A stretch of DNA of 64,000 nucleotides, from assembly GCA_002898275.1 (NCBI GenBank), contig BEIQ01000005.1, positions 1 through 64,000 on the forward strand. The letters run 5' to 3'. Position numbers and translations under genes: made by a program. Below, piece after piece: positions 1 to 64,000 of the stretch (position 1 is the stretch's first letter; every line of letters begins with the position of its first letter). The stretch is from a bacterium HR40 (lineage in GTDB: Bacteria > Pseudomonadota > Alphaproteobacteria > Geminicoccales > Geminicoccaceae). The notes beneath the pieces are model-generated. The model had not been told where the DNA came from and did not search any database. It saw only the letters and a list, made by a program, of their open reading frames with translations.

Positions 1-1210
1 CACCCGATCGGGCGAGGATCGTCAGATGGCTGTTGTGGGGGCTGCGCAGGCTTTCCCCGACCGGATCGGTTTGGAAGCCATCGACCGATGCCAGATTGAT
101 ACCGTAACCCTTGCCAAAAAGAAAATAATCGCCGAATATCGTGTAGTCGATAATTTTTCTCCACCACTGTAAACGCCAGTTGGCTGTTCCGGCGTATAAT
201 TCATGCTCTCCGCCAGCCGTCGCGATGCTCGCGAGGCTCGTCACCATACCTTCCAGACTGATCTTCCTTCCCGATGCCAGCACGAATTCGACATCTGCGA
301 ACGCCAAAATGGCGATACCGAGAACAGCAACGATCCCCGTTGCCAAGACGTACGGGACCACGTTCCATTTCCGCATCCAAACGAACGCGATCGCCGCCCC
401 GGCGGCAAAGGCCAAAAATCCCCCTCGATTCGCCACGAGGAGGACACCGGCGAGCACGGGTACCGCGAGCAGTCCGAGGTTCCAGCCGGCCGAACGGCCG
501 GCAACGTGACCCACAAGCGCGGCGAAGGCGACATATCCCGCCAAATGCACACCGATGTCGCCTCCCTTGGGAAGAACGATCGGGATCCCCGCGGGATCCG
601 GTCCCCAAGGCCAATGTGGGATCCGATCCGAGGCGAAATGGACTAAGGCGTACAGGAGCAGAGAGCCGACGGGAAACAGCATGAAACTCCATCGATACCA
701 GTGCAGACCATGGGATGCGATGGGGTAGCGAATTGCCGCCCAGGCAATGGGAAATGCAATAATCGCCCAACCATATATGGACGAATCGCGTATGGAGAAA
801 TAGCCATATTCGTTGATGTACGGCAGAGTACAGAACAGGAACGACCATGATATAAAAATTATCAACAATGCGTACGGTAGATTTCCCAGTCGCAACAAAC
901 CGAACGGCCTCCGCACGATGAGAACGATGGCAAGCAATGTCACGGGGATATCGATGAAGATCGGGGGATAGCCGAGATAGGCGAAACCACGCCCGAAGTA
1001 TGCATAGCCCGTCAAGATCGCAGCCAAGAGAGCCAGATAGACGCGGAGGTCCGCAGGCAGGCTGCGAACCCCAGCGGTCGTCGCCGGGTTGGACGAAAGT
1101 CTGGCAGGCGATGGAGATGGCGATGGTTGCCGAAGGAGGCCATGAGAGGAGGGCATCCGAGATGCGCGCAAGCCGCGTTGATCGACAGGGAGAGACAAAC
1201 CCTCGTTCAT
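1..1210 (-). CDS. O-antigen ligase / polymerase, Wzy_C family (3' end cut by window start)
   Basis: Integral membrane enzyme of the WaaL/Wzy_C type, which joins undecaprenyl-linked polysaccharide to an acceptor or to another repeat at the periplasmic face. Reading leftwards from about 1090 the frame is open to the window edge, giving about 403 residues. Hydrophobic helices alternate with short loops. The last visible residues contain SPHNSHLTILARSG, matching the H-N-S/D-x-x-L signature of the Wzy_C domain. The C-terminal part lies outside the window. ATG at 1210 is the first start after an in-frame stop; ATG at 1156 is a possible alternative, and neither has a strong ribosome site. It is the last visible gene of a minus-strand polysaccharide locus, 152 bases after the flippase. 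Ligase versus polymerase cannot be decided from sequence. Confidence 0.82.
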   Translation of the reverse strand, partial: MNEGLSLPVDQRGLRASRMPSSHGLLRQPSPSPSPARLSSNPATTAGVRSLPADLRVYLALLAAILTGYAYFGRGFAYLGYPPIFIDIPVTLLAIVLIVRRPFGLLRLGNLPYALLIIFISWSFLFCTLPYINEYGYFSIRDSSIYGWAIIAFPIAWAAIRYPIASHGLHWYRWSFMLFPVGSLLLYALVHFASDRIPHWPWGPDPAGIPIVLPKGGDIGVHLAGYVAFAALVGHVAGRSAGWNLGLLAVPVLAGVLLVANRGGFLAFAAGAAIAFVWMRKWNVVPYVLATGIVAVLGIAILAFADVEFVLASGRKISLEGMVTSLASIATAGGEHELYAGTANWRLQWWRKIIDYTIFGDYFLFGKGYGINLASVDGFQTDPVGESLRSPHNSHLTILARSG

Positions 1211-1362
1211 GTCATCCGACCCACTGCCTCCCAGGGCGACCTCTCGAGACGGATCCAACCCGCCCGCGGGATCTCACACCGGCCAACCTTGCGCACGCCG
1301 AAATGAAGACAGGTGAAGCGTAGGCATCGCTCGCTACGACAACCTCCAAGGCCACCTCTCCG

Positions 1363-2745
1363 TCAGGGATATCCTGTATGTGTCCCCGCGATAGGGTCAG
1401 GACTCGCTCGATCTGTTCCACCGTTCGAGGTGAGCGACCTGCTCGCGACAGGTCCTCTTACCGTTCCGGCACGAGCAGCATCTGCCTGCACGTCGCGTGC
1501 CGCGCGCAACAGGCCGAGGCTCGTGACCCCCTGACCGGCCACGTGGGCGACCGCTGCCCCTACGACCCCCAAAGACGGGATCAAGGAAACGCCAAGCCCG
1601 ACCGTCGTCACGGCCCCAGCGAGCGAGGGCAGGAGGAGGACCTGGGGCTGCTCGAAGGCGCGGATCGCTACCGATGCTCCCGTCGCGAGAGCGAAAAGGA
1701 CTGGCCACAGCATCAAGATCAGGAGCAAATCGGCATGCGGCGCATAGACGGGACCGAGCACCAGAGAAGCGAGCGGGTCGCGCGCGGCGACGACGGCAAG
1801 CGCATAGGCCCCGCTCGCCCCCACCGCGATCCACGTCGAGAAGCGCGCGACCTGCCGCACCCCGGCCACTCCTCGTGTGTGCCGCCGACGGGCCGCCACG
1901 GTCAGCATCAGCCCGACGAAGGCACTGGCAAGGAGCGGCACCGGCAGGATGAAGTTGAGATAGGCGCGCAGCACGCCAGCGGCGTCGAGACCGAGCAGCC
2001 AGCCCGCGAGCAAGAGGGGCGCTTGATTTTGCACGCCCTGCGGCGCGGAAGCGAGGAGGAGCCAGCTGCCGTAGCGGACGTGCTCCGACGCCACAGCCCG
2101 CCAGCTCGGTGCCAGCTCCGACGGCGAGAGCCGCGGCCGCAGTCCGACGAGCACCAACGCCGAGGCTCCTCCGGCTGCCGCCGCCATGAGGGCGAGCACG
2201 CCTGGCACCGCGAGCTCGACCACGCGACCCGCGAGGAAAAGACCGCCGAGCAGCAGCACGGCATAGAACGTACTTGCCACGAGTCCGAGCCCGAGGCGCA
2301 AAGGGATATAGCACAGCCGTCGCACCAGCCAGTAGAGGAGAACGAGGGGTGAGGCAGCGGCAAAGGCGAGAAGGGAGGTAGCCAGCTCCTCCTCTCCGGT
2401 GGCCGCGGCGATGGCCGCCATGCCGGCGAGGAGCAGGACGATCGCCGGCACCAGCACGAGGTGCAGGCGCAGCAGCAGACCGAGATAGTCGGCGAAGGTC
2501 TCGCGGTAGCGGCCGCTGCCGAAGACCACGGCCGCCTCCGGCAAAAGACAGTTATAGGCCATGGCCACGAGCAGGAAGAGGGCGAAGGCCATGCCAAAGG
2601 CCCCGTAGGTGGCAGGCGGCAGCAGCCGGACGAGGAGGATGCCGACGAGGAAGTGCGTCCCCGAATAGGTCGCCTGCTCGACGACCACGAGAAAGGCGCG
2701 CAGCGACCACGTCGCCGCCCGCCGAGCGGCGTCGGTCGCCGCCAT
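1363..2745 (-). CDS. Wzx-like polysaccharide flippase (MOP superfamily)
   Basis: Membrane protein of about 460 residues with some 12 hydrophobic helices, of the MOP/polysaccharide biosynthesis type. By family it flips undecaprenyl-pyrophosphate oligosaccharides from the cytoplasmic to the periplasmic leaflet. The N-terminus reads GTHFLVGILLVRLLPPATYGAF, close to the usual N-terminal helix pattern of these flippases in which a Y-G-x-F segment follows the first helix. I chose ATG at 2745 because AGGA lies 8 bases upstream; starts at 2769 and 2787 would overlap the previous gene and lack such a site. That AGGA sits beside the stop codon of the upstream WecG-type gene, so translation is probably coupled. 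The C-terminal 35 residues are polar and low in hydrophobicity. Confidence 0.85.
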   Translation of the reverse strand: MAATDAARRAATWSLRAFLVVVEQATYSGTHFLVGILLVRLLPPATYGAFGMAFALFLLVAMAYNCLLPEAAVVFGSGRYRETFADYLGLLLRLHLVLVPAIVLLLAGMAAIAAATGEEELATSLLAFAAASPLVLLYWLVRRLCYIPLRLGLGLVASTFYAVLLLGGLFLAGRVVELAVPGVLALMAAAAGGASALVLVGLRPRLSPSELAPSWRAVASEHVRYGSWLLLASAPQGVQNQAPLLLAGWLLGLDAAGVLRAYLNFILPVPLLASAFVGLMLTVAARRRHTRGVAGVRQVARFSTWIAVGASGAYALAVVAARDPLASLVLGPVYAPHADLLLILMLWPVLFALATGASVAIRAFEQPQVLLLPSLAGAVTTVGLGVSLIPSLGVVGAAVAHVAGQGVTSLGLLRAARDVQADAARAGTVRGPVASRSLTSNGGTDRASPDPIAGTHTGYP

Positions 2746-2755
2746 CGCTGCCGTC

Positions 2756-3589
2756 CTAGGAGCACCCATGCACCGGACGCCCCGCAAGGCGAGCCCGAGC
2801 GAGCGCCCATAAGAAGATCGGGATGCCGACGAGATAGCGTCGCCACAGGCGGCGAGGCTCGCAGGCGAGGCGGAACGCCCATTCCAGTCCGCTCTCCTGC
2901 ATCCAGCGGGGCGCTTGGGGCTTGCGGCCGGAAAGGAAGTCGAAGGCGGCCCCCACTCCGATCAGCAGCGGCACCCGCAGCCGTGGCGCCATGGCCGCCA
3001 TCCATCGCTCCTGCTTGGGCGTGCTGAGGCCGACCCAGACGATGTGGGGAGCCGCGGCATGGATGCGGGCTAGGACTTCTTCCTCCTCCTCGGGCGCGAG
3101 CGGCCGGAACGGCGGGCAGAAGGTGCCGGCGACGACGAGACCGGGATGGCGTTGGCACAGCCGCTCGGCGAGCTGGTCCGCCACCCCTGGCTCGCCGCCA
3201 TAGAAGAAATGACGCCAGCCGCGGGCGGGCGACAGGCGACAAACCTCCTCCATGAGATCGGGCCCGTAGACGCGGGTCATGTGGCGGAAGCCGGCGCGGC
3301 GACCGAGCCAGACGAGCGGCATGCCGTCCGGGGTCACCATCGCCGCCTCGCGATGGATGCGCCGCAGCTCCGGATCCCGCTGGCACTCGACGATGCCGTG
3401 CATCCCGGTGATGCAGACATAGTCCGCCGGTCCGCCACGGTGGGTCGAGATCCGCTGCCCGACCCAGGCGAGGGCCTGCTCGAGCGATACGGCACTCACC
3501 GGCACCCCGAGGAGGTCATAGCGCGGCAAATCCGCTTCCCTCGCGATCGCGTTCGCCCGCCCCGGTTCTTTTGGATGGCTCGGATCCAT
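2756..3589 (-). CDS. WecG/TagA/CpsF-family glycosyltransferase
   Basis: Cytoplasmic or membrane-associated GT26 glycosyltransferase of 277 residues. Family members add the second sugar, often ManNAc or ManNAcA, to a polyprenol-linked first sugar. Visible features are the N-terminal LLGVPVSAVSLEQAL, the GMHGIVECQRDPELR segment with the usual MVTPDGMPLVWLGR core, and WVGLSTPKQERWMA followed by GVGAAFDFLSGRKPQAPRW, which together form the standard family signature. ATG at 3589 has GGTGGAG 6 bases upstream. The start lies inside the 3' end of the preceding methyltransferase gene (74-base overlap). The acceptor is presumably the lipid-linked sugar made by the transferase at 6531-8009. Confidence 0.9.
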   Translation of the reverse strand: MDPSHPKEPGRANAIAREADLPRYDLLGVPVSAVSLEQALAWVGQRISTHRGGPADYVCITGMHGIVECQRDPELRRIHREAAMVTPDGMPLVWLGRRAGFRHMTRVYGPDLMEEVCRLSPARGWRHFFYGGEPGVADQLAERLCQRHPGLVVAGTFCPPFRPLAPEEEEEVLARIHAAAPHIVWVGLSTPKQERWMAAMAPRLRVPLLIGVGAAFDFLSGRKPQAPRWMQESGLEWAFRLACEPRRLWRRYLVGIPIFLWALARARLAGRPVHGCS

Positions 3590-4408
3590 GCTGCTCCACC
3601 CTCTGTCGGACTCGATGCCAAAAACCGATCCTGGGCTCTGCTGGTTTCCGATCCGTCTTCTCTCCGATGTACAAAAACCTCTTTCGCAGGGAATGTGGCA
3701 AGCAGCACATCAATGCCTTCAAACCCGTCCTCGCCATTCGGTTTCTTGCCCACCCAGCATTCTCTATTCCATATATCCCGAGGGTTTGGAACCCGTGATG
3801 CTCGGCAAGATCTTTGAATGCGTGTGCGGTGCATGTATGGATATGTCCGGATGGGGCGTCACCTCGCCGATGATAATATGGATGGACTCCGCAAAGATAT
3901 TTGTCCGATATCTCGACGTCACGGGGTTGGTATCCGAGCAACAGAGCAATCCTATTGTGCCAGCTTGCGAGATTCGGCAGCGACACGACCATGATCCCCT
4001 GGCTCTTCAGCACACGCCTCATCTCTACAAGAACGTGGTCAAATGTCGGCATGTAATCTAGCACCCCGAAACTCGTGACAACATCAAAAAACTGGTCTGG
4101 AAATGGCCACTGAGCACGCGACATGTCCATATTCGTGACGAGCACGCCCCGATTGCGCGCCGCTTCTGCCGCATGCGGATCAATCTCGAGCCCGTATACC
4201 TCTGCGAGCCGCCAAGGTTCTTCAGGTAAAGGGCGATACCGCCGAATCCGCATCCGCAGTCGAGAAGAATGGACCCTTCTTTTACCCGCAGTGTTCTATC
4301 CAGATACGAGATCACCTCCTCGAGGATATTCGCCGTGTACGATCGATCCCGGTCTTCCGGCCAAATCACCGAAGCCGTCTTGGTGCATCGGTCCCAGGTG
4401 ACAGACAC
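3516..4408 (-). pseudogene. Class I SAM-dependent methyltransferase, one apparent frameshift
   Basis: Two overlapping frames together encode one methyltransferase. The first (GTG at 4408) carries the SAM-binding motif LLDCGCGFGGIALYLKNLGG. The second, from about 4213 down to 3516, continues with AEVYGLEIDPHAAEAARNRG, then NMDMSRAQWPFPDQFFDVV and SFGVLDYMPTF, in the expected order for motifs II to IV. The switch lies near 4205-4215, where one missing base breaks the frame; adding a single G restores a continuous protein of about 296 residues. GTG has GGGGGAGG just upstream. The role would be O- or N-methylation of a sugar in this polysaccharide locus. It may be a real inactivation or a base-calling error. 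The 3' end overlaps the next gene by 74 bases. Confidence 0.75.
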
Positions 4409-4429
4409 GCGCCTCCCCCTTTCCGGATC

Positions 4430-5458
4430 CTAAGCGGCCGTGTAGATGCTCTGGCAGCGCCCGGCGGCCAATTCGTCGTAGATCCAGCGATAGGTCACTT
4501 CGAGCCCGACGCGCAGCGGGGTCGAGGGTTCCCAGCCGAGTTCGGCGCGGATGCGGCTGTTATCGGAATTGCGCCCGCGCACCCCCTGGGGTTTCGAGAG
4601 ATCGTAGCGGCGATGCAGTCTCACGCCGGCGATCTCCTCGACCAGATCGACGAGACGGTTGATGGTCACGAGTTCGCTGCTGCCAAGATTGATGGGGTAG
4701 TCGATAGAGGATTCCATGATGCGCAGCGTGCCAAAGAGACAGTCGTCGATGTACATGAAACTGCGGGTCTGTTCGCCGTCGCCCCAAATCTCGATCTCGC
4801 GCCGGCCCGACAGCACCGCCTGGGCCACCTTGCGGCAGATGGCCGCCGGTGCCTTCTCGCGACCGCCGTCGAAAGTGCCGTAGGGACCATAGACATTGTG
4901 GTAGCGCGCCACCCGTGTCACCAGCCCTCGTTCCTCGGCGAAATGCCGGCACATCCGCTCGGAGAACAATTTCTCCCAGCCATAGCCATCCTCGGCGTCC
5001 GCCGGATAGGCGTCCTCCTCGCGCAACGGCCGCACCTCTGCCTCCCGCTGGCGATAGCCCGGATAGACACAGGCCGAGGAGCTGAAAAAGAAGCGCTCGA
5101 CACCAAGCTCGCTGGCGGCAAGCAACATATGGGTGTTGATCAACACCGACAGCATGCAGTCGGCCTTATGGGTGGCAATGAACCCCATGCCTCCCATGTC
5201 GGCGGCAAGATTGAACACATAGCGGGCTCCTTCGGTCACCGCATAGCACGCCTCGCGCAATCGCAGATCGGCGACCCGATTCTCGACATCCTCGAAACGC
5301 TGATACCAGAGGGCGAGCGGCTTGATATCGACGGCCCGAATCCGGTGACATCCTCGCTCCCGTAAATAACGTACAAGGTGCCCACCGATAAACCCTCCAG
5401 CCCCCGTGACGACAACGAGATCCGATGGCGAAATCACCTGATATCCTCCGATCGTCAC
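4430..5458 (-). CDS. GDP-mannose 3,5-epimerase-like NAD-dependent epimerase
   Basis: Extended SDR enzyme of 342 residues. The Rossmann motif GAGGFIG is at residues 19-25. The block NLAADMGGMGFI (83-94), the SSSACVYP segment with Cys130, the Y159-x-x-x-K163 catalytic pair and NVYGPYGTFDGGREKAPAA are hallmarks of GDP-mannose 3,5-epimerases, which convert GDP-D-mannose to GDP-L-galactose or GDP-L-gulose. The substrate is inferred from these signatures, not shown. It sits between the UDP-xylose synthase-like gene and the methyltransferase, so its product is presumably a donor for this glycan. Length matches the family. Confidence 0.85.
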   Translation of the reverse strand: MTIGGYQVISPSDLVVVTGAGGFIGGHLVRYLRERGCHRIRAVDIKPLALWYQRFEDVENRVADLRLREACYAVTEGARYVFNLAADMGGMGFIATHKADCMLSVLINTHMLLAASELGVERFFFSSSACVYPGYRQREAEVRPLREEDAYPADAEDGYGWEKLFSERMCRHFAEERGLVTRVARYHNVYGPYGTFDGGREKAPAAICRKVAQAVLSGRREIEIWGDGEQTRSFMYIDDCLFGTLRIMESSIDYPINLGSSELVTINRLVDLVEEIAGVRLHRRYDLSKPQGVRGRNSDNSRIRAELGWEPSTPLRVGLEVTYRWIYDELAAGRCQSIYTAA

Positions 5459-5543
5459 GACATCGATCTCCCTGTGCCTCTGGCCATGCGCACGGACGAG
5501 GTCGGAGCTTGTGGCGCCCGATCCGAGATCATGACGCGCTTTC

Positions 5544-6503
5544 TCACAAGGGCTGCTCCTGCAGAACCCGTTCGAACCATGCGATGGTCTTGAGGAGCCC
5601 CTCGCGCAGCGGCACCCTCGGCTCCCATCCCAGCTCCCGGCGAGCGCGGCCGATGTCGGGCCGGCGCCGGCACGGATCGTCCGCCGGCTGCGGCCGGAAG
5701 ACGATGGGGGAGCGCGACCCGGTGAGCTCGCGCACCAGTTCGGCGAGCTCGCGGATGGTGCATTCCTCAGGATTGCCGAGGTTGATCGGACCGGTGATCG
5801 ACGGCGGTGTGTCCATCAGCCGGACGAGCCCCTCGATCATATCGTCGATATAGCAGAAACTGCGGGTCTGGCTACCATCGCCATAGATCGTGATGGGCTC
5901 TCCCTTGAGGGCCTGGACGACGAAGTTCGACACCACCCGGCCATCGTTCGGATGCATCCTCGGCCCGTAGGTGTTGAAGATGCGCGCGACCTTGATCTCG
6001 AGTCGGTGCTGGCGCCAATAGTCGAAGAACAGGGTCTCAGCGCAACGCTTACCTTCGTCGTAGCAGGCCCGTGGTCCGATGGGATTGACGTGCCCCCAAT
6101 AGTCCTCGCTCTGCGGATGCACCGTCGGATCCCCATAGACCTCACTCGTGCTGGCCTGCAAGATGCGCGCACGCGTTCGCTTGGCCAGTCCCAGCATATT
6201 GATCGCTCCGTGCACCGACACCTTGGTGGTCTGCACCGGGTCGAATTGATAGTGCACGGGACTCGCTGGGCAAGCAAGATTGTATATTCTATCCACTTCG
6301 ACATAGAGCGGAAAGGTGATATCGTGCCGCATTATCTCGAATCGCGGGTGCGATAGCAAATGTGCAATGTTCGAGCGCCTTCCAGTATAGAAATTGTCGA
6401 CGCACAATACCTCGTGCCCGTCAGCAAGAAGACGCTCGCAGAGGTGAGATCCGATGAACCCTGCACCCCCGGTTACGAGAACGCGCAGAGAGCTTCCCTT
6501 CAT
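5544..6503 (-). CDS. UDP-glucuronate decarboxylase (UDP-xylose synthase)
   Basis: Cytoplasmic extended SDR of 319 residues that converts UDP-glucuronate to UDP-xylose and CO2. GGAGFIG is at 12-18. [20 protein letters not shown] (75-94) is the very characteristic UXS block, and Tyr148/Lys152 form the catalytic pair in CYDEGK. The [14 protein letters not shown] segment is also typical. It lacks the N-terminal membrane anchor of plant and animal UXS, as bacterial forms do. The required UDP-glucuronate would come from a UDP-glucose dehydrogenase, and none is clearly encoded here: the nucleotide-sugar dehydrogenase at 51012-52313 looks GDP-mannose specific. It lies 28 bases downstream of the sugar transferase gene, probably in the same transcript. 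Confidence 0.92.
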
Positions 6504-6530
6504 GACGTGACGATCCGCCGATCCGTACGT

Positions 6531-8009
6531 TCAGTATGCATTCCGGCACCGCAGCAGCTCCCACGGGGTGCGGAACAGGATCCAGAGATCGAGCGCGAAC
6601 GACCAGTTGCGCAGATAGTAGAGATCATAGGCGAGCCGCGCCGCCATCGCCTCCGCCGTGGCGGTCTCGCCCCGCAGCCCGTGGATCTGCGCCCAGCCGG
6701 TGATCCCCGGCTTGAGCCGATGGCGTGCCAGATAGAGGGAGAGACACTCGGCGAAGTGATCGTCCATGCGCACCGGATGTGGCCGCGGGCCGACCAGGCT
6801 CATCTCGCCCCGCAACACGTTCAGGAGCTGTGGCAACTCGTCGAGGCTCAGGCGGCGCAACCAACGCCCGATCCGAGTGACCCGCGGATCGTCGCGCTGC
6901 GCCTGACGGATCGGCGCATCGGGGGCGTCGCATGCCTGCACGTACATGCTGCGGAACTTGAGGAGCATGAAAGGCCGGCGTCCACGCCCGTAGCGAAGCT
7001 GGCGGTAGAACACGGGGCCCGGAGAATCGAGCCGGATGGCAAGCGCGATCGCACCGAAGAGGGGTGCGAGAAGGACGAGCAAGAGGGCGGCTGCGAGCCG
7101 ATCGAACAGACCCTTGGCGAGCCTCCCCCAGTCGCGCAGCGGCCGCTCGAGCAATCGGAGCCGCGGCAGGCCGGTCGTCACCACTCCCGATTCGACAAGG
7201 ACGAGCGCGCTGCGGTCGGCGAACAGACTGACCTCGGCAGGCACCGCGAGCAAGCTATCGACCGTTCGCCGCACCGCTCCAGCATCGGCAAGCGCCAGGC
7301 AGAGAACGATCTCGTCGATCTCGGACTCGGAAGCGGAGGTGGCAAGCCGTGCCGTCGCCTTCTCGAGCTCGCCTCCATCGGCCGCGACCGCGGCCACCAA
7401 TTCCGCTTCCTCCCTTCCCTCTTCCAGCAACCGCTGCGCGGCAGCCACCAGCTCGGGCGATCCCAAAAGCGCGAGCCGCCGGCGGGCCAAGGGCGCGAAC
7501 AGTTTAACGAGGAGGAAGCGGACGAGGGCGAGGGCGAGGATCGCGAGCAGGAACCAGCTCAACATCCAGCCGCGGGAAAAGAGAGCGCCGATCCGGCCGA
7601 TATAGGCGACGGCGAGGAAAACCGCGAGCGCCAGTCCGAGAGCCCCGAGATCCCGCAGGAAGGCGCGACGACATGGCCGCAACGGTTCATCGGCAGCGAA
7701 AGTGGCGACTCGCAAGGCGAAGAACAGCACCGCCCCGGCGAGCGAGACGAAGGTGACGAAACGGTCCTGTTCCTCGATGCCGAGCCGGAGACGCAGATTG
7801 ATCCAGCCGGCGAAAAGACCCGCAAGCCCGACCCCAAGCGCGCCGAAGGCGACCAGCAGGTGCAGCGCCATCGCCCGCGACAGACGCTCTTGCAGCCAAC
7901 TGTATTGGATCCGTCCTTCTAAACCATAACGCGTCCAACCTCTATCGTTGGTCGCATCGAGATCTTTTCGCGCAAGATGGAGCTCTGGATTAACAGCCGG
8001 AGGTTGCAT
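6531..8009 (-). CDS. Undecaprenyl-phosphate sugar phosphotransferase (initiating transferase, PNPT/WcaJ type)
   Basis: Bacterial sugar transferase of 492 residues that starts polymer synthesis by moving a sugar-1-phosphate, usually glucose- or galactose-1-phosphate, to undecaprenyl phosphate at the inner membrane. There are four hydrophobic helices in the first 170 residues, a CoA-binding-like central region, and a C-terminal catalytic domain with [65 protein letters not shown] and the [10 protein letters not shown] segment. These are all classic for the family. It is the first gene of the minus-strand polysaccharide operon and is preceded by a long non-coding stretch. Confidence 0.93.
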
Positions 8010-8503
8010 CTGGAAAAGAATCGTCGTCGAGTGACGATGGAAGGTAAGTCCCGATTTCCCTTAACACCGAGCTCCGTCGCTGCGCAAGCGCGTCTTGACA
8101 CCCGCTCGTAAGGTCCAGCGCGACGAGGAGGGGGGGGTCGCTCGCCGAGCCGTCGGTGAGAGTGCCGCCCCATCGCCAAAGCGGGAGCCCGCGCCGACGG
8201 CAGTTCGCACGCGGCCATCGCGGTTCGCCTCGGCGAAGCGGCCGAGATCCGCATGGGATAAGGGGCGTGCGTGCGGCCCTCGCCGGGTCGGACCGCCACG
8301 CCAAGAAGCCAACCGCCACGATCTCGCACCCTCGGACCGCGGCTCGCGAGACGATCCCCTAAAGCTGGGGGAAGCCCCGTGCGCAGGCTTCATCGGGCGA
8401 AGGATCCGGCTGCCTGGACAGCGTTCAAAGCGGCTACGTCGCCGTGACGGGCGAGCGGAGGACTCGAACCGGCTCGGGTGCCGCGCATCGGGCCTGGAGG
8501 ATA
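8010..8503 (-). other. Intergenic region without a supported gene
   Basis: No open frame here has credible protein features. Frames that cross 8504-8579 only translate the tRNA antisense. The stretch is the likely place for the promoter of the polysaccharide operon, but I see no convincing -35/-10 pair. At 8450-8480 a short T-arm-like stretch (GGACTCGAACCGG on the + strand) pairs poorly and has no acceptor stem, so it may be a tRNA remnant. Confidence 0.5.
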
Positions 8504-8579
<76 letters not shown>

Positions 8580-8662
8580 GGCGCCGGGCTATCTAGGCGG
8601 AAGACGCGAGCCCGGCAAGCCTCGGCCCGGCCGTCCCTCGCCGATCGGCTGGGCAGCCCGCC

Positions 8663-11155
<2,493 letters not shown>

Positions 11156-11418
11156 GGCACGAGCTTCCAGCCGATGGCCGCCGGCACACTAGGCGAGCCG
11201 GAGATGGCGACAAGGGGGTGGTGACCCGCCCGCAGGGACGGAATACAACTTGTGCGTTAAAAATCCATTGTGTCGTTCTATCTCATGGGGTACACATGGC
11301 GATGGCGCGGCGGGTCCGGACCCTTCGGACCTGCGTGATGCGGGCCTCGCCCACAGGCTCCTGCCCATCGCTCCTCCTCCCGTCCTCCCCTCCGCGAGCC
11401 GGACCCGCCGCCCGCCAC

Positions 11419-11721
11419 TCACGGCACCGCAGGCAGTCTCGCCCCCGGTCCGGTCGCGGCCTCGTCCCGGAAGGTTGCCGGCTGGCGGCGCGCGCCATCC
11501 GGGAACTGCCCACCGCAGACGAGCGCCGCATATTGACGCTCGAGTTCGGAGAGTTCGCGGAAATAGGCACCGAGAGCGATATCGCAGGTGGCAGCCATGG
11601 TGGCCCGCGCCTGCATGTCATTCATGACCCGGCGCTTTTCGATCGCCAGCATGCCGACCTGCTGCACTTCGGCACAGGCGGCAAGCCCGAGACAGAGGAC
11701 CAAGGAAGGCAGAACGCGCAT
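11419..11721 (-). CDS. Small putative lipoprotein of unknown function
   Basis: A 100-residue protein whose N-terminus is a short lipoprotein signal ending in LAAC (lipobox Cys16). The rest is a soluble, probably helical segment with two more cysteines (near residues 46 and 69), which could form a disulfide, and a Pro/Ala-rich tail. It would be lipid-anchored in the cell envelope. It lies just downstream of pgi, 61 bases away on the same strand. I do not recognise a family. Support comes from the clean lipobox and codon use. Confidence 0.6.
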   Translation of the reverse strand: MRVLPSLVLCLGLAACAEVQQVGMLAIEKRRVMNDMQARATMAATCDIALGAYFRELSELERQYAALVCGGQFPDGARRQPATFRDEAATGPGARLPAVP

Positions 11722-11782
11722 CGCGACCTCGCGGCGTTGCAGACCGCCGAGGATCTTACGCCATGGTTATAGGAAAGTAAAC

Positions 11783-13429
11783 CTATGACTCCCGCCAGGC
11801 GCGAATCCGCGCCACCAGCGCTCGCGTCGCCGGATCGAGCCCCTCCCCGTCCATTTCGCCGCTCAACACCGGCAAGAGTTCCGCGGCCATGCGCTTGCCG
11901 AGCTCCACCCCCCATTGGTCGAAGCTGTCGATGTCCCACACCACGCCCTGGACGAACACCCGGTGTTCCCAAAGAGCGAGCAGAGCTCCGAGGGTCGCGG
12001 CATCGAAGCGGCGGGCGAGGATCACCCCCGAGGGACGGTTGCCGGGAAAGCGCCGGTGCGGCAGCAGCCGGTCGAGGGCCTCGCCCGTCAGTCCCTCGGC
12101 CATGAGTTCGCGGCGGGTCTCGGCGTCGCTGCGGCCAAAGGCGAGCGCCCGGCTCTGGGCGAGGGCGTTCGCCACCAGTTCGAGATGGCGCCCGTCGGTC
12201 TCCGCGATCCGACTCTCCGCTGCCACCAGAATGTCCACCGGCACGAGCCGGGTGCCTTGGTGGAGGAGTTGGAAATAGGCGTGCTGGCCGTTGGTGCCGG
12301 TGGAACCCCACAGCACGGGTCCGGTCGGACAATGGACCTCGCCGCCGTCGCGGCGAACGGACTTGCCGTTGCTCTCCATCTCGAGCTGCTGCAGGTGCAA
12401 CGGCAACAGCCGCAGGCTCTCGTCATAGGCCACCACGGCCCGGCTCTCGGCACCGAGAATGTCGGCGTACCAGACGTCGAGCAAGGCGAGCACGACCGGG
12501 AGGTTGCGCTCGAGGGGCGCCTCGCGGAAGTGCCGGTCCATCGCCCGTGCCCCCTCGAGCAGGGCGCGGAAGCGGTCGAAGCCGGCAAAGAGGGCGATGG
12601 GCAGGCCCACCGGTGACCACAGGCTGAAGCGTCCACCGACCCCTTCGCCGAAGCCGAAGATCCGCTCGTCCGGCACACCGAAGGCGGCGGCCCGATCGGG
12701 GCGGCTCGAGACGGCCAGCAGATGGCCCCCCACTGCCTCTTCGCCGAGGCCGGCGACCAGCCAAGCGCGGGCCGCCTGGGCGTTGAGCAGGGTTTCGCGG
12801 GTGGTAAAGGTCTTGGAAACGACGAGCAGCAGGGTCCGGGCGGGATCGAGCCCGCGCAGGGCGAGGGCGAGGTCCTGAGGGTCGACATTGGCCACGAAGC
12901 GCACCTCGATCCCCTCTCGGACCTCGGGACGCAGCGCCTCGCACACTGCCCGCGGTCCGAGCTCCGAGCCGCCGATGCCGATGTGCAACAGATGCGTGAA
13001 CCCCTCGCCGGTGGCGCCACGGATCCTCCCGCTCCGCACCCCCTCGCAAAACCTCTCCATCCGCTCGAGCTCGCGGCGGATAGCGGCGCGCACCTCGACG
13101 CCGTCGAGCCACAGGGGCGGCCCTTCGGGATCGCGCAGTGCCACATGCAGCACCGCTCGCTCCTCGGTGGTGTTGATGCGCTCGCCCGCGAACATGCGCT
13201 CTCGCCAGACCTCGACCTCCTGGAGACGGGCGAGGGCGAGCAGCAGGGAGAGGGTTTCGCGGTCGACGAGATGGCGCGAGAGATCGGCCCACAGGCCGCA
13301 GGCCTCGAAGGTGAAATCCTCTACCCGCGCCGGGTCTTCGGCGAAGAGCTGACGCAGATGCCGTCCGCGCAGCGTCCGCCCCTTGGCTACGAGCCGCGCC
13401 CACAGTGCGAGCCCCGTCGGATCGCCCAT
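11783..13429 (-). CDS. pgi: Glucose-6-phosphate isomerase
   Basis: Cytoplasmic phosphoglucose isomerase of 548 residues, converting glucose-6-phosphate and fructose-6-phosphate. Visible signatures are INTTEERAVLHVALR, the IGIGGSELGPRAVCEAL segment, VSKTFTTRETLLNA, LLPLHLQQLEMESNGKSV, GSTGTNGQHAYFQLLHQGT and the C-terminal WDIDSFDQWGVELGK. These cover both PGI signatures and the catalytic Glu and His/Lys positions. It is divergently arranged with tag, with 118 bases between the starts. It links glycolysis to the nucleotide-sugar supply needed by the glycan genes in this window. Confidence 0.97.
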   Translation of the reverse strand: MGDPTGLALWARLVAKGRTLRGRHLRQLFAEDPARVEDFTFEACGLWADLSRHLVDRETLSLLLALARLQEVEVWRERMFAGERINTTEERAVLHVALRDPEGPPLWLDGVEVRAAIRRELERMERFCEGVRSGRIRGATGEGFTHLLHIGIGGSELGPRAVCEALRPEVREGIEVRFVANVDPQDLALALRGLDPARTLLLVVSKTFTTRETLLNAQAARAWLVAGLGEEAVGGHLLAVSSRPDRAAAFGVPDERIFGFGEGVGGRFSLWSPVGLPIALFAGFDRFRALLEGARAMDRHFREAPLERNLPVVLALLDVWYADILGAESRAVVAYDESLRLLPLHLQQLEMESNGKSVRRDGGEVHCPTGPVLWGSTGTNGQHAYFQLLHQGTRLVPVDILVAAESRIAETDGRHLELVANALAQSRALAFGRSDAETRRELMAEGLTGEALDRLLPHRRFPGNRPSGVILARRFDAATLGALLALWEHRVFVQGVVWDIDSFDQWGVELGKRMAAELLPVLSGEMDGEGLDPATRALVARIRAWRES

Positions 13430-13547
13430 CGCCCGTCTCCCCTTTCGCCGCCGACCGGCGGTCGCCCATCCCGCGCTTGCGGCAACCCTTCTAGCTCGGC
13501 TGCCACCGCTCGGGTACCGGACGAGCGGCAGACGGGAGAGCGGGGAG

Positions 13548-14177
13548 ATGGACGAACGCGGGCTGGTTGCCGGTGCCGATGGCCGGGTGCGCTGCTTCTG
13601 GTGTGCGGGCGATCCCCTCTACCAGCATTATCACGATGTCGAATGGGGCCGACCCACCGCCGATGACCAGCGACTCTTCGAGAAGCTCTGTCTCGAGACC
13701 TTCCAGGCCGGCCTCTCCTGGGCCCTCGTCCTCCATCGCCGCGAGGCCCTGCGACGCGCCTTCGCCGGCTTCGATATGACGGTCCTCGCCCGCTTCACCG
13801 CAGCCGACGTCGCCCGCCTGCTCGCCGATCCCACCCTCATCCGCCATCGCGGCAAGATCGAGGCCACCATCGCCAATGCCCGTGCCGCCCTGGCAACGGT
13901 CGAACAGGAGGGCTCGCTCGCCCGTTTCCTGTGGCGTTTCGCCCCCTCTCGTCCGCTGCCGCCGCCTCGCCATGCCGCCGAGCTTGCTGCCCGCATCTCT
14001 TCCCCCGAGGCGGTCGCCCTGTCCCGGGCGCTGCGCGCGCGCGGCTTCCGTTTCCTCGGCCCGAAGAGCCTCTATGCCTTCATGCAGGCGATGGGTTTCG
14101 TCGACGACCATCTCGCCGACTGTTGGGTGCGGCCGGAGGTGGAGGCGGAACGCGCCCGCTTCCGCCCTCCCTCCTGA
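13548..14177 (+). CDS. tag: DNA-3-methyladenine glycosylase I
   Basis: Base-excision repair enzyme of 209 residues that removes 3-methyladenine. The zinc-binding N-terminus RCFWCAGDPLYQHYHDVEWG, the TFQAGLSWALVLHRREALRR block and the C-terminal GPKSLYAFMQAMGFVDDHL, with further zinc-ligand candidates at the end, match Tag. I chose ATG at 13548 because GGGGAG lies just upstream and the protein starts immediately before the Cys motif; an in-frame start at 13383 would add 55 residues that overlap the pgi 5' end. Its stop directly abuts the stop of the convergent cytochrome c gene. Confidence 0.95.
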   Translation: MDERGLVAGADGRVRCFWCAGDPLYQHYHDVEWGRPTADDQRLFEKLCLETFQAGLSWALVLHRREALRRAFAGFDMTVLARFTAADVARLLADPTLIRHRGKIEATIANARAALATVEQEGSLARFLWRFAPSRPLPPPRHAAELAARISSPEAVALSRALRARGFRFLGPKSLYAFMQAMGFVDDHLADCWVRPEVEAERARFRPPS

Positions 14178-14486
14178 TCAGCCGCCGCGCTTCCGGAAGG
14201 CGCGCTCGGGGCCGAACCAGGTGGCGAGATAGTCGAGGATGAGCTGGCGCTCTTCCTCGGATGGCGGTTCCATCCCTTGCTCCTCGATCATCCGGACGAT
14301 GATCCCCTCCCAGCGGTCGCGGCTGAGACCCTGTTGGGCGACGAGGGCGAAGGCATGACAGGCCGAACAGGTATAGAAGGCCTCCTCGCGCCCCGGACCC
14401 TCCGGCAGCTCCTCGAGCTCGAGAGCCCGCGCCCCGTCCACCGCCAACAGGACGGCGAGCAGGACGGCGATCCCCGCACCTCCCAT
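14178..14486 (-). CDS. Small c-type cytochrome, probable electron acceptor subunit of sulfite dehydrogenase
   Basis: A 102-residue secreted protein: the signal peptide ends near residue 21 (DGARA), followed by a single heme-binding CSACH at about 40-44 and a candidate Met ligand in the EEQGMEPP region. The size and pattern (CxxCH then RWEGII and a helical LDYLATWF end) fit the small cytochrome subunit found beside SorA-type sulfite dehydrogenases. It follows the molybdopterin subunit by 3 bases, so the two are surely co-transcribed. It would take electrons from the Mo site to the respiratory chain. The C-terminal residues KRGG end at the stop abutting tag. Confidence 0.8.
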   Translation of the reverse strand: MGGAGIAVLLAVLLAVDGARALELEELPEGPGREEAFYTCSACHAFALVAQQGLSRDRWEGIIVRMIEEQGMEPPSEEERQLILDYLATWFGPERAFRKRGG

Positions 14487-14489
14487 GGC

Positions 14490-15809
14490 TCAGGCCGTGG
14501 CGCGCACGGCGATCCGATGCATGGCGTTGTTGAGATAACCCTTGGGGTTCCACAGCGGCACGCGAAACGGTTGACTGCGGCCGCGGCTATCGGTCGCCCG
14601 CGCCCAGATCTCGTAATAGCCCTTCTGCGGGAGCTGGAGATGGATGCGCCAGTTCTGCCAGGCGTAGGGATTGACGGGAGGATCGAGCTGCGCCTGCTGC
14701 CAGCTCGCCCCGAAATCGAAAGAGACGTCGACGCGGGTCACCTCGAGGTCTCCCGCCCAAGCATGGCCGCGCACCTCGAACGGCCGACCGACCGGCACTT
14801 GGCTGTCGTGCGCCGGATGGGTGACGAGGGATTTGACCGGCATGGCCTCGACGACGACGAAGTCCTCTGGCGGAACCTGTTCGCCTGGCGCCACCGGATA
14901 GCGCGGCACCCGGTAGGAGGTGCCGGTCATGCCCGGTCCATCGTGCTCCCGGTCGCGCACCCAAATGCGGGTCAGCCATTTCTGGGAGCAGGAACCCGCC
15001 CAGCCCGGCACCACGAGCCGGAGCGGCGCCCCGTTCTCGGGATGAATGGGCGCGCCGTTCATCTCGAAGGCGATCAGGGTGTAGGGGTTGAGGGCCTTGG
15101 CGATCGGCACTCCGCGCGAGAGAGTGACCTTCTTGGGATCGCCCGAGAGATGCAGATCGGCCCCGTAGTGGGCGGTATAGACCGCCGACGGCTTGAGGCC
15201 CGCCGCCTTGAGCACGTCGGCCAGCCGCACTCCCGTCCAACGGGCGCAGCCCACCGCACCGAAGGTCCATTGGTTGCCCTCGGCCGGAGGATCGAAGAAG
15301 GCGCGGCCATTGCCGGCACACTCGAGCTGTAGGGCGTAGCTCACCACCTCGAACTGGCGCCGCAATTCGGCGATGCTCAGGGTGAGCGGCCGTTCCACCT
15401 CGCCGTCGATGACGAGCGTCCAGCCCTCGGGATCCGTCTTCTCCGGAGTGATCCCATGGTTGCGGATGAAATGCCGTTCCGTCGGCGTGACGGGATCGTC
15501 GAGGAGATGCGGCGGCGTCTCGGCATTGAGCGGACGATCGCCGAGCACCACCAGCCCTTCCTTGCGGGCGATCACCGTGCCACTCGGGGCAGCGGCGAGC
15601 GCCACCGGGACGAGCCCGGCCGACATGTGGCGGGCGAAGGGAATCGGCAGGCCGAGGGCGGCCGTCATGGCCGCGAGACCGCTGCCAGCGAGAAAGCCGC
15701 GTCGCGACGGCCCCGTACGCCGACCGAAGACCAGCGCATCGGCCCGAATCGGGTCTTCGGCGTAGAGTTCCATCAGTCCACGTTCGCGTGGAAGCGGAGA
15801 TCCTGCCAT
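14490..15809 (-). CDS. Sulfite dehydrogenase, molybdopterin subunit (SorA/SoxC-like)
   Basis: Periplasmic sulfite oxidase-family enzyme of 439 residues. A Tat signal with SRRGFL at 35-40 is followed by a hydrophobic stretch, then the Moco-binding domain with the molybdenum-ligand Cys164 in LQLECAGNGR. The usual motif is CAGNRR; here G replaces the first R. GSCSQKWLTRIWV and the C-terminal dimerisation domain (VDVSFDFGASWQQA) follow. ATG at 15809 has GGAGGTGAAG directly upstream, a strong ribosome site; longer frames upstream lack signal features. It oxidises sulfite to sulfate, with the cytochrome downstream as partner. A role in thiosulfate oxidation (SoxC) is less likely, as no sox genes are present. 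Confidence 0.88.
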   Translation of the reverse strand: MAGSPLPRERGLMELYAEDPIRADALVFGRRTGPSRRGFLAGSGLAAMTAALGLPIPFARHMSAGLVPVALAAAPSGTVIARKEGLVVLGDRPLNAETPPHLLDDPVTPTERHFIRNHGITPEKTDPEGWTLVIDGEVERPLTLSIAELRRQFEVVSYALQLECAGNGRAFFDPPAEGNQWTFGAVGCARWTGVRLADVLKAAGLKPSAVYTAHYGADLHLSGDPKKVTLSRGVPIAKALNPYTLIAFEMNGAPIHPENGAPLRLVVPGWAGSCSQKWLTRIWVRDREHDGPGMTGTSYRVPRYPVAPGEQVPPEDFVVVEAMPVKSLVTHPAHDSQVPVGRPFEVRGHAWAGDLEVTRVDVSFDFGASWQQAQLDPPVNPYAWQNWRIHLQLPQKGYYEIWARATDSRGRSQPFRVPLWNPKGYLNNAMHRIAVRATA

Positions 15810-16174
15810 CTTCACCTCCCGGCCTGCCGCCCTCGGTTGTTCACAGCAGTTCTGCATATAAGACAACACGAAAATGTCCTCCCGGCAATCCCCTTCGCCA
15901 CCCTTCTCGCCAGCCCCTCGCCGGTCACGGTGCCGCGGCTCGGCGGGGCCGGGGCCGCTTGGGGAACTCGCCCTTGCCGATGCGCCGTCGGATCGGCCTC
16001 GCGGGAGAGGGGCGCGGGGAGGGCTATGGCGAGGCCGGCCTGTCGAGGAAACGCGGCAGCCGCCAGAGGCCGCCCGCACCGGGCTCGCCGAGCCACGCCC
16101 CCGGTCGCCCGTCGCCGCCTCCGGCCAGCCTTTGCCTTTCCTCTATCGGCGAGGCGAGGGGGGTCCCGGAGCGG
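15810..16174 (-). other. Intergenic region without a supported gene
   Basis: No frame here shows domain features. It holds the upstream region of the sulfite dehydrogenase genes; an AT-richer patch at 15837-15875 is the likeliest promoter site, but no clear consensus is seen. Confidence 0.45.
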
Positions 16175-16936
16175 TCAGTGGATGTGCAGACCGCCGTTGA
16201 CGTCGAGCTCTATGCCCGTGCAGTAGGCGGAGAGATCGGAGGCGAGGAAAAGGGCACAGCCCGCCACCTCCCGCGGCTCGCCCACCCGGCCGAGGGGAAT
16301 GGTAGCGAGGATGGTGGCGAGCCGTTCGGGCGGTAGCCGCCCACGGGTGATGTCGGTGGCGATGAAGCCGGGACAAATGGCGTTCACCCGGATACCTTCG
16401 GGCGCCAGTTCGCGCGCCATCGCCTTGGTGAGCCCGAGCACTCCGGCCTTGGCCGCCGCATAGTGCGGCCCGCCGAAGATGCCGCCGCCGCGCTGCGCCG
16501 ACACCGAGGAGATGTTGACGATGCTACCGCACCCCCGGCTCCGCATGTGAGGCACCACCGCCTGGCTCATGAACAGGGTGCCGCGTAGGCTGACATCCAG
16601 CACCGCGTCATAGTCCCCGGGCTCGATCTCGAGCAGCCGCAGCGGCTGGCTGATGCCGGCATTGTTGACGAGCACGTCGATCCGCCCCCAACGCGCGGCG
16701 AGCTCGTCCACCACCTCGCGGCAACGCTGCCGATCGGTGACATCGCAGACGCGTCCGAGATGTCCCTCGCCCGCCAATCCGCCAGCGGCCAGTTCGACCG
16801 CAGCCGGATCGAGATCGAGGATCGCCACTCGCGCTCCCTGTTCGGCGAACAGCCGGGCGATGGCCAGGCCGATGCCGCGCGGGCTGGCGGCGCCGGTGAC
16901 GATGGCGGTCCGGCCGGCGAGAAGGGGCTGGGTCAT
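16175..16936 (-). CDS. Short-chain dehydrogenase/reductase (classical SDR)
   Basis: NAD(P)-dependent oxidoreductase of 253 residues. The cofactor motif TGAASPRGIG, DVTDRQ, the NNAG motif, SSVSAQ with the catalytic Ser, YAAAKAG with the Tyr/Lys pair and NAICPGFIATDI are all present. An Asp after the second beta strand (ILDLDPA) favours NAD over NADP. ATG at 16936 overlaps the stop of the transketolase C-subunit as ATGA, so it is translationally coupled to it. The substrate is unknown; an association with a split transketolase suggests an alcohol or ketose of a sugar pathway. The final gene of the transketolase operon. Confidence 0.9.
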   Translation of the reverse strand: MTQPLLAGRTAIVTGAASPRGIGLAIARLFAEQGARVAILDLDPAAVELAAGGLAGEGHLGRVCDVTDRQRCREVVDELAARWGRIDVLVNNAGISQPLRLLEIEPGDYDAVLDVSLRGTLFMSQAVVPHMRSRGCGSIVNISSVSAQRGGGIFGGPHYAAAKAGVLGLTKAMARELAPEGIRVNAICPGFIATDITRGRLPPERLATILATIPLGRVGEPREVAGCALFLASDLSAYCTGIELDVNGGLHIH

Positions 16937-17997
16937 GGGGATGTCCGTCCTCCTCCGACGAGCCATTGCCGGATCCGCTCGGCCACCCGCTTCACCGACA
17001 GGCCGTAACGATCGTGCAGGGTCGGCAACGCCCCAGCCTCGAGGAAGGCATCGGGGAGCCCGATGTGGCGAAAGCGCTCGGGCACCGCTCCGGCCTCGAG
17101 CAAGAGTCGCGCCACCGCCTCACCGAGGCCACCCACCACCGAATGGTTCTCCATCACCACCAGCAAGGGTCGGCGGCGGCCGGCCTCGGCGAGCAAGAGC
17201 TCGCGGTCGAGCGGCTTGACCGTCGGGAGGTGCAGTACCGCCATGCCGATGCCCTCTTCCGCGAGGAGACTCGCGGCGTCGAGGGCGCGCATGGTCATGA
17301 GACCGGTGCTCACCGCGAGAACATCGGCACCCTCGCGCAACAGCCGTCCCTTGCCCAGCACGAAGCGGTAGTCCGGACAGTGACGGGTGAGCACCCGCGG
17401 CACCCGGCCGCGCAGCAGACGGGCATAGACCGGCCCGGGATGGGCCGCGATCTCGGGCACCATGCCGAGGATGTCGTCGGCATCGCAGGGATCGACGACG
17501 ACGAGATCCGGCAGGCCGCGAAAGATGGCGAGGTCCTCGGTCGCTTGGTGACTGGGGCCATAGCCGGTCGTGAGCCCGGGCAGGGCGCAGACCATCTTCA
17601 CCGCCAGCCCGGGCTCGGCGATCTGCATGGCGATGAAGTCGTAGGCGCGGCGCGCGGCAAAGACGGCGTAGGTGGTGGCAAAGGGCAAGAACCCCTCGCG
17701 GGCGAGCCCGGCGGCCGCTCCGAACAACAGCTGTTCGGCCATCCCCATCTGGTAGAAGCGGTCGGGGAAGGCGGCGGCGAAGATGTGGAGATCCGTGTAC
17801 TTGGCGAGATCGGCCGTCAATCCCAGCACGCGCGGATCCTTGCCGGCCAGGTCCACCAACGCGTGGCCGAAGGGCGCCTCGACGAGCTCGTAGCCCTCGG
17901 CGTCAAGCGAAGCGATCATCGCCGCCGTGCGCAGCACCGGAGCGTTCGGCTGCGGCCGGCGCGGTTCGCAGTCGCGGCGGGCGGATTCGGGACTCAT
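16933..17997 (-). CDS. Transketolase, C-terminal subunit (split transketolase)
   Basis: Pyrimidine-binding and C-terminal domains of a transketolase, 354 residues. MGMAEQLLFGAAAGLAREGF carries the conserved Glu that activates thiamine diphosphate, followed by PFATTYAVFAARRAYDFI and GPSHQATEDLAIFRGLPDLV. The C-terminal domain has LPTVKPLD and ENHSVVGGLGEAVA. Start ATG at 17997 overlaps the upstream subunit stop as ATGA. Together with the next gene it would form a full enzyme moving two-carbon ketol units. Split transketolases often serve specialised catabolic routes; the donor here is not evident. Confidence 0.93.
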   Translation of the reverse strand: MSPESARRDCEPRRPQPNAPVLRTAAMIASLDAEGYELVEAPFGHALVDLAGKDPRVLGLTADLAKYTDLHIFAAAFPDRFYQMGMAEQLLFGAAAGLAREGFLPFATTYAVFAARRAYDFIAMQIAEPGLAVKMVCALPGLTTGYGPSHQATEDLAIFRGLPDLVVVDPCDADDILGMVPEIAAHPGPVYARLLRGRVPRVLTRHCPDYRFVLGKGRLLREGADVLAVSTGLMTMRALDAASLLAEEGIGMAVLHLPTVKPLDRELLLAEAGRRRPLLVVMENHSVVGGLGEAVARLLLEAGAVPERFRHIGLPDAFLEAGALPTLHDRYGLSVKRVAERIRQWLVGGGRTSP

Positions 17998-18845
17998 TGC
18001 GGACGGCTCCGTTCGAGAGCTGCCAGCGCCAGGTCCCACTCCTCGGGTTCGACCCGCACGAAATGGGCGCTCGCGCGCCGTTCGAGGAAATCGACACCGC
18101 GGCACATGCGGGTGTCAAAGATCACCATCCTCGGCCCCGCGAACTCGCTGCCACGCGCCTGCTCGAGCGCCGCCACCACCGCCTCGAGATCGTGGCCGTC
18201 CACCCGTTGCACCTGCCAGCCAAAGGCCCGCCATTTCTCCTCCTCGGGCACGGTGAGCAGGATCTCGCGGCTGGGGCCATCGGCCTGCTGGCCGTTGAAA
18301 TCGACGAGACAGACGAGATTGGCGAGGCGATAGCGAACGGCGGCCATCGCCGCCTCCCAGCTGGCTCCCTCCTCGAGCTCGCCGTCCGACATGAGGTTGT
18401 AGACGAAGGCCGGGTTGTTCTTGCGCCGCAGGCCGAGAGCCATGCCCACCGCCACCGTCAACCCCTGACCGAGGGAGCCGCCGGTGATCTCCATGCCCGG
18501 GGTATAGGTGCACATGCCGGACATCGGCAGTCGGCTGTCATCGGCACCGTAGGTCGGGATCTCCTCTTCCGGGATCACCCCCGCCTCGATCAAGGCGGCA
18601 TAGAGGGCGATGGCATAGTGGCCAACCGACAGCAGGAAACGATCGCGCCCCTCCCATTGCGGATCCTCGGGGCGGTAGTTCAAGGCGTGGAAGAAGCAGG
18701 CGGCGAGCACATCGGCCACTCCCAGCGCCTGGCCGATGTAGCCCTGACCCTGGACGCGGGCCATGCGCAGCGCATGGCGGCGGATGTTGAAGGCGCGCAG
18801 CGCGAGCGGCACATTGGGACGCCGCAACCGCTCGGATGTCGTCAT
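17994..18845 (-). CDS. Transketolase, N-terminal subunit (split transketolase)
   Basis: Thiamine diphosphate-binding half, 283 residues. GHYAIALYAALIEAG, the ITGGSLGQGLTVAVGMALG block and the SDGELEEGASWEAAM/ LVCLVDFNGQQADG pair form the diphosphate and metal site. The usual GDG reads SDG, as commonly seen in split transketolases. The ATG at 18845 overlaps the cytochrome b561 stop as ATGA. The very long 3' tail of that upstream gene makes the overlap less certain to be functional. It continues into the C-subunit with another ATGA overlap. Confidence 0.93.
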   Translation of the reverse strand: MTTSERLRRPNVPLALRAFNIRRHALRMARVQGQGYIGQALGVADVLAACFFHALNYRPEDPQWEGRDRFLLSVGHYAIALYAALIEAGVIPEEEIPTYGADDSRLPMSGMCTYTPGMEITGGSLGQGLTVAVGMALGLRRKNNPAFVYNLMSDGELEEGASWEAAMAAVRYRLANLVCLVDFNGQQADGPSREILLTVPEEEKWRAFGWQVQRVDGHDLEAVVAALEQARGSEFAGPRMVIFDTRMCRGVDFLERRASAHFVRVEPEEWDLALAALERSRPQ

Positions 18846-19582
18846 CCAAGCCCTCTTTGCGATGGATGCCGCCCCTCTCTAGCCGGAGTCCCGCTTTCTG
18901 TCCTCGGTGCCAGAGCGGACGCGGCCATCCCGTCGTTGCCGGATCGCCTCCGACCTCGCGGCAGGACGGCTCCTTTCGCCTTCCGCTCGGATGGCCGCCC
19001 CATCGGCTCGCCGACGATCCCCCTCGCCTCCTTCTCCTCGGCCGGGATCTCCTTGATCCCGGTGATCATCGCCTGGACGAGATTGACCCGCTCGCGCCAG
19101 CTCGTCCACACCACCCCAGCAAGATGCAGCGGGACCAGGACGAACAGGAGGAAATGGGCGGCGGTGGCATGCAGGGTCTCGATCCGCTCGTCGCCCCAAA
19201 AGACATCGAGACCCAAAAGCCAACCCGAGACGCCGATCGTCGCGAGCGTGACGAGCAAGGCGATCACCATCGCTCCCCCCAAGGGATTGTGTCCAAGATA
19301 GCGCGGTTCGCGCCCCTCGCGCAGCGCCAGGACATAGGCCAGGACCTCGCGCGGCCCGCGTACGAAGTCGGTGAAGCGGGCGTGGGGAGAGCCGATGACC
19401 CCCCACAACACGCGCACCCCGACCGCCGCCAACACCCCGTACCCGACGAGCCGGTGGAGGCTGCGCCAGTCCTCGGTGAGAAAGGCCGTGCCCACGCCGG
19501 CGACGAGCGTCCAGTGGAACAGGCGGACGAGGGGATCCCAAACGCGCACCCGAATCCGAGCGACGGCGGAGAATGGGGACAT
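18842..19582 (-). CDS. Cytochrome b561 domain protein
   Basis: Inner-membrane b-type cytochrome of 246 residues with four helices in the first 175: RLFHWTLVAGVGTAF, LHRLVGYGVLAAVGVRVLW, VIALLVTLATIGVSGWLLG and LHATAAHFLLFVLVPLHLAG. The His residues within these helices are the expected heme ligands. Family members carry electrons between periplasmic redox partners and quinone. The last 65 residues are polar and Arg-rich with no domain, as if the original stop had been lost. The PepSY gene lies 73 bases upstream, and a two-component system lies beyond, a pairing seen often in proteobacteria. Confidence 0.88.
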   Translation of the reverse strand: MSPFSAVARIRVRVWDPLVRLFHWTLVAGVGTAFLTEDWRSLHRLVGYGVLAAVGVRVLWGVIGSPHARFTDFVRGPREVLAYVLALREGREPRYLGHNPLGGAMVIALLVTLATIGVSGWLLGLDVFWGDERIETLHATAAHFLLFVLVPLHLAGVVWTSWRERVNLVQAMITGIKEIPAEEKEARGIVGEPMGRPSERKAKGAVLPRGRRRSGNDGMAASALAPRTESGTPAREGRHPSQRGLG

Positions 19583-19655
19583 CGGACCGACCTCCGGGAA
19601 GATGGGGGCGGAAAGGGGACACGGCGGCGATCATCCGCCGTGTCCGTCCGTCCAT

Positions 19656-19928
19656 TCAGCTGTCGACGTGCTTTTCCAGTTCTTCCCCGGTCCAAGGATC
19701 GATATATACCTCGACGCGCTTCCCATCGAGATATCCATAGATCTCATAGCATCCACCCCGCGATACCTTCCATTGTTTGATCTGGTATCCCTTCTCCTGG
19801 TACATTTTTTGTACTTCCTGCTCAGGAAGCCTATCGCCTTTTCCGGTGCACGTCGGTCCTGCTACGGCTGGAGCAACGACCATCACCGAAAACGCGAGGA
19901 CGACGACAGAAGTCATTCGTGTATTCAT
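19656..19928 (-). CDS. PepSY-domain periplasmic protein
   Basis: Small secreted protein of 90 residues: a signal peptide ending near residue 23 (PAVAG), then a PepSY_2-like fold (DRLPEQEVQKMY, GYQIKQWKV, CYEIYGYLDGKRVEVYIDP, TGEELE). Two cysteines (C27 and C60 region) could form a disulfide. Family members bind and modulate partners in the periplasm, and they typically sit next to cytochrome b561 and a QseBC-like two-component system, exactly as here. Codon use is less GC-rich than its neighbours. GGAGGA is 6 bases upstream of the ATG, inside a hairpin described separately. Confidence 0.82.
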   Translation of the reverse strand: MNTRMTSVVVLAFSVMVVAPAVAGPTCTGKGDRLPEQEVQKMYQEKGYQIKQWKVSRGGCYEIYGYLDGKRVEVYIDPWTGEELEKHVDS

Positions 19929-19943
19929 GGAAGATCCTCCATG
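19926..19943 (-). promoter_or_regulatory. Inverted repeat spanning the ribosome site and start codon of the PepSY gene
   Basis: On the transcript this reads CAUGGA-GGAUCU-UCCAUG: six perfect base pairs and a six-base loop. The 3' arm contains the AUG of the PepSY gene and the 5' arm plus loop contain its Shine-Dalgarno sequence. Folding would hide both, so translation could be controlled. Stability is modest; it could also be chance. Confidence 0.4.
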
Positions 19944-20024
19944 GTTTGTGGCTGTAACGGCGCTATCTTGGAAGTGCTAGCTTGCGGCAGCCATGCAGGA
20001 TGCTTGCGCGGAACTTGCAAGTGT

Positions 20025-21407
20025 TCAACGGTGGGCGAGCGGCAACTCCATAGTGAAGATCGCGCCACCGCCGGGACGATCCTGCGCCTCTACCCGCCCG
20101 CCGTGCAGACGGGCGACATCGCGGACGATGGCAAGCCCCAGACCGGCTCCATGGCTATGCTGGCGGCCGTAGCGCGCGAACGGCTGGAAGAGCTGATCCG
20201 GGGCGTGGCCGGATAGACCCGGTCCACGGTCCAAGACCCTGACCGCTCCGGCCTCGCTCACCTGCACCTCGACCGGGGTGCCTCGGGGCGTGTGACGGAA
20301 GGCGTTGTCGAGGAGATTGGCGATCGCCCGCGCGAGGGCGTCGCGATTGCCGTGCACCACCACCGGGTGGGGAGGCAGGTCGAGGGTCAGTTCGCGATCC
20401 TCGCGCGCCGCCAGCGGGGCCAGTTCCGCCGCCACCACCTGGACGAGTTCGCACAGGTCGAGGTCCTCGTCCAGCAACACCAGCCCGCCCTCGAGGCGCG
20501 AGACGGCGAGCAGCTGGTCGACGAGCCGGGCCATCCGTTCGATCGCCGCCTCGAGCCCCTGCCGTTGCGGCAGGGTGGGAGGGAGCGCATCGATGCGGGC
20601 GCGCAGGGCGGCGAGGGGAGTGCGGAGTTCATGGGCCGCTACGGCAGTGAAGCGGCGCTGCTGGGCGAGGGCGTCCTGCAGCCGGTTCAGGAGGTGATTG
20701 ATCGCCTCCACGAGCGGCAGGATCTCCTCCGGCATGCCAGCCGGATCGAGGCACGCCGCCTGGCCGGGGGCGATGGTCGCAGCCTGGGCCGAGATGCGGG
20801 CGAGGGGCGCGAACCCCCGCTTTACCGTGAGAATGGCGAGAATCGTGCTGGCGACCCCCACCACCGCCAGCACGGGCCCCAGCTCGAGGGCGAATTCGGT
20901 GCTCAACCAGTAGATATAGTCGCGCAGTTCTGGCGGACCGCGCCGGGCGACGATGCGCACCCAGGCCCCGGTCGGGGTCGGCAGCTCCTCGATGAAGCCG
21001 AACTCGTGGATGGGCGAAGCCGATGGCCCCAGGGTGAAGGTGAAGATGCCCGGCGGCCAATCGCGGATCGCCTCGACCCCGTCCGGCAGACCGGCCTCGT
21101 GATCGTAGGACAACAGCAGGCGGCGCGTGGCGGCCTCGTAGACCCGCAGGTGGAGGGCGTTCATCGCCGCGATCCTTCCCTGCAGCTCCTCGTCCAGCTG
21201 CAGCTCGAGGTCGGGGGCCGTCGGTCCCCGGCTGTCCCCGCGCCGCACCCGGTTGGCCATCTGCTGGGCGAGATCCTCGAGCTCGTATTCGAGTTCGATC
21301 TCTTTGAGCAGGGCATAGGCGAGCGTGGTGAGGGCAGCCGCCAGCAGGGTCACTGCGGAGAACTGCCAGATCAGGCGGCGGATGAGCGAGAACCGAGACC
21401 TCCTCAT
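20025..21407 (-). CDS. Two-component sensor histidine kinase
   Basis: Membrane kinase of 460 residues. A helix at 13-33, a periplasmic domain of about 140 residues, a second helix near 175-196, HAMP-like region, then HisKA with His259 in AAHELRTPLAAL and an HATPase_c domain with NLLDNAFRHTPRG, RVLDRGPGLSG and HGAGLGLAIV. It would autophosphorylate His259 and pass phosphate to the response regulator upstream. ATG at 21407 overlaps the regulator's stop as ATGA. Layout resembles QseC/PmrB-type sensors. The ligand is unknown; the nearby PepSY and cytochrome b561 genes are its probable targets. Confidence 0.93.
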   Translation of the reverse strand: MRRSRFSLIRRLIWQFSAVTLLAAALTTLAYALLKEIELEYELEDLAQQMANRVRRGDSRGPTAPDLELQLDEELQGRIAAMNALHLRVYEAATRRLLLSYDHEAGLPDGVEAIRDWPPGIFTFTLGPSASPIHEFGFIEELPTPTGAWVRIVARRGPPELRDYIYWLSTEFALELGPVLAVVGVASTILAILTVKRGFAPLARISAQAATIAPGQAACLDPAGMPEEILPLVEAINHLLNRLQDALAQQRRFTAVAAHELRTPLAALRARIDALPPTLPQRQGLEAAIERMARLVDQLLAVSRLEGGLVLLDEDLDLCELVQVVAAELAPLAAREDRELTLDLPPHPVVVHGNRDALARAIANLLDNAFRHTPRGTPVEVQVSEAGAVRVLDRGPGLSGHAPDQLFQPFARYGRQHSHGAGLGLAIVRDVARLHGGRVEAQDRPGGGAIFTMELPLAHR

Positions 21408-22081
21408 CCGCCGATCGCCCGCAGCATGTAGCCGAGGCCGCGAAAGGTGCGGATCTCCACCCCCGCATCGGCCTGAGCGAGGCGACGGCGCAGTCGCGAG
21501 ACATGGGATTCGAGAGTGTTCGACTCGATTTCCTCGGCGAACCCCCAAAGCGCATCCTCGAGGGTACCCCGCTGCACCACCCAGCCGGCCCGCCGCACCA
21601 ACGCCTCGAGCAGCGCTCGTTCCCGCCGCGGCAGCTCGAACGGCTGGCCGTCGACGGCAAACGTCCCCGTGCCGGGATCGTAGGCGAGCCGCCCGACGGT
21701 GATGCGATCGCCCAAGTGCTGCGCCGGCCGTCGCAACAAGGCGCGAATGCGCGCCACCAATTCGGCATGGGCGAAGGGTTTGACGAGATAGTCGTCGGCC
21801 CCGCTCTCGAGCCCGCTCACTCGGTCGCTCACCGCATCGCGGGCGGTCAAAACGAGGATCGGTACCGGATCGCGGCGGCGCCGCAGCCGATGCACCAATG
21901 CGAGCCCGTCCCCGTCGGGAAGGCCGAGGTCGAGGAGGACGAGATCGTATTTCTGGCTTTCCGTCGCGGCGATCGCCTCGGCCAGATCATAGGCGAGATC
22001 GACGGCAAAGCCCGAACGCTCGAGATTGCCGCGCACCGCATCGGCGATGTCGGCATCGTCCTCGACGAACAGCAGGCGCAT
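21404..22081 (-). CDS. OmpR/PhoB-family response regulator
   Basis: 225 residues: receiver domain with acidic pair EDD (7-9), phospho-acceptor Asp51 in LLDLGLPDGDG and Lys101 in DDYLVKPF, then a winged-helix DNA-binding domain with LPRRERALLEALVRRAG and the recognition region ESNTLESHVSRLRRRL, ending RTFRGLGYML. I start it at ATG 22081; the open frame continues far upstream but only antisense to other genes. It is the first gene of the regulatory set and is divergent from the VTT gene. Confidence 0.95.
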   Translation of the reverse strand: MRLLFVEDDADIADAVRGNLERSGFAVDLAYDLAEAIAATESQKYDLVLLDLGLPDGDGLALVHRLRRRRDPVPILVLTARDAVSDRVSGLESGADDYLVKPFAHAELVARIRALLRRPAQHLGDRITVGRLAYDPGTGTFAVDGQPFELPRRERALLEALVRRAGWVVQRGTLEDALWGFAEEIESNTLESHVSRLRRRLAQADAGVEIRTFRGLGYMLRAIGG

Positions 22082-22227
22082 CGCCCTTTCTCTCCTGCTG
22101 AGCCGGAGGGAGAATGGAGGGTCGGAAACAACAGTCCCTTCTCCCTTGCCATAGACTTGCATCGCCCCCGGTTCGCGCCCATCCCGAAGGCGATGGCGCA
22201 CGCCTCTGCAGCCTCCGGAGCCCGCCG

Positions 22228-23226
22228 TTGCGCTTGTTGGCTCTCTTCTTCCTCCTCGCCCTGCTTTTCGCCCTGCCCTTCGCCCTTTTCGGCTCGGGCG
22301 AGGAGGCGGCGGCCTGGCTCGCCCAGCTGCGGACAGCGGCCTGGCTCGTGGGTCCCTTGCTCCTCGCCAGCGACCTGCTGCTGCCGGTTCCGGCCAGCGG
22401 GGTGCTGGCCGCTCTCGGGCTGTTCTATGGCCCCTTGGCCGGCGGCGCCCTCGGCACCCTCGGCCTGCTGCTCGCCGGGCTTGCGGGATGGATGGTCGGC
22501 CGGTTGCTCGGCCCATCCCTCGCCACCCGCCTTTTCGCCCCCGCGGAATGGGAACGGGGAGCCGATCTCTTCGCCCGCTGGGGCGGGCTTTTGGTCGCCG
22601 GCTCGCGGGCCGTGCCGCTCCTCCCGGAAGTGGCGAGTGTGGCGGCGGGCATGTTCGGCATGCCCTTTTGGACCTTCCTCGCCGCCCTTCTCTGCGGCGC
22701 CCTGCCCGTGGCCTTCGCCTTTGCCGCCTTCGGCGCTGCCTTTGCCGATCGACCGTTGGTCGCGCTGATCCTCTCCCTCCTCCCGGGTGGGCTTTGGTTC
22801 CTGCTGGCTGGGCGGCTTGCCGCCCGCGAGCCTCCGACCTCAGGTGCCGCGCACCAGCGGTTGGAGGAGGAGGGTCAGGGCGAAGCCCGAGGGGCCGAGG
22901 AGGGCCGGCCAACCGGCCGTCGCCAGAAGGCAACCGTCGAGCAAGCAGATGGCGGCGATCAGCAGCGCCACGGCGCGACCGACATCGCCCGGTCGGCGGC
23001 GGGCGAAGAGGGCGAGCGCCATGCCGCTCGCCGCGACGAGCGCGAGCCAGGAGACGAGCCCGAGCGGATGGGCGAGGGCGAAGCCGAGACCGACGATCGG
23101 GGAGAGGGCGAAGAGGGCGAGCGGCCATGCGGCCTCGCGGCGCAGCGGATGCTCCTGCCGAGCGACCCAGCTCAGGCCGACCACGTGGGCGAAGCCCGCG
23201 AGCGCGGCGAGCCCGAGCGCCGTTGA
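22228..23226 (+). CDS. VTT-domain (TVP38/DedA-like) membrane protein with odd charged tail
   Basis: The first 200 residues are hydrophobic and match a VTT/SNARE-associated membrane fold: GPLLLASDLLLPVPASGVLA, YGPLAGGALGTLGLLLAGLAG with the G-rich turn, RWGGLLVAGSRAVPLLPEVA and a PFWTFLAALLCGALP segment. Members are linked to membrane lipid or small-molecule traffic. I chose TTG at 22228 because GGAG lies 7 bases before it; ATG at 22114 (also with GGAGGG) would add 38 residues. After about residue 205 the protein becomes a highly charged Glu/Arg-rich tail that lies antisense to the eboC-like gene for 387 bases, so the natural stop may have been lost. Confidence 0.72.
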   Translation: MRLLALFFLLALLFALPFALFGSGEEAAAWLAQLRTAAWLVGPLLLASDLLLPVPASGVLAALGLFYGPLAGGALGTLGLLLAGLAGWMVGRLLGPSLATRLFAPAEWERGADLFARWGGLLVAGSRAVPLLPEVASVAAGMFGMPFWTFLAALLCGALPVAFAFAAFGAAFADRPLVALILSLLPGGLWFLLAGRLAAREPPTSGAAHQRLEEEGQGEARGAEEGRPTGRRQKATVEQADGGDQQRHGATDIARSAAGEEGERHAARRDEREPGDEPERMGEGEAETDDRGEGEEGERPCGLAAQRMLLPSDPAQADHVGEARERGEPERR

Positions 23227-23714
23227 CGGCAGCGGCACGACACAGGCTCCGGCGAGGAGATAGACCAGCCCGCGGCAGGCGCCCATGAGCAGAGGGCTTG
23301 CCGCCAGTTCCTTGTGGCGGAAGTCGTAGACGAGGATGCAGAGGGCGAGGAGCAGGCCATGCAACTGGGCGGCGGTGGGATCGCGCCCGCTGGTCGCGGT
23401 GGTCGCCAGCAGCAGGCCGAGGCCGGCGAGCAGCAGCAGCATCCCGAGGAAGAACACGGTGCCGGCCGCCACCCGACCCGACGGGATGGGCCGCTCCGGC
23501 CGGTGGCGCGCGTCGATGGCGGCATCGAAGGCGTCGTTGAGGTACATTCCTCCCACATAGAAGGCCGAGAGGGCGGCAAGGAGCGGCAGGAGAGCTGGAT
23601 CGAGCGGGCTCCCGCCGGCGACCACCCAACCAGCCAGGCCGTTGGTCCATACGGTGGGCAGGTTGGAGACCCGTCCGAGGACGAGGGCGGTCTCGAGCGC
23701 CGCTCCCAACCTCC

Positions 23715-23718
<4 letters not shown>
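22840..23718 (-). CDS. eboC: UbiA-family prenyltransferase, EboC-like
   Basis: Integral membrane prenyltransferase of 292 residues with about eight helices. The first Asp-rich motif is NDAFDAAIDARHRPERPIPS, with the second Asp motif reduced to the YDFRHKE region. GTG at 23718 overlaps the upstream stop as GTGA. Its place directly after EboE- and EboD-like genes identifies it as the prenyltransferase of an ebo set; alone, the family would be read only as UbiA. The prenylated substrate is not known. The 3' part is overlapped on the other strand by the VTT frame. Confidence 0.85.
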
Positions 23719-24920
<1,202 letters not shown>

Positions 24921-24992
24921 GGTCCGCCTCCCGCGATCGCCGCGGCAGACTAGCGGGGCGGCTGCGACCTGCCAACGGCACGGGGTCGAGGA

Positions 24993-26198
24993 TCAGCCCT
25001 TCTGCCGCGCCTCGAGCCAGGCGATGGCCCGAGCGATCCCGTCCTCGTCCATCGCATGCACTTCGATGCCGCGGCCGATCGCCTCGAGCAGGGTGATGGT
25101 GAGCTCACCGCCGAGATGTTCGCGGAATTCGGCGAGCCCGGCGAGGAGCTGGAGACGGCCTTGGCCGTCGCGCGCCAGAAGGGCGGGATGCCAGAGGCGA
25201 AAGCCCAAATGTTCGAGCAAGGCACAGATGCGCTCCTCGGCTCCCGCCTCGAGCAGACCGGCCGTGACGGAATAGCGGGAATCGAGGGCGATGCCGATCG
25301 CTACCGCTTCGCCATGGCGGAGATGGTGGCGGGTCATGGTCTCGAGACGATGCGCTGCCCAGTGGCCGAAGTCGAGTGGCCGTGCACTGCCGGTCTCGAA
25401 GGGATCGCCACCCTGGGCGATCTGGCGCATGTGCAGTTCGGCGCAACGGCGGATCATGGTCGCCATCGCCGGCCGCTCGAACAGGGCGAGGGCGTCGGCA
25501 TGGCGCTCGAGCCAGGTAAAAAAGGCGGCGTCACGGATGAGCGCCACTTTCACCGCCTCCGCCATGCCGGCGATCTTCTCGCGCGGCGGCAGCAGCTCGA
25601 TGAAGTCGAGGTCGTTGAGGACCGCGAAGGGGGGCGCGAAGGTGCCGACGAAATTCTTGCAGCCGAAGAGATTGACCCCGTTCTTGACGCCCACGCCGGA
25701 ATCGTTCTGAGCGAGGACCGTGGTCGGTACCCGCAGCAGTCGGATGCCCCGATGGGTGGTGGCGGCGACGAGGCCCACCGCGTCGAGCACCGCCCCGCCA
25801 CCCACGGCCATCACGAAGGATTGACGATCGAGGTGATACTCGTGGAGCTTGGCCATGATGTGCTCGACGAAGAACAGCTCGTTCTTGATGCGCTCACCGC
25901 CGGGTACGGGCAGTGGCGGGGCGACGAGCTCGAGGTGGCGGGCATGGGCCCGTGCGTAATCGGCAATTTCCTCCGCTAGCCGCGGTCGAGCGGCGAGCAC
26001 CCCGTCGTCGAGGAAGACGATGAGCCGGTGCCGGCGGTCCGGCTCGAGGCGACGCACCGCCTCGAGAAGGGCCGGATTGTCGGGCCGGAACAGGGCCCGG
26101 GTGAAAACCACGGGATAGTGGAAGGTGACGGTGAAGCGCTGGTCGTAGATGGTGGTGCGGGTGTCCACCGTGCACGCGTCGCGGTCGCAATCGGACAT
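24993..26198 (-). CDS. eboD: EboD-like 3-dehydroquinate synthase homologue
   Basis: 401 residues of the sugar-phosphate cyclase (dehydroquinate synthase-like) fold. The NAD site is GGGAVLDAVGLVAATTHRG, followed by LRVPTTVLAQNDSGVGVKNG. Zinc ligands match AroB: Glu in GMAEAVKVALIRD, His in DFGHWAAHRLE and His in LRHGEAVAIGI. The N-terminus (TIYDQRFTVTFHYPVVFTR) is typical of EboD, not AroB. ATG at 26198 has GGGGGAGG upstream, and is the first gene of the eboDEC run. A genuine AroB role cannot be excluded but is unlikely in this setting. Confidence 0.88.
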   Translation of the reverse strand: MSDCDRDACTVDTRTTIYDQRFTVTFHYPVVFTRALFRPDNPALLEAVRRLEPDRRHRLIVFLDDGVLAARPRLAEEIADYARAHARHLELVAPPLPVPGGERIKNELFFVEHIMAKLHEYHLDRQSFVMAVGGGAVLDAVGLVAATTHRGIRLLRVPTTVLAQNDSGVGVKNGVNLFGCKNFVGTFAPPFAVLNDLDFIELLPPREKIAGMAEAVKVALIRDAAFFTWLERHADALALFERPAMATMIRRCAELHMRQIAQGGDPFETGSARPLDFGHWAAHRLETMTRHHLRHGEAVAIGIALDSRYSVTAGLLEAGAEERICALLEHLGFRLWHPALLARDGQGRLQLLAGLAEFREHLGGELTITLLEAIGRGIEVHAMDEDGIARAIAWLEARQKG

Positions 26199-26599
26199 CG
26201 TTCCTCCCCCGTCCGCCGGCTCCGATGTCTGCGGCTGGACGAGCCTAGCGCGTTTCGGCGAGCCGTCCAGCGGCGGCCATCGCCGAGGCGACGGCGCGCA
26301 TCGGCCGAGGATACAGGAGGAAATCCCGGCCTCCGGCCAGATCGGGCCATCCACGGGCGGGCGAGCTGCGAGGAGATGCCGGTCGTCCGCCCCCTCGGAC
26401 CGGCACGACCGAGGAGATGGTCGACCTGCGGCCGCCCGGAGCGCTTCGACAGGGGATGGCGGGATCGGCTGGGACCAGTGGGGAGGTTTCGTTCCTCCTG
26501 GTCCGGGCACGGGAGCCGATCGACCGCCATCTCGGCGCGGCGGGCCAGGGTCGGCCGCCTCGGGTCGCTCGAGTCCGAAAAGGTTGTACGCGTATACCA
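26199..26599 (-). other. Intergenic region without a supported gene
   Basis: The stretch upstream of the eboD-like gene contains long open frames only because of high GC; none has domain features. It may hold the eboDEC promoter. The decayed TetR gene begins to the right. Confidence 0.45.
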
Positions 26600-27084
26600 T
26601 TACACCATGAGCAGGGGAGAGGACGGCTCGGCTGCCGCCCACCCGTCCTCCACCCGAGACGCTCCCTCCCGCTCCGCCCGCGCCGGCACTCCCGCCGCTC
26701 GCCTCGTCGCCCTCTCCGGTCCGCGAGCCCGGAAGGTGCGGGCAAGCTCGGGAAACCGCACCGCCTCCGCCGGAACCCGACGATGCCGGGCCGCCGCCTC
26801 CGGCTCACCCCCGAGTTCGACAAAACGCACGGCGAGGCGCCCCGCTGTCCCTCCACCCCCCCGACCCCGGTGCCCCTCGAGCGGCTCGAGGAGACTGCGG
26901 CAACCCTCGCCAACGATCGCCCCAAAAGCGCTTCCTCGCCGACCGAACGGCTGTCGGCAGTGGCCTTGGACACACCCGCGGCGGCAGCCATCGCCTCCAT
27001 CGCAGCGTCCCCAAAGCCGCGCTCGGGGAACGGTTGTCGGGTGACGGCGAGGCTCGCCTGCCGTCGGTCACGTCCCGTTTCCAT
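26600..27084 (-). pseudogene. Degraded TetR-family regulator
   Basis: One frame from ATG 27084 reads LAVTRQPFPERGFGDAAMEA followed by MAAAAGVSKAT, a clear TetR helix-turn-helix. Just after it, the normal LYSRFGGKEALF is replaced by ADSRSVGEEALL, which destroys the recognition end. A different frame (about 26830-26660) holds EAVRFPELARTFRARGPERA, a typical TetR C-terminal helix pattern. So the gene carries at least one frameshift plus substitutions. Its former target may have been the neighbouring eboDEC set or the AhpD-like gene. Confidence 0.65.
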
Positions 27085-27475
27085 CCTCGCGTCCTCGAGG
27101 CGTCCCCGCGGTCCTCGGCTCGCCCGGCATCGCCGCCTCCGCCTGTCGCCCCTCTCCCGGCTCCCCTCTCCGCCCTGTGCGAACCGAACGGCTCCGTTCA
27201 AGGATCGGATGGGCGTGGGTCGCCGGCTCCGCCTCCTCCTCGCCCTTCTTCTTTCCTGCCCCCGCTCGCGGGCGGCGGGTTCGGGTGCGAGCGCTGGCTC
27301 ACCCGCTGGCGCTTCCTGCAATCCCGCGACAATGCCCGGACCGCGGGGGGATCGCGCCGATCGCCGCCGGCCGAGCGGCGGACCTCGCGGTACACGACCA
27401 TCAACCGGTGGCCGACGGCGATCTCCTCCTTGCGGCTCGATCCCGCCGGGCCGCGGGCGGCCGGAGGACGGGCCT
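27085..27475 (-). other. Intergenic region without a supported gene
   Basis: No intact gene is visible. A + strand frame near 27300-27420 reads RGGIAPIAAGRAADLAVHD, faintly like the C-terminal strand of an amidohydrolase, but without any supporting domain. The stretch looks like decayed sequence. Confidence 0.35.
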
Positions 27476-28108
27476 TCAGGGCCGGGGGCAGGGCAGTCGC
27501 CCGAGAGTGAAGAACTCCGGATTCGGTCTCAGATCGGCGAAATGGGCGAGGCGGTTGCTCGCCGCGAAAAATGCGGTGATCGCCCCGATGTCCCAGATCG
27601 CCTCATCGTCAAAGCCGGCTTCGCGCAGGGCGGCAATGTCCCGCTCCTCCACCGCCCATGGCTCGCGTGCGAGCTTCTCGGCAAAGGCCAGCATCGCCCG
27701 TTGGCGGGAGGTGAGAGGCGCCTTGCGCCAGTCGATGGCGAGGATGTCGGCGAGCACGGGATCCTTCGCCCGAATCCGCAAGATCGCGCCATGCGCCACC
27801 ACGCAATAGAGACAACGGTTGGCCGCCGAGGTCACGACGACGATCATCTCGCGTTCGGCGCGGCTGAGCCCGGTCTCCTTCTCCATGAGGGCATCGTGCC
27901 AGGCGAGAAACGCCCGCAGTTCCTCCGGTCGACGCGCGAGCAGCGCGAAGACATTGGGGAGGAACCCCGCCTTCTCGCGGATCGCAAGCAGACGGTCGCG
28001 CAGATCCGCGGGCAGACCCTCGATCCCCGTTACGGCGAAGCGTGCCACCGCCGATCCGTCCGTCGTCTCCTCCCTCACCTCGATCCTCCCCGCGCTCCGC
28101 TCGGTCAT
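27476..28108 (-). CDS. AhpD-like / peroxidase-related carboxymuconolactone decarboxylase-family protein
   Basis: A 210-residue cytoplasmic protein of the AhpD superfamily (peroxidase-related type). The redox CxxC and following His are seen in NRCLYCVVAHGAILR, and the preceding helices (GFLPNVFALLARRPEELRAF) are classic. Members reduce disulfides or decarboxylate lactones; the role here is not known. ATG at 28108 is chosen because the family starts shortly before the conserved LPADLRDR segment; the longer frame upstream has no support. It stands alone between the decayed regulator and the large operon on the right. Confidence 0.88.
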   Translation of the reverse strand: MTERSAGRIEVREETTDGSAVARFAVTGIEGLPADLRDRLLAIREKAGFLPNVFALLARRPEELRAFLAWHDALMEKETGLSRAEREMIVVVTSAANRCLYCVVAHGAILRIRAKDPVLADILAIDWRKAPLTSRQRAMLAFAEKLAREPWAVEERDIAALREAGFDDEAIWDIGAITAFFAASNRLAHFADLRPNPEFFTLGRLPCPRP

Positions 28109-28345
28109 CTCCGCCTCGCCTTCCGGTCGCTCCGCTCGCACGATGGGAGCCTGGGTCGGAGGGCACCGCCATGCCCCCTCCCGGGAGCAGGTCTCGACGT
28201 CCTTCTCGATCCCCCGTCTCCCTGCGCGCCGGCAGGGCGGCATCGAGCGACCGAGGGGACTCCCATCGCCCCAGGGCCGCCCGACCACGGCTATGCTATA
28301 GGCGAGTGCTCGGATCGTGCCAGAGGTCGCGACGGGGATCTGCCC

Positions 28346-29815
28346 TCAATGGACGGCCCGGGTCCGGACCGGTCGCCGCAACAGAGCCAGATCCTCCTGC
28401 CCGAGGAGGCCCACGGCCAAGGCGAGCGGCGGCCACAGCAGGGCGAGCAGGGCGAGTTCGCCGAGAAGCCAGAGGCCGGATGTCGGGATCGCGGCAGCGA
28501 CGAGGGCGAGTCCACCGATCGGCACCATGGCCCGCCGCAGCAGACCTGGCAGGGTGTCGAGGCCCAGGCGGCGGTGGAGGAGGAGGCCGGCTGCCGTTGT
28601 CATCATGGCTGGCACGAGGATGGCCGCGGTCGCAGCCCCCGTCGCTCCGAGGACGGGCACCAGCAGGGCGTTGGCGAGAAAGGCCGTCGGAACCGCGAGG
28701 AGGGCGAGGAGGGCGGCGGCATGCTGGGCACCGATGGCGATCAAGACCGCCGTCGAGGCGACGAAGAGGGTGTTGGCCAAGCCATGACCGAGGATCAAAA
28801 GGCGGAGCAAGGGGCCACCCGACCGATAAGCCTCGGAGAACAGCAACACGATGAGCGGCTCGGCCTCGATCGCCACCACCACACAGCCCGGCAGCAGGGT
28901 GAGCGCGAGAAAGCGCAGGCTCGCCTCGAGGGTGCGGCGGGCGGTGGCGATTTCACCCCCGGCAAGCGCCCGGGCGAGGGACGGGATGAGCACAGCGGTC
29001 AGCACGAAGGCGAGCAGATTCGGCATGCGGGCGATCCCCAGGGCCGCCACGTAGTGACCGCGCACCTCCTCGGGCACCGTGCCGAAGAGACCGAGGGACC
29101 ACAGATCGACTCCGGTGGTGACTTGGGTGCCAAGGCCGGTGAGCCCGATCGGCAGGGCCAGGGTGAGGATGCGTCCGAGCCAGGCGGGATCGAGCGCCAG
29201 GCGCACGCGGCCGAGCAGACGGAAGAGCAGCAGCAGGCCGAGAAGCGAGCCCGCGACATTGACGAGCAGGGCTCCCTCGATGCTCGCACCCAGAAGCGCG
29301 AGCAGGAGAATGCCGAAGGCCTTGGCGAGGGCGTAGACGATCTGGGCGCAGGCCTCGCGGGCGAAGGCGCGGTGACCGTTGAGCACGTGCACCGCCATGA
29401 AGAACAGGCCGAAGACGGGGATGTCGAGAGCGGCGAGGCGCAGCAGCCGGCTACCGGAGGCGGGATCGAGGCCGAAGAGGCGGGCGAGCTCCGGGGCGAG
29501 GAGCCAAAAGCCGACGAACAGGCCGAGATAGACGCCGAGGGCGAGGCCGAAGCCGGTGGCCTCGAGGCGGGAGGTGTCGCCCGGGGTCTCGGCGAGAAGA
29601 CGGCTGGTCGCCTGCGGGATGCCGAGGCGACCCACCAGTTCGACGGTGAGCAGGAGGGAATAGACGAGACCGTAGACGCCATAGGCGGCAGGTCCCAGGC
29701 TGCGCGCCAGCACTACGGCCACGACATAGGCCGAGAGCATCACCGTGCCCTGGGCGAGAGCATGCCAGAGGGTGCCGCGGGCGGCCCGTTCGGCGATCTC
29801 GCTCAAGGGCGTCAA
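28346..29815 (-). CDS. MOP-superfamily oligosaccharide flippase
   Basis: Last gene of the eight-gene operon. 489 residues with about 14 hydrophobic helices; the N-terminal RGTLWHALAQGTVMLSAYVV and VLARSLGPAAYGVYGLVYSL are typical for Wzx/MurJ-like MOP proteins. It would flip a lipid-linked glycan made by the operon. TTG at 29815 overlaps the asparagine synthase stop as TTGA; the longer upstream frame is antisense-like and rejected. Distinct from the flippase at 1363-2745, so this replicon has two. Confidence 0.87.
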   Translation of the reverse strand: MTPLSEIAERAARGTLWHALAQGTVMLSAYVVAVVLARSLGPAAYGVYGLVYSLLLTVELVGRLGIPQATSRLLAETPGDTSRLEATGFGLALGVYLGLFVGFWLLAPELARLFGLDPASGSRLLRLAALDIPVFGLFFMAVHVLNGHRAFAREACAQIVYALAKAFGILLLALLGASIEGALLVNVAGSLLGLLLLFRLLGRVRLALDPAWLGRILTLALPIGLTGLGTQVTTGVDLWSLGLFGTVPEEVRGHYVAALGIARMPNLLAFVLTAVLIPSLARALAGGEIATARRTLEASLRFLALTLLPGCVVVAIEAEPLIVLLFSEAYRSGGPLLRLLILGHGLANTLFVASTAVLIAIGAQHAAALLALLAVPTAFLANALLVPVLGATGAATAAILVPAMMTTAAGLLLHRRLGLDTLPGLLRRAMVPIGGLALVAAAIPTSGLWLLGELALLALLWPPLALAVGLLGQEDLALLRRPVRTRAVH

Positions 29816-31728
29816 GCCATTGCGACGGCGTTGGCCGGTCGGGCAGGAGTCGGCGGGGCGAGCCCGAGGGCGTTGGCCACGGCCGCTGTCTCCTCGCCCA
29901 AGATGTGCAACCGACCCCACAGTTCGAGGGTCAAAAGGCCGAAGGTGCCATAGGGACGCGACGGGCACTCCGCGAGGATGCGCTCGACGGCTGCTGCCGA
30001 GAGCCCCAGGGCCTGCTCGACGAAACCGCCGCGGAACCGCTCCGGGCGGGCGAGCGGGTGCAACCACTCGGCGAGCGGTAGGGGAAAGCCCATCTTTTTC
30101 CGCCACACGAGATCGCGCGGCAGATACCGCAGACAGAGCCGTTTAAGCAGCCACTTATCGGCCCGCTGCCCGACCTTGTAGGTGGCAGGCAGGGCCAAAG
30201 CGGCATGCACCAGCCGGGCATCCAGGAAGGGCTCGCGGCACTCCACCGACGCCCCCATGGTGGTGCGGTCGAGCCGGCGCAGGAGCGGGGCCAGGAAATC
30301 GCCGAGATCGAGCACGCTTCCCGCCATCACCGCCCGTTCACCGGGATCGGCGAGAAAGCCATAAGCGGCTTCCGCTCGCCGGCGGGCGTGCTCGCGCAGG
30401 CCACCGTCGGCCGCCGCCACCGCCGCCGGCAAGGCGTCGCGGAAACGATGGGCGACGACCGGCAATCCCTCCATGCCGTAGGTGACGAGAGTCAGGGCAT
30501 CCCTGAGCCAACCTGGCAGGCGGTCGAGCCAGGGTCGAAGCCGCAACAGCCGCCGCCGGCGGCGATGGCTCCAGGCGTAGCCGCCGAAGAGCTCGTCTGC
30601 CCCCTCTCCCGACTGCAGCACGATCACCCCGTGGCGGCGAGCGACCCGTGCGATCTCGAAATAGGCGACGGAATTGGCGTGGGTGATGGGCAAGTCCTCG
30701 AGCCATGCCACCTCCGGCAGACCGGCCCGGAAGGCCTGCGGCTCGAGTTCGAGGACGACGAGCGGAATACCTGCCGCCGCCGCCACGCGGGCCGCATAGG
30801 GCCGCTCGTCGAAGCGAGGATAGCCGGCAATGGAGACGTGAAAGGCGGTGAGCGACCGCTGGTGGCGGGCGGCGAGCAGGGTGACGAGACTGGAATCGAG
30901 GCCGCCCGAGAGCAGCACACCGACGGGCACATCGGAAACGAGCCGCAGCTGGATCGATTGGTCGAGCAACCGACCGATGGTCTCCACCACCTCGTCTTCC
31001 GATGCCCGGCAGAAGGCCGCATGCCGCGCCGCATCGATATGGGCGAGCGGGTCGTACCAAGCCGCCAAGGCGATTTTCCCGTCGGCCACGAGCAGGCGGT
31101 GGCCAGCTGGCACCTGCTGGATGCCGGCGAACAGCGTGCGCGGGGCGAGCGCGTCGAGATTGCGATAGAGCCACCATTCGCCGAGGGCCGCGCGATTGAC
31201 GTCGCGGGTCGCCAGCTGCGGCAGCAGCGCCTTGATCTCGGAGGCGAACAGGAGCCGGCCGCGGTCCTCGGCGAAGTAGAGGGGTTTGACCCCGAAGCGA
31301 TCGCGCACGAGCTCGAGCCGACCCTCGGCGGCATCGAAGAGCGCGAAAGCGAACATGCCGTGCATCCGCTCGAGGGCGGTCGTCCCTTGCCGCCGGAAAG
31401 CCTCCAGCACCACCTCGGTGTCGGTCTCGGAACGGAAGACCACGCCGGAATCGGCGAACTCCTTGCGCAGTTCGCGAAAGTTGTACACTTCGCCATTGTA
31501 GACGATGGCCGCCTGTCCATCCGCCGTCGTCATCGGCATGTGGCCGCGCGGCGAGAGATCAAGGATGGCCAGGCGCACTGCACCGAGACAGGCGGGGCCC
31601 AGGGTGGCGACACCGCGATCGTCCGGACCGCGGTGAGCCATCGCTGCGAGCATGGCGGCCACCGCTCGCCTTTCCTCCTCTCCCGCCGGTCGGCCGTCGA
31701 GGTTGAGGATACCGGCGATCCCGCACAT
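29812..31728 (-). CDS. asnB: Asparagine synthase-like glutamine amidotransferase
   Basis: 638 residues. The N-terminal glutaminase domain starts MCGIAGILNL with Cys2 as nucleophile, AHRGPDDRG, and the YNGEVYNFRELR glutamine site. The synthetase domain has the PP-loop LLSGGLDSSLV and QSGEGADELFGGY. ATG at 31728 has GGAGG 9 bases upstream. Family members make asparagine or, in glycan clusters, amidate sugar acids or cell-wall components. In an operon with transferases, a flippase and an oxidoreductase, modification of a uronate is the more interesting reading, but this is inference. Confidence 0.93.
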   Translation of the reverse strand: MCGIAGILNLDGRPAGEEERRAVAAMLAAMAHRGPDDRGVATLGPACLGAVRLAILDLSPRGHMPMTTADGQAAIVYNGEVYNFRELRKEFADSGVVFRSETDTEVVLEAFRRQGTTALERMHGMFAFALFDAAEGRLELVRDRFGVKPLYFAEDRGRLLFASEIKALLPQLATRDVNRAALGEWWLYRNLDALAPRTLFAGIQQVPAGHRLLVADGKIALAAWYDPLAHIDAARHAAFCRASEDEVVETIGRLLDQSIQLRLVSDVPVGVLLSGGLDSSLVTLLAARHQRSLTAFHVSIAGYPRFDERPYAARVAAAAGIPLVVLELEPQAFRAGLPEVAWLEDLPITHANSVAYFEIARVARRHGVIVLQSGEGADELFGGYAWSHRRRRRLLRLRPWLDRLPGWLRDALTLVTYGMEGLPVVAHRFRDALPAAVAAADGGLREHARRRAEAAYGFLADPGERAVMAGSVLDLGDFLAPLLRRLDRTTMGASVECREPFLDARLVHAALALPATYKVGQRADKWLLKRLCLRYLPRDLVWRKKMGFPLPLAEWLHPLARPERFRGGFVEQALGLSAAAVERILAECPSRPYGTFGLLTLELWGRLHILGEETAAVANALGLAPPTPARPANAVAMA

Positions 31729-31733
31729 GGTCC

Positions 31734-33293
31734 TCAACCTCCCGTGGCGGCAGGAACCCCGGCGACGATCGGCAGCGGTCGGCCGTCTAGAGGCAGAGGC
31801 GACGGCACGCCGGCATAGGCGAGGATGGTCGGGGCGATGTCGAGGATGTGGGCATCGGCGGGCAGCGGCACCCGACGCAGATGGGGGCCGGCGGCGAGCA
31901 GGAAGGCGTTGGGTCGGTGGTTCCCGGTATAGTGGGCTGGCACCTCCCAAGGTGCCGGGCCGGCGATCTCGCCGCTGCGGGGCCCGCGGATGCGGGTGGT
32001 GGTGCGCGCGTCGAAGTCAAAACTCACCACCAGATCCGGGAGATGCGGCCGCTCGCTGCCCGGAAACAGTCGGTCGATGGCGTGCACGGCATGGGCGATG
32101 CGGCGGGCGTTCTCCGGATTGACGAGCCGATCCAGCTCCTGCGCCAGCTCGCTGAGGAGCGCCGGCGCCTCCTCCACCGCCACCCTGCCCTCCGGCTCGC
32201 GGCCGGCCAGATTGAGCCGGAAGTAGCCCTCGTTGGAATTGGGGATGCAGAACATCCGCGTGCGGCTCCAGTCGATGCCGCTGTTCATCCACTTCATCGC
32301 CAGCCGGCGGCGAGTCTCGCGCGGCAGACAGCGGGAGAGCGACTGCCGCACCGACAGCGGCAAGAGCCGGCGCAGGCGGGCGGCAAGCCCAGGTGGCGGG
32401 GGTTCCTCGCGGTGCTCGCCACGGCTCGTGGCAGCCGACAGACCGAGGCGGTGGAGGAGCTCTGGCATGAGATGCGAGGCAGAATGGTTGGGCCCCATGC
32501 CATCGCCGGAGACGACCATCAGATCGACCTCGCCGACCGCCTCGAGAATGCGGCCGATGGCCCGGTCGACGGCGGCGTAGACATCGGCAAGCGGCCGGAA
32601 ACCCGCGGGAAGCCGCTCGCGGGGTCGCAGCGGATAGTCCGGGTCCTCGCCGTGCCAGAGATAGTGACCCCCGCCGTGCGGTTCGGCGAACATGACGAAG
32701 GCCGTCTCCCAGGGGTGGGAAGTGAGCAGCCAAGCGAGCATCTCGCCCTTGACGGTGGCGGCCCGCACGAGGGTGTCGCGAAAGCGGATCTGCTCGGGGA
32801 TGGTCACCTGGTCGCTGTGTTCGGGAGCCGGATAGCGGCCGAAGCGCCGCCGGATCTCGCGCAGAATCCCGGCCGGCCGGCTTTCGGGACGCCAGAACCA
32901 CGTCCAGGTCCCGTAATCGACGATCTGGATGCCGCGGAAGTCCGCAACGGGCGCATCCATGAAGGCATCGGCGACGATCACCCGGCGGCCGGCGCGATCG
33001 AGAGTCACCCAGAAGGGTTCCACCGCCCGCCAGCGGGGGTCGGCGCGGTGGATGCCGCGGCTGCCAGCGCGCACCTGGAAGGCGTGGTAGAGACCGTGCC
33101 GGCCGGGATGGCAACCGGTGTAGAGCGACGGCCAGGCGGAGACGTGCATCACCTCGGCGGTGGTGCGGAGCCGCCCCCAGATCCCCGCGCCGGCAAGCTG
33201 GGCGAGTACCGGCAGCCGCCCCTCCGCCATCCACTGCTCGATCAATGCGGCATCGGCACTATCGAGACCGATCACCAGGAGCCGCTGGCCCAT
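31734..33293 (-). CDS. AP-superfamily type I phosphodiesterase/nucleotide pyrophosphatase paralogue 1
   Basis: 519 residues, no signal peptide, so probably cytoplasmic. N-terminal VIGLDSADAALIEQWMAEG gives the metal-ligand Asp; HVSAWPSLYTGCHPGRHGLY carries the nucleophile Ser. The central E-P-H-G-G-G-H-Y block stands where family members usually have D-x-x-x-H, and SGDGMGPNHSASH replaces the usual S-D-H-G. A C-terminal HYTGNHRPNAF supplies the last His. DWSRTRMFCIPN and RLNLAGREPEGRV are seen in this subfamily. It lies 5 bases before asnB. The substrate, perhaps a phosphodiester on a glycan or lipid, is not known. Confidence 0.85.
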   Translation of the reverse strand: MGQRLLVIGLDSADAALIEQWMAEGRLPVLAQLAGAGIWGRLRTTAEVMHVSAWPSLYTGCHPGRHGLYHAFQVRAGSRGIHRADPRWRAVEPFWVTLDRAGRRVIVADAFMDAPVADFRGIQIVDYGTWTWFWRPESRPAGILREIRRRFGRYPAPEHSDQVTIPEQIRFRDTLVRAATVKGEMLAWLLTSHPWETAFVMFAEPHGGGHYLWHGEDPDYPLRPRERLPAGFRPLADVYAAVDRAIGRILEAVGEVDLMVVSGDGMGPNHSASHLMPELLHRLGLSAATSRGEHREEPPPPGLAARLRRLLPLSVRQSLSRCLPRETRRRLAMKWMNSGIDWSRTRMFCIPNSNEGYFRLNLAGREPEGRVAVEEAPALLSELAQELDRLVNPENARRIAHAVHAIDRLFPGSERPHLPDLVVSFDFDARTTTRIRGPRSGEIAGPAPWEVPAHYTGNHRPNAFLLAAGPHLRRVPLPADAHILDIAPTILAYAGVPSPLPLDGRPLPIVAGVPAATGG

Positions 33294-33306
33294 CGCTGCT
33301 CTCCGC

Positions 33307-34335
33307 TCACCCCGCCCCGTCCGGGAATACCTCGGCGAGCGTCACCCGGCGTGCTTCCTCGTGGGATCGCCGCGCCGCCTCGACCATGGCCACCGTCCAG
33401 ATATTGTCCTCGGCCCGGGTCTCGGCCGGCACACCGTCGCGCACCGCCGCCACGAGACTGTCGAGCAACGAAGTCGTACCCCCCTGGGGATAGGGCTTCT
33501 CGTCGCCGGGCGGCACCCGGAGATTGCGCAGCGGCCGAAACCAGCGGCTACCGGCGGGACGGAAGAACACATACTTGCGGTTGGTCCACAACACCCCCTT
33601 CTCGCCCTCGACCCAGAGCGAGAAGCCGAAGCGATGCGACATCAGCGTGCCGAGATATTGCACCTGCAGGTCGCCGAAATCGACGAAGGCCTCGGTGCTG
33701 GCGCCGTGGGCATAGTCGCTCCATGGCGGGTTCCACACCCGAGCGGTGACGGCAACCGGTGGTTTGCCGGCGAAGGCCCGCAGACTGTCGAAATGGTGGA
33801 TGGCGATTTCCTGCAGTTGGGGGAAGCGGACGCGGAACAGCCACTCGCCCTCGCTGCCTTTCGGCATCCGTCGCCGGTCGACGAGCTGCATGTGGTCGAC
33901 CTGACCGAGGAGTCCCTCCGCGAGCCGCGCCTTGAGGGTGCGCTCGGCGGGAAAGAAGCGATAGTTCTCGGCGACGATCACCTGCCGGCCGGTCGCCCGC
34001 GACTTCGCCACCACGTCCTGTGCCTCGGCCATCGAGGTGGCGAGCGGTTTCTCGACCAGGACCACGAGGCCGGCCTCGAGACAGCGGATGGTCTGGGCAG
34101 CGTGCAGGGCGGAGGGGCTGGCGATCAGGGCGGCATCGGCGCGCACCCTGGCAAGCGCCGCTTCGAGATCCTCGAACAGCGGCACTTCCGGTCCGAGCAG
34201 CTGGCGCGCTTGCTCCCGATTGGCGGCATCGGGCTCCACCAACCCGACATGGTGCACCTGCGGATGCGCCCGCACGAATCCGATCCAATGCCGGCCGCGG
34301 ATACCGGCTCCCACTTGGAGAATCGCCACACTCAC
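33307..34335 (-). CDS. Gfo/Idh/MocA-family NAD(P)-dependent oxidoreductase
   Basis: 342 residues: an N-terminal Rossmann domain (VAILQVGAGIRGRHWIGF), the family motif EKPLATSMAEA with its conserved Lys, and a C-terminal alpha/beta domain with IHHFDSLRAFAG, where the His and Asp residues are expected in catalysis. Family members oxidise or reduce sugars, inositols or sugar nucleotides. GTG at 34335 overlaps the previous stop as GTGA, and it precedes phosphodiesterase paralogue 1 by 13 bases. A sugar in the operon's glycan is the likely substrate. Confidence 0.92.
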   Translation of the reverse strand: MSVAILQVGAGIRGRHWIGFVRAHPQVHHVGLVEPDAANREQARQLLGPEVPLFEDLEAALARVRADAALIASPSALHAAQTIRCLEAGLVVLVEKPLATSMAEAQDVVAKSRATGRQVIVAENYRFFPAERTLKARLAEGLLGQVDHMQLVDRRRMPKGSEGEWLFRVRFPQLQEIAIHHFDSLRAFAGKPPVAVTARVWNPPWSDYAHGASTEAFVDFGDLQVQYLGTLMSHRFGFSLWVEGEKGVLWTNRKYVFFRPAGSRWFRPLRNLRVPPGDEKPYPQGGTTSLLDSLVAAVRDGVPAETRAEDNIWTVAMVEAARRSHEEARRVTLAEVFPDGAG

Positions 34336-35864
34336 CGATGGACACTCCCCACCATGCGATCAGCGAGTTCCGGCCAGGGCGTCCCTTCCATATGGGCAGG
34401 CGGGGCCAGGCCGAAGGCGGCAAGCAGCCCCGGGGCGAGGTCGCGGACATCGCCTGTCGCCTCCTCCGGCATGCCGCCCGCGGGCGAGACGACGAGGGCG
34501 AACCCCGGACCGCCGTGGGTGCCGGGACGCGGATCGGGCGAGATCCCCGCCACTTCGCCGATGGCCGGCGAGCGGAGGCGCTCGATCGCCCCATGGTCGT
34601 TCCACAGCACCACGAGATCGGGCAGATGGCTTCGGCGCGGACCGGGAAACTCTCGATCGGCGCGCAGCACCCGGCGCACCGCCGGGCTGCCGTCGGCCAG
34701 TCTGAGGGCGGCGAGTTCCGTTTCCAGTCGGTCGAGCAAGGCCTCGTACTCGGCTCCCGGCTCCACCACGCCGAGCGGTTCGCGGCCGCGCAGATTGACG
34801 CGGATCACCCCCTCGAGATCGGTGGGCAAGGGAAAGGCGCGGGTCCGGCTCCAGTCGACCGCCGCGAGATCGACCCGTCGCGCCAATCGGTCGCGCAGAC
34901 CACGCGGCAGCAGACCGGCGAGCTTTTTGCGCAGATCCTTGGGCAACCGGTCGCGCAACCGCCGCAGGGGATCGAAGCGGGGGCGCGTCACCGCCGATCC
35001 CTCGCTGCTGGCTGGCACCGCGAACTCGGCCGAAGCGAAATGGCCGAGGCGAAAGAGCACTTCCGGCAGCAAGTGCCAGCCCGATCGATTGGGCTTGACC
35101 GCATCGGCCGAGACGAGAACGAGATGGGTCTCCTCGCCAGCCGCCCGCAGGACCTCGCCTATCGCGCGATCGAGCGCTTCGCACACCCGTCGCAGGCGAG
35201 CATGGCCGGATGGCGGATCGAAGAGATAGTGGGCAGCGACGTGGGTCTCGCCGAAGACCGCAAAGGCGAGATCGTAGCGGTCGCGGGAAAGCGCCCGGGT
35301 AACCGCCGCCGCCTTGGCAGCTACCGCCCGCACGAGCGCCGCCTCGACCTCCTCGGGCGCGAGCGGGGCGAGACCGAGGGCGTGTGCCTCCCAGGGTAGG
35401 GGATAGCGGCCGCAATGGCGCTGCAGCCAGGAGACGAGCGTCGCCGGCACGGCAGTGGTTTCGAGATAACGCGCCCAGCAGCCCCAGTCGAAGATGGCAT
35501 CCCCGGCAAAGCCCGGTTCGGGATGGCTGTAGGGGGCGTCGAACACCAGCACCCGCCGGCCGGCACGGGCGAGCAGCGACCAGAACGTGGGCCGGCCGTA
35601 GAGCCCTTGGGCAAAGCGCTGCCAGCCCTGCACCCCCGGGGCCGGCTGAAAGGTGAAATAGACGCCATGTCCGCCCGGCCCGACTCCGGTATAAAGCGAC
35701 GGCCAGGCAGCCACGTGCAGTTGCTCCGCCGGTGTGGTCAGCCGACGCCAGCGACCGCGGGCCAACAGCCGGGCCAGCTCGGGCAGCCTCCCCCCTCGGG
35801 CCCACCCGCGCAGCAGCTCGCCGTCGCCGAGCTCCAAGCCGAGAACGACAACCCTCGCCGGCAT
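34332..35864 (-). CDS. AP-superfamily type I phosphodiesterase paralogue 2
   Basis: 510 residues, without signal peptide. It shares with paralogue 1 the opening VVVLGLELGDGELL, the nucleophile block HVAAWPSLYTGVGPGGHGVY (Ala in place of Ser before AW), the E-T-H-V-A-A-H-Y block, VDWSRTRAFPLP, RVNLRGREPLGVV and the ending GTHGGPGFALVV. The metal segment is further changed to VSADAVKPNRSG. The start ATG at 35864 overlaps the preceding stop as TGATG. Because ligand positions look altered, it may be a regulatory or partner subunit of paralogue 1 rather than an active hydrolase. Confidence 0.8.
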   Translation of the reverse strand: MPARVVVLGLELGDGELLRGWARGGRLPELARLLARGRWRRLTTPAEQLHVAAWPSLYTGVGPGGHGVYFTFQPAPGVQGWQRFAQGLYGRPTFWSLLARAGRRVLVFDAPYSHPEPGFAGDAIFDWGCWARYLETTAVPATLVSWLQRHCGRYPLPWEAHALGLAPLAPEEVEAALVRAVAAKAAAVTRALSRDRYDLAFAVFGETHVAAHYLFDPPSGHARLRRVCEALDRAIGEVLRAAGEETHLVLVSADAVKPNRSGWHLLPEVLFRLGHFASAEFAVPASSEGSAVTRPRFDPLRRLRDRLPKDLRKKLAGLLPRGLRDRLARRVDLAAVDWSRTRAFPLPTDLEGVIRVNLRGREPLGVVEPGAEYEALLDRLETELAALRLADGSPAVRRVLRADREFPGPRRSHLPDLVVLWNDHGAIERLRSPAIGEVAGISPDPRPGTHGGPGFALVVSPAGGMPEEATGDVRDLAPGLLAAFGLAPPAHMEGTPWPELADRMVGSVHR

Positions 35865-36295
35865 CAGCCAAGCCCTCGCACGAGCGCCACCGAGCAGGCG
35901 AGCACCACGAGGGCGGCAACGATGTCGCTCCAGATCGCTCGCGGCGCCGGCCGGTGGGCCCAGATCGCCTGGTAGACGATCATCCACCCGACGGCGGCGA
36001 GCTTGAGGGCGAGGATGCCGCCTCCGGGTGCGGCGAAGGCGGCACCGGAGAGCAGATCGCCGGGCCCGATGCCGCGAACCGAGAGGAGATGGAGGCCCGT
36101 CGGGATCAGCACCGCGAGCGCCGGCCAACCGAGCCCTCCCATCCACACGCTGGCGCGCCGCACCGTCTCCGCCACCTCCGGCGGCTCCAGCCGTTTGTTG
36201 GCCGGACCGACGAAGACCGCCCACACGAACATGTGGCCGAGCCAGAGGCTCAGCGCCAAGAGGTGGAGGGAAAGGGAGACTCGATAGAGATCCAT
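35864..36295 (-). CDS. Four-helix CopD-like membrane protein A
   Basis: 143 residues, four hydrophobic helices: LSLHLLALSLWLGHMFVWAV, GGLGWPALAVLIPTGLHLL, GGGILALKLAAVGWMIVY and IVAALVVLACSVALVRG. Several His residues lie in the first two helices, as in CopD/cytochrome b-like proteins. ATG at 36295 is the first start with helices in frame. It overlaps the downstream phosphodiesterase start by one base. Function is not known; the fold would suit heme or metal binding. Confidence 0.72.
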   Translation of the reverse strand: MDLYRVSLSLHLLALSLWLGHMFVWAVFVGPANKRLEPPEVAETVRRASVWMGGLGWPALAVLIPTGLHLLSVRGIGPGDLLSGAAFAAPGGGILALKLAAVGWMIVYQAIWAHRPAPRAIWSDIVAALVVLACSVALVRGLG

Positions 36296-36305
36296 GGATC
36301 CGCCC

Positions 36306-36728
36306 TCAGCTGCGGATGGCCAGTGCCGAGAGCAGCACGACGAGAAGAGCGAGAGGCAGCTGGCCGAGGAGCGTCCAGTCGGTGACACGCACGAGGAAAG
36401 CGAGCTGGACGAAAAGGAGCAGGCCGACGAGGAGGAGCTTGGCGCGCCACAGCAGGACATCGGCCGGCGCCTCGCCGAGGAGAAGACCGGTCGCGGCAAG
36501 GAAGAGGGTGGCAAGCAGGCCCAGCCATGGCACCGGCAGGCGCAGCTGGAAGGGGAGTCCCACATGCGGCCAGCGGGCACCGTGAGCAGCAGCGAGGAGC
36601 TCCGGCATGCGCTTCGAGAGCCCGAGCCGCGGCAGGGCGAGCCGCAGGATCGCCCAGTAGAGGGCGAAGCCCGTCAGCACCACCGCGGTCACGAGATGCA
36701 GCCAGACGAGGAGGAGGTGCAGGCTCAT
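36306..36728 (-). CDS. Four-helix membrane protein B
   Basis: 140 residues; starts MSLHLLLVWLHLVTAVVLTG, similar to the start of the neighbouring membrane protein A, followed by LPVPWLGLLATLFLAATGLL and two further helices. The pair may form a heterodimer. ATG at 36728 overlaps the stop of the glycosyltransferase gene as ATGA. No domain is recognised with certainty; two His in the first helix could be ligands. Confidence 0.68.
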   Translation of the reverse strand: MSLHLLLVWLHLVTAVVLTGFALYWAILRLALPRLGLSKRMPELLAAAHGARWPHVGLPFQLRLPVPWLGLLATLFLAATGLLLGEAPADVLLWRAKLLLVGLLLFVQLAFLVRVTDWTLLGQLPLALLVVLLSALAIRS

Positions 36729-38032
36729 CGGTCCTCCGATGGAAGGGCGAGATGGGGCAAACTGTGGCGGAGATAGCCGCGAGCGGTATCCTCCCAGCTG
36801 TCGAGGGGTGTACGGGCCGCGACCTCGCCCATGGCGGCAAGACGGGCGCGCGAGGGCGGCGCCGCGAGGAAGGCCTGCCAAGCGGCCTCGTCATGGGCGA
36901 GCAGGAAGCCATTCTCCCCCTCTCGCACGAGTTCGCGCAGAACCCCGCTCGCCACCGTCGCCACCGGCCGGCCGCAGGCGAGATACTCCCGGACCTTGAG
37001 GGTCGAATAGCCGAGCTCGCCATTGGCGAAGACCGAGACGTCATAGGGCGCGAGACAGAGATCGGCAGCCGCGATCCACTCCGGCACCCGGGCATGGGGG
37101 AGACGGCCATGGAAGCGAACCGGCAGCTGCCGCTCCCGCACGAAGGTCTCGTAGGCTTGCCGTCGCACGCCTTCGCCGAGCAGGTGCAGCTCGAGCTCAG
37201 GCGGTTTTCGTCGCACCGTCGCCGCGAGGGCCCGGAGAAGAGGCCACAGATCGTGGGTGGCATCGAGCACCCCGACATAGAGCCATACCATGGCCTCCGG
37301 AGCGATTCCCAGGCGCAGCCGGGCTTCCGCTTGGGATCGCGGCCGGAAGAGGTCGCGGTCGAGACCGAGACCGACCACCGCCACGCGCTCCGCCGCCAGG
37401 CCATAGGCCGCGACCATGGCGCGCTTGAGGGCCTCGGTCTCGACGATGACGAGCGGGGCCCGGCGCAAATGGCGGCGGGCGATGCGAAAGCCGAGCTCGA
37501 GCCGCAGTCGCTTGCCCCATCCCTCGCGATGCAGGCGCGCGCGATCGGGAACGAAGTTCTCGACCGGCACGCCGAGCCGGCCAGCGCGCACCGCCCGCTG
37601 CGCCAGCCAGCCCGAGAACAGCCAGCCCTTCTCGAACACGAGGTCAAAACGGGCAAGCTCGCGCCGGGCGAAACGGTCGAGGGCCCGCAGATAGGCGAGC
37701 GCCTCGCCTACCCCGATGCCGCGCATGGCGGCATCGTCGCGCAGCTCTCGGGGCAGCGGACCCTCGGGATCCAGCTCCAGCACCGCGACCCCCTCCGGCA
37801 CCACGGGCTCCACCACCCGGCGAAAGGCGACGGTGGGTTCGATCCCGGGGATGCGGGCGAGGGCGCGAGCCAAGGAGAGGACATTGCGGCTCGGTCCCAC
37901 TGCCGGCAGCAGATGGTGACCGGGGACGGCATAGAGCACCCGGAGCCGCCGCCCACCTCCCAGGCCGGATGCCCACTCGCGGTCGGCGACCGCACCGGTC
38001 GGCAGGAAGGACGCGGGAGTGGCGGCATGCAT
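36725..38032 (-). CDS. GT4-family glycosyltransferase, first gene of the operon
   Basis: 435 residues. An N-terminal Rossmann half with RLRVLYAVPGHHLLPAVGPS, a central PLVIVETEALKRAMVAAYGL and VVGLGLDRDLFRPRSQAEAR, and a nucleotide-binding C-terminal half with LYVGVLDATHDLW, HGRLPHARVPEWIAAADLCL and LGYSTLKVREYLACGRPVVA-like residues typical of GT-B GT4 enzymes, including the conserved Glu in KVREYL. It would add a sugar from a nucleotide donor in the cytoplasm. ATG at 38032 is the best start; the longer frame upstream lacks support. Confidence 0.9.
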   Translation of the reverse strand: MHAATPASFLPTGAVADREWASGLGGGRRLRVLYAVPGHHLLPAVGPSRNVLSLARALARIPGIEPTVAFRRVVEPVVPEGVAVLELDPEGPLPRELRDDAAMRGIGVGEALAYLRALDRFARRELARFDLVFEKGWLFSGWLAQRAVRAGRLGVPVENFVPDRARLHREGWGKRLRLELGFRIARRHLRRAPLVIVETEALKRAMVAAYGLAAERVAVVGLGLDRDLFRPRSQAEARLRLGIAPEAMVWLYVGVLDATHDLWPLLRALAATVRRKPPELELHLLGEGVRRQAYETFVRERQLPVRFHGRLPHARVPEWIAAADLCLAPYDVSVFANGELGYSTLKVREYLACGRPVATVASGVLRELVREGENGFLLAHDEAAWQAFLAAPPSRARLAAMGEVAARTPLDSWEDTARGYLRHSLPHLALPSEDR

Positions 38033-38256
38033 CGGACGGCGGTCCCAACGACTGGACGGCTGGGTGAAGGCTGCAGACGGCGGGCGAGAGCCGGCTGCGC
38101 GCGGCCTGCGGCACCGGCTGGAGCAATCTAGACACAAACCGCCGGGCCCGAAAGCCGTCCGACCGCGCTCGGCACCATGGCGTATTTCCGCCCGGCGGTC
38201 CGCCGGCCCACGAGGCTCTTGATCCCGGGCGTCATCCGGCGCAGGCTTGGGACACG

Positions 38257-38270
38257 GATTGCATGCAATC
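38257..38270. promoter_or_regulatory. Perfect 14-base palindrome in a divergent promoter region
   Basis: GATTGCATGCAATC is a perfect inverted repeat. It lies in the 271-base gap between the minus-strand GT4 operon and the plus-strand aminotransferase/TRAP genes, 33 bases before the aminotransferase ATG. This is the place and symmetry expected for a repressor dimer. No regulator gene is adjacent. Confidence 0.4.
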
Positions 38271-38303
38271 TGGCGCCGACCAGCCGCTTCGGGGAGACCG
38301 GGC

Positions 38304-39470
38304 ATGCGACGGGCAGGACGACACTTCCTGCAGATTCCCGGACCGACCAACGTTCCCGACCGCATCCTGCGGGCGATCGACCAGCCGACCATCGACCACC
38401 GCGGCCCTGCATTCCGCGAACTCGCCCTGCGCGTCCTCGCAGGTCTGCAGCGGATCTTCCGCACCCGCCATCCGGTCATCGTCTTTCCGGCTTCCGGCAC
38501 CGGTGCTTGGGAGGCTGCCCTCGTCAACACCCTGTCCCCGGGTGACCGGGTGCTCATGTACGAGACCGGACATTTCGCCACCCTCTGGTACGAGATGGCC
38601 AAGCGGCTCGGCCTCGACCCCCTCTTTCTGGAGAGTGACTGGCGGTCGGGGGTCGATCCCGAGCGCATCGAACAAGCGCTGCGCCAGGATCGGCAGGCCC
38701 GCATCCGGGCGGTGTGCGTCGTGCACAACGAGACCTCGACCGGCGTGACCAGCCGCATCCCCGAGGTGCGGCAGGCCATCGATCGGGTCGGTCATCCCGC
38801 CCTCTTCATGGTGGACACCATCAGTTCGCTCGCTTCCATGCCCTACGAGCACGACGGCTGGGGGGTGGATGTGACGGTGGGGGGATCGCAAAAGGGGCTC
38901 ATGTTGCCCCCCGGCTTGTCCTTCACCGCCGTCAGCCCGCGGGCCCTCGAGGCCCATCGCCAGGCCCGCTGTGCGCGCAGTTACTTCGACTGGTCGGCGA
39001 TGCTCGAGGCCAACGCCCGCGGCTTCTTCCCCTATACCCCGGCGACCAACCTGCTCTTCGGTCTCGATGCCGCCATCCGCATGCTCGAGGAAGAGGGGCT
39101 CGAGCGGGTCTTCGCCCGCCACGCCCGCCACGCCGCGGCCACCCGCGCGGCGGTTGCCGCCTGGGGACTCGAGACGGTCTGCCGTCATCCTGCCGAACAT
39201 TCGGCCTCGCTCACTGCCGTGCTGCTGCCCGAAGGCTTCGATGCCGACGCGCTGCGCGCCCACATCCTCGAGCGGTTCGACGTCTCTCTCGGCAATGGCC
39301 TCGGCCGTCTCGCTGGCCGCGCCTTCCGCATCGGCCATCTCGGCGACTTCAACGATCCCATGCTGATGGGGACGCTGTGCGCGGTGGAGATGGGGATGCG
39401 GGAGTTCGGCGTGCCCCTCGCCGCGAGCGGTGTCGTCGCTGCCATGGAGCGGCTGAGCGCCAGTCGCTGA
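38304..39470 (+). CDS. Class V aminotransferase (serine/alanine-glyoxylate type)
   Basis: 388 residues, PLP enzyme. FLQIPGPTNVPDRILRAIDQ is the classic start, then FPASGTGAWEAALVNTLSPG, VVHNETSTGVTSRIPEVRQA, MVDTISSLASMPYEHDGWG and the PLP lysine in VTVGGSQKGLMLPPGL. Family members move the amino group of serine or alanine to glyoxylate. ATG at 38304 has GGGGAG 9 bases upstream; an in-frame start at 38247 is less likely. Coupled with a TRAP transporter downstream, it may act on an imported amino acid or related compound. Confidence 0.93.
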   Translation: MRRAGRHFLQIPGPTNVPDRILRAIDQPTIDHRGPAFRELALRVLAGLQRIFRTRHPVIVFPASGTGAWEAALVNTLSPGDRVLMYETGHFATLWYEMAKRLGLDPLFLESDWRSGVDPERIEQALRQDRQARIRAVCVVHNETSTGVTSRIPEVRQAIDRVGHPALFMVDTISSLASMPYEHDGWGVDVTVGGSQKGLMLPPGLSFTAVSPRALEAHRQARCARSYFDWSAMLEANARGFFPYTPATNLLFGLDAAIRMLEEEGLERVFARHARHAAATRAAVAAWGLETVCRHPAEHSASLTAVLLPEGFDADALRAHILERFDVSLGNGLGRLAGRAFRIGHLGDFNDPMLMGTLCAVEMGMREFGVPLAASGVVAAMERLSASR

Positions 39471-39508
39471 CGGAGAGTCTTGCTCGCACCAACCAGGGAG
39501 GATCGACG

Positions 39509-40495
39509 ATGCGCCGCTTTTGTCTGACCGCTACCCTCCTCCTCGGGCTTGCCCTCGCCGCCAGCCCCGACGCCCGCGAGCTCAAGTTCGGCCATGTCGG
39601 CGAACCGGGGTCGCTGTTCGATCTGTCGGCGAACCACTTCGCCGAGCTCGCCAACAGCCGTCTGCGCCAGGCTGGGCTGACCGACTGGCAGGTGGTGGTG
39701 TTCGGCTCGAGCCAGCTCGGGAGCGACGAGGAGCTGCTGCAGAAGCTCAAGCTCGGCACGGCCGATCTCGCCCTGCCTTCGACCGTCATGTCCTCCGTCG
39801 CCGACGTCTTCGGCCTCTTCGAGATGCCCTATCTCGTGCGCGACCGCGCGCACATGAAGCGGATCGAGGCCGAGATCGTCTGGCCGCAGCTCGCTCCGGC
39901 GGCCGAAGCCAAGGGCTATCGCATCCTCGCGGTGTGGGAGAACGGCTTCCGCCACGTCACCAACAACCGTCGCCCGATCGTGCAGCCGGCCGACCTCCAG
40001 GGTCTCAAGCTGCGAGTGCCGAAGGGCAAATGGCGGGTGAAGATGTTCGAGCTCTACGGGGCGAGCCCCTCGCCCATGTCCTTCTCGGAAGTGTTCGTGG
40101 CCCTGCAAACCGGGGTGATGGACGGCCAAGAGAACCCCTTGGCCCAGATCTGGAGCGCGCGCTTCCACGAGGTGCAGAGCTACCTCTCGCTCACCGGCCA
40201 CGTCTATACCCCGGCCTATGTCACCGCGGGTGCCGCAGCCTTCGCCAAGCTGCCGGCGGAGGTCCAGCGCATCCTCGAACAGGCCGCGCGGGATACCCAG
40301 CCCTTCGTCTACGAGACGGCAGCCCGGCTCGACCAGGAATTGCTCGGCAAACTGCGACAGGCCGGGATGAAGGTGAACGAGATCGACCGTGAGGCCTTCG
40401 TCGCCGCCAGTGCGCCGGTCTATGCCGCCTTCGCGAGCGAGGTGCCGGGCGGCGAGGAGCTGATCGCCAAGGCGCGCGCCCTCGCCCAGCGCTGA
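39509..40495 (+). CDS. dctP: TRAP transporter substrate-binding protein
   Basis: Periplasmic solute receptor of 328 residues: signal peptide to about residue 22, then ELKFGHVGEPGSLFDLSANH, SSQLGSDEELLQKLKLGTAD, the DctP signature WENGFRHVTNNRRPI, GLKLRVPKGKWRVKMFELYGA with the substrate-binding Arg, and ALQTGVMDGQENPL. ATG at 39509 has GGGAGGATC just upstream. The Arg in RVP typically binds a carboxylate. The ligand is not determinable. First of three transporter genes. Confidence 0.94.
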   Translation: MRRFCLTATLLLGLALAASPDARELKFGHVGEPGSLFDLSANHFAELANSRLRQAGLTDWQVVVFGSSQLGSDEELLQKLKLGTADLALPSTVMSSVADVFGLFEMPYLVRDRAHMKRIEAEIVWPQLAPAAEAKGYRILAVWENGFRHVTNNRRPIVQPADLQGLKLRVPKGKWRVKMFELYGASPSPMSFSEVFVALQTGVMDGQENPLAQIWSARFHEVQSYLSLTGHVYTPAYVTAGAAAFAKLPAEVQRILEQAARDTQPFVYETAARLDQELLGKLRQAGMKVNEIDREAFVAASAPVYAAFASEVPGGEELIAKARALAQR

Positions 40496-40543
40496 ACCCG
40501 GCAGGCCACCGCGGCGACCGCCCCTGCCAAGGGAGATGCGATC

Positions 40544-41107
40544 ATGCTCGCCCGCCTGCGCCACTGGTTCGGCCTGCTGCTCGCGGCCATCACCGTCACC
40601 CTGCTGCTCGCGTTAGCGGCGCTCGTGGTGGTGGCGGTGGTGTTCCGCAAGCTCGGGGCCCCCCTGGTCTGGTACGACGAGGTGGCAGCGGTCCTCCTCG
40701 CCTGGCTCACCTATTACGGTGCCGCCCTCGCCAGTCTGCGCCGCGCCCACCTCGGCTTTCCCGAGCTGGTCGAGGCGTTGCCCAGGCGCGGGCGGATCGC
40801 CGCTGTTCTGTTCGCCGAGCTCTGTGTCCTCGGCTTCTTCGCCCTCCTCGCCTGGACCGGATGGCAGGTCCTCCAGGTCCTCGAAGGCGAGACCCTGGTG
40901 AGCCTCCCCTGGGTTCCCGTCACCCTCACCCAGTCGGTGATCCCCCTCGCCGCCTCGCTCGCCATCGTCGCCCAGCTCCTCACCCTGCCGGAGATGCTCT
41001 CAAGAGCCCGGGCGGGAGGACGCCTCTCGCACGCCGAAGCCGAAGATGCCCAGCCGGCGATGCCCGCTGCCGATCCCGCGCCGGCCGCGGGAGGGCGGGC
41101 GCGATGA
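40544..41107 (+). CDS. dctQ: TRAP transporter small permease
   Basis: 187 residues with four helices: LLAAITVTLLLALAALVVVA, the PLVWYDEVAAVLLAWLTYYG region that is characteristic for DctQ, ELCVLGFFALLAWTGWQVL and a fourth at about 125-150. The C-terminal 35 residues are an Ala/Pro-rich soluble tail. ATG has GGGAGATGCGATC upstream. Its stop overlaps the DctM start as ATGA. Confidence 0.92.
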   Translation: MLARLRHWFGLLLAAITVTLLLALAALVVVAVVFRKLGAPLVWYDEVAAVLLAWLTYYGAALASLRRAHLGFPELVEALPRRGRIAAVLFAELCVLGFFALLAWTGWQVLQVLEGETLVSLPWVPVTLTQSVIPLAASLAIVAQLLTLPEMLSRARAGGRLSHAEAEDAQPAMPAADPAPAAGGRAR

Positions 41108-42390
41108 GCACGTTCGCCCTGATGGTCTTCGGGCTCTTCGCCCTCATCCTGCTCAACGTGCCGATCGCTATCGCCCTTGGCGTCGTCGCCACGGTGGCGA
41201 TGGTGCTCACCTCCGGTCCCGAGATCCTGCCCAATCTCGCCCTCGTCATGTACGGGGGGGCGACCAATTTCCCGCTGCTCGCCATCCCCCTCTTCATCCT
41301 CGCCGGGGCCATCATGAACGCCTCTGGCATCTCCCGCCGGCTGGTCGCCCTCGCCACGGCGCTCTTCGGCTTCGTGCGCGGCGGCCTGGCCATGGTGACG
41401 ATCGGCGCCTCTCTGTTCTTCGCCGAGATCTCGGGCTCGGCGGTGGCCGATGTCGCCGCCCTCGGCTCCATCCTCATCCCGGCCATGCGCCGGCGCGGCT
41501 ATCCCCGCGCCTTTGCCGCGGCCGTCACCTCCTCGGCGGCGACCCTGGCGGTGATCATCCCGCCCTCGATCCCGATGATCCTCTATGCGGTGATGGCCGA
41601 CACCTCGGTGGTGAAGCTGTTCGTCGCCGGCATCGTGCCGGGGCTCGTGGGCGGCTTCGGCCTCATGGCCATGGCCTGGTGGTATGCCCGCCGCCACGGC
41701 CTGCCGATCGAGGAGGGATTCGATCTCTGCCGGGTGTGGGTGGCCTTCCGCGAAGCCTTCTGGGCACTGACCCTGCCGCTCGTGATCCTAGGTGGCATTT
41801 TCGGCGGCCTCGTCACCGCCACCGAGGGAGCCGGCCTCGCAGTCGCGGCAGCCGTGGTCATCGGCCTTTTCATCTACCGCGAACTCGACCTTTCACGGCT
41901 CGTGGCCGCCACCGTGGATGGGGTGGTGCAGACCGCCGTGGTCATGCTGCTCGTGGCCGCCTCCGCACTTCTCGGTGTCTATTTCACCGAACAGCGCCTG
42001 CCGCAGCAGCTCGCCTCCGCCATCCTCGCCCTCACGGACGATCCGTGGACGGTGCTGGCGCTCCTCAACCTCTTCTTCCTGGTGATCGGGCTGTTCCTGC
42101 ACTCGGCCGCCGCCATCATCCTGGTGGTGCCGGTGGTCATGCCGCTCGTCCGCCAGGTCGGCATCGATCCCGTCCACTTCGGCCTCGTCGTCACCATCAA
42201 CCTCGGCATCGGCCAGCAGACCCCGCCCGTGGCCAGCGTGCTCGCCGCTGCCTGCTCGGTGGCGAAAGCCGATATGTGGGAGGTGACCCGCGCCAATCTG
42301 CGCTTCGTCGCCGTGCTGCTCGCCGTGCTGCTGCTGTGCACCTATGTGCCGGCAGTCCCCATGAGCCTTGTCCACTGGCTCTACGGTTGA
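41104..42390 (+). CDS. dctM: TRAP transporter large permease
   Basis: 428 residues, about 12 helices; sodium-dependent permease of the tripartite transporter. NVPIAIALGVVATVAM, LLAIPLFILAGAIMNASGIS, ASLFFAEISGSAVADVAALG, IIPPSIPMILYAVMADTSV and NLGIGQQTPPVASVLAAACS are family landmarks. ATG at 41104 is coupled to DctQ. The last 10 bases overlap the convergent cytochrome gene. Confidence 0.95.
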   Translation: MSTFALMVFGLFALILLNVPIAIALGVVATVAMVLTSGPEILPNLALVMYGGATNFPLLAIPLFILAGAIMNASGISRRLVALATALFGFVRGGLAMVTIGASLFFAEISGSAVADVAALGSILIPAMRRRGYPRAFAAAVTSSAATLAVIIPPSIPMILYAVMADTSVVKLFVAGIVPGLVGGFGLMAMAWWYARRHGLPIEEGFDLCRVWVAFREAFWALTLPLVILGGIFGGLVTATEGAGLAVAAAVVIGLFIYRELDLSRLVAATVDGVVQTAVVMLLVAASALLGVYFTEQRLPQQLASAILALTDDPWTVLALLNLFFLVIGLFLHSAAAIILVVPVVMPLVRQVGIDPVHFGLVVTINLGIGQQTPPVASVLAAACSVAKADMWEVTRANLRFVAVLLAVLLLCTYVPAVPMSLVHWLYG

Positions 42391-43934
42391 TCGCGCCCCG
42401 AGCCGAACATGCGGGCAAGCTGCGACCGTCGATCGGAGCTGGCGAGCACCAAGAGCAGGTGCAGGAGGGCGAAGAGGGCGAAGAGGAGCGCGAGCCCGTG
42501 GTGGAGGAAAACGAGCGGGCTGCGCCCGGGCAGGCCGGCGAGGCGACCCGAAAGCCGCTCCGGGGCCAGGAGCCCCAGACCCGAGAGCCAGAGCCCGGGC
42601 AGCAGCAGGAACACCACGAGGCCATAGACCCGCCCCTGGAGATGGCCGAAGCGGCCGCCGCGCCACCGCGGCGAGGGCAAGGGTCGGCGGGCAAGGAGGG
42701 CCTCGAGATAGGCACGGACCTCCGCCATCGCGCCGCTACCGGTCGCAGGAGCGAACCACAAGCGATCGCGACGGTAGGCAGCTAGAACCCCCAAGCCGAC
42801 GAGCCAGAGGCCGACGAACACCCCGCCCAGCCAGCGGTGCCAACGGTCCTGAACGGCAAAGGCCCAAGGCCCTGGCCCGCTCAGGCCAAAGTGGAGCGCG
42901 AGTCCGGAGGCGAGCAGCAGAAGGCCGAGGATGGCCGTGGCGGCGTGCCAGAGGGCTATCGGCCACTCGCCTTTGAGCTCCTGCACCATCGCCGGTGCCG
43001 GGGTCGCCGGACGAGTGCGCAGCACCTGGGGACCCAAGAGCCCGAGCAGGAGCAGAGCGGCGAGGAAGGCGAACCCGTCCGCCGGCCACAGGCGTATCGC
43101 CCCGGTCGGATGGGCGAACTCGAGGAGGCGGGCCCCGGTGAGCAAGGAGCTGCCGGCCGGCTCAGGCCGTAGCCGCAAAAAGCGATTCTCGAGCACGCTC
43201 GGAGATCCGTGACAGTCGCCACAGCCGTCGGCGATGGCGGAAATGGACGGCAGCGCATGGGAAACCGGCCGGTCGCGACGGGCATCGTGGCAGTCGATGC
43301 AACGGAGGATGGCGAGGTGCAGGCCAGGATGGGGGAAGCTCTGGTGTACCGCCACCAGATCCGGTCGCGCCGGGTCGGCGAGCCGGCCGCTCGCCGACGC
43401 CTCGTGGCATGCCCGGCAGGGGGCGTTGTGCACGAGCCGGATCTCCTCCGGCGCGTCCTCCCCCCGCAGGCGACGGAAGGCGTGCGGATCATGGCAGTGT
43501 TCGCACACGAAGCCAGCAATCCGACCGTGGGCCGAGATCGCGACCTCCTCCCGGATGGCGGCATAGAGCTCGACCTCCGCGGGTTTGTCGCGCGGGTGGC
43601 AGTCGAGACAGCGGCGGGTGTCGCGCCGACCGGGCGGATGGGGGAACAGATCGAAACGGCCGACGTGGCAATCGCGGCAGACGAGCCGCGCGTGGGCGGA
43701 GTCCGCGCGGGCGGCTCGATCGATGGCAATATCGCGGATCCCCTTGCCCTCGGGCCCGAAGACGAGGCGCGGACCGCCGGCATGACAGCCCTCGCACCGC
43801 ACCTGCGCTGCCTCCGCCGCAGCGGTGACGACGAACAGCCCGAGCGACAGCAGCACGAGCGCCCCTCGCCGGAGGCGATCGCCGACACCCCTCCGGACCC
43901 GCGGAGACCCCTCGCCCCCATCGGCCGGCGACAT
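42381..43934 (-). CDS. Heptaheme cytochrome c fused to a cytochrome b561-like membrane domain
   Basis: 517 residues. After a signal peptide (about 24-43) come seven CxxCH heme sites at residues 47, 86, 109, 144, 173, 212 and 238. From residue 280 follow five hydrophobic helices, including WPIALWHAATAILGLLLLAS, RWHRWLGGVFVGLWLVGL and LVFLHHGLALLFALFALLHL, with paired His residues fit for b-heme. Such a chain would carry electrons between quinone and a periplasmic partner, as in multiheme respiratory quinol dehydrogenases. ATG at 43934 was chosen because signal peptide and first heme follow; the open frame continues far upstream without features. No catalytic partner is adjacent. Confidence 0.82.
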   Translation of the reverse strand: MSPADGGEGSPRVRRGVGDRLRRGALVLLSLGLFVVTAAAEAAQVRCEGCHAGGPRLVFGPEGKGIRDIAIDRAARADSAHARLVCRDCHVGRFDLFPHPPGRRDTRRCLDCHPRDKPAEVELYAAIREEVAISAHGRIAGFVCEHCHDPHAFRRLRGEDAPEEIRLVHNAPCRACHEASASGRLADPARPDLVAVHQSFPHPGLHLAILRCIDCHDARRDRPVSHALPSISAIADGCGDCHGSPSVLENRFLRLRPEPAGSSLLTGARLLEFAHPTGAIRLWPADGFAFLAALLLLGLLGPQVLRTRPATPAPAMVQELKGEWPIALWHAATAILGLLLLASGLALHFGLSGPGPWAFAVQDRWHRWLGGVFVGLWLVGLGVLAAYRRDRLWFAPATGSGAMAEVRAYLEALLARRPLPSPRWRGGRFGHLQGRVYGLVVFLLLPGLWLSGLGLLAPERLSGRLAGLPGRSPLVFLHHGLALLFALFALLHLLLVLASSDRRSQLARMFGSGRDQP

Positions 43935-44345
43935 TCCGAACGACAGGGCTGTGCACACCGGACGCGTTCCCCCTTGGCATCGCGGCGGCGCCTCATCCGC
44001 GGTCCCGCCGGCCTGCGGCCCTGCAAGAGCGGAGCCCACCCCCTTCCCTCGCCGCCATGCCGACGAGCCTCCAACCCTCGGCTGCCGCCACCGTCCTGGC
44101 GAGCGGGGCCGACTCCGCCTCCCCCATTTCCAGCACCGGCACCGGGTTTCGGACAAGCGGCCGGTCGCGGGTTCGACGTCCCCTGACAATCGGCGCCGCC
44201 CCTCGGGGTCGGCGGCTCGCGCCCCGGTGCCGCACGCCCGAGCCGCACGGCAACCGCTCATGGAGAGTTGCGCAGAGGATCGGATTTTCCTCGACACCCC
44301 CGAGATCCCGGTCCACAGCTCGGCTGTCTGCCGGAGAGGCAAAGG
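43935..44345. other. Divergent intergenic region without a supported gene
   Basis: This gap separates the multiheme cytochrome (minus) and the alcohol dehydrogenase (plus) and should contain both promoters. Several GC-driven frames are open but have no protein features. No clear operator or consensus promoter was found. Confidence 0.45.
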
Positions 44346-45431
44346 ATGCAGGCGGCGGTCTGTCGGGCCTTTGGCCGTCCGCTCACGATCGAGGAGGTGA
44401 GCCTCGCCGAACCCCGAGCCGGTGAGGTCGAAGTCGAGATCCGCGCCTGTGCCATCTGTCATAGCGACATCACCTATGCCCGTGGCGGGTGGGGCGGCGA
44501 GCTCCCCGCCGTCTACGGCCACGAGGCCGCCGGCATCGTGCGGCGGACGGGCGAAGGAGTCACCGAGCTGCGTCCAGGCGATCGTGTCGTCGTCACCCTG
44601 ATCCGCGCCTGCGGCCACTGCCCCGCCTGCCGGCGTGGTCGACCGGTGGTATGCAGGGAGGATCTGCCACTCGACCGGCGGGTGGTGTTGCACGATGCCA
44701 TGGGCATGCCTCTCGTCCAGGGCCTGCGCACCGCGGCCTTCGCCGAGCGCGTGCTGGTGCACGAGAGTCAGCTCGCGGTCATCCCGGAGGACATGCCGTT
44801 GGCGACCGCCGCCCTTCTCGGCTGCGGCGTGCTCACCGGGGTGGGCGCGGTGGTGCATACGGCAGCCGTGCGACCCGGGGAGAGCGTGGTCGTCGTCGGT
44901 ACCGGCGGGGTCGGCCTCAATGCCGTCCAGGGTGCGCGAATCGTCGGCGCTACCCGCATCCTCGCCCTCGATCCCAACCCCATGAAGCGCGAAGCGGCGG
45001 TTTTGTGCGGCGCCACCCATACCTTCGATCCGACCGACCCGGCGGTGGTCGGGGAGGTGCGGCGGCTCACCGGCGGCGGCGCGGATTGGGTCGTGGTCAC
45101 AGCGGGTGTGCCCGCCGCTTTCGCCCTCGCCCAGATGCTCGTCGCCCGTGGCGGCGGCCTGGTCTGGGTCGGTATACCGGAGGATGGCGGCGTCCTCCCC
45201 CTCGATCCCGGCGAGATCGCCGGCGATGGGTTGCGGATCTTGGGTTCGAAGATGGGAGACGTGCGGATCCGCGACGACATTCCGACCCTGGTCGAGCTCT
45301 GGCGCCAGGGGCGACTGCTGCTCGAGCCGCTCGTCAGCGGTCGCTATCCGCTCGCGCGGGTGAACGAGGCGATGGCCGCGGTCGAGCGGGGCGAGGCGTT
45401 GCGGAACCTCCTGCTGTTCGAACCGGCGTGA
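44346..45431 (+). CDS. Zinc-dependent alcohol dehydrogenase (MDR family), copy 1
   Basis: 361 residues. Catalytic zinc ligands lie in CAICHSDITYARGG and YGHEAAG; the structural zinc site is CGHCPACRRGRPVVC; the cofactor-binding motif is GTGGVGLNAVQGA, with LALDPNP giving an Asp that favours NAD. ATG at 44346 has AGAGGCAAAGG upstream. It is clearly related to the second copy at 53630-54763 through GCGVLTGVGAVVHTAAVRPG versus GCAVLTGVGAVLNTAGVRPG. The substrate is unknown. Confidence 0.94.
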   Translation: MQAAVCRAFGRPLTIEEVSLAEPRAGEVEVEIRACAICHSDITYARGGWGGELPAVYGHEAAGIVRRTGEGVTELRPGDRVVVTLIRACGHCPACRRGRPVVCREDLPLDRRVVLHDAMGMPLVQGLRTAAFAERVLVHESQLAVIPEDMPLATAALLGCGVLTGVGAVVHTAAVRPGESVVVVGTGGVGLNAVQGARIVGATRILALDPNPMKREAAVLCGATHTFDPTDPAVVGEVRRLTGGGADWVVVTAGVPAAFALAQMLVARGGGLVWVGIPEDGGVLPLDPGEIAGDGLRILGSKMGDVRIRDDIPTLVELWRQGRLLLEPLVSGRYPLARVNEAMAAVERGEALRNLLLFEPA

Positions 45432-45591
45432 GGATGGAAACCGCGGACACAATGATACCCGATCTGCGCTCTCGAAGGTTGACCGGATGTCGCGGACCGA
45501 CATGATGGGGCGGGTGCTTCCGGCCGCGGTTGCGGCCGATCGGCCTGCTCGGGCTCGTCGCCGCTAGCTATCCGTGAAGGAGACCTTTCCC

Positions 45592-45825
45592 GTGTCGTCG
45601 ATGCGCATGCTCTTTGCCACCGTCGCTCTCGCCCTCGCGCTCTCGACCGCGCCGGCCCTCGCCTACATCGGTCCGGGGGCCGGCATCACCATGCTCGGAG
45701 CGCTCTGGGGCGTGCTGGTGGCGATCGTGCTCGCCGTCGGCGCCGTGCTCTACTGGCCGATCAAGGTGCTGCTGCGCCGGCGTCGGCGATCGGCCACCGT
45801 CACCGCCCCCGAGGACGGCCGCTAG
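45592..45825 (+). CDS. Small YIGPGAG-type membrane protein
   Basis: 77 residues: a signal-like N-terminus ending ALA, then YIGPGAGITMLGALWGVLVA and a hydrophobic helix, ending with an Arg-rich stretch and a short acidic tail. GTG at 45592 is chosen since AGGAG lies 9 bases before it; GTG 45574 or ATG 45601 are alternatives. Small proteins with the YIGPGAG start are, from memory, seen near surface-glycan and sulfotransferase genes; the function is not known. It precedes the sulfotransferase by 12 bases. Confidence 0.75.
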   Translation: MSSMRMLFATVALALALSTAPALAYIGPGAGITMLGALWGVLVAIVLAVGAVLYWPIKVLLRRRRRSATVTAPEDGR

Positions 45826-45837
45826 GGATCCTCCCGA

Positions 45838-46965
45838 GTGTCGGGAGAGCCGCGGGAGACGGCGAGCGGGCTCGAGATGCCCGCCTGGCTCGACCGGCTC
45901 GGCGCCTTCGTCGAGCGCACGAGCGGGTTCTGGCGATGGCTCGGCGAGCTCGAGAGCCGACTGTTTGCCGACGAGCTCGCGGCCGTCCCCATCGACCGAC
46001 CGATCTATGTCGCCGGTCTCGCCCGCGCCGGCACCACCATCCTGCTCGAGCTGCTGGCCGCGAGCCCTGGGGTTGCCACCCACCGCTACCGCGACTTCCC
46101 GCTCGTCTTCGCGCCGATCTTCTGGAACCGCGCCTTCGCCCATGTCTACCGCAGCGACGCCCCACCCACCGAGCGCGCCCATCGCGACCGCATCCTCGTC
46201 ACCCCGGACAGTCCCGAGGCGATGGAAGAGCCGATCTGGATGCACTTTTTCCCGCACCTGCACGATCCGCAGCGCTGCAATGTCCTCGACCGCCGCACCG
46301 CCCATCCCGCCTTCGAGCGCTTCTATCGCGACCATATCCGCAAGATCCTGCTGATCCGCGGCGGCCAGCGCTATCTCTCGAAGGGCAACTACAATCTCGT
46401 GCGCTTCGGCTACCTCGCGAAGCTCTTCCCCGACGCCCGCTTCCTCGTGCCGGTGCGCGACCCACGCTGGCACGTCGCCTCGCTCATCAAGCAGCATCGG
46501 CTGTTCTGCGCGGAGGAGGAGCGCGATCCGCGCATCCTCGCCCATATGCGTCGGGCCGGCCATTTCGAGTTCGGCCAGGACCTCCGCCCGATCCATGTCG
46601 GCGACCAGACGGCAGCGGCCGAGATCCGCGAGCGCTTGGCCCGCGGCGAGCTGGTCGCCGCCTTCGCCCGCTACTGGGCACTGCTCTACGGCTTCCTGCT
46701 CGACCAGCTCGCCGCCGATGCCGACCTCGCCGCCCGCACGCTCCTCGTCACCTACGAGGAGCTCTGTGACCGACCGCAGGCCACTCTCGAGCGGGTGTTC
46801 GCCCACGTCGAGCTGCCCCTTCCTCCCACCACCCGCGACGCCTACGCTGCCCGCCTGAGCCGGCCGACCTATTACGCGCCGCGCTTCACCCCCGAGGAGC
46901 AGCGGGAGCTCCTCGCCGCCACCGCGACGGTACGGGCCCGCCTGGGTATGGCAGAAGCCGCCTGA
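45838..46965 (+). CDS. Sulfotransferase family protein
   Basis: 375 residues. The PAPS 5'-phosphate loop is IYVAGLARAGTTILLELLAA (52-72 region) and the 3'-phosphate binding area is the PVRDPRWHVASLIKQH segment. It transfers sulfate from PAPS to a carbohydrate or other acceptor. GTG at 45838 begins right after the small membrane protein; ATG at 45877 is an alternative. Presence with glycan genes makes a surface polysaccharide the likely acceptor. Confidence 0.85.
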   Translation: MSGEPRETASGLEMPAWLDRLGAFVERTSGFWRWLGELESRLFADELAAVPIDRPIYVAGLARAGTTILLELLAASPGVATHRYRDFPLVFAPIFWNRAFAHVYRSDAPPTERAHRDRILVTPDSPEAMEEPIWMHFFPHLHDPQRCNVLDRRTAHPAFERFYRDHIRKILLIRGGQRYLSKGNYNLVRFGYLAKLFPDARFLVPVRDPRWHVASLIKQHRLFCAEEERDPRILAHMRRAGHFEFGQDLRPIHVGDQTAAAEIRERLARGELVAAFARYWALLYGFLLDQLAADADLAARTLLVTYEELCDRPQATLERVFAHVELPLPPTTRDAYAARLSRPTYYAPRFTPEEQRELLAATATVRARLGMAEAA

Positions 46966-46978
46966 ACCCGCCTGCGCC

Positions 46979-47893
46979 TCAGGCGACCGAAGGTTCCGGT
47001 CGCGCCGGAGTCTGTCGGTCGAGCCGGCTGCGTACGGCTTCCGCCAGCCGCTCGGCGATGTCGAACGGACACACGCTCTGCAGCCCGCGCCAGGCCGGCA
47101 TACTGTTCACCTCGAGGATCCAGCTCCGTCCCTCTTCGTCGCGCAGGATGTCCACTCCGGCGAAGAAGGTCCCGAGCACCGCAGCAGCCGCTACCGCCAG
47201 CCCTTCGAGCTCGCCATCGCCGGCGACCGGTTCCGGCCGCGCCCCCCGCCGGATGTTGGTGATCCAGTCCTGACCGCGGCGGCGCATGCAGGCGACCGCC
47301 CGGCCATCGATCACCAACACCCGATAGTCGTGCCAGTCGCGGCTGTGGCCGACGTAGCGCTGCAGATACCACACCCCGGCCACGTCCTCGGCACCCGGCA
47401 GGTCCTCGGGCCGCTGCACCATGCGGATCCCCTGCCCCTGGGCCCCGAACAGCGGCTTGGAGACCAGCCGATGACCGCAGCGCCGCTCGTGCTCGAGCAC
47501 CGCGACCGCACCCTCGCGCCGCGCCGTCGTCCAGAATGGCGGAGTCGGCAGACCGGCGCGTCTGAGCCAGACACTGGTCGTGGCCTTGTCGACACAGCGT
47601 TCGATCGCCCCCGGCTCGTTGACCACCACCACTCCGCAGCCGGCGAGCGCATGCAGGAGGGCGAGGCGGAAGGTGACCTGCTCGAAGCTTCCAGCCGGGA
47701 TCGAACGCACCAGCACGGCGCGCGGCAGCGGTTCGCCGGTGACCAGACGGACCGCGGTCGGTGCGTTCCAGGCGAATTCGAGCGCATCGAAACTCGCTCG
47801 GCGGGCGAGCAGACCGTGGCGGGCGAAGGCGGCGAGCAGGGCATCCGCGTGCCAGCGGCCCCCGCCGAGGATCAGGACGTCGGCTGCATCCAT
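46979..47893 (-). CDS. RimK-like ATP-grasp ligase
   Basis: 304 residues. The ATP-grasp core has CVDKATTSVWLRRAGLPTPP, LVSKPLFGAQGQGIRMV, WYLQRYV, DYRVLVIDGRAVACMRRRG and GVDILRDEEGRSWILEVNSM with the metal-binding Glu/Asn pair. Members join glutamate or another amino acid to a protein, peptide or cofactor carboxylate. ATG at 47893 is the natural start; the upstream frame lacks support. It lies downstream of pgm by 89 bases. The substrate is not known. Confidence 0.9.
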   Translation of the reverse strand: MDAADVLILGGGRWHADALLAAFARHGLLARRASFDALEFAWNAPTAVRLVTGEPLPRAVLVRSIPAGSFEQVTFRLALLHALAGCGVVVVNEPGAIERCVDKATTSVWLRRAGLPTPPFWTTARREGAVAVLEHERRCGHRLVSKPLFGAQGQGIRMVQRPEDLPGAEDVAGVWYLQRYVGHSRDWHDYRVLVIDGRAVACMRRRGQDWITNIRRGARPEPVAGDGELEGLAVAAAAVLGTFFAGVDILRDEEGRSWILEVNSMPAWRGLQSVCPFDIAERLAEAVRSRLDRQTPARPEPSVA

Positions 47894-47982
47894 GCGCCGT
47901 GACTTCCGTTCTCGTGCCTCGCTCCATGGCCAGGGCCGTTCGCCAGATCGCTGGTGGCCATCGCCGACCCTCGCGTTCCCGT

Positions 47983-49611
47983 TCAGGTGATGACGTCGGG
48001 AGCACTCCGCCCGAGGCGCGCGGCGATTCCGCTGAGGGCTCGCGCCCGCGCGATCACCGGCGCCAGATGCGCCTGCGTGTCCTCGAACAGTCGCTCGCGC
48101 GCGTAGCGCTCGATATAGACCCTGAGGGTCGCGCCCTCGGTGCCGGTTCCCGACAGCCGGTAGACGACCCTCGCCCCATCGGCGAAGAGAATCCGGATCC
48201 CCTGCCGTTCGCTGCGGCTGCCGTCGACCGGATCGACGTAGGCGAAATCGTCGGCCGCCACCACCTCGACACCGTCGATGGCGGTGCCCGGTAGGGCCGG
48301 CAGCCTCCGGCGCAAGTCGGCCAGGAGATCGGTTGCCGCTTGCGCCTCGAGTCCCTCGTAGTCGTGGCGCGTGTAATAGTCGCGACCGAAGCGCTGCCAG
48401 TGGCGATGGACGATTTCCCGTACCGACAAGCGCGTGGTGGCAAGGATGTGCAGCCAGGCCAATACCGCCCACATCCCGTCCTTCTCGCGCAGATGGTCCG
48501 AGCCGGTGCCGAAGCTCTCCTCGCCGCACAGCTGGATGCGGCCCGCGTCGAGCAGATTGCCGAAGAATTTCCAACCGGTCGGAGTCTCGTAGCAGGCGAG
48601 GCCCAGGGCCTCGGCCACGCGGTCGACCGCGCGGCTGGTCGGCAGGGAACGGGCGACTCCGGTCAGCCGCCGGCGGTAGCCGGGCATGCTGCCGGCATGG
48701 GCGGCGAGAATGGCGAGGCTGTCGGACGGGGTGACGTAAAGGCCGCGGCCCAAGATCAGATTGCGGTCGCCGTCGCCATCCGAAGCCGCGGCAAAGTCGG
48801 GAGCATCCTCGGCGAGCATGCGGGCGACCAACTCTCGGCAGGAGACGGGCTGGGGATCGGGGTGCAGACCGCCGAAATCGGGCAGGGGATCGCCGCGCAG
48901 CACCGTTCCCGCTGGGGCTCCGAGCATCTGTTCGAGGATGCGTCGGGCATAGGGCCCGGTGATCCCGTGCATGGCGTCGAAGAGCATGCGGAAGCCCGAA
49001 CGGAACAGCGCGCGGATGGCATCGAAGTCGAACAGTCCGGCGAGGAGCTCGGCATGGTCGGCGACGGGATCGACCACCCGCACCCGCATGCCGCCGAGCC
49101 GCTGCTCCCCTTCTCGCTCGAGGTCGATCCGACCTTCCTCGAGGATGCGATAGCAGGTGAGGCGGCGGCTCGCCGCCCAGATCGCCTCGGTGAGCCGCTC
49201 CGGTGCCGGGCCCCCGTTGCCGATGTTGATCTTGATGCCGAAGTCGCCGTCGGGACCGCCGGGATTGTGCGAGGCGGAGAGCAGGATGCCCCCGGTCGCG
49301 CCATACTTGCGGATGAGACAGGAGGCGGCTGGGGTCGACAGCCAGCCGTGCTGGCCGACCCGCACCTCGGCCACACCGTTGGCCGCCATCATCCGCAAGA
49401 TGACATCGAGAGCCCGATCGCTGAACCAGCGTCCGTCGCCGCCGAGCACGAAGCGGGCCCCCTCGACTCCGCCGAGGGCGTCGAACACCGCTTGGATGAA
49501 CGTTTCGAGATAGTGCGGACGCTCGGCGAAGACCCGCGCCTTCTTGCGCAGCCCCGAGGTGCCAGGCCGCTGGTCGTCATAAGGTGTGGTGCGGACGATG
49601 CGGATCGTCAC
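47983..49611 (-). CDS. pgm: Phosphoglucomutase (alpha-D-glucose specific)
   Basis: 542 residues, near full family length. N-terminal TTPYDDQRPGTSGLRKKARV, phosphoserine loop GILLSASHNPGGPDGDFGIK, the metal site AAASDGDGDRNLIL and the sugar-binding CGEESFGTGSDHLREKDGMW. It interconverts glucose-1- and glucose-6-phosphate and connects GlgP and Pgi to nucleotide sugars. Lies 70 bases downstream of the glycosyltransferase gene. Confidence 0.97.
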   Translation of the reverse strand: MTIRIVRTTPYDDQRPGTSGLRKKARVFAERPHYLETFIQAVFDALGGVEGARFVLGGDGRWFSDRALDVILRMMAANGVAEVRVGQHGWLSTPAASCLIRKYGATGGILLSASHNPGGPDGDFGIKINIGNGGPAPERLTEAIWAASRRLTCYRILEEGRIDLEREGEQRLGGMRVRVVDPVADHAELLAGLFDFDAIRALFRSGFRMLFDAMHGITGPYARRILEQMLGAPAGTVLRGDPLPDFGGLHPDPQPVSCRELVARMLAEDAPDFAAASDGDGDRNLILGRGLYVTPSDSLAILAAHAGSMPGYRRRLTGVARSLPTSRAVDRVAEALGLACYETPTGWKFFGNLLDAGRIQLCGEESFGTGSDHLREKDGMWAVLAWLHILATTRLSVREIVHRHWQRFGRDYYTRHDYEGLEAQAATDLLADLRRRLPALPGTAIDGVEVVAADDFAYVDPVDGSRSERQGIRILFADGARVVYRLSGTGTEGATLRVYIERYARERLFEDTQAHLAPVIARARALSGIAARLGRSAPDVIT

Positions 49612-49680
49612 GCTGGTCCCTCCTGCCGGATGGCGGACAGCCGATAGCGCCGGGGCGCCGTGCGGTCGAGGGGGCGGCGT

Positions 49681-51015
49681 TCAGGAGACCGCGGCGGAGC
49701 GTTGCAGCCCTCGGGCCTCGTCGAGGGCCCGGTAGAATTCTCGCTCGAGGGCGAGAAACGGCCCCTCCCAGGTCCAGTGCCGCTCGACGAAGATGCGGGC
49801 GTTGCGACCCAGGTCTGCCGCTCGCGCCGGATCGGCCAGAAGGGTCAGCACCGCGGTGGCGAACTCCTCGGGCTCGCGGGCGAGCAGGAGGTGGCGATCG
49901 GGGACCGCACCGATGCCTTCATTGGCCTCCGGCGTGGCCACCACCGGCCGCGCCATGGCCATCGCCTCGAGCAGCTTGTTCTGCAGCCCAGCGGCGGCTC
50001 GGATCGGCGCCACGCAGACGGCAGCTCGGGCGATCCAATCGGCGGTATCCGGAACCGTGCCGGTCACCGTGATGCCGTCGCGACCATCCACTGCCCGCAG
50101 GGCCGCTACCGGATCGCGCCCGACCAGAGCCAGGCGGGCATCCGCCCGCTCGGCCCGGATTCTCGGCCAGACCTCGCGCACGAACCACAGCGCCGCCTCG
50201 ACATTCGGGGCATAGCGCATGACCCCGGTCATGACCACGAGGCCCGGTTCGACGAGCTGCGGATCGCGCGGGGCGAAGTGTCGCGTGTCCACGCCATGGG
50301 GGCCGAAGACCACATTGTCGATCTCCGGAACCCCGTGGCGGCGACAGGCGGTGGCGATCGCTTCGCGATCCTTCTCACCGATCAATACGGTGCGGGTGAA
50401 GGGCTGCCAGATGCGCGCCTCGTAGGCGGCCATCCGCGCATGTTCGAGGCGGTAGAACAGGCGCTCGGCCAGACTCGCGGCAGTGCGAGCGAGCCGCTCG
50501 GTGTTGAGGGTCTGGGACAGCTGCAAGGCGAGAAAGGTGACCGGCACGAGTCCCCTCACCCGCCGCAGCGCCTCGGCCGAGCGGATGTAATAGGCATAGG
50601 CCAGATCGTAGCGGTGACGACGAGCGAGATCCTGGGCGAGGGCACACTGGGCGGGGCTCGTGAGCAGCCCGACCTGGAAGGGCCGACCCCGCAGCCAGGC
50701 GAGCTGGGCGCGCAGCAATGCCGGCAGCCAGGGATGGGGCAGGATATGGAGTTCCCGCACCCGACTCTCGAGCCAAGCGCGGTGTTCCGGCCGCAATGGG
50801 CGACCGCCCGGAGCGAGGGTGAGAAAGTCGACGGTGTGGCCGCGGGCGTGGAGAAACTCCAGCAGATGGGCGACGGTGAGCTCGTCGCCGCGGGTCATGG
50901 GCAGGGGCAGGCGACTGTAGAGGAAGAGGATGGTGAGGGGTCGCGGCGCCAGACCCGGCTGCATGGGCTTCGGCAGCCGGTCGAGGCCAGGCGCTGGGCC
51001 GGCACTCGCCGTCAT
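49681..51015 (-). CDS. GT4-like glycosyltransferase (exopolysaccharide type)
   Basis: 444 residues, GT-B fold. An N-terminal LTILFLYSRLPLPMTRGDEL, DLAYAYYIRSAEALRRV, and FGPHGVDTRHFAPRD; the C-terminal half has VMTGVMRYAPNVEAALWFVR, ADARLALVGRDPVAAL, and AAAGLQNKLLEAMAMARPVV with the conserved Glu. The pattern resembles transferases associated with PEP-CTERM/EpsH-type exopolysaccharide loci. ATG at 51015 overlaps the dehydrogenase stop as ATGA, so the two are coupled. Confidence 0.88.
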   Translation of the reverse strand: MTASAGPAPGLDRLPKPMQPGLAPRPLTILFLYSRLPLPMTRGDELTVAHLLEFLHARGHTVDFLTLAPGGRPLRPEHRAWLESRVRELHILPHPWLPALLRAQLAWLRGRPFQVGLLTSPAQCALAQDLARRHRYDLAYAYYIRSAEALRRVRGLVPVTFLALQLSQTLNTERLARTAASLAERLFYRLEHARMAAYEARIWQPFTRTVLIGEKDREAIATACRRHGVPEIDNVVFGPHGVDTRHFAPRDPQLVEPGLVVMTGVMRYAPNVEAALWFVREVWPRIRAERADARLALVGRDPVAALRAVDGRDGITVTGTVPDTADWIARAAVCVAPIRAAAGLQNKLLEAMAMARPVVATPEANEGIGAVPDRHLLLAREPEEFATAVLTLLADPARAADLGRNARIFVERHWTWEGPFLALEREFYRALDEARGLQRSAAVS

Positions 51016-52313
51016 CGGCGGCCAGCCACCCCGGCAAGCCGCCCGAGGTCAAAGACCGGCAGGTCCCGCGGCAACCGTGCCCGCAACCCATCCGGCTCCT
51101 TACCCAGCACCACCAGTCGCACGCCCTCGAGCGCTTCGGCGAGATCCTGGGCGAGCCGTCGGCGCAGCAGTTCCTCGTGTTCGAGGGCGAGCGCGAAATT
51201 GACTCCGACGAGACGGTCGGGATCGAGATCGGGGTCGTGCACCCGCAGATCAAAGCCGGCATCGAGCAGCCTCTCGGCAAGAGCGAGGAACGGGCTGTTG
51301 CGGAGATCGTCGGTGCCGGCCTTGAAGGAGAGACCGACGAGCAGCACCGGCCCCGGCGGCGGAGCCAACTCCCCGATGCGGGCGACGATCCAAGCCAGAT
51401 GCAGGGCGTTGGACTCGCCTACGCCGGCGAGCACCGGCACCGCCAGCCCGCACTCGCGGGCGAGTGCCAGCATCGCCGAGAGATCCTTGGGCAGGCAGGA
51501 GCCACCGAAAGGTCCGCCGGGACGCAGATAGGCGGGCGAGATGTTGAGCTTGGTGTCGGCGAGGAAGATGTCGGCGACCCGCTGGGGATCGATACCGCGG
51601 GCCACACAGATGCGGCCGATCTCGTTGGCAAAGGCCACCTTGAGGGCGTGGAAGCTGTTGTCGACGAACTTCACCATCTCGGCCACGGCATAGGGTACCT
51701 CGAAGACCGGCGCCCCGAGATGGTCCCATATGCCGAGCAGCCGCTGGCTCGCTCCCCTTTCCCGTTCGCCGATGACGATCCGCGCCGGCTGGTCATAGTC
51801 GCGCACCGCCGTCGCTTCGCGCAAGAACTCGGGCGCGAACGCCACCTCGTAACCCCGCCCCGGCGGCTCGCCGACGGTACGCTCGAGGGCCGGCAGCACG
51901 AACCGCTCCATGGTCCCAGGGGGTACCGTCGAACGATAGACGAGCAGGAGGGGAGACCGATCCCGCGGCCTCTGACGCAGACCGCGCCCGAGCTGGCGGG
52001 TGACCTCGAGCAGATGGGCGAGGTCGAGGCGACCGTCGAGGCGCGAAGGCGTGCCGACACAGACCATCACCATGTCGAGCCGAGCGAGCGCCTCGCCCAC
52101 CTCCGTCGCCGCCTGCAGCTGACCGCGCCGCACCGCCTGGGCCAGCAACTCCTCCACTCCCGGCTCGCGCACCGGCGAACGGCCCTCGGCCACGGCCGCC
52201 ACCTTTTCCGGATTGATGTCGACCCCGAGGACGAAATGCCCGTCGCGGGCAAGACAGGCGGCCGTGGTGGTACCGACATAGCCAAGCCCAAGAATGCCGA
52301 TCGCGAGCGCCAT
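51012..52313 (-). CDS. Nucleotide-sugar dehydrogenase, AlgD-like (GDP-mannose 6-dehydrogenase type)
   Basis: 433 residues. The NAD site is GILGLGYVGTTTAACLARDG, the central DNSFHALKVAFANEIGRIC region is typical, and the catalytic Cys273 lies in GGSCLPKDLSAML preceded by TKLNISPAYLRPG. That sequence is closer to AlgD than to UDP-glucose dehydrogenases, which usually have GFGGSCFPKD. It would make a sugar-uronate donor for the coupled glycosyltransferase. A UDP-glucose specificity cannot be excluded. Confidence 0.86.
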   Translation of the reverse strand: MALAIGILGLGYVGTTTAACLARDGHFVLGVDINPEKVAAVAEGRSPVREPGVEELLAQAVRRGQLQAATEVGEALARLDMVMVCVGTPSRLDGRLDLAHLLEVTRQLGRGLRQRPRDRSPLLLVYRSTVPPGTMERFVLPALERTVGEPPGRGYEVAFAPEFLREATAVRDYDQPARIVIGERERGASQRLLGIWDHLGAPVFEVPYAVAEMVKFVDNSFHALKVAFANEIGRICVARGIDPQRVADIFLADTKLNISPAYLRPGGPFGGSCLPKDLSAMLALARECGLAVPVLAGVGESNALHLAWIVARIGELAPPPGPVLLVGLSFKAGTDDLRNSPFLALAERLLDAGFDLRVHDPDLDPDRLVGVNFALALEHEELLRRRLAQDLAEALEGVRLVVLGKEPDGLRARLPRDLPVFDLGRLAGVAGRR

Positions 52314-52460
52314 CCTGACATCCCAGCATCGAGCGGACCGCCGGTCAGCGGCCGCCCCTTTCTACTCGGGATGATCCGGCCTCGGCCACCCCCTGATGCG
52401 GGAATCCCCACCTCCGACCACACCCGAGAGCGGCAGCCGAGGGGGCGGATCGTCCCCTCT

Positions 52461-52472
52461 ATACGATCGTAT
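52461..52472. promoter_or_regulatory. Perfect 12-base palindrome upstream of the RpfF-like gene
   Basis: ATACGATCGTAT is a perfect inverted repeat in the 237-base divergent gap between the AlgD-like (minus) and RpfF-like (plus) genes. It is AT-rich relative to its surroundings. A candidate operator for either direction. Confidence 0.35.
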
Positions 52473-52505
52473 TGCCGAGAGCGGCTTTCGGTTGCGCCGA
52501 TATGG

Positions 52506-52520
52506 TTAACCGAACGTTAA
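52506..52520. promoter_or_regulatory. Inverted repeat TTAAC-N5-GTTAA before the RpfF-like gene
   Basis: TTAACCGAACGTTAA has five-base perfect arms and lies 31-45 bases before the RpfF-like ATG, within an AT-rich patch where RNA polymerase could bind. Fits a regulator site, but no binding protein is known. Confidence 0.38.
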
Positions 52521-52550
52521 AGTCCTTCGCACCGTCGCGGAGATCCCGAG

Positions 52551-53480
52551 ATGCAGGAGGGACAGCAGCTCGAGCCTCGCGGCCGTGGTCCGGTGGCCGA
52601 AGGCGCCTGGCGGAAGACGGAAAAGCAAGGCGACGAAGTCGCTTGGACGGTGTTCGAGGATGCGGAGATTCGGGGACGCTTCGAGGAGAGCTCGGGAATA
52701 CTCTGGGCGGAAATGCAGCATCGCGAGCGCTGCTGTTTCACCCCGGCCCTCCTCGCTTCGGGCGAGGCGTTTCTCCGCTGGCTCGTGCGAGCGGTGGCGA
52801 AAGACGGCCTCGCCGTGCGCTGGCTGGTCTGGTGTTCGGCAGCGCGGATCTTCGGCACCGGCGGCGATCTCGGCCATTTCCTCGCCTGTATCGAGGGTGG
52901 CGAGCGGGAAGCCCTCGTGGCCTATGCCCGACGCTGCATCGAGCTCGTGCACGCCAGCTGGCGGGCCTACGATCTGCCGTTGCGGACCGTGGCCCTGGTG
53001 GAAGGCGAAGCCCTCGGCGGCGCCTTCGAGGCTGCCCTTGCCTGCGATCTTCTGATCGCCGAACGGGGTGCCAAGTTCGGCTTCCCCGAGGCCCTCTTCG
53101 GCCTGTTCCCCGGCATGGGGGCGACGAGCCTGCTCGCCCGTCGGGTGCCGGCGCGCGTGGTGCGCGAACTGGTCCAGGATTCCCTCACCCGTTCGGCCGA
53201 GGAACTCGCCGATCTCGGCCTCGTCCACGGGCTGGTCGAGCCGGGTCACGGCCGCGCCGGCTGCCGCCAGCTGCTCATCGCCGGGGCGCGCCATTTCGCT
53301 CGCGATCTCGCTCTCGACCGCGTGCGCCGACGGATCGAGGCGCTGTCCCTTGCCGAACTCTCCGACATCGTCGAATTGTGGGTGGCGCGCGCCTTCGCCC
53401 TCGAGCCGGCGATGCGCCGGCGGATGGCGCATTTCGCGCGCTGCCAAGCGAAGAAGCGAGCGGCCGGCCACCGCGGCTGA
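52551..53480 (+). CDS. rpfF: RpfF-like crotonase, putative diffusible signal factor (DSF) synthase
   Basis: 309 residues of the enoyl-CoA hydratase fold. RERCCFTPALLASGEAFLRW, SAARIFGTGGDLGHFLACIE, ALVEGEALGGAFEAALACDL and AERGAKFGFPEALFGLFPGM line up with RpfF. Glu160 and Glu180 are 20 residues apart, as are the catalytic Glu141 and Glu161 of RpfF. DSF synthases make cis-2-unsaturated fatty acids used in cell-cell signalling. No rpfC, rpfG or rpfR gene is nearby. ATG at 52551 has GGAG 8 bases upstream. A general enoyl-CoA hydratase role is the alternative. Confidence 0.85.
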   Translation: MQEGQQLEPRGRGPVAEGAWRKTEKQGDEVAWTVFEDAEIRGRFEESSGILWAEMQHRERCCFTPALLASGEAFLRWLVRAVAKDGLAVRWLVWCSAARIFGTGGDLGHFLACIEGGEREALVAYARRCIELVHASWRAYDLPLRTVALVEGEALGGAFEAALACDLLIAERGAKFGFPEALFGLFPGMGATSLLARRVPARVVRELVQDSLTRSAEELADLGLVHGLVEPGHGRAGCRQLLIAGARHFARDLALDRVRRRIEALSLAELSDIVELWVARAFALEPAMRRRMAHFARCQAKKRAAGHRG

Positions 53481-53629
53481 ACCCTGTGGTTTTCGGCCTT
53501 CCCGGGGCTCGCCACGGCGATCGAGGACTGGTGTGGCGGGTGCGCGGGGGCGAAGGCGGCGGTGGCGCTTTCGACAGGCCACCAGCTGCTGCTAGGAGAC
53601 AGGCGGATCGCGTCGGGGAGGAGCGTAGC

Positions 53630-54763
53630 GTGAAGATCCGTGCCGCGGTTCTCTACGAGATGGGCCTGCCACGGCCCTATGCCCGCTCGCAGCCGCTGCG
53701 GATCGAGGAGGTCGAACTCGATCCGCCGGGCCCGGGCGAAGTGTTGATCCGGGTCATGGCAGCCGGTCTCTGTCACTCCGACCTCTCGGTGGTCGACGGC
53801 ACGCGACCGCGGCCGCTGCCCATGGTCCTCGGCCACGAGGCCGCCGGCATCGTCGAGGCGACTGGCCCCGGGGTCGATGACCTCGCTCCCGGTGATCCGG
53901 TGGTGGCGGTCTTCGTGCCGGCCTGCGGTCACTGTCTACCCTGCGCCGAGGGCCGACCCGCTTTGTGCGAGCCGGCGGCCCGGGCCAATGCCGCCGGTAC
54001 CCTCCTCTCGGGTGCCCGCCGGCTGCATCGCCAGGGCACTCCCCTCCACCATCACGTCGGCTGTTCGGTGTTTGCCGAATATGCCGTGGTCTCGCGCCGC
54101 TCCCTCGTGCCGGTAGATCCCGACCTGCCCCTCGACCGCGCCGCCCTCTTTGGCTGTGCCGTGCTCACCGGTGTCGGGGCAGTGCTCAACACCGCCGGCG
54201 TGCGCCCTGGGAGTTCGGTGGCCGTGGTCGGCCTTGGCGGTGTCGGTCTCAACGCGCTTTTGGGGGCGAGGCTTGCCGGGGCGCGACGGATCGTCGCCAT
54301 CGACCGCCTGGCGGACAAGCTCGCCCTCGCCCGCCAGCTCGGCGCCACGGACACCTTCTCTGCCGCCGATCCCGACTGTGCCGCGCGGGTGCGGGAGGCG
54401 ACCGACGGCGGGCTCGATGCGGCGATCGAGGCGGCAGGGGCGGTGGAGGCGCTCGAGCTCGCCTTTGCCATCACCCGCCGCGGCGGCATCACCGTCTCGG
54501 CCGGCCTGGCGCATCCCGACCGGCGTCTGCCCCTTCCCCAGGTGCAGCTCGTGGCCGAGGAGCGGACGCTGCGAGGCAGCTACATGGGCAGCTGCGTGCC
54601 GGTGCGCGATTTGCCGCGCTATGTGGCGCTCTTCCGCGCTGGCAAGCTGCCCGTCGACGCCTTGCTCGCCGAACATCTGCCGCTTGCCGGCATCAACGAG
54701 GCCCTCGACCGCCTCGCCGATGGCCGGACGGTGCGCCAGATCGTGGAACCCTGGCGGTCCTGA
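53630..54763 (+). CDS. Zinc-dependent alcohol dehydrogenase (MDR family), copy 2
   Basis: 377 residues. Catalytic zinc in AAGLCHSDLSVVDG and LGHEAAG; structural zinc cluster CGHCLPCAEGRPALC; NAD motif GLGGVGLNALLGA followed by IVAIDRL. GTG at 53630 has GGGGAGGAG upstream; longer frames overlap the RpfF-like gene antisense. It is 150 bases after the RpfF-like gene on the same strand and is a paralogue of the enzyme at 44346-45431. Substrate unknown; an insert near GARRLHRQGTPLHHHVGCSV is absent from simple ADHs and resembles class III-type enzymes. Confidence 0.94.
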   Translation: MKIRAAVLYEMGLPRPYARSQPLRIEEVELDPPGPGEVLIRVMAAGLCHSDLSVVDGTRPRPLPMVLGHEAAGIVEATGPGVDDLAPGDPVVAVFVPACGHCLPCAEGRPALCEPAARANAAGTLLSGARRLHRQGTPLHHHVGCSVFAEYAVVSRRSLVPVDPDLPLDRAALFGCAVLTGVGAVLNTAGVRPGSSVAVVGLGGVGLNALLGARLAGARRIVAIDRLADKLALARQLGATDTFSAADPDCAARVREATDGGLDAAIEAAGAVEALELAFAITRRGGITVSAGLAHPDRRLPLPQVQLVAEERTLRGSYMGSCVPVRDLPRYVALFRAGKLPVDALLAEHLPLAGINEALDRLADGRTVRQIVEPWRS

Positions 54764-55213
54764 GCCGCTTTCGCGGCGGCAGGGCCTGTCGGGTCGGCGC
54801 CGAGGGCAAAGCTCGGCCGCCGTTCCCACGGCGCGCCGGGGCGAGGCCGGGGCGCCGATGGGCCTCGGCCAGGCAGAGCCCATGGGACCGCCGCGCCCCT
54901 CGGGCCGGTCGCCGGACGGCTGCAGGGACGGCTCCCCCCTCGCCTCCCGTTCGGCACCCGCCCCGACCCTGTGGGATAGCGGCGAGCCGCCCATCCCGCC
55001 CGCACCTCTTGGCCGATCGCCGGTTCCCTCCTCCCCTTATCCCCGACGGCTCTCCCTGCCCGCCGCCAAGCCCGGCGAGCCGACCCTTCCGGGAGCTCCC
55101 CTTCCCGCCTTCCCTTCTCGGCCGGAACCATCGCCCCTTCCCCTTGTCGACCGGCCCGACACGGTGCAGACGGTCGTGCGGCGGCCGGCGCCCGATCGCG
55201 TCCGCCTGCCGCC
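54764..55213 (+). other. Intergenic region without a supported gene
   Basis: No frame shows domain features. The stretch is Pro/Arg-coding in all frames, typical of non-coding GC-rich DNA. It likely includes the promoter of the CapA-like gene. Confidence 0.45.
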
Positions 55214-56434
55214 ATGCGAACCGGCGGCGCGCAGCGGCACGGGCTCGGCGCCTTCGCTGTCGTCGCCGCGAACCCTGCGACCGCGACCATGCCGACCGGA
55301 ACGACCGGCGCAGACCCCCCTCGCAGGCAGCGCGAGCTGCGCCTGCTGCTCGCCGGGGATGTCATGTGCGGTCGCGGCATCGACCAGATCCTTCCCTTCC
55401 CCTCTTCTCCGCAGCTCTTCGAGCCCTTCGTGCGCGATGCCCGCGACTATGTGCGGCTCGCCGAACAGGTCCACGGTCGGCTCCCGAAACCCGTCGACTT
55501 CACCTGGCCCTGGGGCGATGCCCTCGCCCTCTTCCGCGATCCCGCGGTAGCGCTGCGGATCGTCAACCTCGAGACGGCGATCACCACCCACGACGAGCCC
55601 TGGCCGAAGGGGATCAACTATCGTATGCATCCCCGCAATCTGCCGCTGCTCACGGAGGCCCGCATCGACTGTGCGGGACTCGCCAACAACCATGTGCTGG
55701 ACTGGGGGCGGAAGGGGCTCCTCGAGACTCTCGAAGTCCTCGAACAAGCGGGCATCCGGACAGCCGGGGCCGGGCGCGATGCGGCAATGGCTGCCGCCCC
55801 CGCCATCTTTCCGCTGGCCGAAGGGGGTCGGGTGCTGGTCTTCGCCATGGGCCATGTCTCCGCTGGCATCCCGGCGGACTGGGCGGCCGGTCCGGGCCGG
55901 CCCGGGGTCCATCTCCTCCCCGATCTGTCCGACCGCACCCTTGCGACCCTCTCCCACCACCTCGCCTCGCACCTGCAGCCCGGCGATCTCGCGATCGCCT
56001 CCCTCCACTGGGGCAGCAACTGGGGCTTCGCCATTCCCCCCGACCACCGGCGCTTCGCTCACGGTCTCGTCGCCCTCGGCTTCCACCTGGTGCACGGCCA
56101 CTCCTCGCACCATGCGCGGGCCATCGAGTGCCATCGCGGCGTGCCGATCCTCTGGGGCTGCGGCGATTTCCTCAACGATTACGAGGGGATCGAGGGCCAC
56201 GAGGGATTCCGCGGCGACCTCGCCCTCGCCTGGCTGCCGGTCTTCCGCGGCCCGCCCTGGCGGATAGAGCGCGGCGAGGTGGCGGTCTTCCGGATCCGTC
56301 GCATGCGGCTCGAGACAGCACCTCCCGCCGACTGCAGGGAGATCGCGCGGATACTCGACCGCGAGAGCCGACCCTTGGGGGTGCGGGTCGAGACGGCCGG
56401 GGGTCACCACCTCGAGCTCCACTTCGCCGGCTGA
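55214..56434 (+). CDS. CapA-like metallophosphatase-fold protein
   Basis: 406 residues from ATG 55214; ATG at 55289 is equally possible, as homology begins only at LRLLLAGDVMCGRGIDQILP. The fold is the CapA/PGA_cap metallophosphatase type: the GDVM metal site, IVNLETAIT, GLANNHVLDWGRKGLLET, IASLHWGSNWGFAIPPDHRR and VHGHSSHHARAIE. Related proteins take part in poly-gamma-glutamate capsule formation, but many have other roles. No signal peptide is evident, no capB or capC is near, so a capsule role is uncertain. Confidence 0.85.
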   Translation: MRTGGAQRHGLGAFAVVAANPATATMPTGTTGADPPRRQRELRLLLAGDVMCGRGIDQILPFPSSPQLFEPFVRDARDYVRLAEQVHGRLPKPVDFTWPWGDALALFRDPAVALRIVNLETAITTHDEPWPKGINYRMHPRNLPLLTEARIDCAGLANNHVLDWGRKGLLETLEVLEQAGIRTAGAGRDAAMAAAPAIFPLAEGGRVLVFAMGHVSAGIPADWAAGPGRPGVHLLPDLSDRTLATLSHHLASHLQPGDLAIASLHWGSNWGFAIPPDHRRFAHGLVALGFHLVHGHSSHHARAIECHRGVPILWGCGDFLNDYEGIEGHEGFRGDLALAWLPVFRGPPWRIERGEVAVFRIRRMRLETAPPADCREIARILDRESRPLGVRVETAGGHHLELHFAG

Positions 56435-56485
56435 GCGCCGTCAGGCGGTGGGAAGACGATGGCACGGGGGGCGCCTCCCCCACCC

Positions 56486-58114
56486 TCAGGCAGCGAGCCG
56501 AGTGCGATCGCGGGCGAGTCGTTCGGCGAGCCGCAGAGCGAGGGCGAGGATGGTCAGGGTGGGATTGGCGTGACCGGCGGTGGGGAAGACCGCGCTCGAA
56601 GCGATCCACAGATTGGCCACCCCGTGCAGCCGGCAATCCGTGTCCACCACCCCGCGCCGGGGATCGGGATGCATGCGGGTGGTACCCATATGGTGGGAGG
56701 CATCGGTGTAGCGCGGTGTGCCGGTGCCCGGCTCGAGTCGACCAAGGCCGCTGCGCGCCAGGGCGAGGGCGAGTTCCTGCTGCAGGCGCAACAGGCTCGC
56801 CTCCACCGCCTCGGGGATGCGCCAGTCGAGGACGAGCCGCGGTACGCCGAGAGGATCCCGTTTCTCGCCGAGCCGGACGCGGCTTTCCGGAATGGGTGGC
56901 TGTTCGCAGAAGTAGACGACGATATAGCGCTGCTCCGGCCGTCGCCGGCGCCACTGCCGCTTGACCGACCACCATGCCCGCCACAGGCCGTGCGGGAGGA
57001 TCTCTTTGGGCGCGAGCAGATAGCGCAGACCCTCGACGGGAGCCGCTCGGCGGACCCGGGCGAGATCGAAGCGGCTTCCGGCATGACCACGGCGGAGTAC
57101 GACCTTGCCCAGTTCGACCATTTCGTGCCAGTGCGCCTCGGCGTAACCCGATCCTTCCTCCTCGAACGTGGCGTAGTGGTGCAGGAGCCCGGCTTGCTGC
57201 TGCAACTCCGGCGATAGCGCCAGGCCGAGCTGCACTTTGCCGTCGGCCACCGGCAAGGTGCGCATGAGGGTGAGATCGGCATCGCCGCGCAGCACCACCC
57301 GGCCATAGGTCGCGCGCGGATGGTCCATGAAGAAGCGGCCCACGAGGTCCCGCCGCTCGCCGAGCAACCGCGGGTCCAGCCGGTCCGACCACAACAGCAG
57401 GCGGGGGATCTCGAGCCCGCCCATGGCGAGCACCACCATGGCGGCGGCGACGGCGAACCGCCGTCCGTCGAGAGTGGCGAAATGCACGGCTGCGATCCGC
57501 CGGCCGCTGGCATCGAGCTCGAGCCGCACCGCATTGGCCCCGAGCAGGACCCGGATCCGGGAGGAGCGCGCGAGCTCGCGGCGATGCTCGCGGCCGAAGC
57601 GCTTGGGTCGCCGCGCCCATAGCGAGATGGCCGGGGCAAAGGGACCCGCGGCGAGCAATTGCGCCTCTGCCGCCCCGAGATGGGCTGTCCAGGTGGAGAG
57701 GGCGAAGGCGCTCGCCCCCCCAGGCAGCCCGAGGATGGCGGCCGCCGCCTCGAGGTGACGGGCGATCTCGGCTTCTGGGACGGGCCAACCCTCCACCCCA
57801 AGCCACGGCCGTGGCGCGAGATCGAGAGGTGTCAGGCGCATCGCCCGACCCGCCCAGAGATTGCAGCTGCCGCCGAATTCGCGCAGGCGATTGCTGTGGT
57901 TGGGCCGCTGCGGATAGCCCACACAGTCGAGCTCGTAGAGGGCCTGGGTGGCGGCATCCGGCTGCAGCCTGCCGGCCTCGGCGAGCAGCACCGTCAGACC
58001 GTGGGCGGCCAGCTGGCGGGCAAGAGTGATGCCCGCCGCTCCGGCACCCACCACCAACACCTCGGTCTCGAGACGGGTGCCGGATTCGATGTCGCGCGCG
58101 TCGGCCAGGCTCAT
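56486..58114 (-). CDS. GMC-family FAD-dependent oxidoreductase
   Basis: 542 residues. The FAD-binding GAGAAGITLARQLAAHG, the PNHSNRLREFGGSCNLWAGR block and C-terminal HHMGTTRMHPDPRRGVVDTD with ANLWIASSAVFPTAGHANPT are GMC hallmarks, with the catalytic His in the last segment. It would oxidise an alcohol, polyol or sugar. ATG at 58114 is favoured; TTG at 58150 is in frame but has no ribosome site. It follows the GT2 gene with only 37 bases between. Confidence 0.9.
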   Translation of the reverse strand: MSLADARDIESGTRLETEVLVVGAGAAGITLARQLAAHGLTVLLAEAGRLQPDAATQALYELDCVGYPQRPNHSNRLREFGGSCNLWAGRAMRLTPLDLAPRPWLGVEGWPVPEAEIARHLEAAAAILGLPGGASAFALSTWTAHLGAAEAQLLAAGPFAPAISLWARRPKRFGREHRRELARSSRIRVLLGANAVRLELDASGRRIAAVHFATLDGRRFAVAAAMVVLAMGGLEIPRLLLWSDRLDPRLLGERRDLVGRFFMDHPRATYGRVVLRGDADLTLMRTLPVADGKVQLGLALSPELQQQAGLLHHYATFEEEGSGYAEAHWHEMVELGKVVLRRGHAGSRFDLARVRRAAPVEGLRYLLAPKEILPHGLWRAWWSVKRQWRRRRPEQRYIVVYFCEQPPIPESRVRLGEKRDPLGVPRLVLDWRIPEAVEASLLRLQQELALALARSGLGRLEPGTGTPRYTDASHHMGTTRMHPDPRRGVVDTDCRLHGVANLWIASSAVFPTAGHANPTLTILALALRLAERLARDRTRLAA

Positions 58115-58151
58115 CCCCGATTCCGCCGGATCCTGGGCGGCATCTCGCAAC

Positions 58152-59192
58152 TCACTCGACGATGCGCTCGATGCGATAGCGCCTGAGGCTGCGGGCGTGG
58201 GCGAAGGCGACGATTTCGCCGATGAGCCCGACGGCGACGATCTGGATGCCGAGGACGAGGGTGAGGGTGGCGAGGATCAGCGCCGGACGGTTGGCCAGGG
58301 GCGTGCCGAAGGCGAGCCGCTCCAACACCAGCCAGGCGGTGCCCAGACCGCCCGCCGCCACCAGGCCGAGGCCGATGCCGCCGAAGAAGCGGAACGGTTT
58401 CTGGACAAAGCGGAAGAGGAAAAAGACGGTCAAAAGGTCGAGCAGCATCCCGGGATCGGCACCGCGGCTGGGAGCGTGGACCAGCCGGCCGCGCACCGGA
58501 ACCTCGACCACCCGAAAGCCGGCGCTCTGGGCAAGCAGCGGCAAAAACCGGTCCTGGTTGCCATAGAGCACGAGCTCGTCGGCGACCGCCCGGCGCATGA
58601 GTCGCACCCGGCAGCGCAGATCGGTGAAGGGATTGCCGAGCAGCAGGCGAGCCAGCCACTCGAGCTTGCGGATGCGTCCGGAAGCGGGCTTGTCCTCGAG
58701 CTGCCGCGCCGCCACCACGAGATCGGCGCGGGCCAGAGCGGCGACCAGTTTCGGCAGCTCCTCCGTTTCCACCTCGCCCTCGGGCGGCAGGGTCAACACG
58801 ACATCCCCCTTGGCTTCGCGGAACGCCACCGACAGCGCCGCCGCTCGCCCGAAGGCGCGGGGGAACTGGAGGATGGCGACGGGTTCGCCGGCAGCAGCGA
58901 GCCGCTCGAGCCTCTCGCGCGCGGCCTCGAGGGCTCCGTCCAGGACATAGAGATATTCGATCTCGCGGGCGAGCGGTCGCACGGCCTCGCGGATCGCGGC
59001 ATGGGCGAGCGCGAGGTCGAGGTCGTCGCTCTCGACGGGCACGATCACCGTGAGCTGCCCGTCCAGACGCTGGACCGGGGCTTCGGGGGTGAGATCGCGG
59101 CCGCCCGCGACCCGCAGATGCGGGGGAGAAGCAGCCGGACGCGGAATCTGACTCATGGCAGGGCGGATCCCCCTCGGGATCGCGATATCCAT
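58152..59192 (-). CDS. GT2-family glycosyltransferase with C-terminal membrane helices
   Basis: 346 residues. QLTVIVPVESDDLDLALAHA and YLYVLDGALEAARERLERLA resemble the polyprenol-phosphate sugar transferase start, but the DxD region is altered (LTLPPEGEVETEELPKL, lacking the usual DADLQD). Two helices near the C-terminus follow (IGLGLVAAGGLGTAWLVLER and ILATLTLVLGIQIVAVGLIG). ATG at 59192, or 59156 as alternative. The loss of the acidic motif suggests altered donor binding or a partner role with the next GT2. Confidence 0.8.
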   Translation of the reverse strand: MDIAIPRGIRPAMSQIPRPAASPPHLRVAGGRDLTPEAPVQRLDGQLTVIVPVESDDLDLALAHAAIREAVRPLAREIEYLYVLDGALEAARERLERLAAAGEPVAILQFPRAFGRAAALSVAFREAKGDVVLTLPPEGEVETEELPKLVAALARADLVVAARQLEDKPASGRIRKLEWLARLLLGNPFTDLRCRVRLMRRAVADELVLYGNQDRFLPLLAQSAGFRVVEVPVRGRLVHAPSRGADPGMLLDLLTVFFLFRFVQKPFRFFGGIGLGLVAAGGLGTAWLVLERLAFGTPLANRPALILATLTLVLGIQIVAVGLIGEIVAFAHARSLRRYRIERIVE

Positions 59193-59269
59193 TTCCACAA
59201 AACCCTTTCCGGAGGCGGAAGACAAGCCACGGCGGGCATCGGGATGGCCATCTCGGCGTCCTCGCAGCT

Positions 59270-60250
59270 TCAGGTATGCGGCCGCTGGCCGACCGGCTCC
59301 GGCCGCCTGAGGGCGAGGCGCGGGAAGAGCACGAGCTGTTCGCGGCTGCCCGCCCAGACGAGTTCGGCGAGCAGCGCGAGGACGAGGGTGAAGATGGCGA
59401 GCGCCCCCCACAGCACCGCCACCCCGCTCCAGACGATGCTCGGCCCGAAGCCGTAGTCGGCGGGGGCGGCGAAGGCGACGAGGAGGGCCAAAAGGGCCAT
59501 CAGGCCAGCGACGGCACTCGCCCCACCGAGCCACGCCCGCGGGCGGCGGGCGAAGCCTATGAGAGTGCGGATCGTGAGCAGATCCACGAACACCTTGTAG
59601 ATGCGCGAGAAGCCGTATTTCGAGCGACCGAAGCGACGGGGATGGTGACGGACCTCGAGTTCGGCGATCCGCGGCGCGGCGAGCGAAGCCATGGCGGGGA
59701 TGAAGCGGTGCATCTCGGAGTAGAGCGGGATGCTGCGGATGAGATCGGCCCGATAAGCCTTCAGGGAACAGCCATTGTCGTGGATCGGCACGCCCGTGAC
59801 CTTGCCGATGAGCCAGTTGGCGATCCGCGACGGCAGCACGCGCGACCAATGGTCCTTGCGATCCTTCCGCCAACCGACCACGAGATCGAAGCCGTCGTCG
59901 ATCTTGGCGAGAAAGCGCGGGATGTCCTCGGGGTCGTTTTGCAGATCGCCATCCATGGTGACGATCACGCGCCCACGCGCCTGCTCGATCCCCGCCACCA
60001 TGGCCGCCGTCTGGCCATAGTTGCGGCGAAACCGCACGATCCGCAGCGGCAGTTCGGGCTGTCGCGGCAGGGCGCAGGCGCGAGCGAAGGTCGCATCCTG
60101 GCTGCCGTCGTCGACGAGGACGAGCTCCACCCGGCGGTCGAGACGGCGCGCGACGGCGAGGATCGCGGCAAAGAGCGGCTCGACATTGTCCTCCTCATTG
60201 TAGAGGGGAACGACGATCGACAGATCCGGCTCCATCCGCACCTCGGCCAT
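59270..60250 (-). CDS. Polyprenol-phosphate glycosyltransferase (GT2, DPM/GtrB type)
   Basis: 326 residues. LSIVVPLYNEEDNVEPLFAA, VELVLVDDGSQDAT, RNYGQTAAMVAGIEQARG, VTMDGDLQNDPEDIPRFL with the DxD, and the DNGCSLKAYRADL segment are complete. Two hydrophobic helices close the protein. It would transfer a sugar to undecaprenyl phosphate, to be flipped and used in the periplasm. First gene of a three-gene minus-strand set with the altered GT2 and GMC oxidoreductase. Confidence 0.93.
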   Translation of the reverse strand: MAEVRMEPDLSIVVPLYNEEDNVEPLFAAILAVARRLDRRVELVLVDDGSQDATFARACALPRQPELPLRIVRFRRNYGQTAAMVAGIEQARGRVIVTMDGDLQNDPEDIPRFLAKIDDGFDLVVGWRKDRKDHWSRVLPSRIANWLIGKVTGVPIHDNGCSLKAYRADLIRSIPLYSEMHRFIPAMASLAAPRIAELEVRHHPRRFGRSKYGFSRIYKVFVDLLTIRTLIGFARRPRAWLGGASAVAGLMALLALLVAFAAPADYGFGPSIVWSGVAVLWGALAIFTLVLALLAELVWAGSREQLVLFPRLALRRPEPVGQRPHT

Positions 60251-60339
60251 GCAACGGTTCGATGGCAGGGACCTGGCTCCTGGCTAGCACGCCGCTGCGC
60301 GGAGGAGGAGAGCGCGGCGCCGGCGCTCATATCGGGGTA

Positions 60340-60810
60340 TCAGCTGCCGGCAGCGCGGCGCATGCGCTCGCCATCCCCGAGATGGCTGGCGATCCAGGCT
60401 TCCAGAGCGGCGCGCGAGAGCAGTCCGGAGTGGCGAGCCACTTCCTGGCCACGATGGTAGAGCAATAACGTCGGCACGGCAGTGACGCGAAGGCTCTCGG
60501 CGAGATCGGGGGCGCGGTCGATGTCGAGCTTGGCTACCCGGATCTCGGGCTCGCGGCGGCGGGCGAGCTCCTCGATCACCGGCGCGAGCGCCCGACAGGG
60601 CGGACACCAGGGTGCCCAGAGGTCGACCAACACCGGCACGTCGTGGCCCTCGAGGAAACTGCGGAAATGCCGGGCGTCGAGGTCGACCGGCCTGCCCTCG
60701 AACAGCCGACCGCGGCATTTGCCGCAGCGGGCCGCGCGAAAATCGCGCCCTTCCGGCAGACGGTTGATGGTGTGGCAGTGGGGGCAGACGACATGACGGA
60801 GGGCGGTCAC
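60340..60810 (-). CDS. trxC: Thioredoxin 2 (zinc-ribbon thioredoxin)
   Basis: 156 residues: an N-terminal zinc ribbon with CPHC (9-12) and CGKC (29-32), then a thioredoxin domain with active site WAPWCPPC (Cys69, Cys72) and the cis-Pro segment TAVPTLLLY. The usual TrxC active site is WCGPC; here it is WCPPC, which should shift redox potential. GTG at 60810 has GGAG 7 bases upstream. Oxidative-stress thiol reductant in the cytoplasm. Confidence 0.93.
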   Translation of the reverse strand: MTALRHVVCPHCHTINRLPEGRDFRAARCGKCRGRLFEGRPVDLDARHFRSFLEGHDVPVLVDLWAPWCPPCRALAPVIEELARRREPEIRVAKLDIDRAPDLAESLRVTAVPTLLLYHRGQEVARHSGLLSRAALEAWIASHLGDGERMRRAAGS

Positions 60811-60925
60811 GGCGGCTCTCCGCGCGGGATTCTCGCTTCCATGTGCGCATCCTGCGGCTCCCCTGCAATGGTCGCGGCGGGAGGATGTCGCAGCCTCGCC
60901 TCGCCCTGACGGGTTCGGCCGCCAC

Positions 60926-62215
60926 CTAGCGACGGGTGCGCAGCGCGCGGATCCGATCGCGCAGCATGAACGCCCAGTAATAGAGCTGGGCGGCGAGACG
61001 ACCGAGGCAGCCTGGCAGCATCGGCAGGCCGAAGGGATCGAAAAGACGGAAGCGGTCGTCGCCGTCGAGGAGCGCGGCGGCGATAAGCTCGCCGGCCATG
61101 GCGGTGGTATTCAGCCCCTGACCGCCGAAGGCGACCGCCACCCAGAGTCCGGGCTCGAGCGGCCGGATCACCGGCATGCGATGGCGGGCGAATCCCATGC
61201 GCCCCGACCAGACGAAGTCGAAGCGCACGTCGGCGAGTTCCGGGAACACCCGCGCGAGGTCGGCCCGCAGCGCTCGCTCGGGATGCGACAGACCTTCGAA
61301 CAGGACGACCCCGCCTCCCCACAACAGGCGACCGCCGGGCAGCGGACGCCAGTAACCGGTGGCCATGCGATCGTCGAAGACGGCGAAGGGGGCGCGGACG
61401 AGATCCGCGAGGCGACGACCGAGGGGCTCGGTGACGGCGATGCGGCTGGCGACGGGGACGAGGGCGCGAGCGAGTCGGCGGTCGGGCGGGCGGCCGACGG
61501 CGCTCGTGCACAGGATAACATGATCCGCGTACACGGTTGCACGCGGACAGTCGAGACGGTAACGCCCCCCCTCCCGTCGAAGCCGCAGGACCGGCGTCGC
61601 CTCGTACAAGCGCACTCCGGCCACCGCCGCAGCCGCCGCCAGACCGCGGCAGAGGGCCAGGGGATCGAGATGGAAGCCGTCGGGGTCGAAGGCTGCCGCG
61701 CGATAGCGGTGGGTGCGCCAGACCGCCTGCACGCGCTCCCGCGGCCACACCTCGAGCCGCGTGCCGTAGCGGGCATTGCTGTCGCCGACCGTGCGGGCGA
61801 GCTCGTCGGCCTCGACGAACCAGGAGACTTCCGCCACCCCTTCCACGAGATCGCAGGCAATGCCGTAGGCCTCGATCCGCCGGCGCAACCGTCCGAGGCC
61901 CTCGGCGCTCAGGGCGAACAGCGCCCGTGCCCGCTCCCGTCCCCAGCGCCGTTCGATCTCGGCGAGGGGCCGGGTGAAACCGGCCGAGGCCATGCCACCG
62001 TTGCGGCCCGAAGCGCCAACGGCGATCCGCTCGGCCTCGCACAGCACCACCTCCCGGCCGACGCCGCGCTCGGCCAAAGAGAGAGCCGTGGAGAGCCCCG
62101 CGAGCCCACCTCCGACCACCGCAAAAGCCGCCTCGAGCCGGCCCTCGGCGGCGGGCCAGGGCTGGCGCGCGCGGCTACGGGCTTCGTACCAAGTGGGACA
62201 GGTGGAGGGTGGCAC
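60926..62215 (-). CDS. FAD-dependent oxidoreductase of the DAO/PuuB family
   Basis: 429 residues. The FAD motif AFAVVGGGLAGLSTALSLAE, EAERIAVGASGRNGGMASAG, and the C-terminal VAVAFGGQGLNTTAMAGELI are typical for gamma-glutamylputrescine oxidase-like enzymes. Substrates are amines or amino acids. GTG at 62215 is the best start since WYEARSRARQPWP, the standard N-terminal segment, follows. It lies 17 bases after the DUF3553 gene and is probably co-transcribed. Confidence 0.9.
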   Translation of the reverse strand: MPPSTCPTWYEARSRARQPWPAAEGRLEAAFAVVGGGLAGLSTALSLAERGVGREVVLCEAERIAVGASGRNGGMASAGFTRPLAEIERRWGRERARALFALSAEGLGRLRRRIEAYGIACDLVEGVAEVSWFVEADELARTVGDSNARYGTRLEVWPRERVQAVWRTHRYRAAAFDPDGFHLDPLALCRGLAAAAAVAGVRLYEATPVLRLRREGGRYRLDCPRATVYADHVILCTSAVGRPPDRRLARALVPVASRIAVTEPLGRRLADLVRAPFAVFDDRMATGYWRPLPGGRLLWGGGVVLFEGLSHPERALRADLARVFPELADVRFDFVWSGRMGFARHRMPVIRPLEPGLWVAVAFGGQGLNTTAMAGELIAAALLDGDDRFRLFDPFGLPMLPGCLGRLAAQLYYWAFMLRDRIRALRTRR

Positions 62216-62232
62216 GGCAGCGCCGGCGCTCC

Positions 62233-62433
62233 TCAGCGCGGCGGCCGCGCCGGCTCCACGAGTTCGAGCCGGGCGTGGCGCAGATCGACGGTGACCTTGC
62301 CCCGCTCCTCGAAATTGACCGTGACTCGACTGCCGTCGACCGACTGGACCTGGCCTTTCCCCCACTCCGGGGCGGCGGGAAGCCGTACAAAGGCACCCGG
62401 AACGAGCGTGGCATCGGCGAACGGTTCCTGCAT
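62233..62433 (-). CDS. DUF3553 small protein
   Basis: 66 residues, with LVPGAFVRLPAAPEWGKGQV and SRVTVNFEERGKVTVDLRH, which is the DUF3553 pattern: a small SH3-like beta barrel as found fused to some UvrD/CarD-type proteins. Role unknown. ATG at 62433 has GGAGG 7 bases upstream. It is divergent from the replication genes, with 126 bases between starts. Confidence 0.82.
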   Translation of the reverse strand: MQEPFADATLVPGAFVRLPAAPEWGKGQVQSVDGSRVTVNFEERGKVTVDLRHARLELVEPARPPR

Positions 62434-62559
62434 CCCAGGCCTCCTCCGCTGGCGCGCGCGAAGATGCCATGGCGACGCGGCGTCGGCGAGGGGCGGCACG
62501 GCTTTACAGGGTTTACGGAGGTCCGTATTCTACCTGGGGTCGGAGAATGGCTTTGCGTC

Positions 62560-62790
62560 TTGGATAGGGGCGATCGCAAGCTCACGGTGACCCTGCCGGC
62601 TGCCGTGCTGCGGCAGCTGCGCGCTCGCACCGTGGCCCGCGAGACGACGATCCGCGCCCTTCTGCTCGAGGCCCTGGCCGCCGCCGGCTATGCGGTGCCG
62701 GCCGCGGAGATCCGCGATCGCCGCCGGCCGCCGACGGATTCGGTACATCGTTCACGGCGTCGCACCCGCGCGGGGACGGAGGGAGCATGA
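62560..62790 (+). CDS. Small putative ribbon-helix-helix protein upstream of repA
   Basis: 76 residues. KLTVTLPAAVLRQLRARTVA and TTIRALLLEALAAAGY fit a ribbon-helix-helix fold (beta strand then two helices), as in small plasmid copy or partition regulators. The start is unsure; TTG at 62560 is the first in frame, ribosome site weak. Its stop overlaps the repA start as ATGA, so the two are coupled. An iteron lies within its 3' coding end. It probably regulates repA. Confidence 0.62.
   Translation: MDRGDRKLTVTLPAAVLRQLRARTVARETTIRALLLEALAAAGYAVPAAEIRDRRRPPTDSVHRSRRRTRAGTEGA
62739..62755 (+). repeat. Iteron copy 1 (upstream of repA)
   Basis: TTCGGTACATCGTTCAC, identical to the copies downstream of repA. 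It lies 31 bases before the repA ATG inside the 3' end of the small upstream gene, an ideal place for RepA to repress its own synthesis. Confidence 0.88.
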
Positions 62791-63680
62791 CCGACAAACA
62801 AGTCGATCTCTTCCTCGACAGCCTCATCAACGCGCCCTTCAAGGATGATCGGGCGCTCATGGAATTCCCGTTCTTCTCGCTGCAGAAGGCACCGCGCATG
62901 AAGCCGCTCGTCTACGACGACGGCAAGGTGAAGATCGAGGTGCGTCCGGGGGAGCGCGGGATCGCGACCATCTGGGACAAGGACGTGCTGATCTACATCG
63001 CTTCGATCATCAACGATCGCATCGAGCGCGGTTTGCCGGTGGACAAGACGGTGCGCTTCAGCGCCCACAATTTCCTCAAGGTCACCGGTCGCGGCACCGG
63101 CAAACGGGCCTACGAATTGTTCCTCGATGCCATGTTCCGGTTGCGGTCGACCACCATCGTGACCACCATCGAGGCGGGGGAGATCAAAGAGCGGCGCGGA
63201 TTCGGCTGGATCGAGACGTTCCGGGTGATCGAGCGCAGCACGAAGAACGGCAAAAAGATCATGGGAGCCTGCGAGATCACCCTCAACGACTGGATGTTCC
63301 GGGCGATCGTCAAGGACCGGCGGGTACTCACCATCAACCAGGGCTATTTCGCCCTCTCGATGGGTCTCAAGCGTCGCCTCTACGAGCTCGCCCGCAAGCA
63401 CTGCGGCCACCAGGAGAAATGGGTGATCACCCTGCCCAAGCTCATCGAGAAGTGCGGCTCGGTGCTGGAGCCCCGCTTCTTCAAGCCGCAGCTGCGCAGG
63501 GTGGTGGAGGACGACGATCTCCCCGACTACCACATCGCCATGAGCTTCGACCCGCAGGACCGCGAGGAGATCGAGGAGAGCGGCTTCGACTCGCGCCGCT
63601 GGGCGACCAACGAGCGCATCCTCGTGAGTTTCTGGCCGCGCGGCCAACGGCCACCGGAGATCCTCGCCCCACTCGGCTGA
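62787..63680 (+). CDS. repA: Replication initiator protein RepA (RPA family)
   Basis: 297 residues of the replication initiator protein A family found on alphaproteobacterial plasmids. DLFLDSLINAPFKDDRALME, FFSLQKAPRMKPLVYDDGKV, ATIWDKDVLIYIASIINDRI and RFSAHNFLKVTGRGTGKRAY are characteristic, with a C-terminal winged-helix-like region (FALSMGLKRRLYELARKHCG). It should bind the iterons around it and open the origin. ATG at 62787 has GGAGGGAGC directly upstream. Confidence 0.94.
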   Translation: MTDKQVDLFLDSLINAPFKDDRALMEFPFFSLQKAPRMKPLVYDDGKVKIEVRPGERGIATIWDKDVLIYIASIINDRIERGLPVDKTVRFSAHNFLKVTGRGTGKRAYELFLDAMFRLRSTTIVTTIEAGEIKERRGFGWIETFRVIERSTKNGKKIMGACEITLNDWMFRAIVKDRRVLTINQGYFALSMGLKRRLYELARKHCGHQEKWVITLPKLIEKCGSVLEPRFFKPQLRRVVEDDDLPDYHIAMSFDPQDREEIEESGFDSRRWATNERILVSFWPRGQRPPEILAPLG

Positions 63681-63687
63681 CCCGCCG

Positions 63688-63704
63688 TTCGGTACATCGT
63701 TCAC
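63688..63704 (+). repeat. Iteron copy 2
   Basis: TTCGGTACATCGTTCAC, complete, 8 bases after the repA stop. Confidence 0.92.
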
Positions 63705-63754
63705 ACCCCCAGACCCCCGCTCCTCGCCCCAGCAGGACCTCCCGCTGCCTCGCA

Positions 63755-63771
63755 TTCGGTACATCGTTCAC
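63755..63771 (+). repeat. Iteron copy 3
   Basis: TTCGGTACATCGTTCAC, complete. Confidence 0.92.
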
Positions 63772-63796
63772 GAGCGGCAGTCCCGAGACCGCGGGG

Positions 63797-63813
63797 TTCG
63801 GTACATCGTTCAC
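63797..63813 (+). repeat. Iteron copy 4
   Basis: TTCGGTACATCGTTCAC, complete. Confidence 0.92.
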
Positions 63814-63845
63814 GCGGCGGTCGCGGCGGCGGTTGCCGTTGCTCA

Positions 63846-63862
63846 TTCGGTACATCGTTCAC
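63846..63862 (+). repeat. Iteron copy 5
   Basis: TTCGGTACATCGTTCAC, complete. Confidence 0.92.
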
Positions 63863-63939
63863 AGGTCCCGCCCGCTGTCGGACGCCACCCCTCCCCTACC
63901 CTCTGCCGACCGCTACGGCTGTCGGGCGGCGATGCCGGC

Positions 63940-63956
63940 TTCGGTACATCGTTCAC
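63940..63956 (+). repeat. Iteron copy 6
   Basis: Complete copy, preceded by GATGCCGGC, which is shared with copy 7, so these two form a longer repeat of about 26 bases. Confidence 0.92.
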
Positions 63957-63987
63957 GATCGCGGCGGCTGGCGGGAGGGATGCCGGC

Positions 63988-64000
63988 TTCGGTACATCGT
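63988..64000 (+). repeat. Iteron copy 7, cut by window end
   Basis: The first 13 bases (TTCGGTACATCGT) are visible, again preceded by GATGCCGGC as in copy 6. Confidence 0.88.

Follow-up and report, generated by a model that had tools for sequence, protein, structure and literature searches.

Does the gene at 52551-53480 in the genome of bacterium HR40 encode a DSF synthase, and if so, which sensor could read its product? The open reading frame lies on the plus strand of the window (the whole stretch of 64,000 nucleotides that was analysed) and encodes 309 residues with no internal stops. A first-pass annotation had described it as an orphan RpfF-like DSF synthase next to an alcohol dehydrogenase and had suggested that the surrounding polysaccharide genes may be under fatty-acid signal control. 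We refer to this gene as rpfF2, for an RpfF-family (DSF synthase-like) crotonase.

Family models place the protein in the RpfF family in its wider sense. It scores 267 bits against NF006452 (PRK08788; the family that contains RpfF), above the cut-off of 177, and 164 bits against the NCBI RpfF equivalog NF053515, below the cut-off of 550, while Pfam returns generic crotonase models only. The chromosomal copy of the same genome (rpfF1, see below), which in relatives stands beside rpfC, likewise falls below the equivalog cut-off with 188 bits, so these lineages seem to fall outside the range of the model. Judged by its sequence, rpfF2 is assigned to the wider RpfF family only, without the NF053515 equivalog. 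Its best relatives of solved structure are four RpfF proteins (5fus, 6dgn, 3m6m and 7zq7, with E-values of 1e-37 to 2e-42); the best ordinary crotonase of solved structure reaches 3e-15.

The genome holds 12 ECH_1 matches, and an ordinary enoyl-CoA hydratase was considered as a candidate and rejected on tree and predicted fold. In a maximum-likelihood tree of 66 proteins, including ten enoyl-CoA hydratase outgroups of which five come from the same genome as rpfF2, the protein shares one branch with the RpfFs of Xanthomonas, Burkholderia and Cronobacter (support 100/100) and the ten hydratases stand apart. An AlphaFold2 model of rpfF2 (mean pLDDT 79, pTM 0.82) matches five RpfF entries with Z-scores of 30.7-33.4 and an rmsd of 1.9-2.2 over 262-272 residues, and other crotonases with Z-scores of at most 25.8. 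Sequence models, tree, active-site residues and predicted fold agree, and we conclude that the open reading frame encodes a genuine RpfF-family protein. The phylogeny with verified DSF synthases that had been proposed as a check thus leaves rpfF2 outside the ordinary enoyl-CoA hydratases, and the first-pass call of a DSF synthase of RpfF type has good support as far as placement with RpfFs, away from the genome's own hydratases, can tell.

The main active-site residues of Xanthomonas RpfF are conserved. The two glutamates that had been singled out by their spacing, Glu160 (codon 53028-53030) and Glu180 (codon 53088-53090, both on the plus strand), align exactly with Glu141 and Glu161 of Xanthomonas campestris (Xcc) RpfF in the active-site columns of the alignment. 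In the Xcc enzyme these glutamates are catalytic and Gly86 and Gly138 are the thioesterase glycines (PMC9040811, PMC9864630), and rpfF2 possesses the glycines as well as the glutamate pair. In full, Xcc G85, G86, D87, L136 and G137 correspond to G104, G105, D106, L155 and G156 of rpfF2, and Xcc G138, E141, E161, M170 and W258 to G157, E160, E180, M189 and W277. The last of these is the equivalent of the RpfF-specific Trp258, and the LFPGM block is present too.

Whether the neighbours of rpfF2 point to a pathway is a separate question. The gene is followed on the same strand, after a gap of 149 bp, by a zinc-type alcohol dehydrogenase of ~377 residues (53630..54763, plus strand; Pfam ADH_N/ADH_zinc_N) with a GTG start at 53630 preceded by a GGAGG-like site. 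Further Pfam assignments in the window include polysaccharide precursor and glycosyltransferase genes: on the minus strand lie a UDP-glucose/GDP-mannose dehydrogenase for a polysaccharide precursor (51012..52313, divergent from rpfF2), a group 1 glycosyltransferase (49681..51015) and a phosphoglucomutase/phosphomannomutase (47983..49611), and on the plus strand a CapA/PGA_cap capsule-synthesis protein (55214..56434; PF09587) and an RPA-family replication initiator, RepA (62787..63680; PF10134). The window has another zinc-type alcohol dehydrogenase-like gene at 44268-45431, of much the same kind as the gene downstream of rpfF2.

The adjacency to an alcohol dehydrogenase holds as far as strand and distance go, but the pairing was not seen when we inspected the neighbourhoods of the rpfF2 orthologues (see below), and the dehydrogenase is therefore probably incidental. 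An operon of the two genes is a weak proposition given the 149-bp gap and the missing pairing at the orthologues, and our operon check found no promoter or terminator signals above chance. These observations bear on a metabolic role, in which RpfF2 would act as a thioesterase or enoyl-CoA hydratase and perhaps degrade fatty acids or alcohols together with the neighbouring dehydrogenase. The crotonase fold and the same-strand gene 149 bp downstream would suit such a role, which we nevertheless regard as very unlikely: tree and fold group rpfF2 with RpfF and not with the genome's own hydratases, W277 and the LFPGM block are retained, and the dehydrogenase was not seen at the orthologues.

What kind of replicon carries the gene? 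The contig (C5) has 188,571 bases with 99 identical bases at both ends, which indicates a circle of ~188.5 kb, and it encodes a ParA-like protein near the RPA-family RepA. Thus, rpfF2 is carried by a circular RPA-type plasmid of ~188 kb. Among the family genomes searched, orthologues were found only in two genomes of another genus, G014 (contig C22) and G026 (contig C35), so that the rpfF2 clade (support 100/100, stem 1.36) occurs in 3 of 31. In both, the orthologue adjoins a RepA ~87% identical to that of the window; RpfF identity within the plasmid clade is only 55-60%, and a few further genes are common to these two loci and C5. We also considered the G014 orthologue as a pseudogene and rejected this, as its reading frame is uninterrupted and the TAG that had been flagged can most simply be taken for its normal stop codon.

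By a simple counting method, dN/dS is 0.33-0.48 in the plasmid rpfF clade and 0.23-0.31 in the chromosomal clade, values that are rough given the method and the partial saturation of synonymous sites. Together with the long stem, they indicate faster evolution in the plasmid clade than in RpfF1. The sequences suggest that rpfF2 is maintained under constraint, but under less constraint than chromosomal rpfF. A passenger gene heading for loss, while RpfF1 on the chromosome alone provides the signal, might look similar in its faster evolution and its presence in only 3 of the 31 family genomes; we hold this to be highly improbable, since this plasmid lineage has intact reading frames and catalytic residues in all three genomes, which belong to two genera.

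The acyl pocket has changed in this clade. At the position of Xcc Leu276, all three plasmid copies carry Phe; nearly all other RpfFs have Leu here, and two Bosea plasmid copies Ile. The position of Xcc Tyr173 is occupied by Thr, Trp and Trp in the three copies. Because a contribution of Leu276 to substrate coordination has been proposed (PMC9864630), a shifted chain-length preference of the Phe-bearing clade is a reasonable guess from these substitutions.

A candidate sensor is encoded outside the window. No sensor gene lies in the neighbourhood of rpfF2, just as the first-pass annotation had stated, yet its term orphan does not hold for the genome, which encodes another RpfF on contig C1 as well as, on contig C3, an RpfC homologue and an RpfG-like receiver. 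The second synthase gene, rpfF1 (C1:489108-489926; L087:8606-9556), scores 306 bits against NF006452 and is surrounded by SoxC- and cytochrome-like genes, with no sensor in these surroundings and no linkage to rpfC. In relatives (L092 and L093), the chromosomal rpfF is convergent with a hybrid kinase (rpfC) and a receiver protein, and by searching with this kinase and receiver we found the pair on C3, which meets the earlier suggestion of a genome search for RpfC-like sensors. It comprises a hybrid kinase with the Pfam architecture HisKA-HATPase-REC-Hpt (C3:63599-66100; L162:9527-12112), directly downstream of the gene for a response regulator with the architecture REC-PAS-GGDEF-EAL (C3:61387-63510; L162:7387-9519). 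A Wzc-type EPS chain-length kinase (Wzz/GNVR/AAA by Pfam) is convergent with rpfC at this locus.

The kinase has the hallmarks of an RpfC-type sensor, namely the sensing residues, the membrane region and the HK-REC-Hpt order. R15, D17, S18, E19 and Q22 of Xcc RpfC are required for DSF sensing (PMC5391125), and all five are present in the C3 homologue with identical spacing (R.DSE..Q), within RPDSEHEQ at residue 36, just ahead of the first of 5-6 hydrophobic segments. Kinases of the family, and others outside it, likewise show the motif R.D[ST]EH.Q. We compared the C3 pair with genomes that have a xanthomonad-type RpfC next to an RpfF of ~60-86% identity to that of Xcc: the first 205 residues of the kinase (sensor and transmembrane part) match their RpfC with E-values of 2e-25 to 2e-30, and for the receiver of the regulator, compared with the one beside their HD-GYP motif, E-values are 1e-20 to 9e-27. 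An RpfG with HD-GYP output was rejected as a candidate, as the genome has no HD_5 match. RpfR, with its FI-PAS N-terminus, was considered as the sensor as well: the first 260 residues encoded by the Burkholderia RpfR frame matched none of ten of the stronger EAL proteins of the genome better than E 1.5. In the C3 regulator, the GGDEF motif looks degenerate (RSDEF) and the EAL domain has EALLRW and DDFGTGYSS blocks, which make cyclic di-GMP breakdown the likelier predicted output.

A rival reading takes RpfF2 for a decoy or regulatory paralogue that keeps the RpfF-like fold and possibly binds the RpfC receiver domain or acyl-ACP, and that would mainly titrate RpfC or cleave acyl-ACPs instead of making a signal. 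The REC domain of RpfC binds RpfF in the 3m6m complex and inhibits it (reviewed in PMC13220807), and the faster evolution and private pocket change of RpfF2 would fit such a role. We judge it unlikely, as the catalytic residues are all retained in the three plasmid copies (rpfF2, G014 and G026) and dN/dS shows constraint.

We instead favour as probable that rpfF2 encodes a second, plasmid-carried DSF-type synthase acting via the chromosomal RpfC/EAL pathway. Observed in its favour are the RpfF family scores, fold and catalytic residues, the paralogue on C1, the circular plasmid, the make-up of the C3 sensor and regulator, and the linkage of rpfF with rpfC conserved among relatives. Against this reading stands the fact that the rpfF2 synthase and the rpfC sensor are unlinked in the HR40 genome, and from the faster evolution and the altered pocket residues the product may be something other than a DSF sensed by the C3 RpfC. 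In a variant that we consider unlikely, the diverged synthase of the RPA-type plasmid lineage, with its reshaped pocket, would make a signal that is private or of shifted chain length, and the plasmid would thereby turn the host RpfC/EAL pathway (cyclic di-GMP and exopolysaccharide) to its own benefit.

For the RpfC/EAL pathway reading, we infer enzymatic activity and chain length by analogy with RpfF, which acts on 3-hydroxyacyl-ACP by a two-step dehydration and thioester hydrolysis (PMC6361424). RpfF2 would dehydrate medium-chain 3-hydroxyacyl-ACP to cis-2-enoyl-ACP, and its subsequent cleavage of the thioester would set free a cis-2-unsaturated fatty acid as a diffusible signal. We likewise infer sensing by the C3 RpfC, the direction of the cyclic di-GMP change and the target genes: the RpfC homologue would sense the RpfF2 signal together with that of RpfF1 and phosphorylate the adjacent REC-PAS-GGDEF-EAL regulator, which would alter cyclic di-GMP and thereby biofilm and exopolysaccharide. 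The polysaccharide genes on the plasmid could then be under fatty-acid-signal control, as the first-pass annotation had suggested, through an indirect link made up of the cyclic di-GMP output domain and the EPS kinase convergent with rpfC on C3.

How common is this arrangement? Among 31 family genomes, an RpfC homologue is present in 28 and RpfF in 26; 24 have both, four RpfC only, two RpfF only and one neither. In 17 of the 24 genomes with both, rpfF and rpfC lie within ~3 kb on one contig, and in the other seven, including the HR40 genome and three of genus g15, on different contigs. Three of the four RpfC-only genomes (G016, G024, G027 and G028) are drafts with a completeness of at least 95%; these genomes are possibly listeners only, or contigs are missing. 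One genome (G018, contig C5; loci L094, L095 and L096) has three rpfF genes, two near an rpfC and the third alone by tricarboxylate-transport-like genes. In a class-wide sample the kinase was found in 19 of 385 genomes, and outside the family rpfF is convergent with the kinase at 12 of 15 loci within the flank fetched. At seven loci outside the family (L208, L209, L211, L212, L214, L215 and L219), Pfam identifies the neighbouring receiver as a REC-PAS-histidine kinase with neither EAL nor HD-GYP (L214 shows REC-PAS-HisKA only), and some further genomes have an EAL or HD-GYP motif in the flank. In its domain content, as distinct from its function, the RpfG-like receiver thus seems to have acquired a variety of output partners, depending on the lineage.

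DSF signalling has been described mainly in xanthomonads, in Burkholderia and Cronobacter and in a few other groups, with RpfC and an HD-GYP RpfG, or RpfR, as the read-out. The present survey adds an RpfF-RpfC system that is common in one family of the Alphaproteobacteria and occurs sporadically across the class. The regulator output is swapped to PAS-GGDEF-EAL in this family and, in other families, to a histidine kinase, and one branch of the family has an additional, plasmid-borne synthase. We found neither the output swap nor a plasmid-borne second synthase described in the literature, although our coverage was incomplete and this is weak evidence of novelty. If rpfF2 is active, the modularity of the DSF read-out and plasmid-encoded signalling become directly testable.

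One of the closest known systems is the RpfC/RpfG system of X. campestris. Its RpfF (3m6m/3m6n) and rpfF2 (36% identity over 244 columns) have in common the crotonase fold, the Glu pair, the oxyanion glycines and the Met170 and Trp258 equivalents; its RpfC has the same sensing residues as the C3 homologue; and its rpfF is convergent with rpfC, as in the relatives of HR40. By contrast, HR40 has synthase and sensor unlinked, a PAS-GGDEF-EAL regulator output instead of HD-GYP and a second synthase on a plasmid. The RpfF/DfsA proteins of Burkholderia cenocepacia and Cronobacter (5fus and 6dgn; 34% identity) are the best fold matches to rpfF2, with a Z-score of 33.4 and the same active site. Unlike in the RpfR system, the PAS-GGDEF-EAL unit of HR40 carries a fused receiver and has RpfC as its partner. 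Like HR40, Methylobacterium (pMRAD01), Sphingomonas and Bosea carry an RpfF-family gene on a large plasmid. On the plasmids of Methylobacterium, Sphingomonas and Bosea RAC05 (L155, L157 and L160), however, rpfF adjoins a GGDEF-EAL protein, whose N-terminus has no match to RpfR, and these plasmid RpfFs belong to different clades of the tree from rpfF2.
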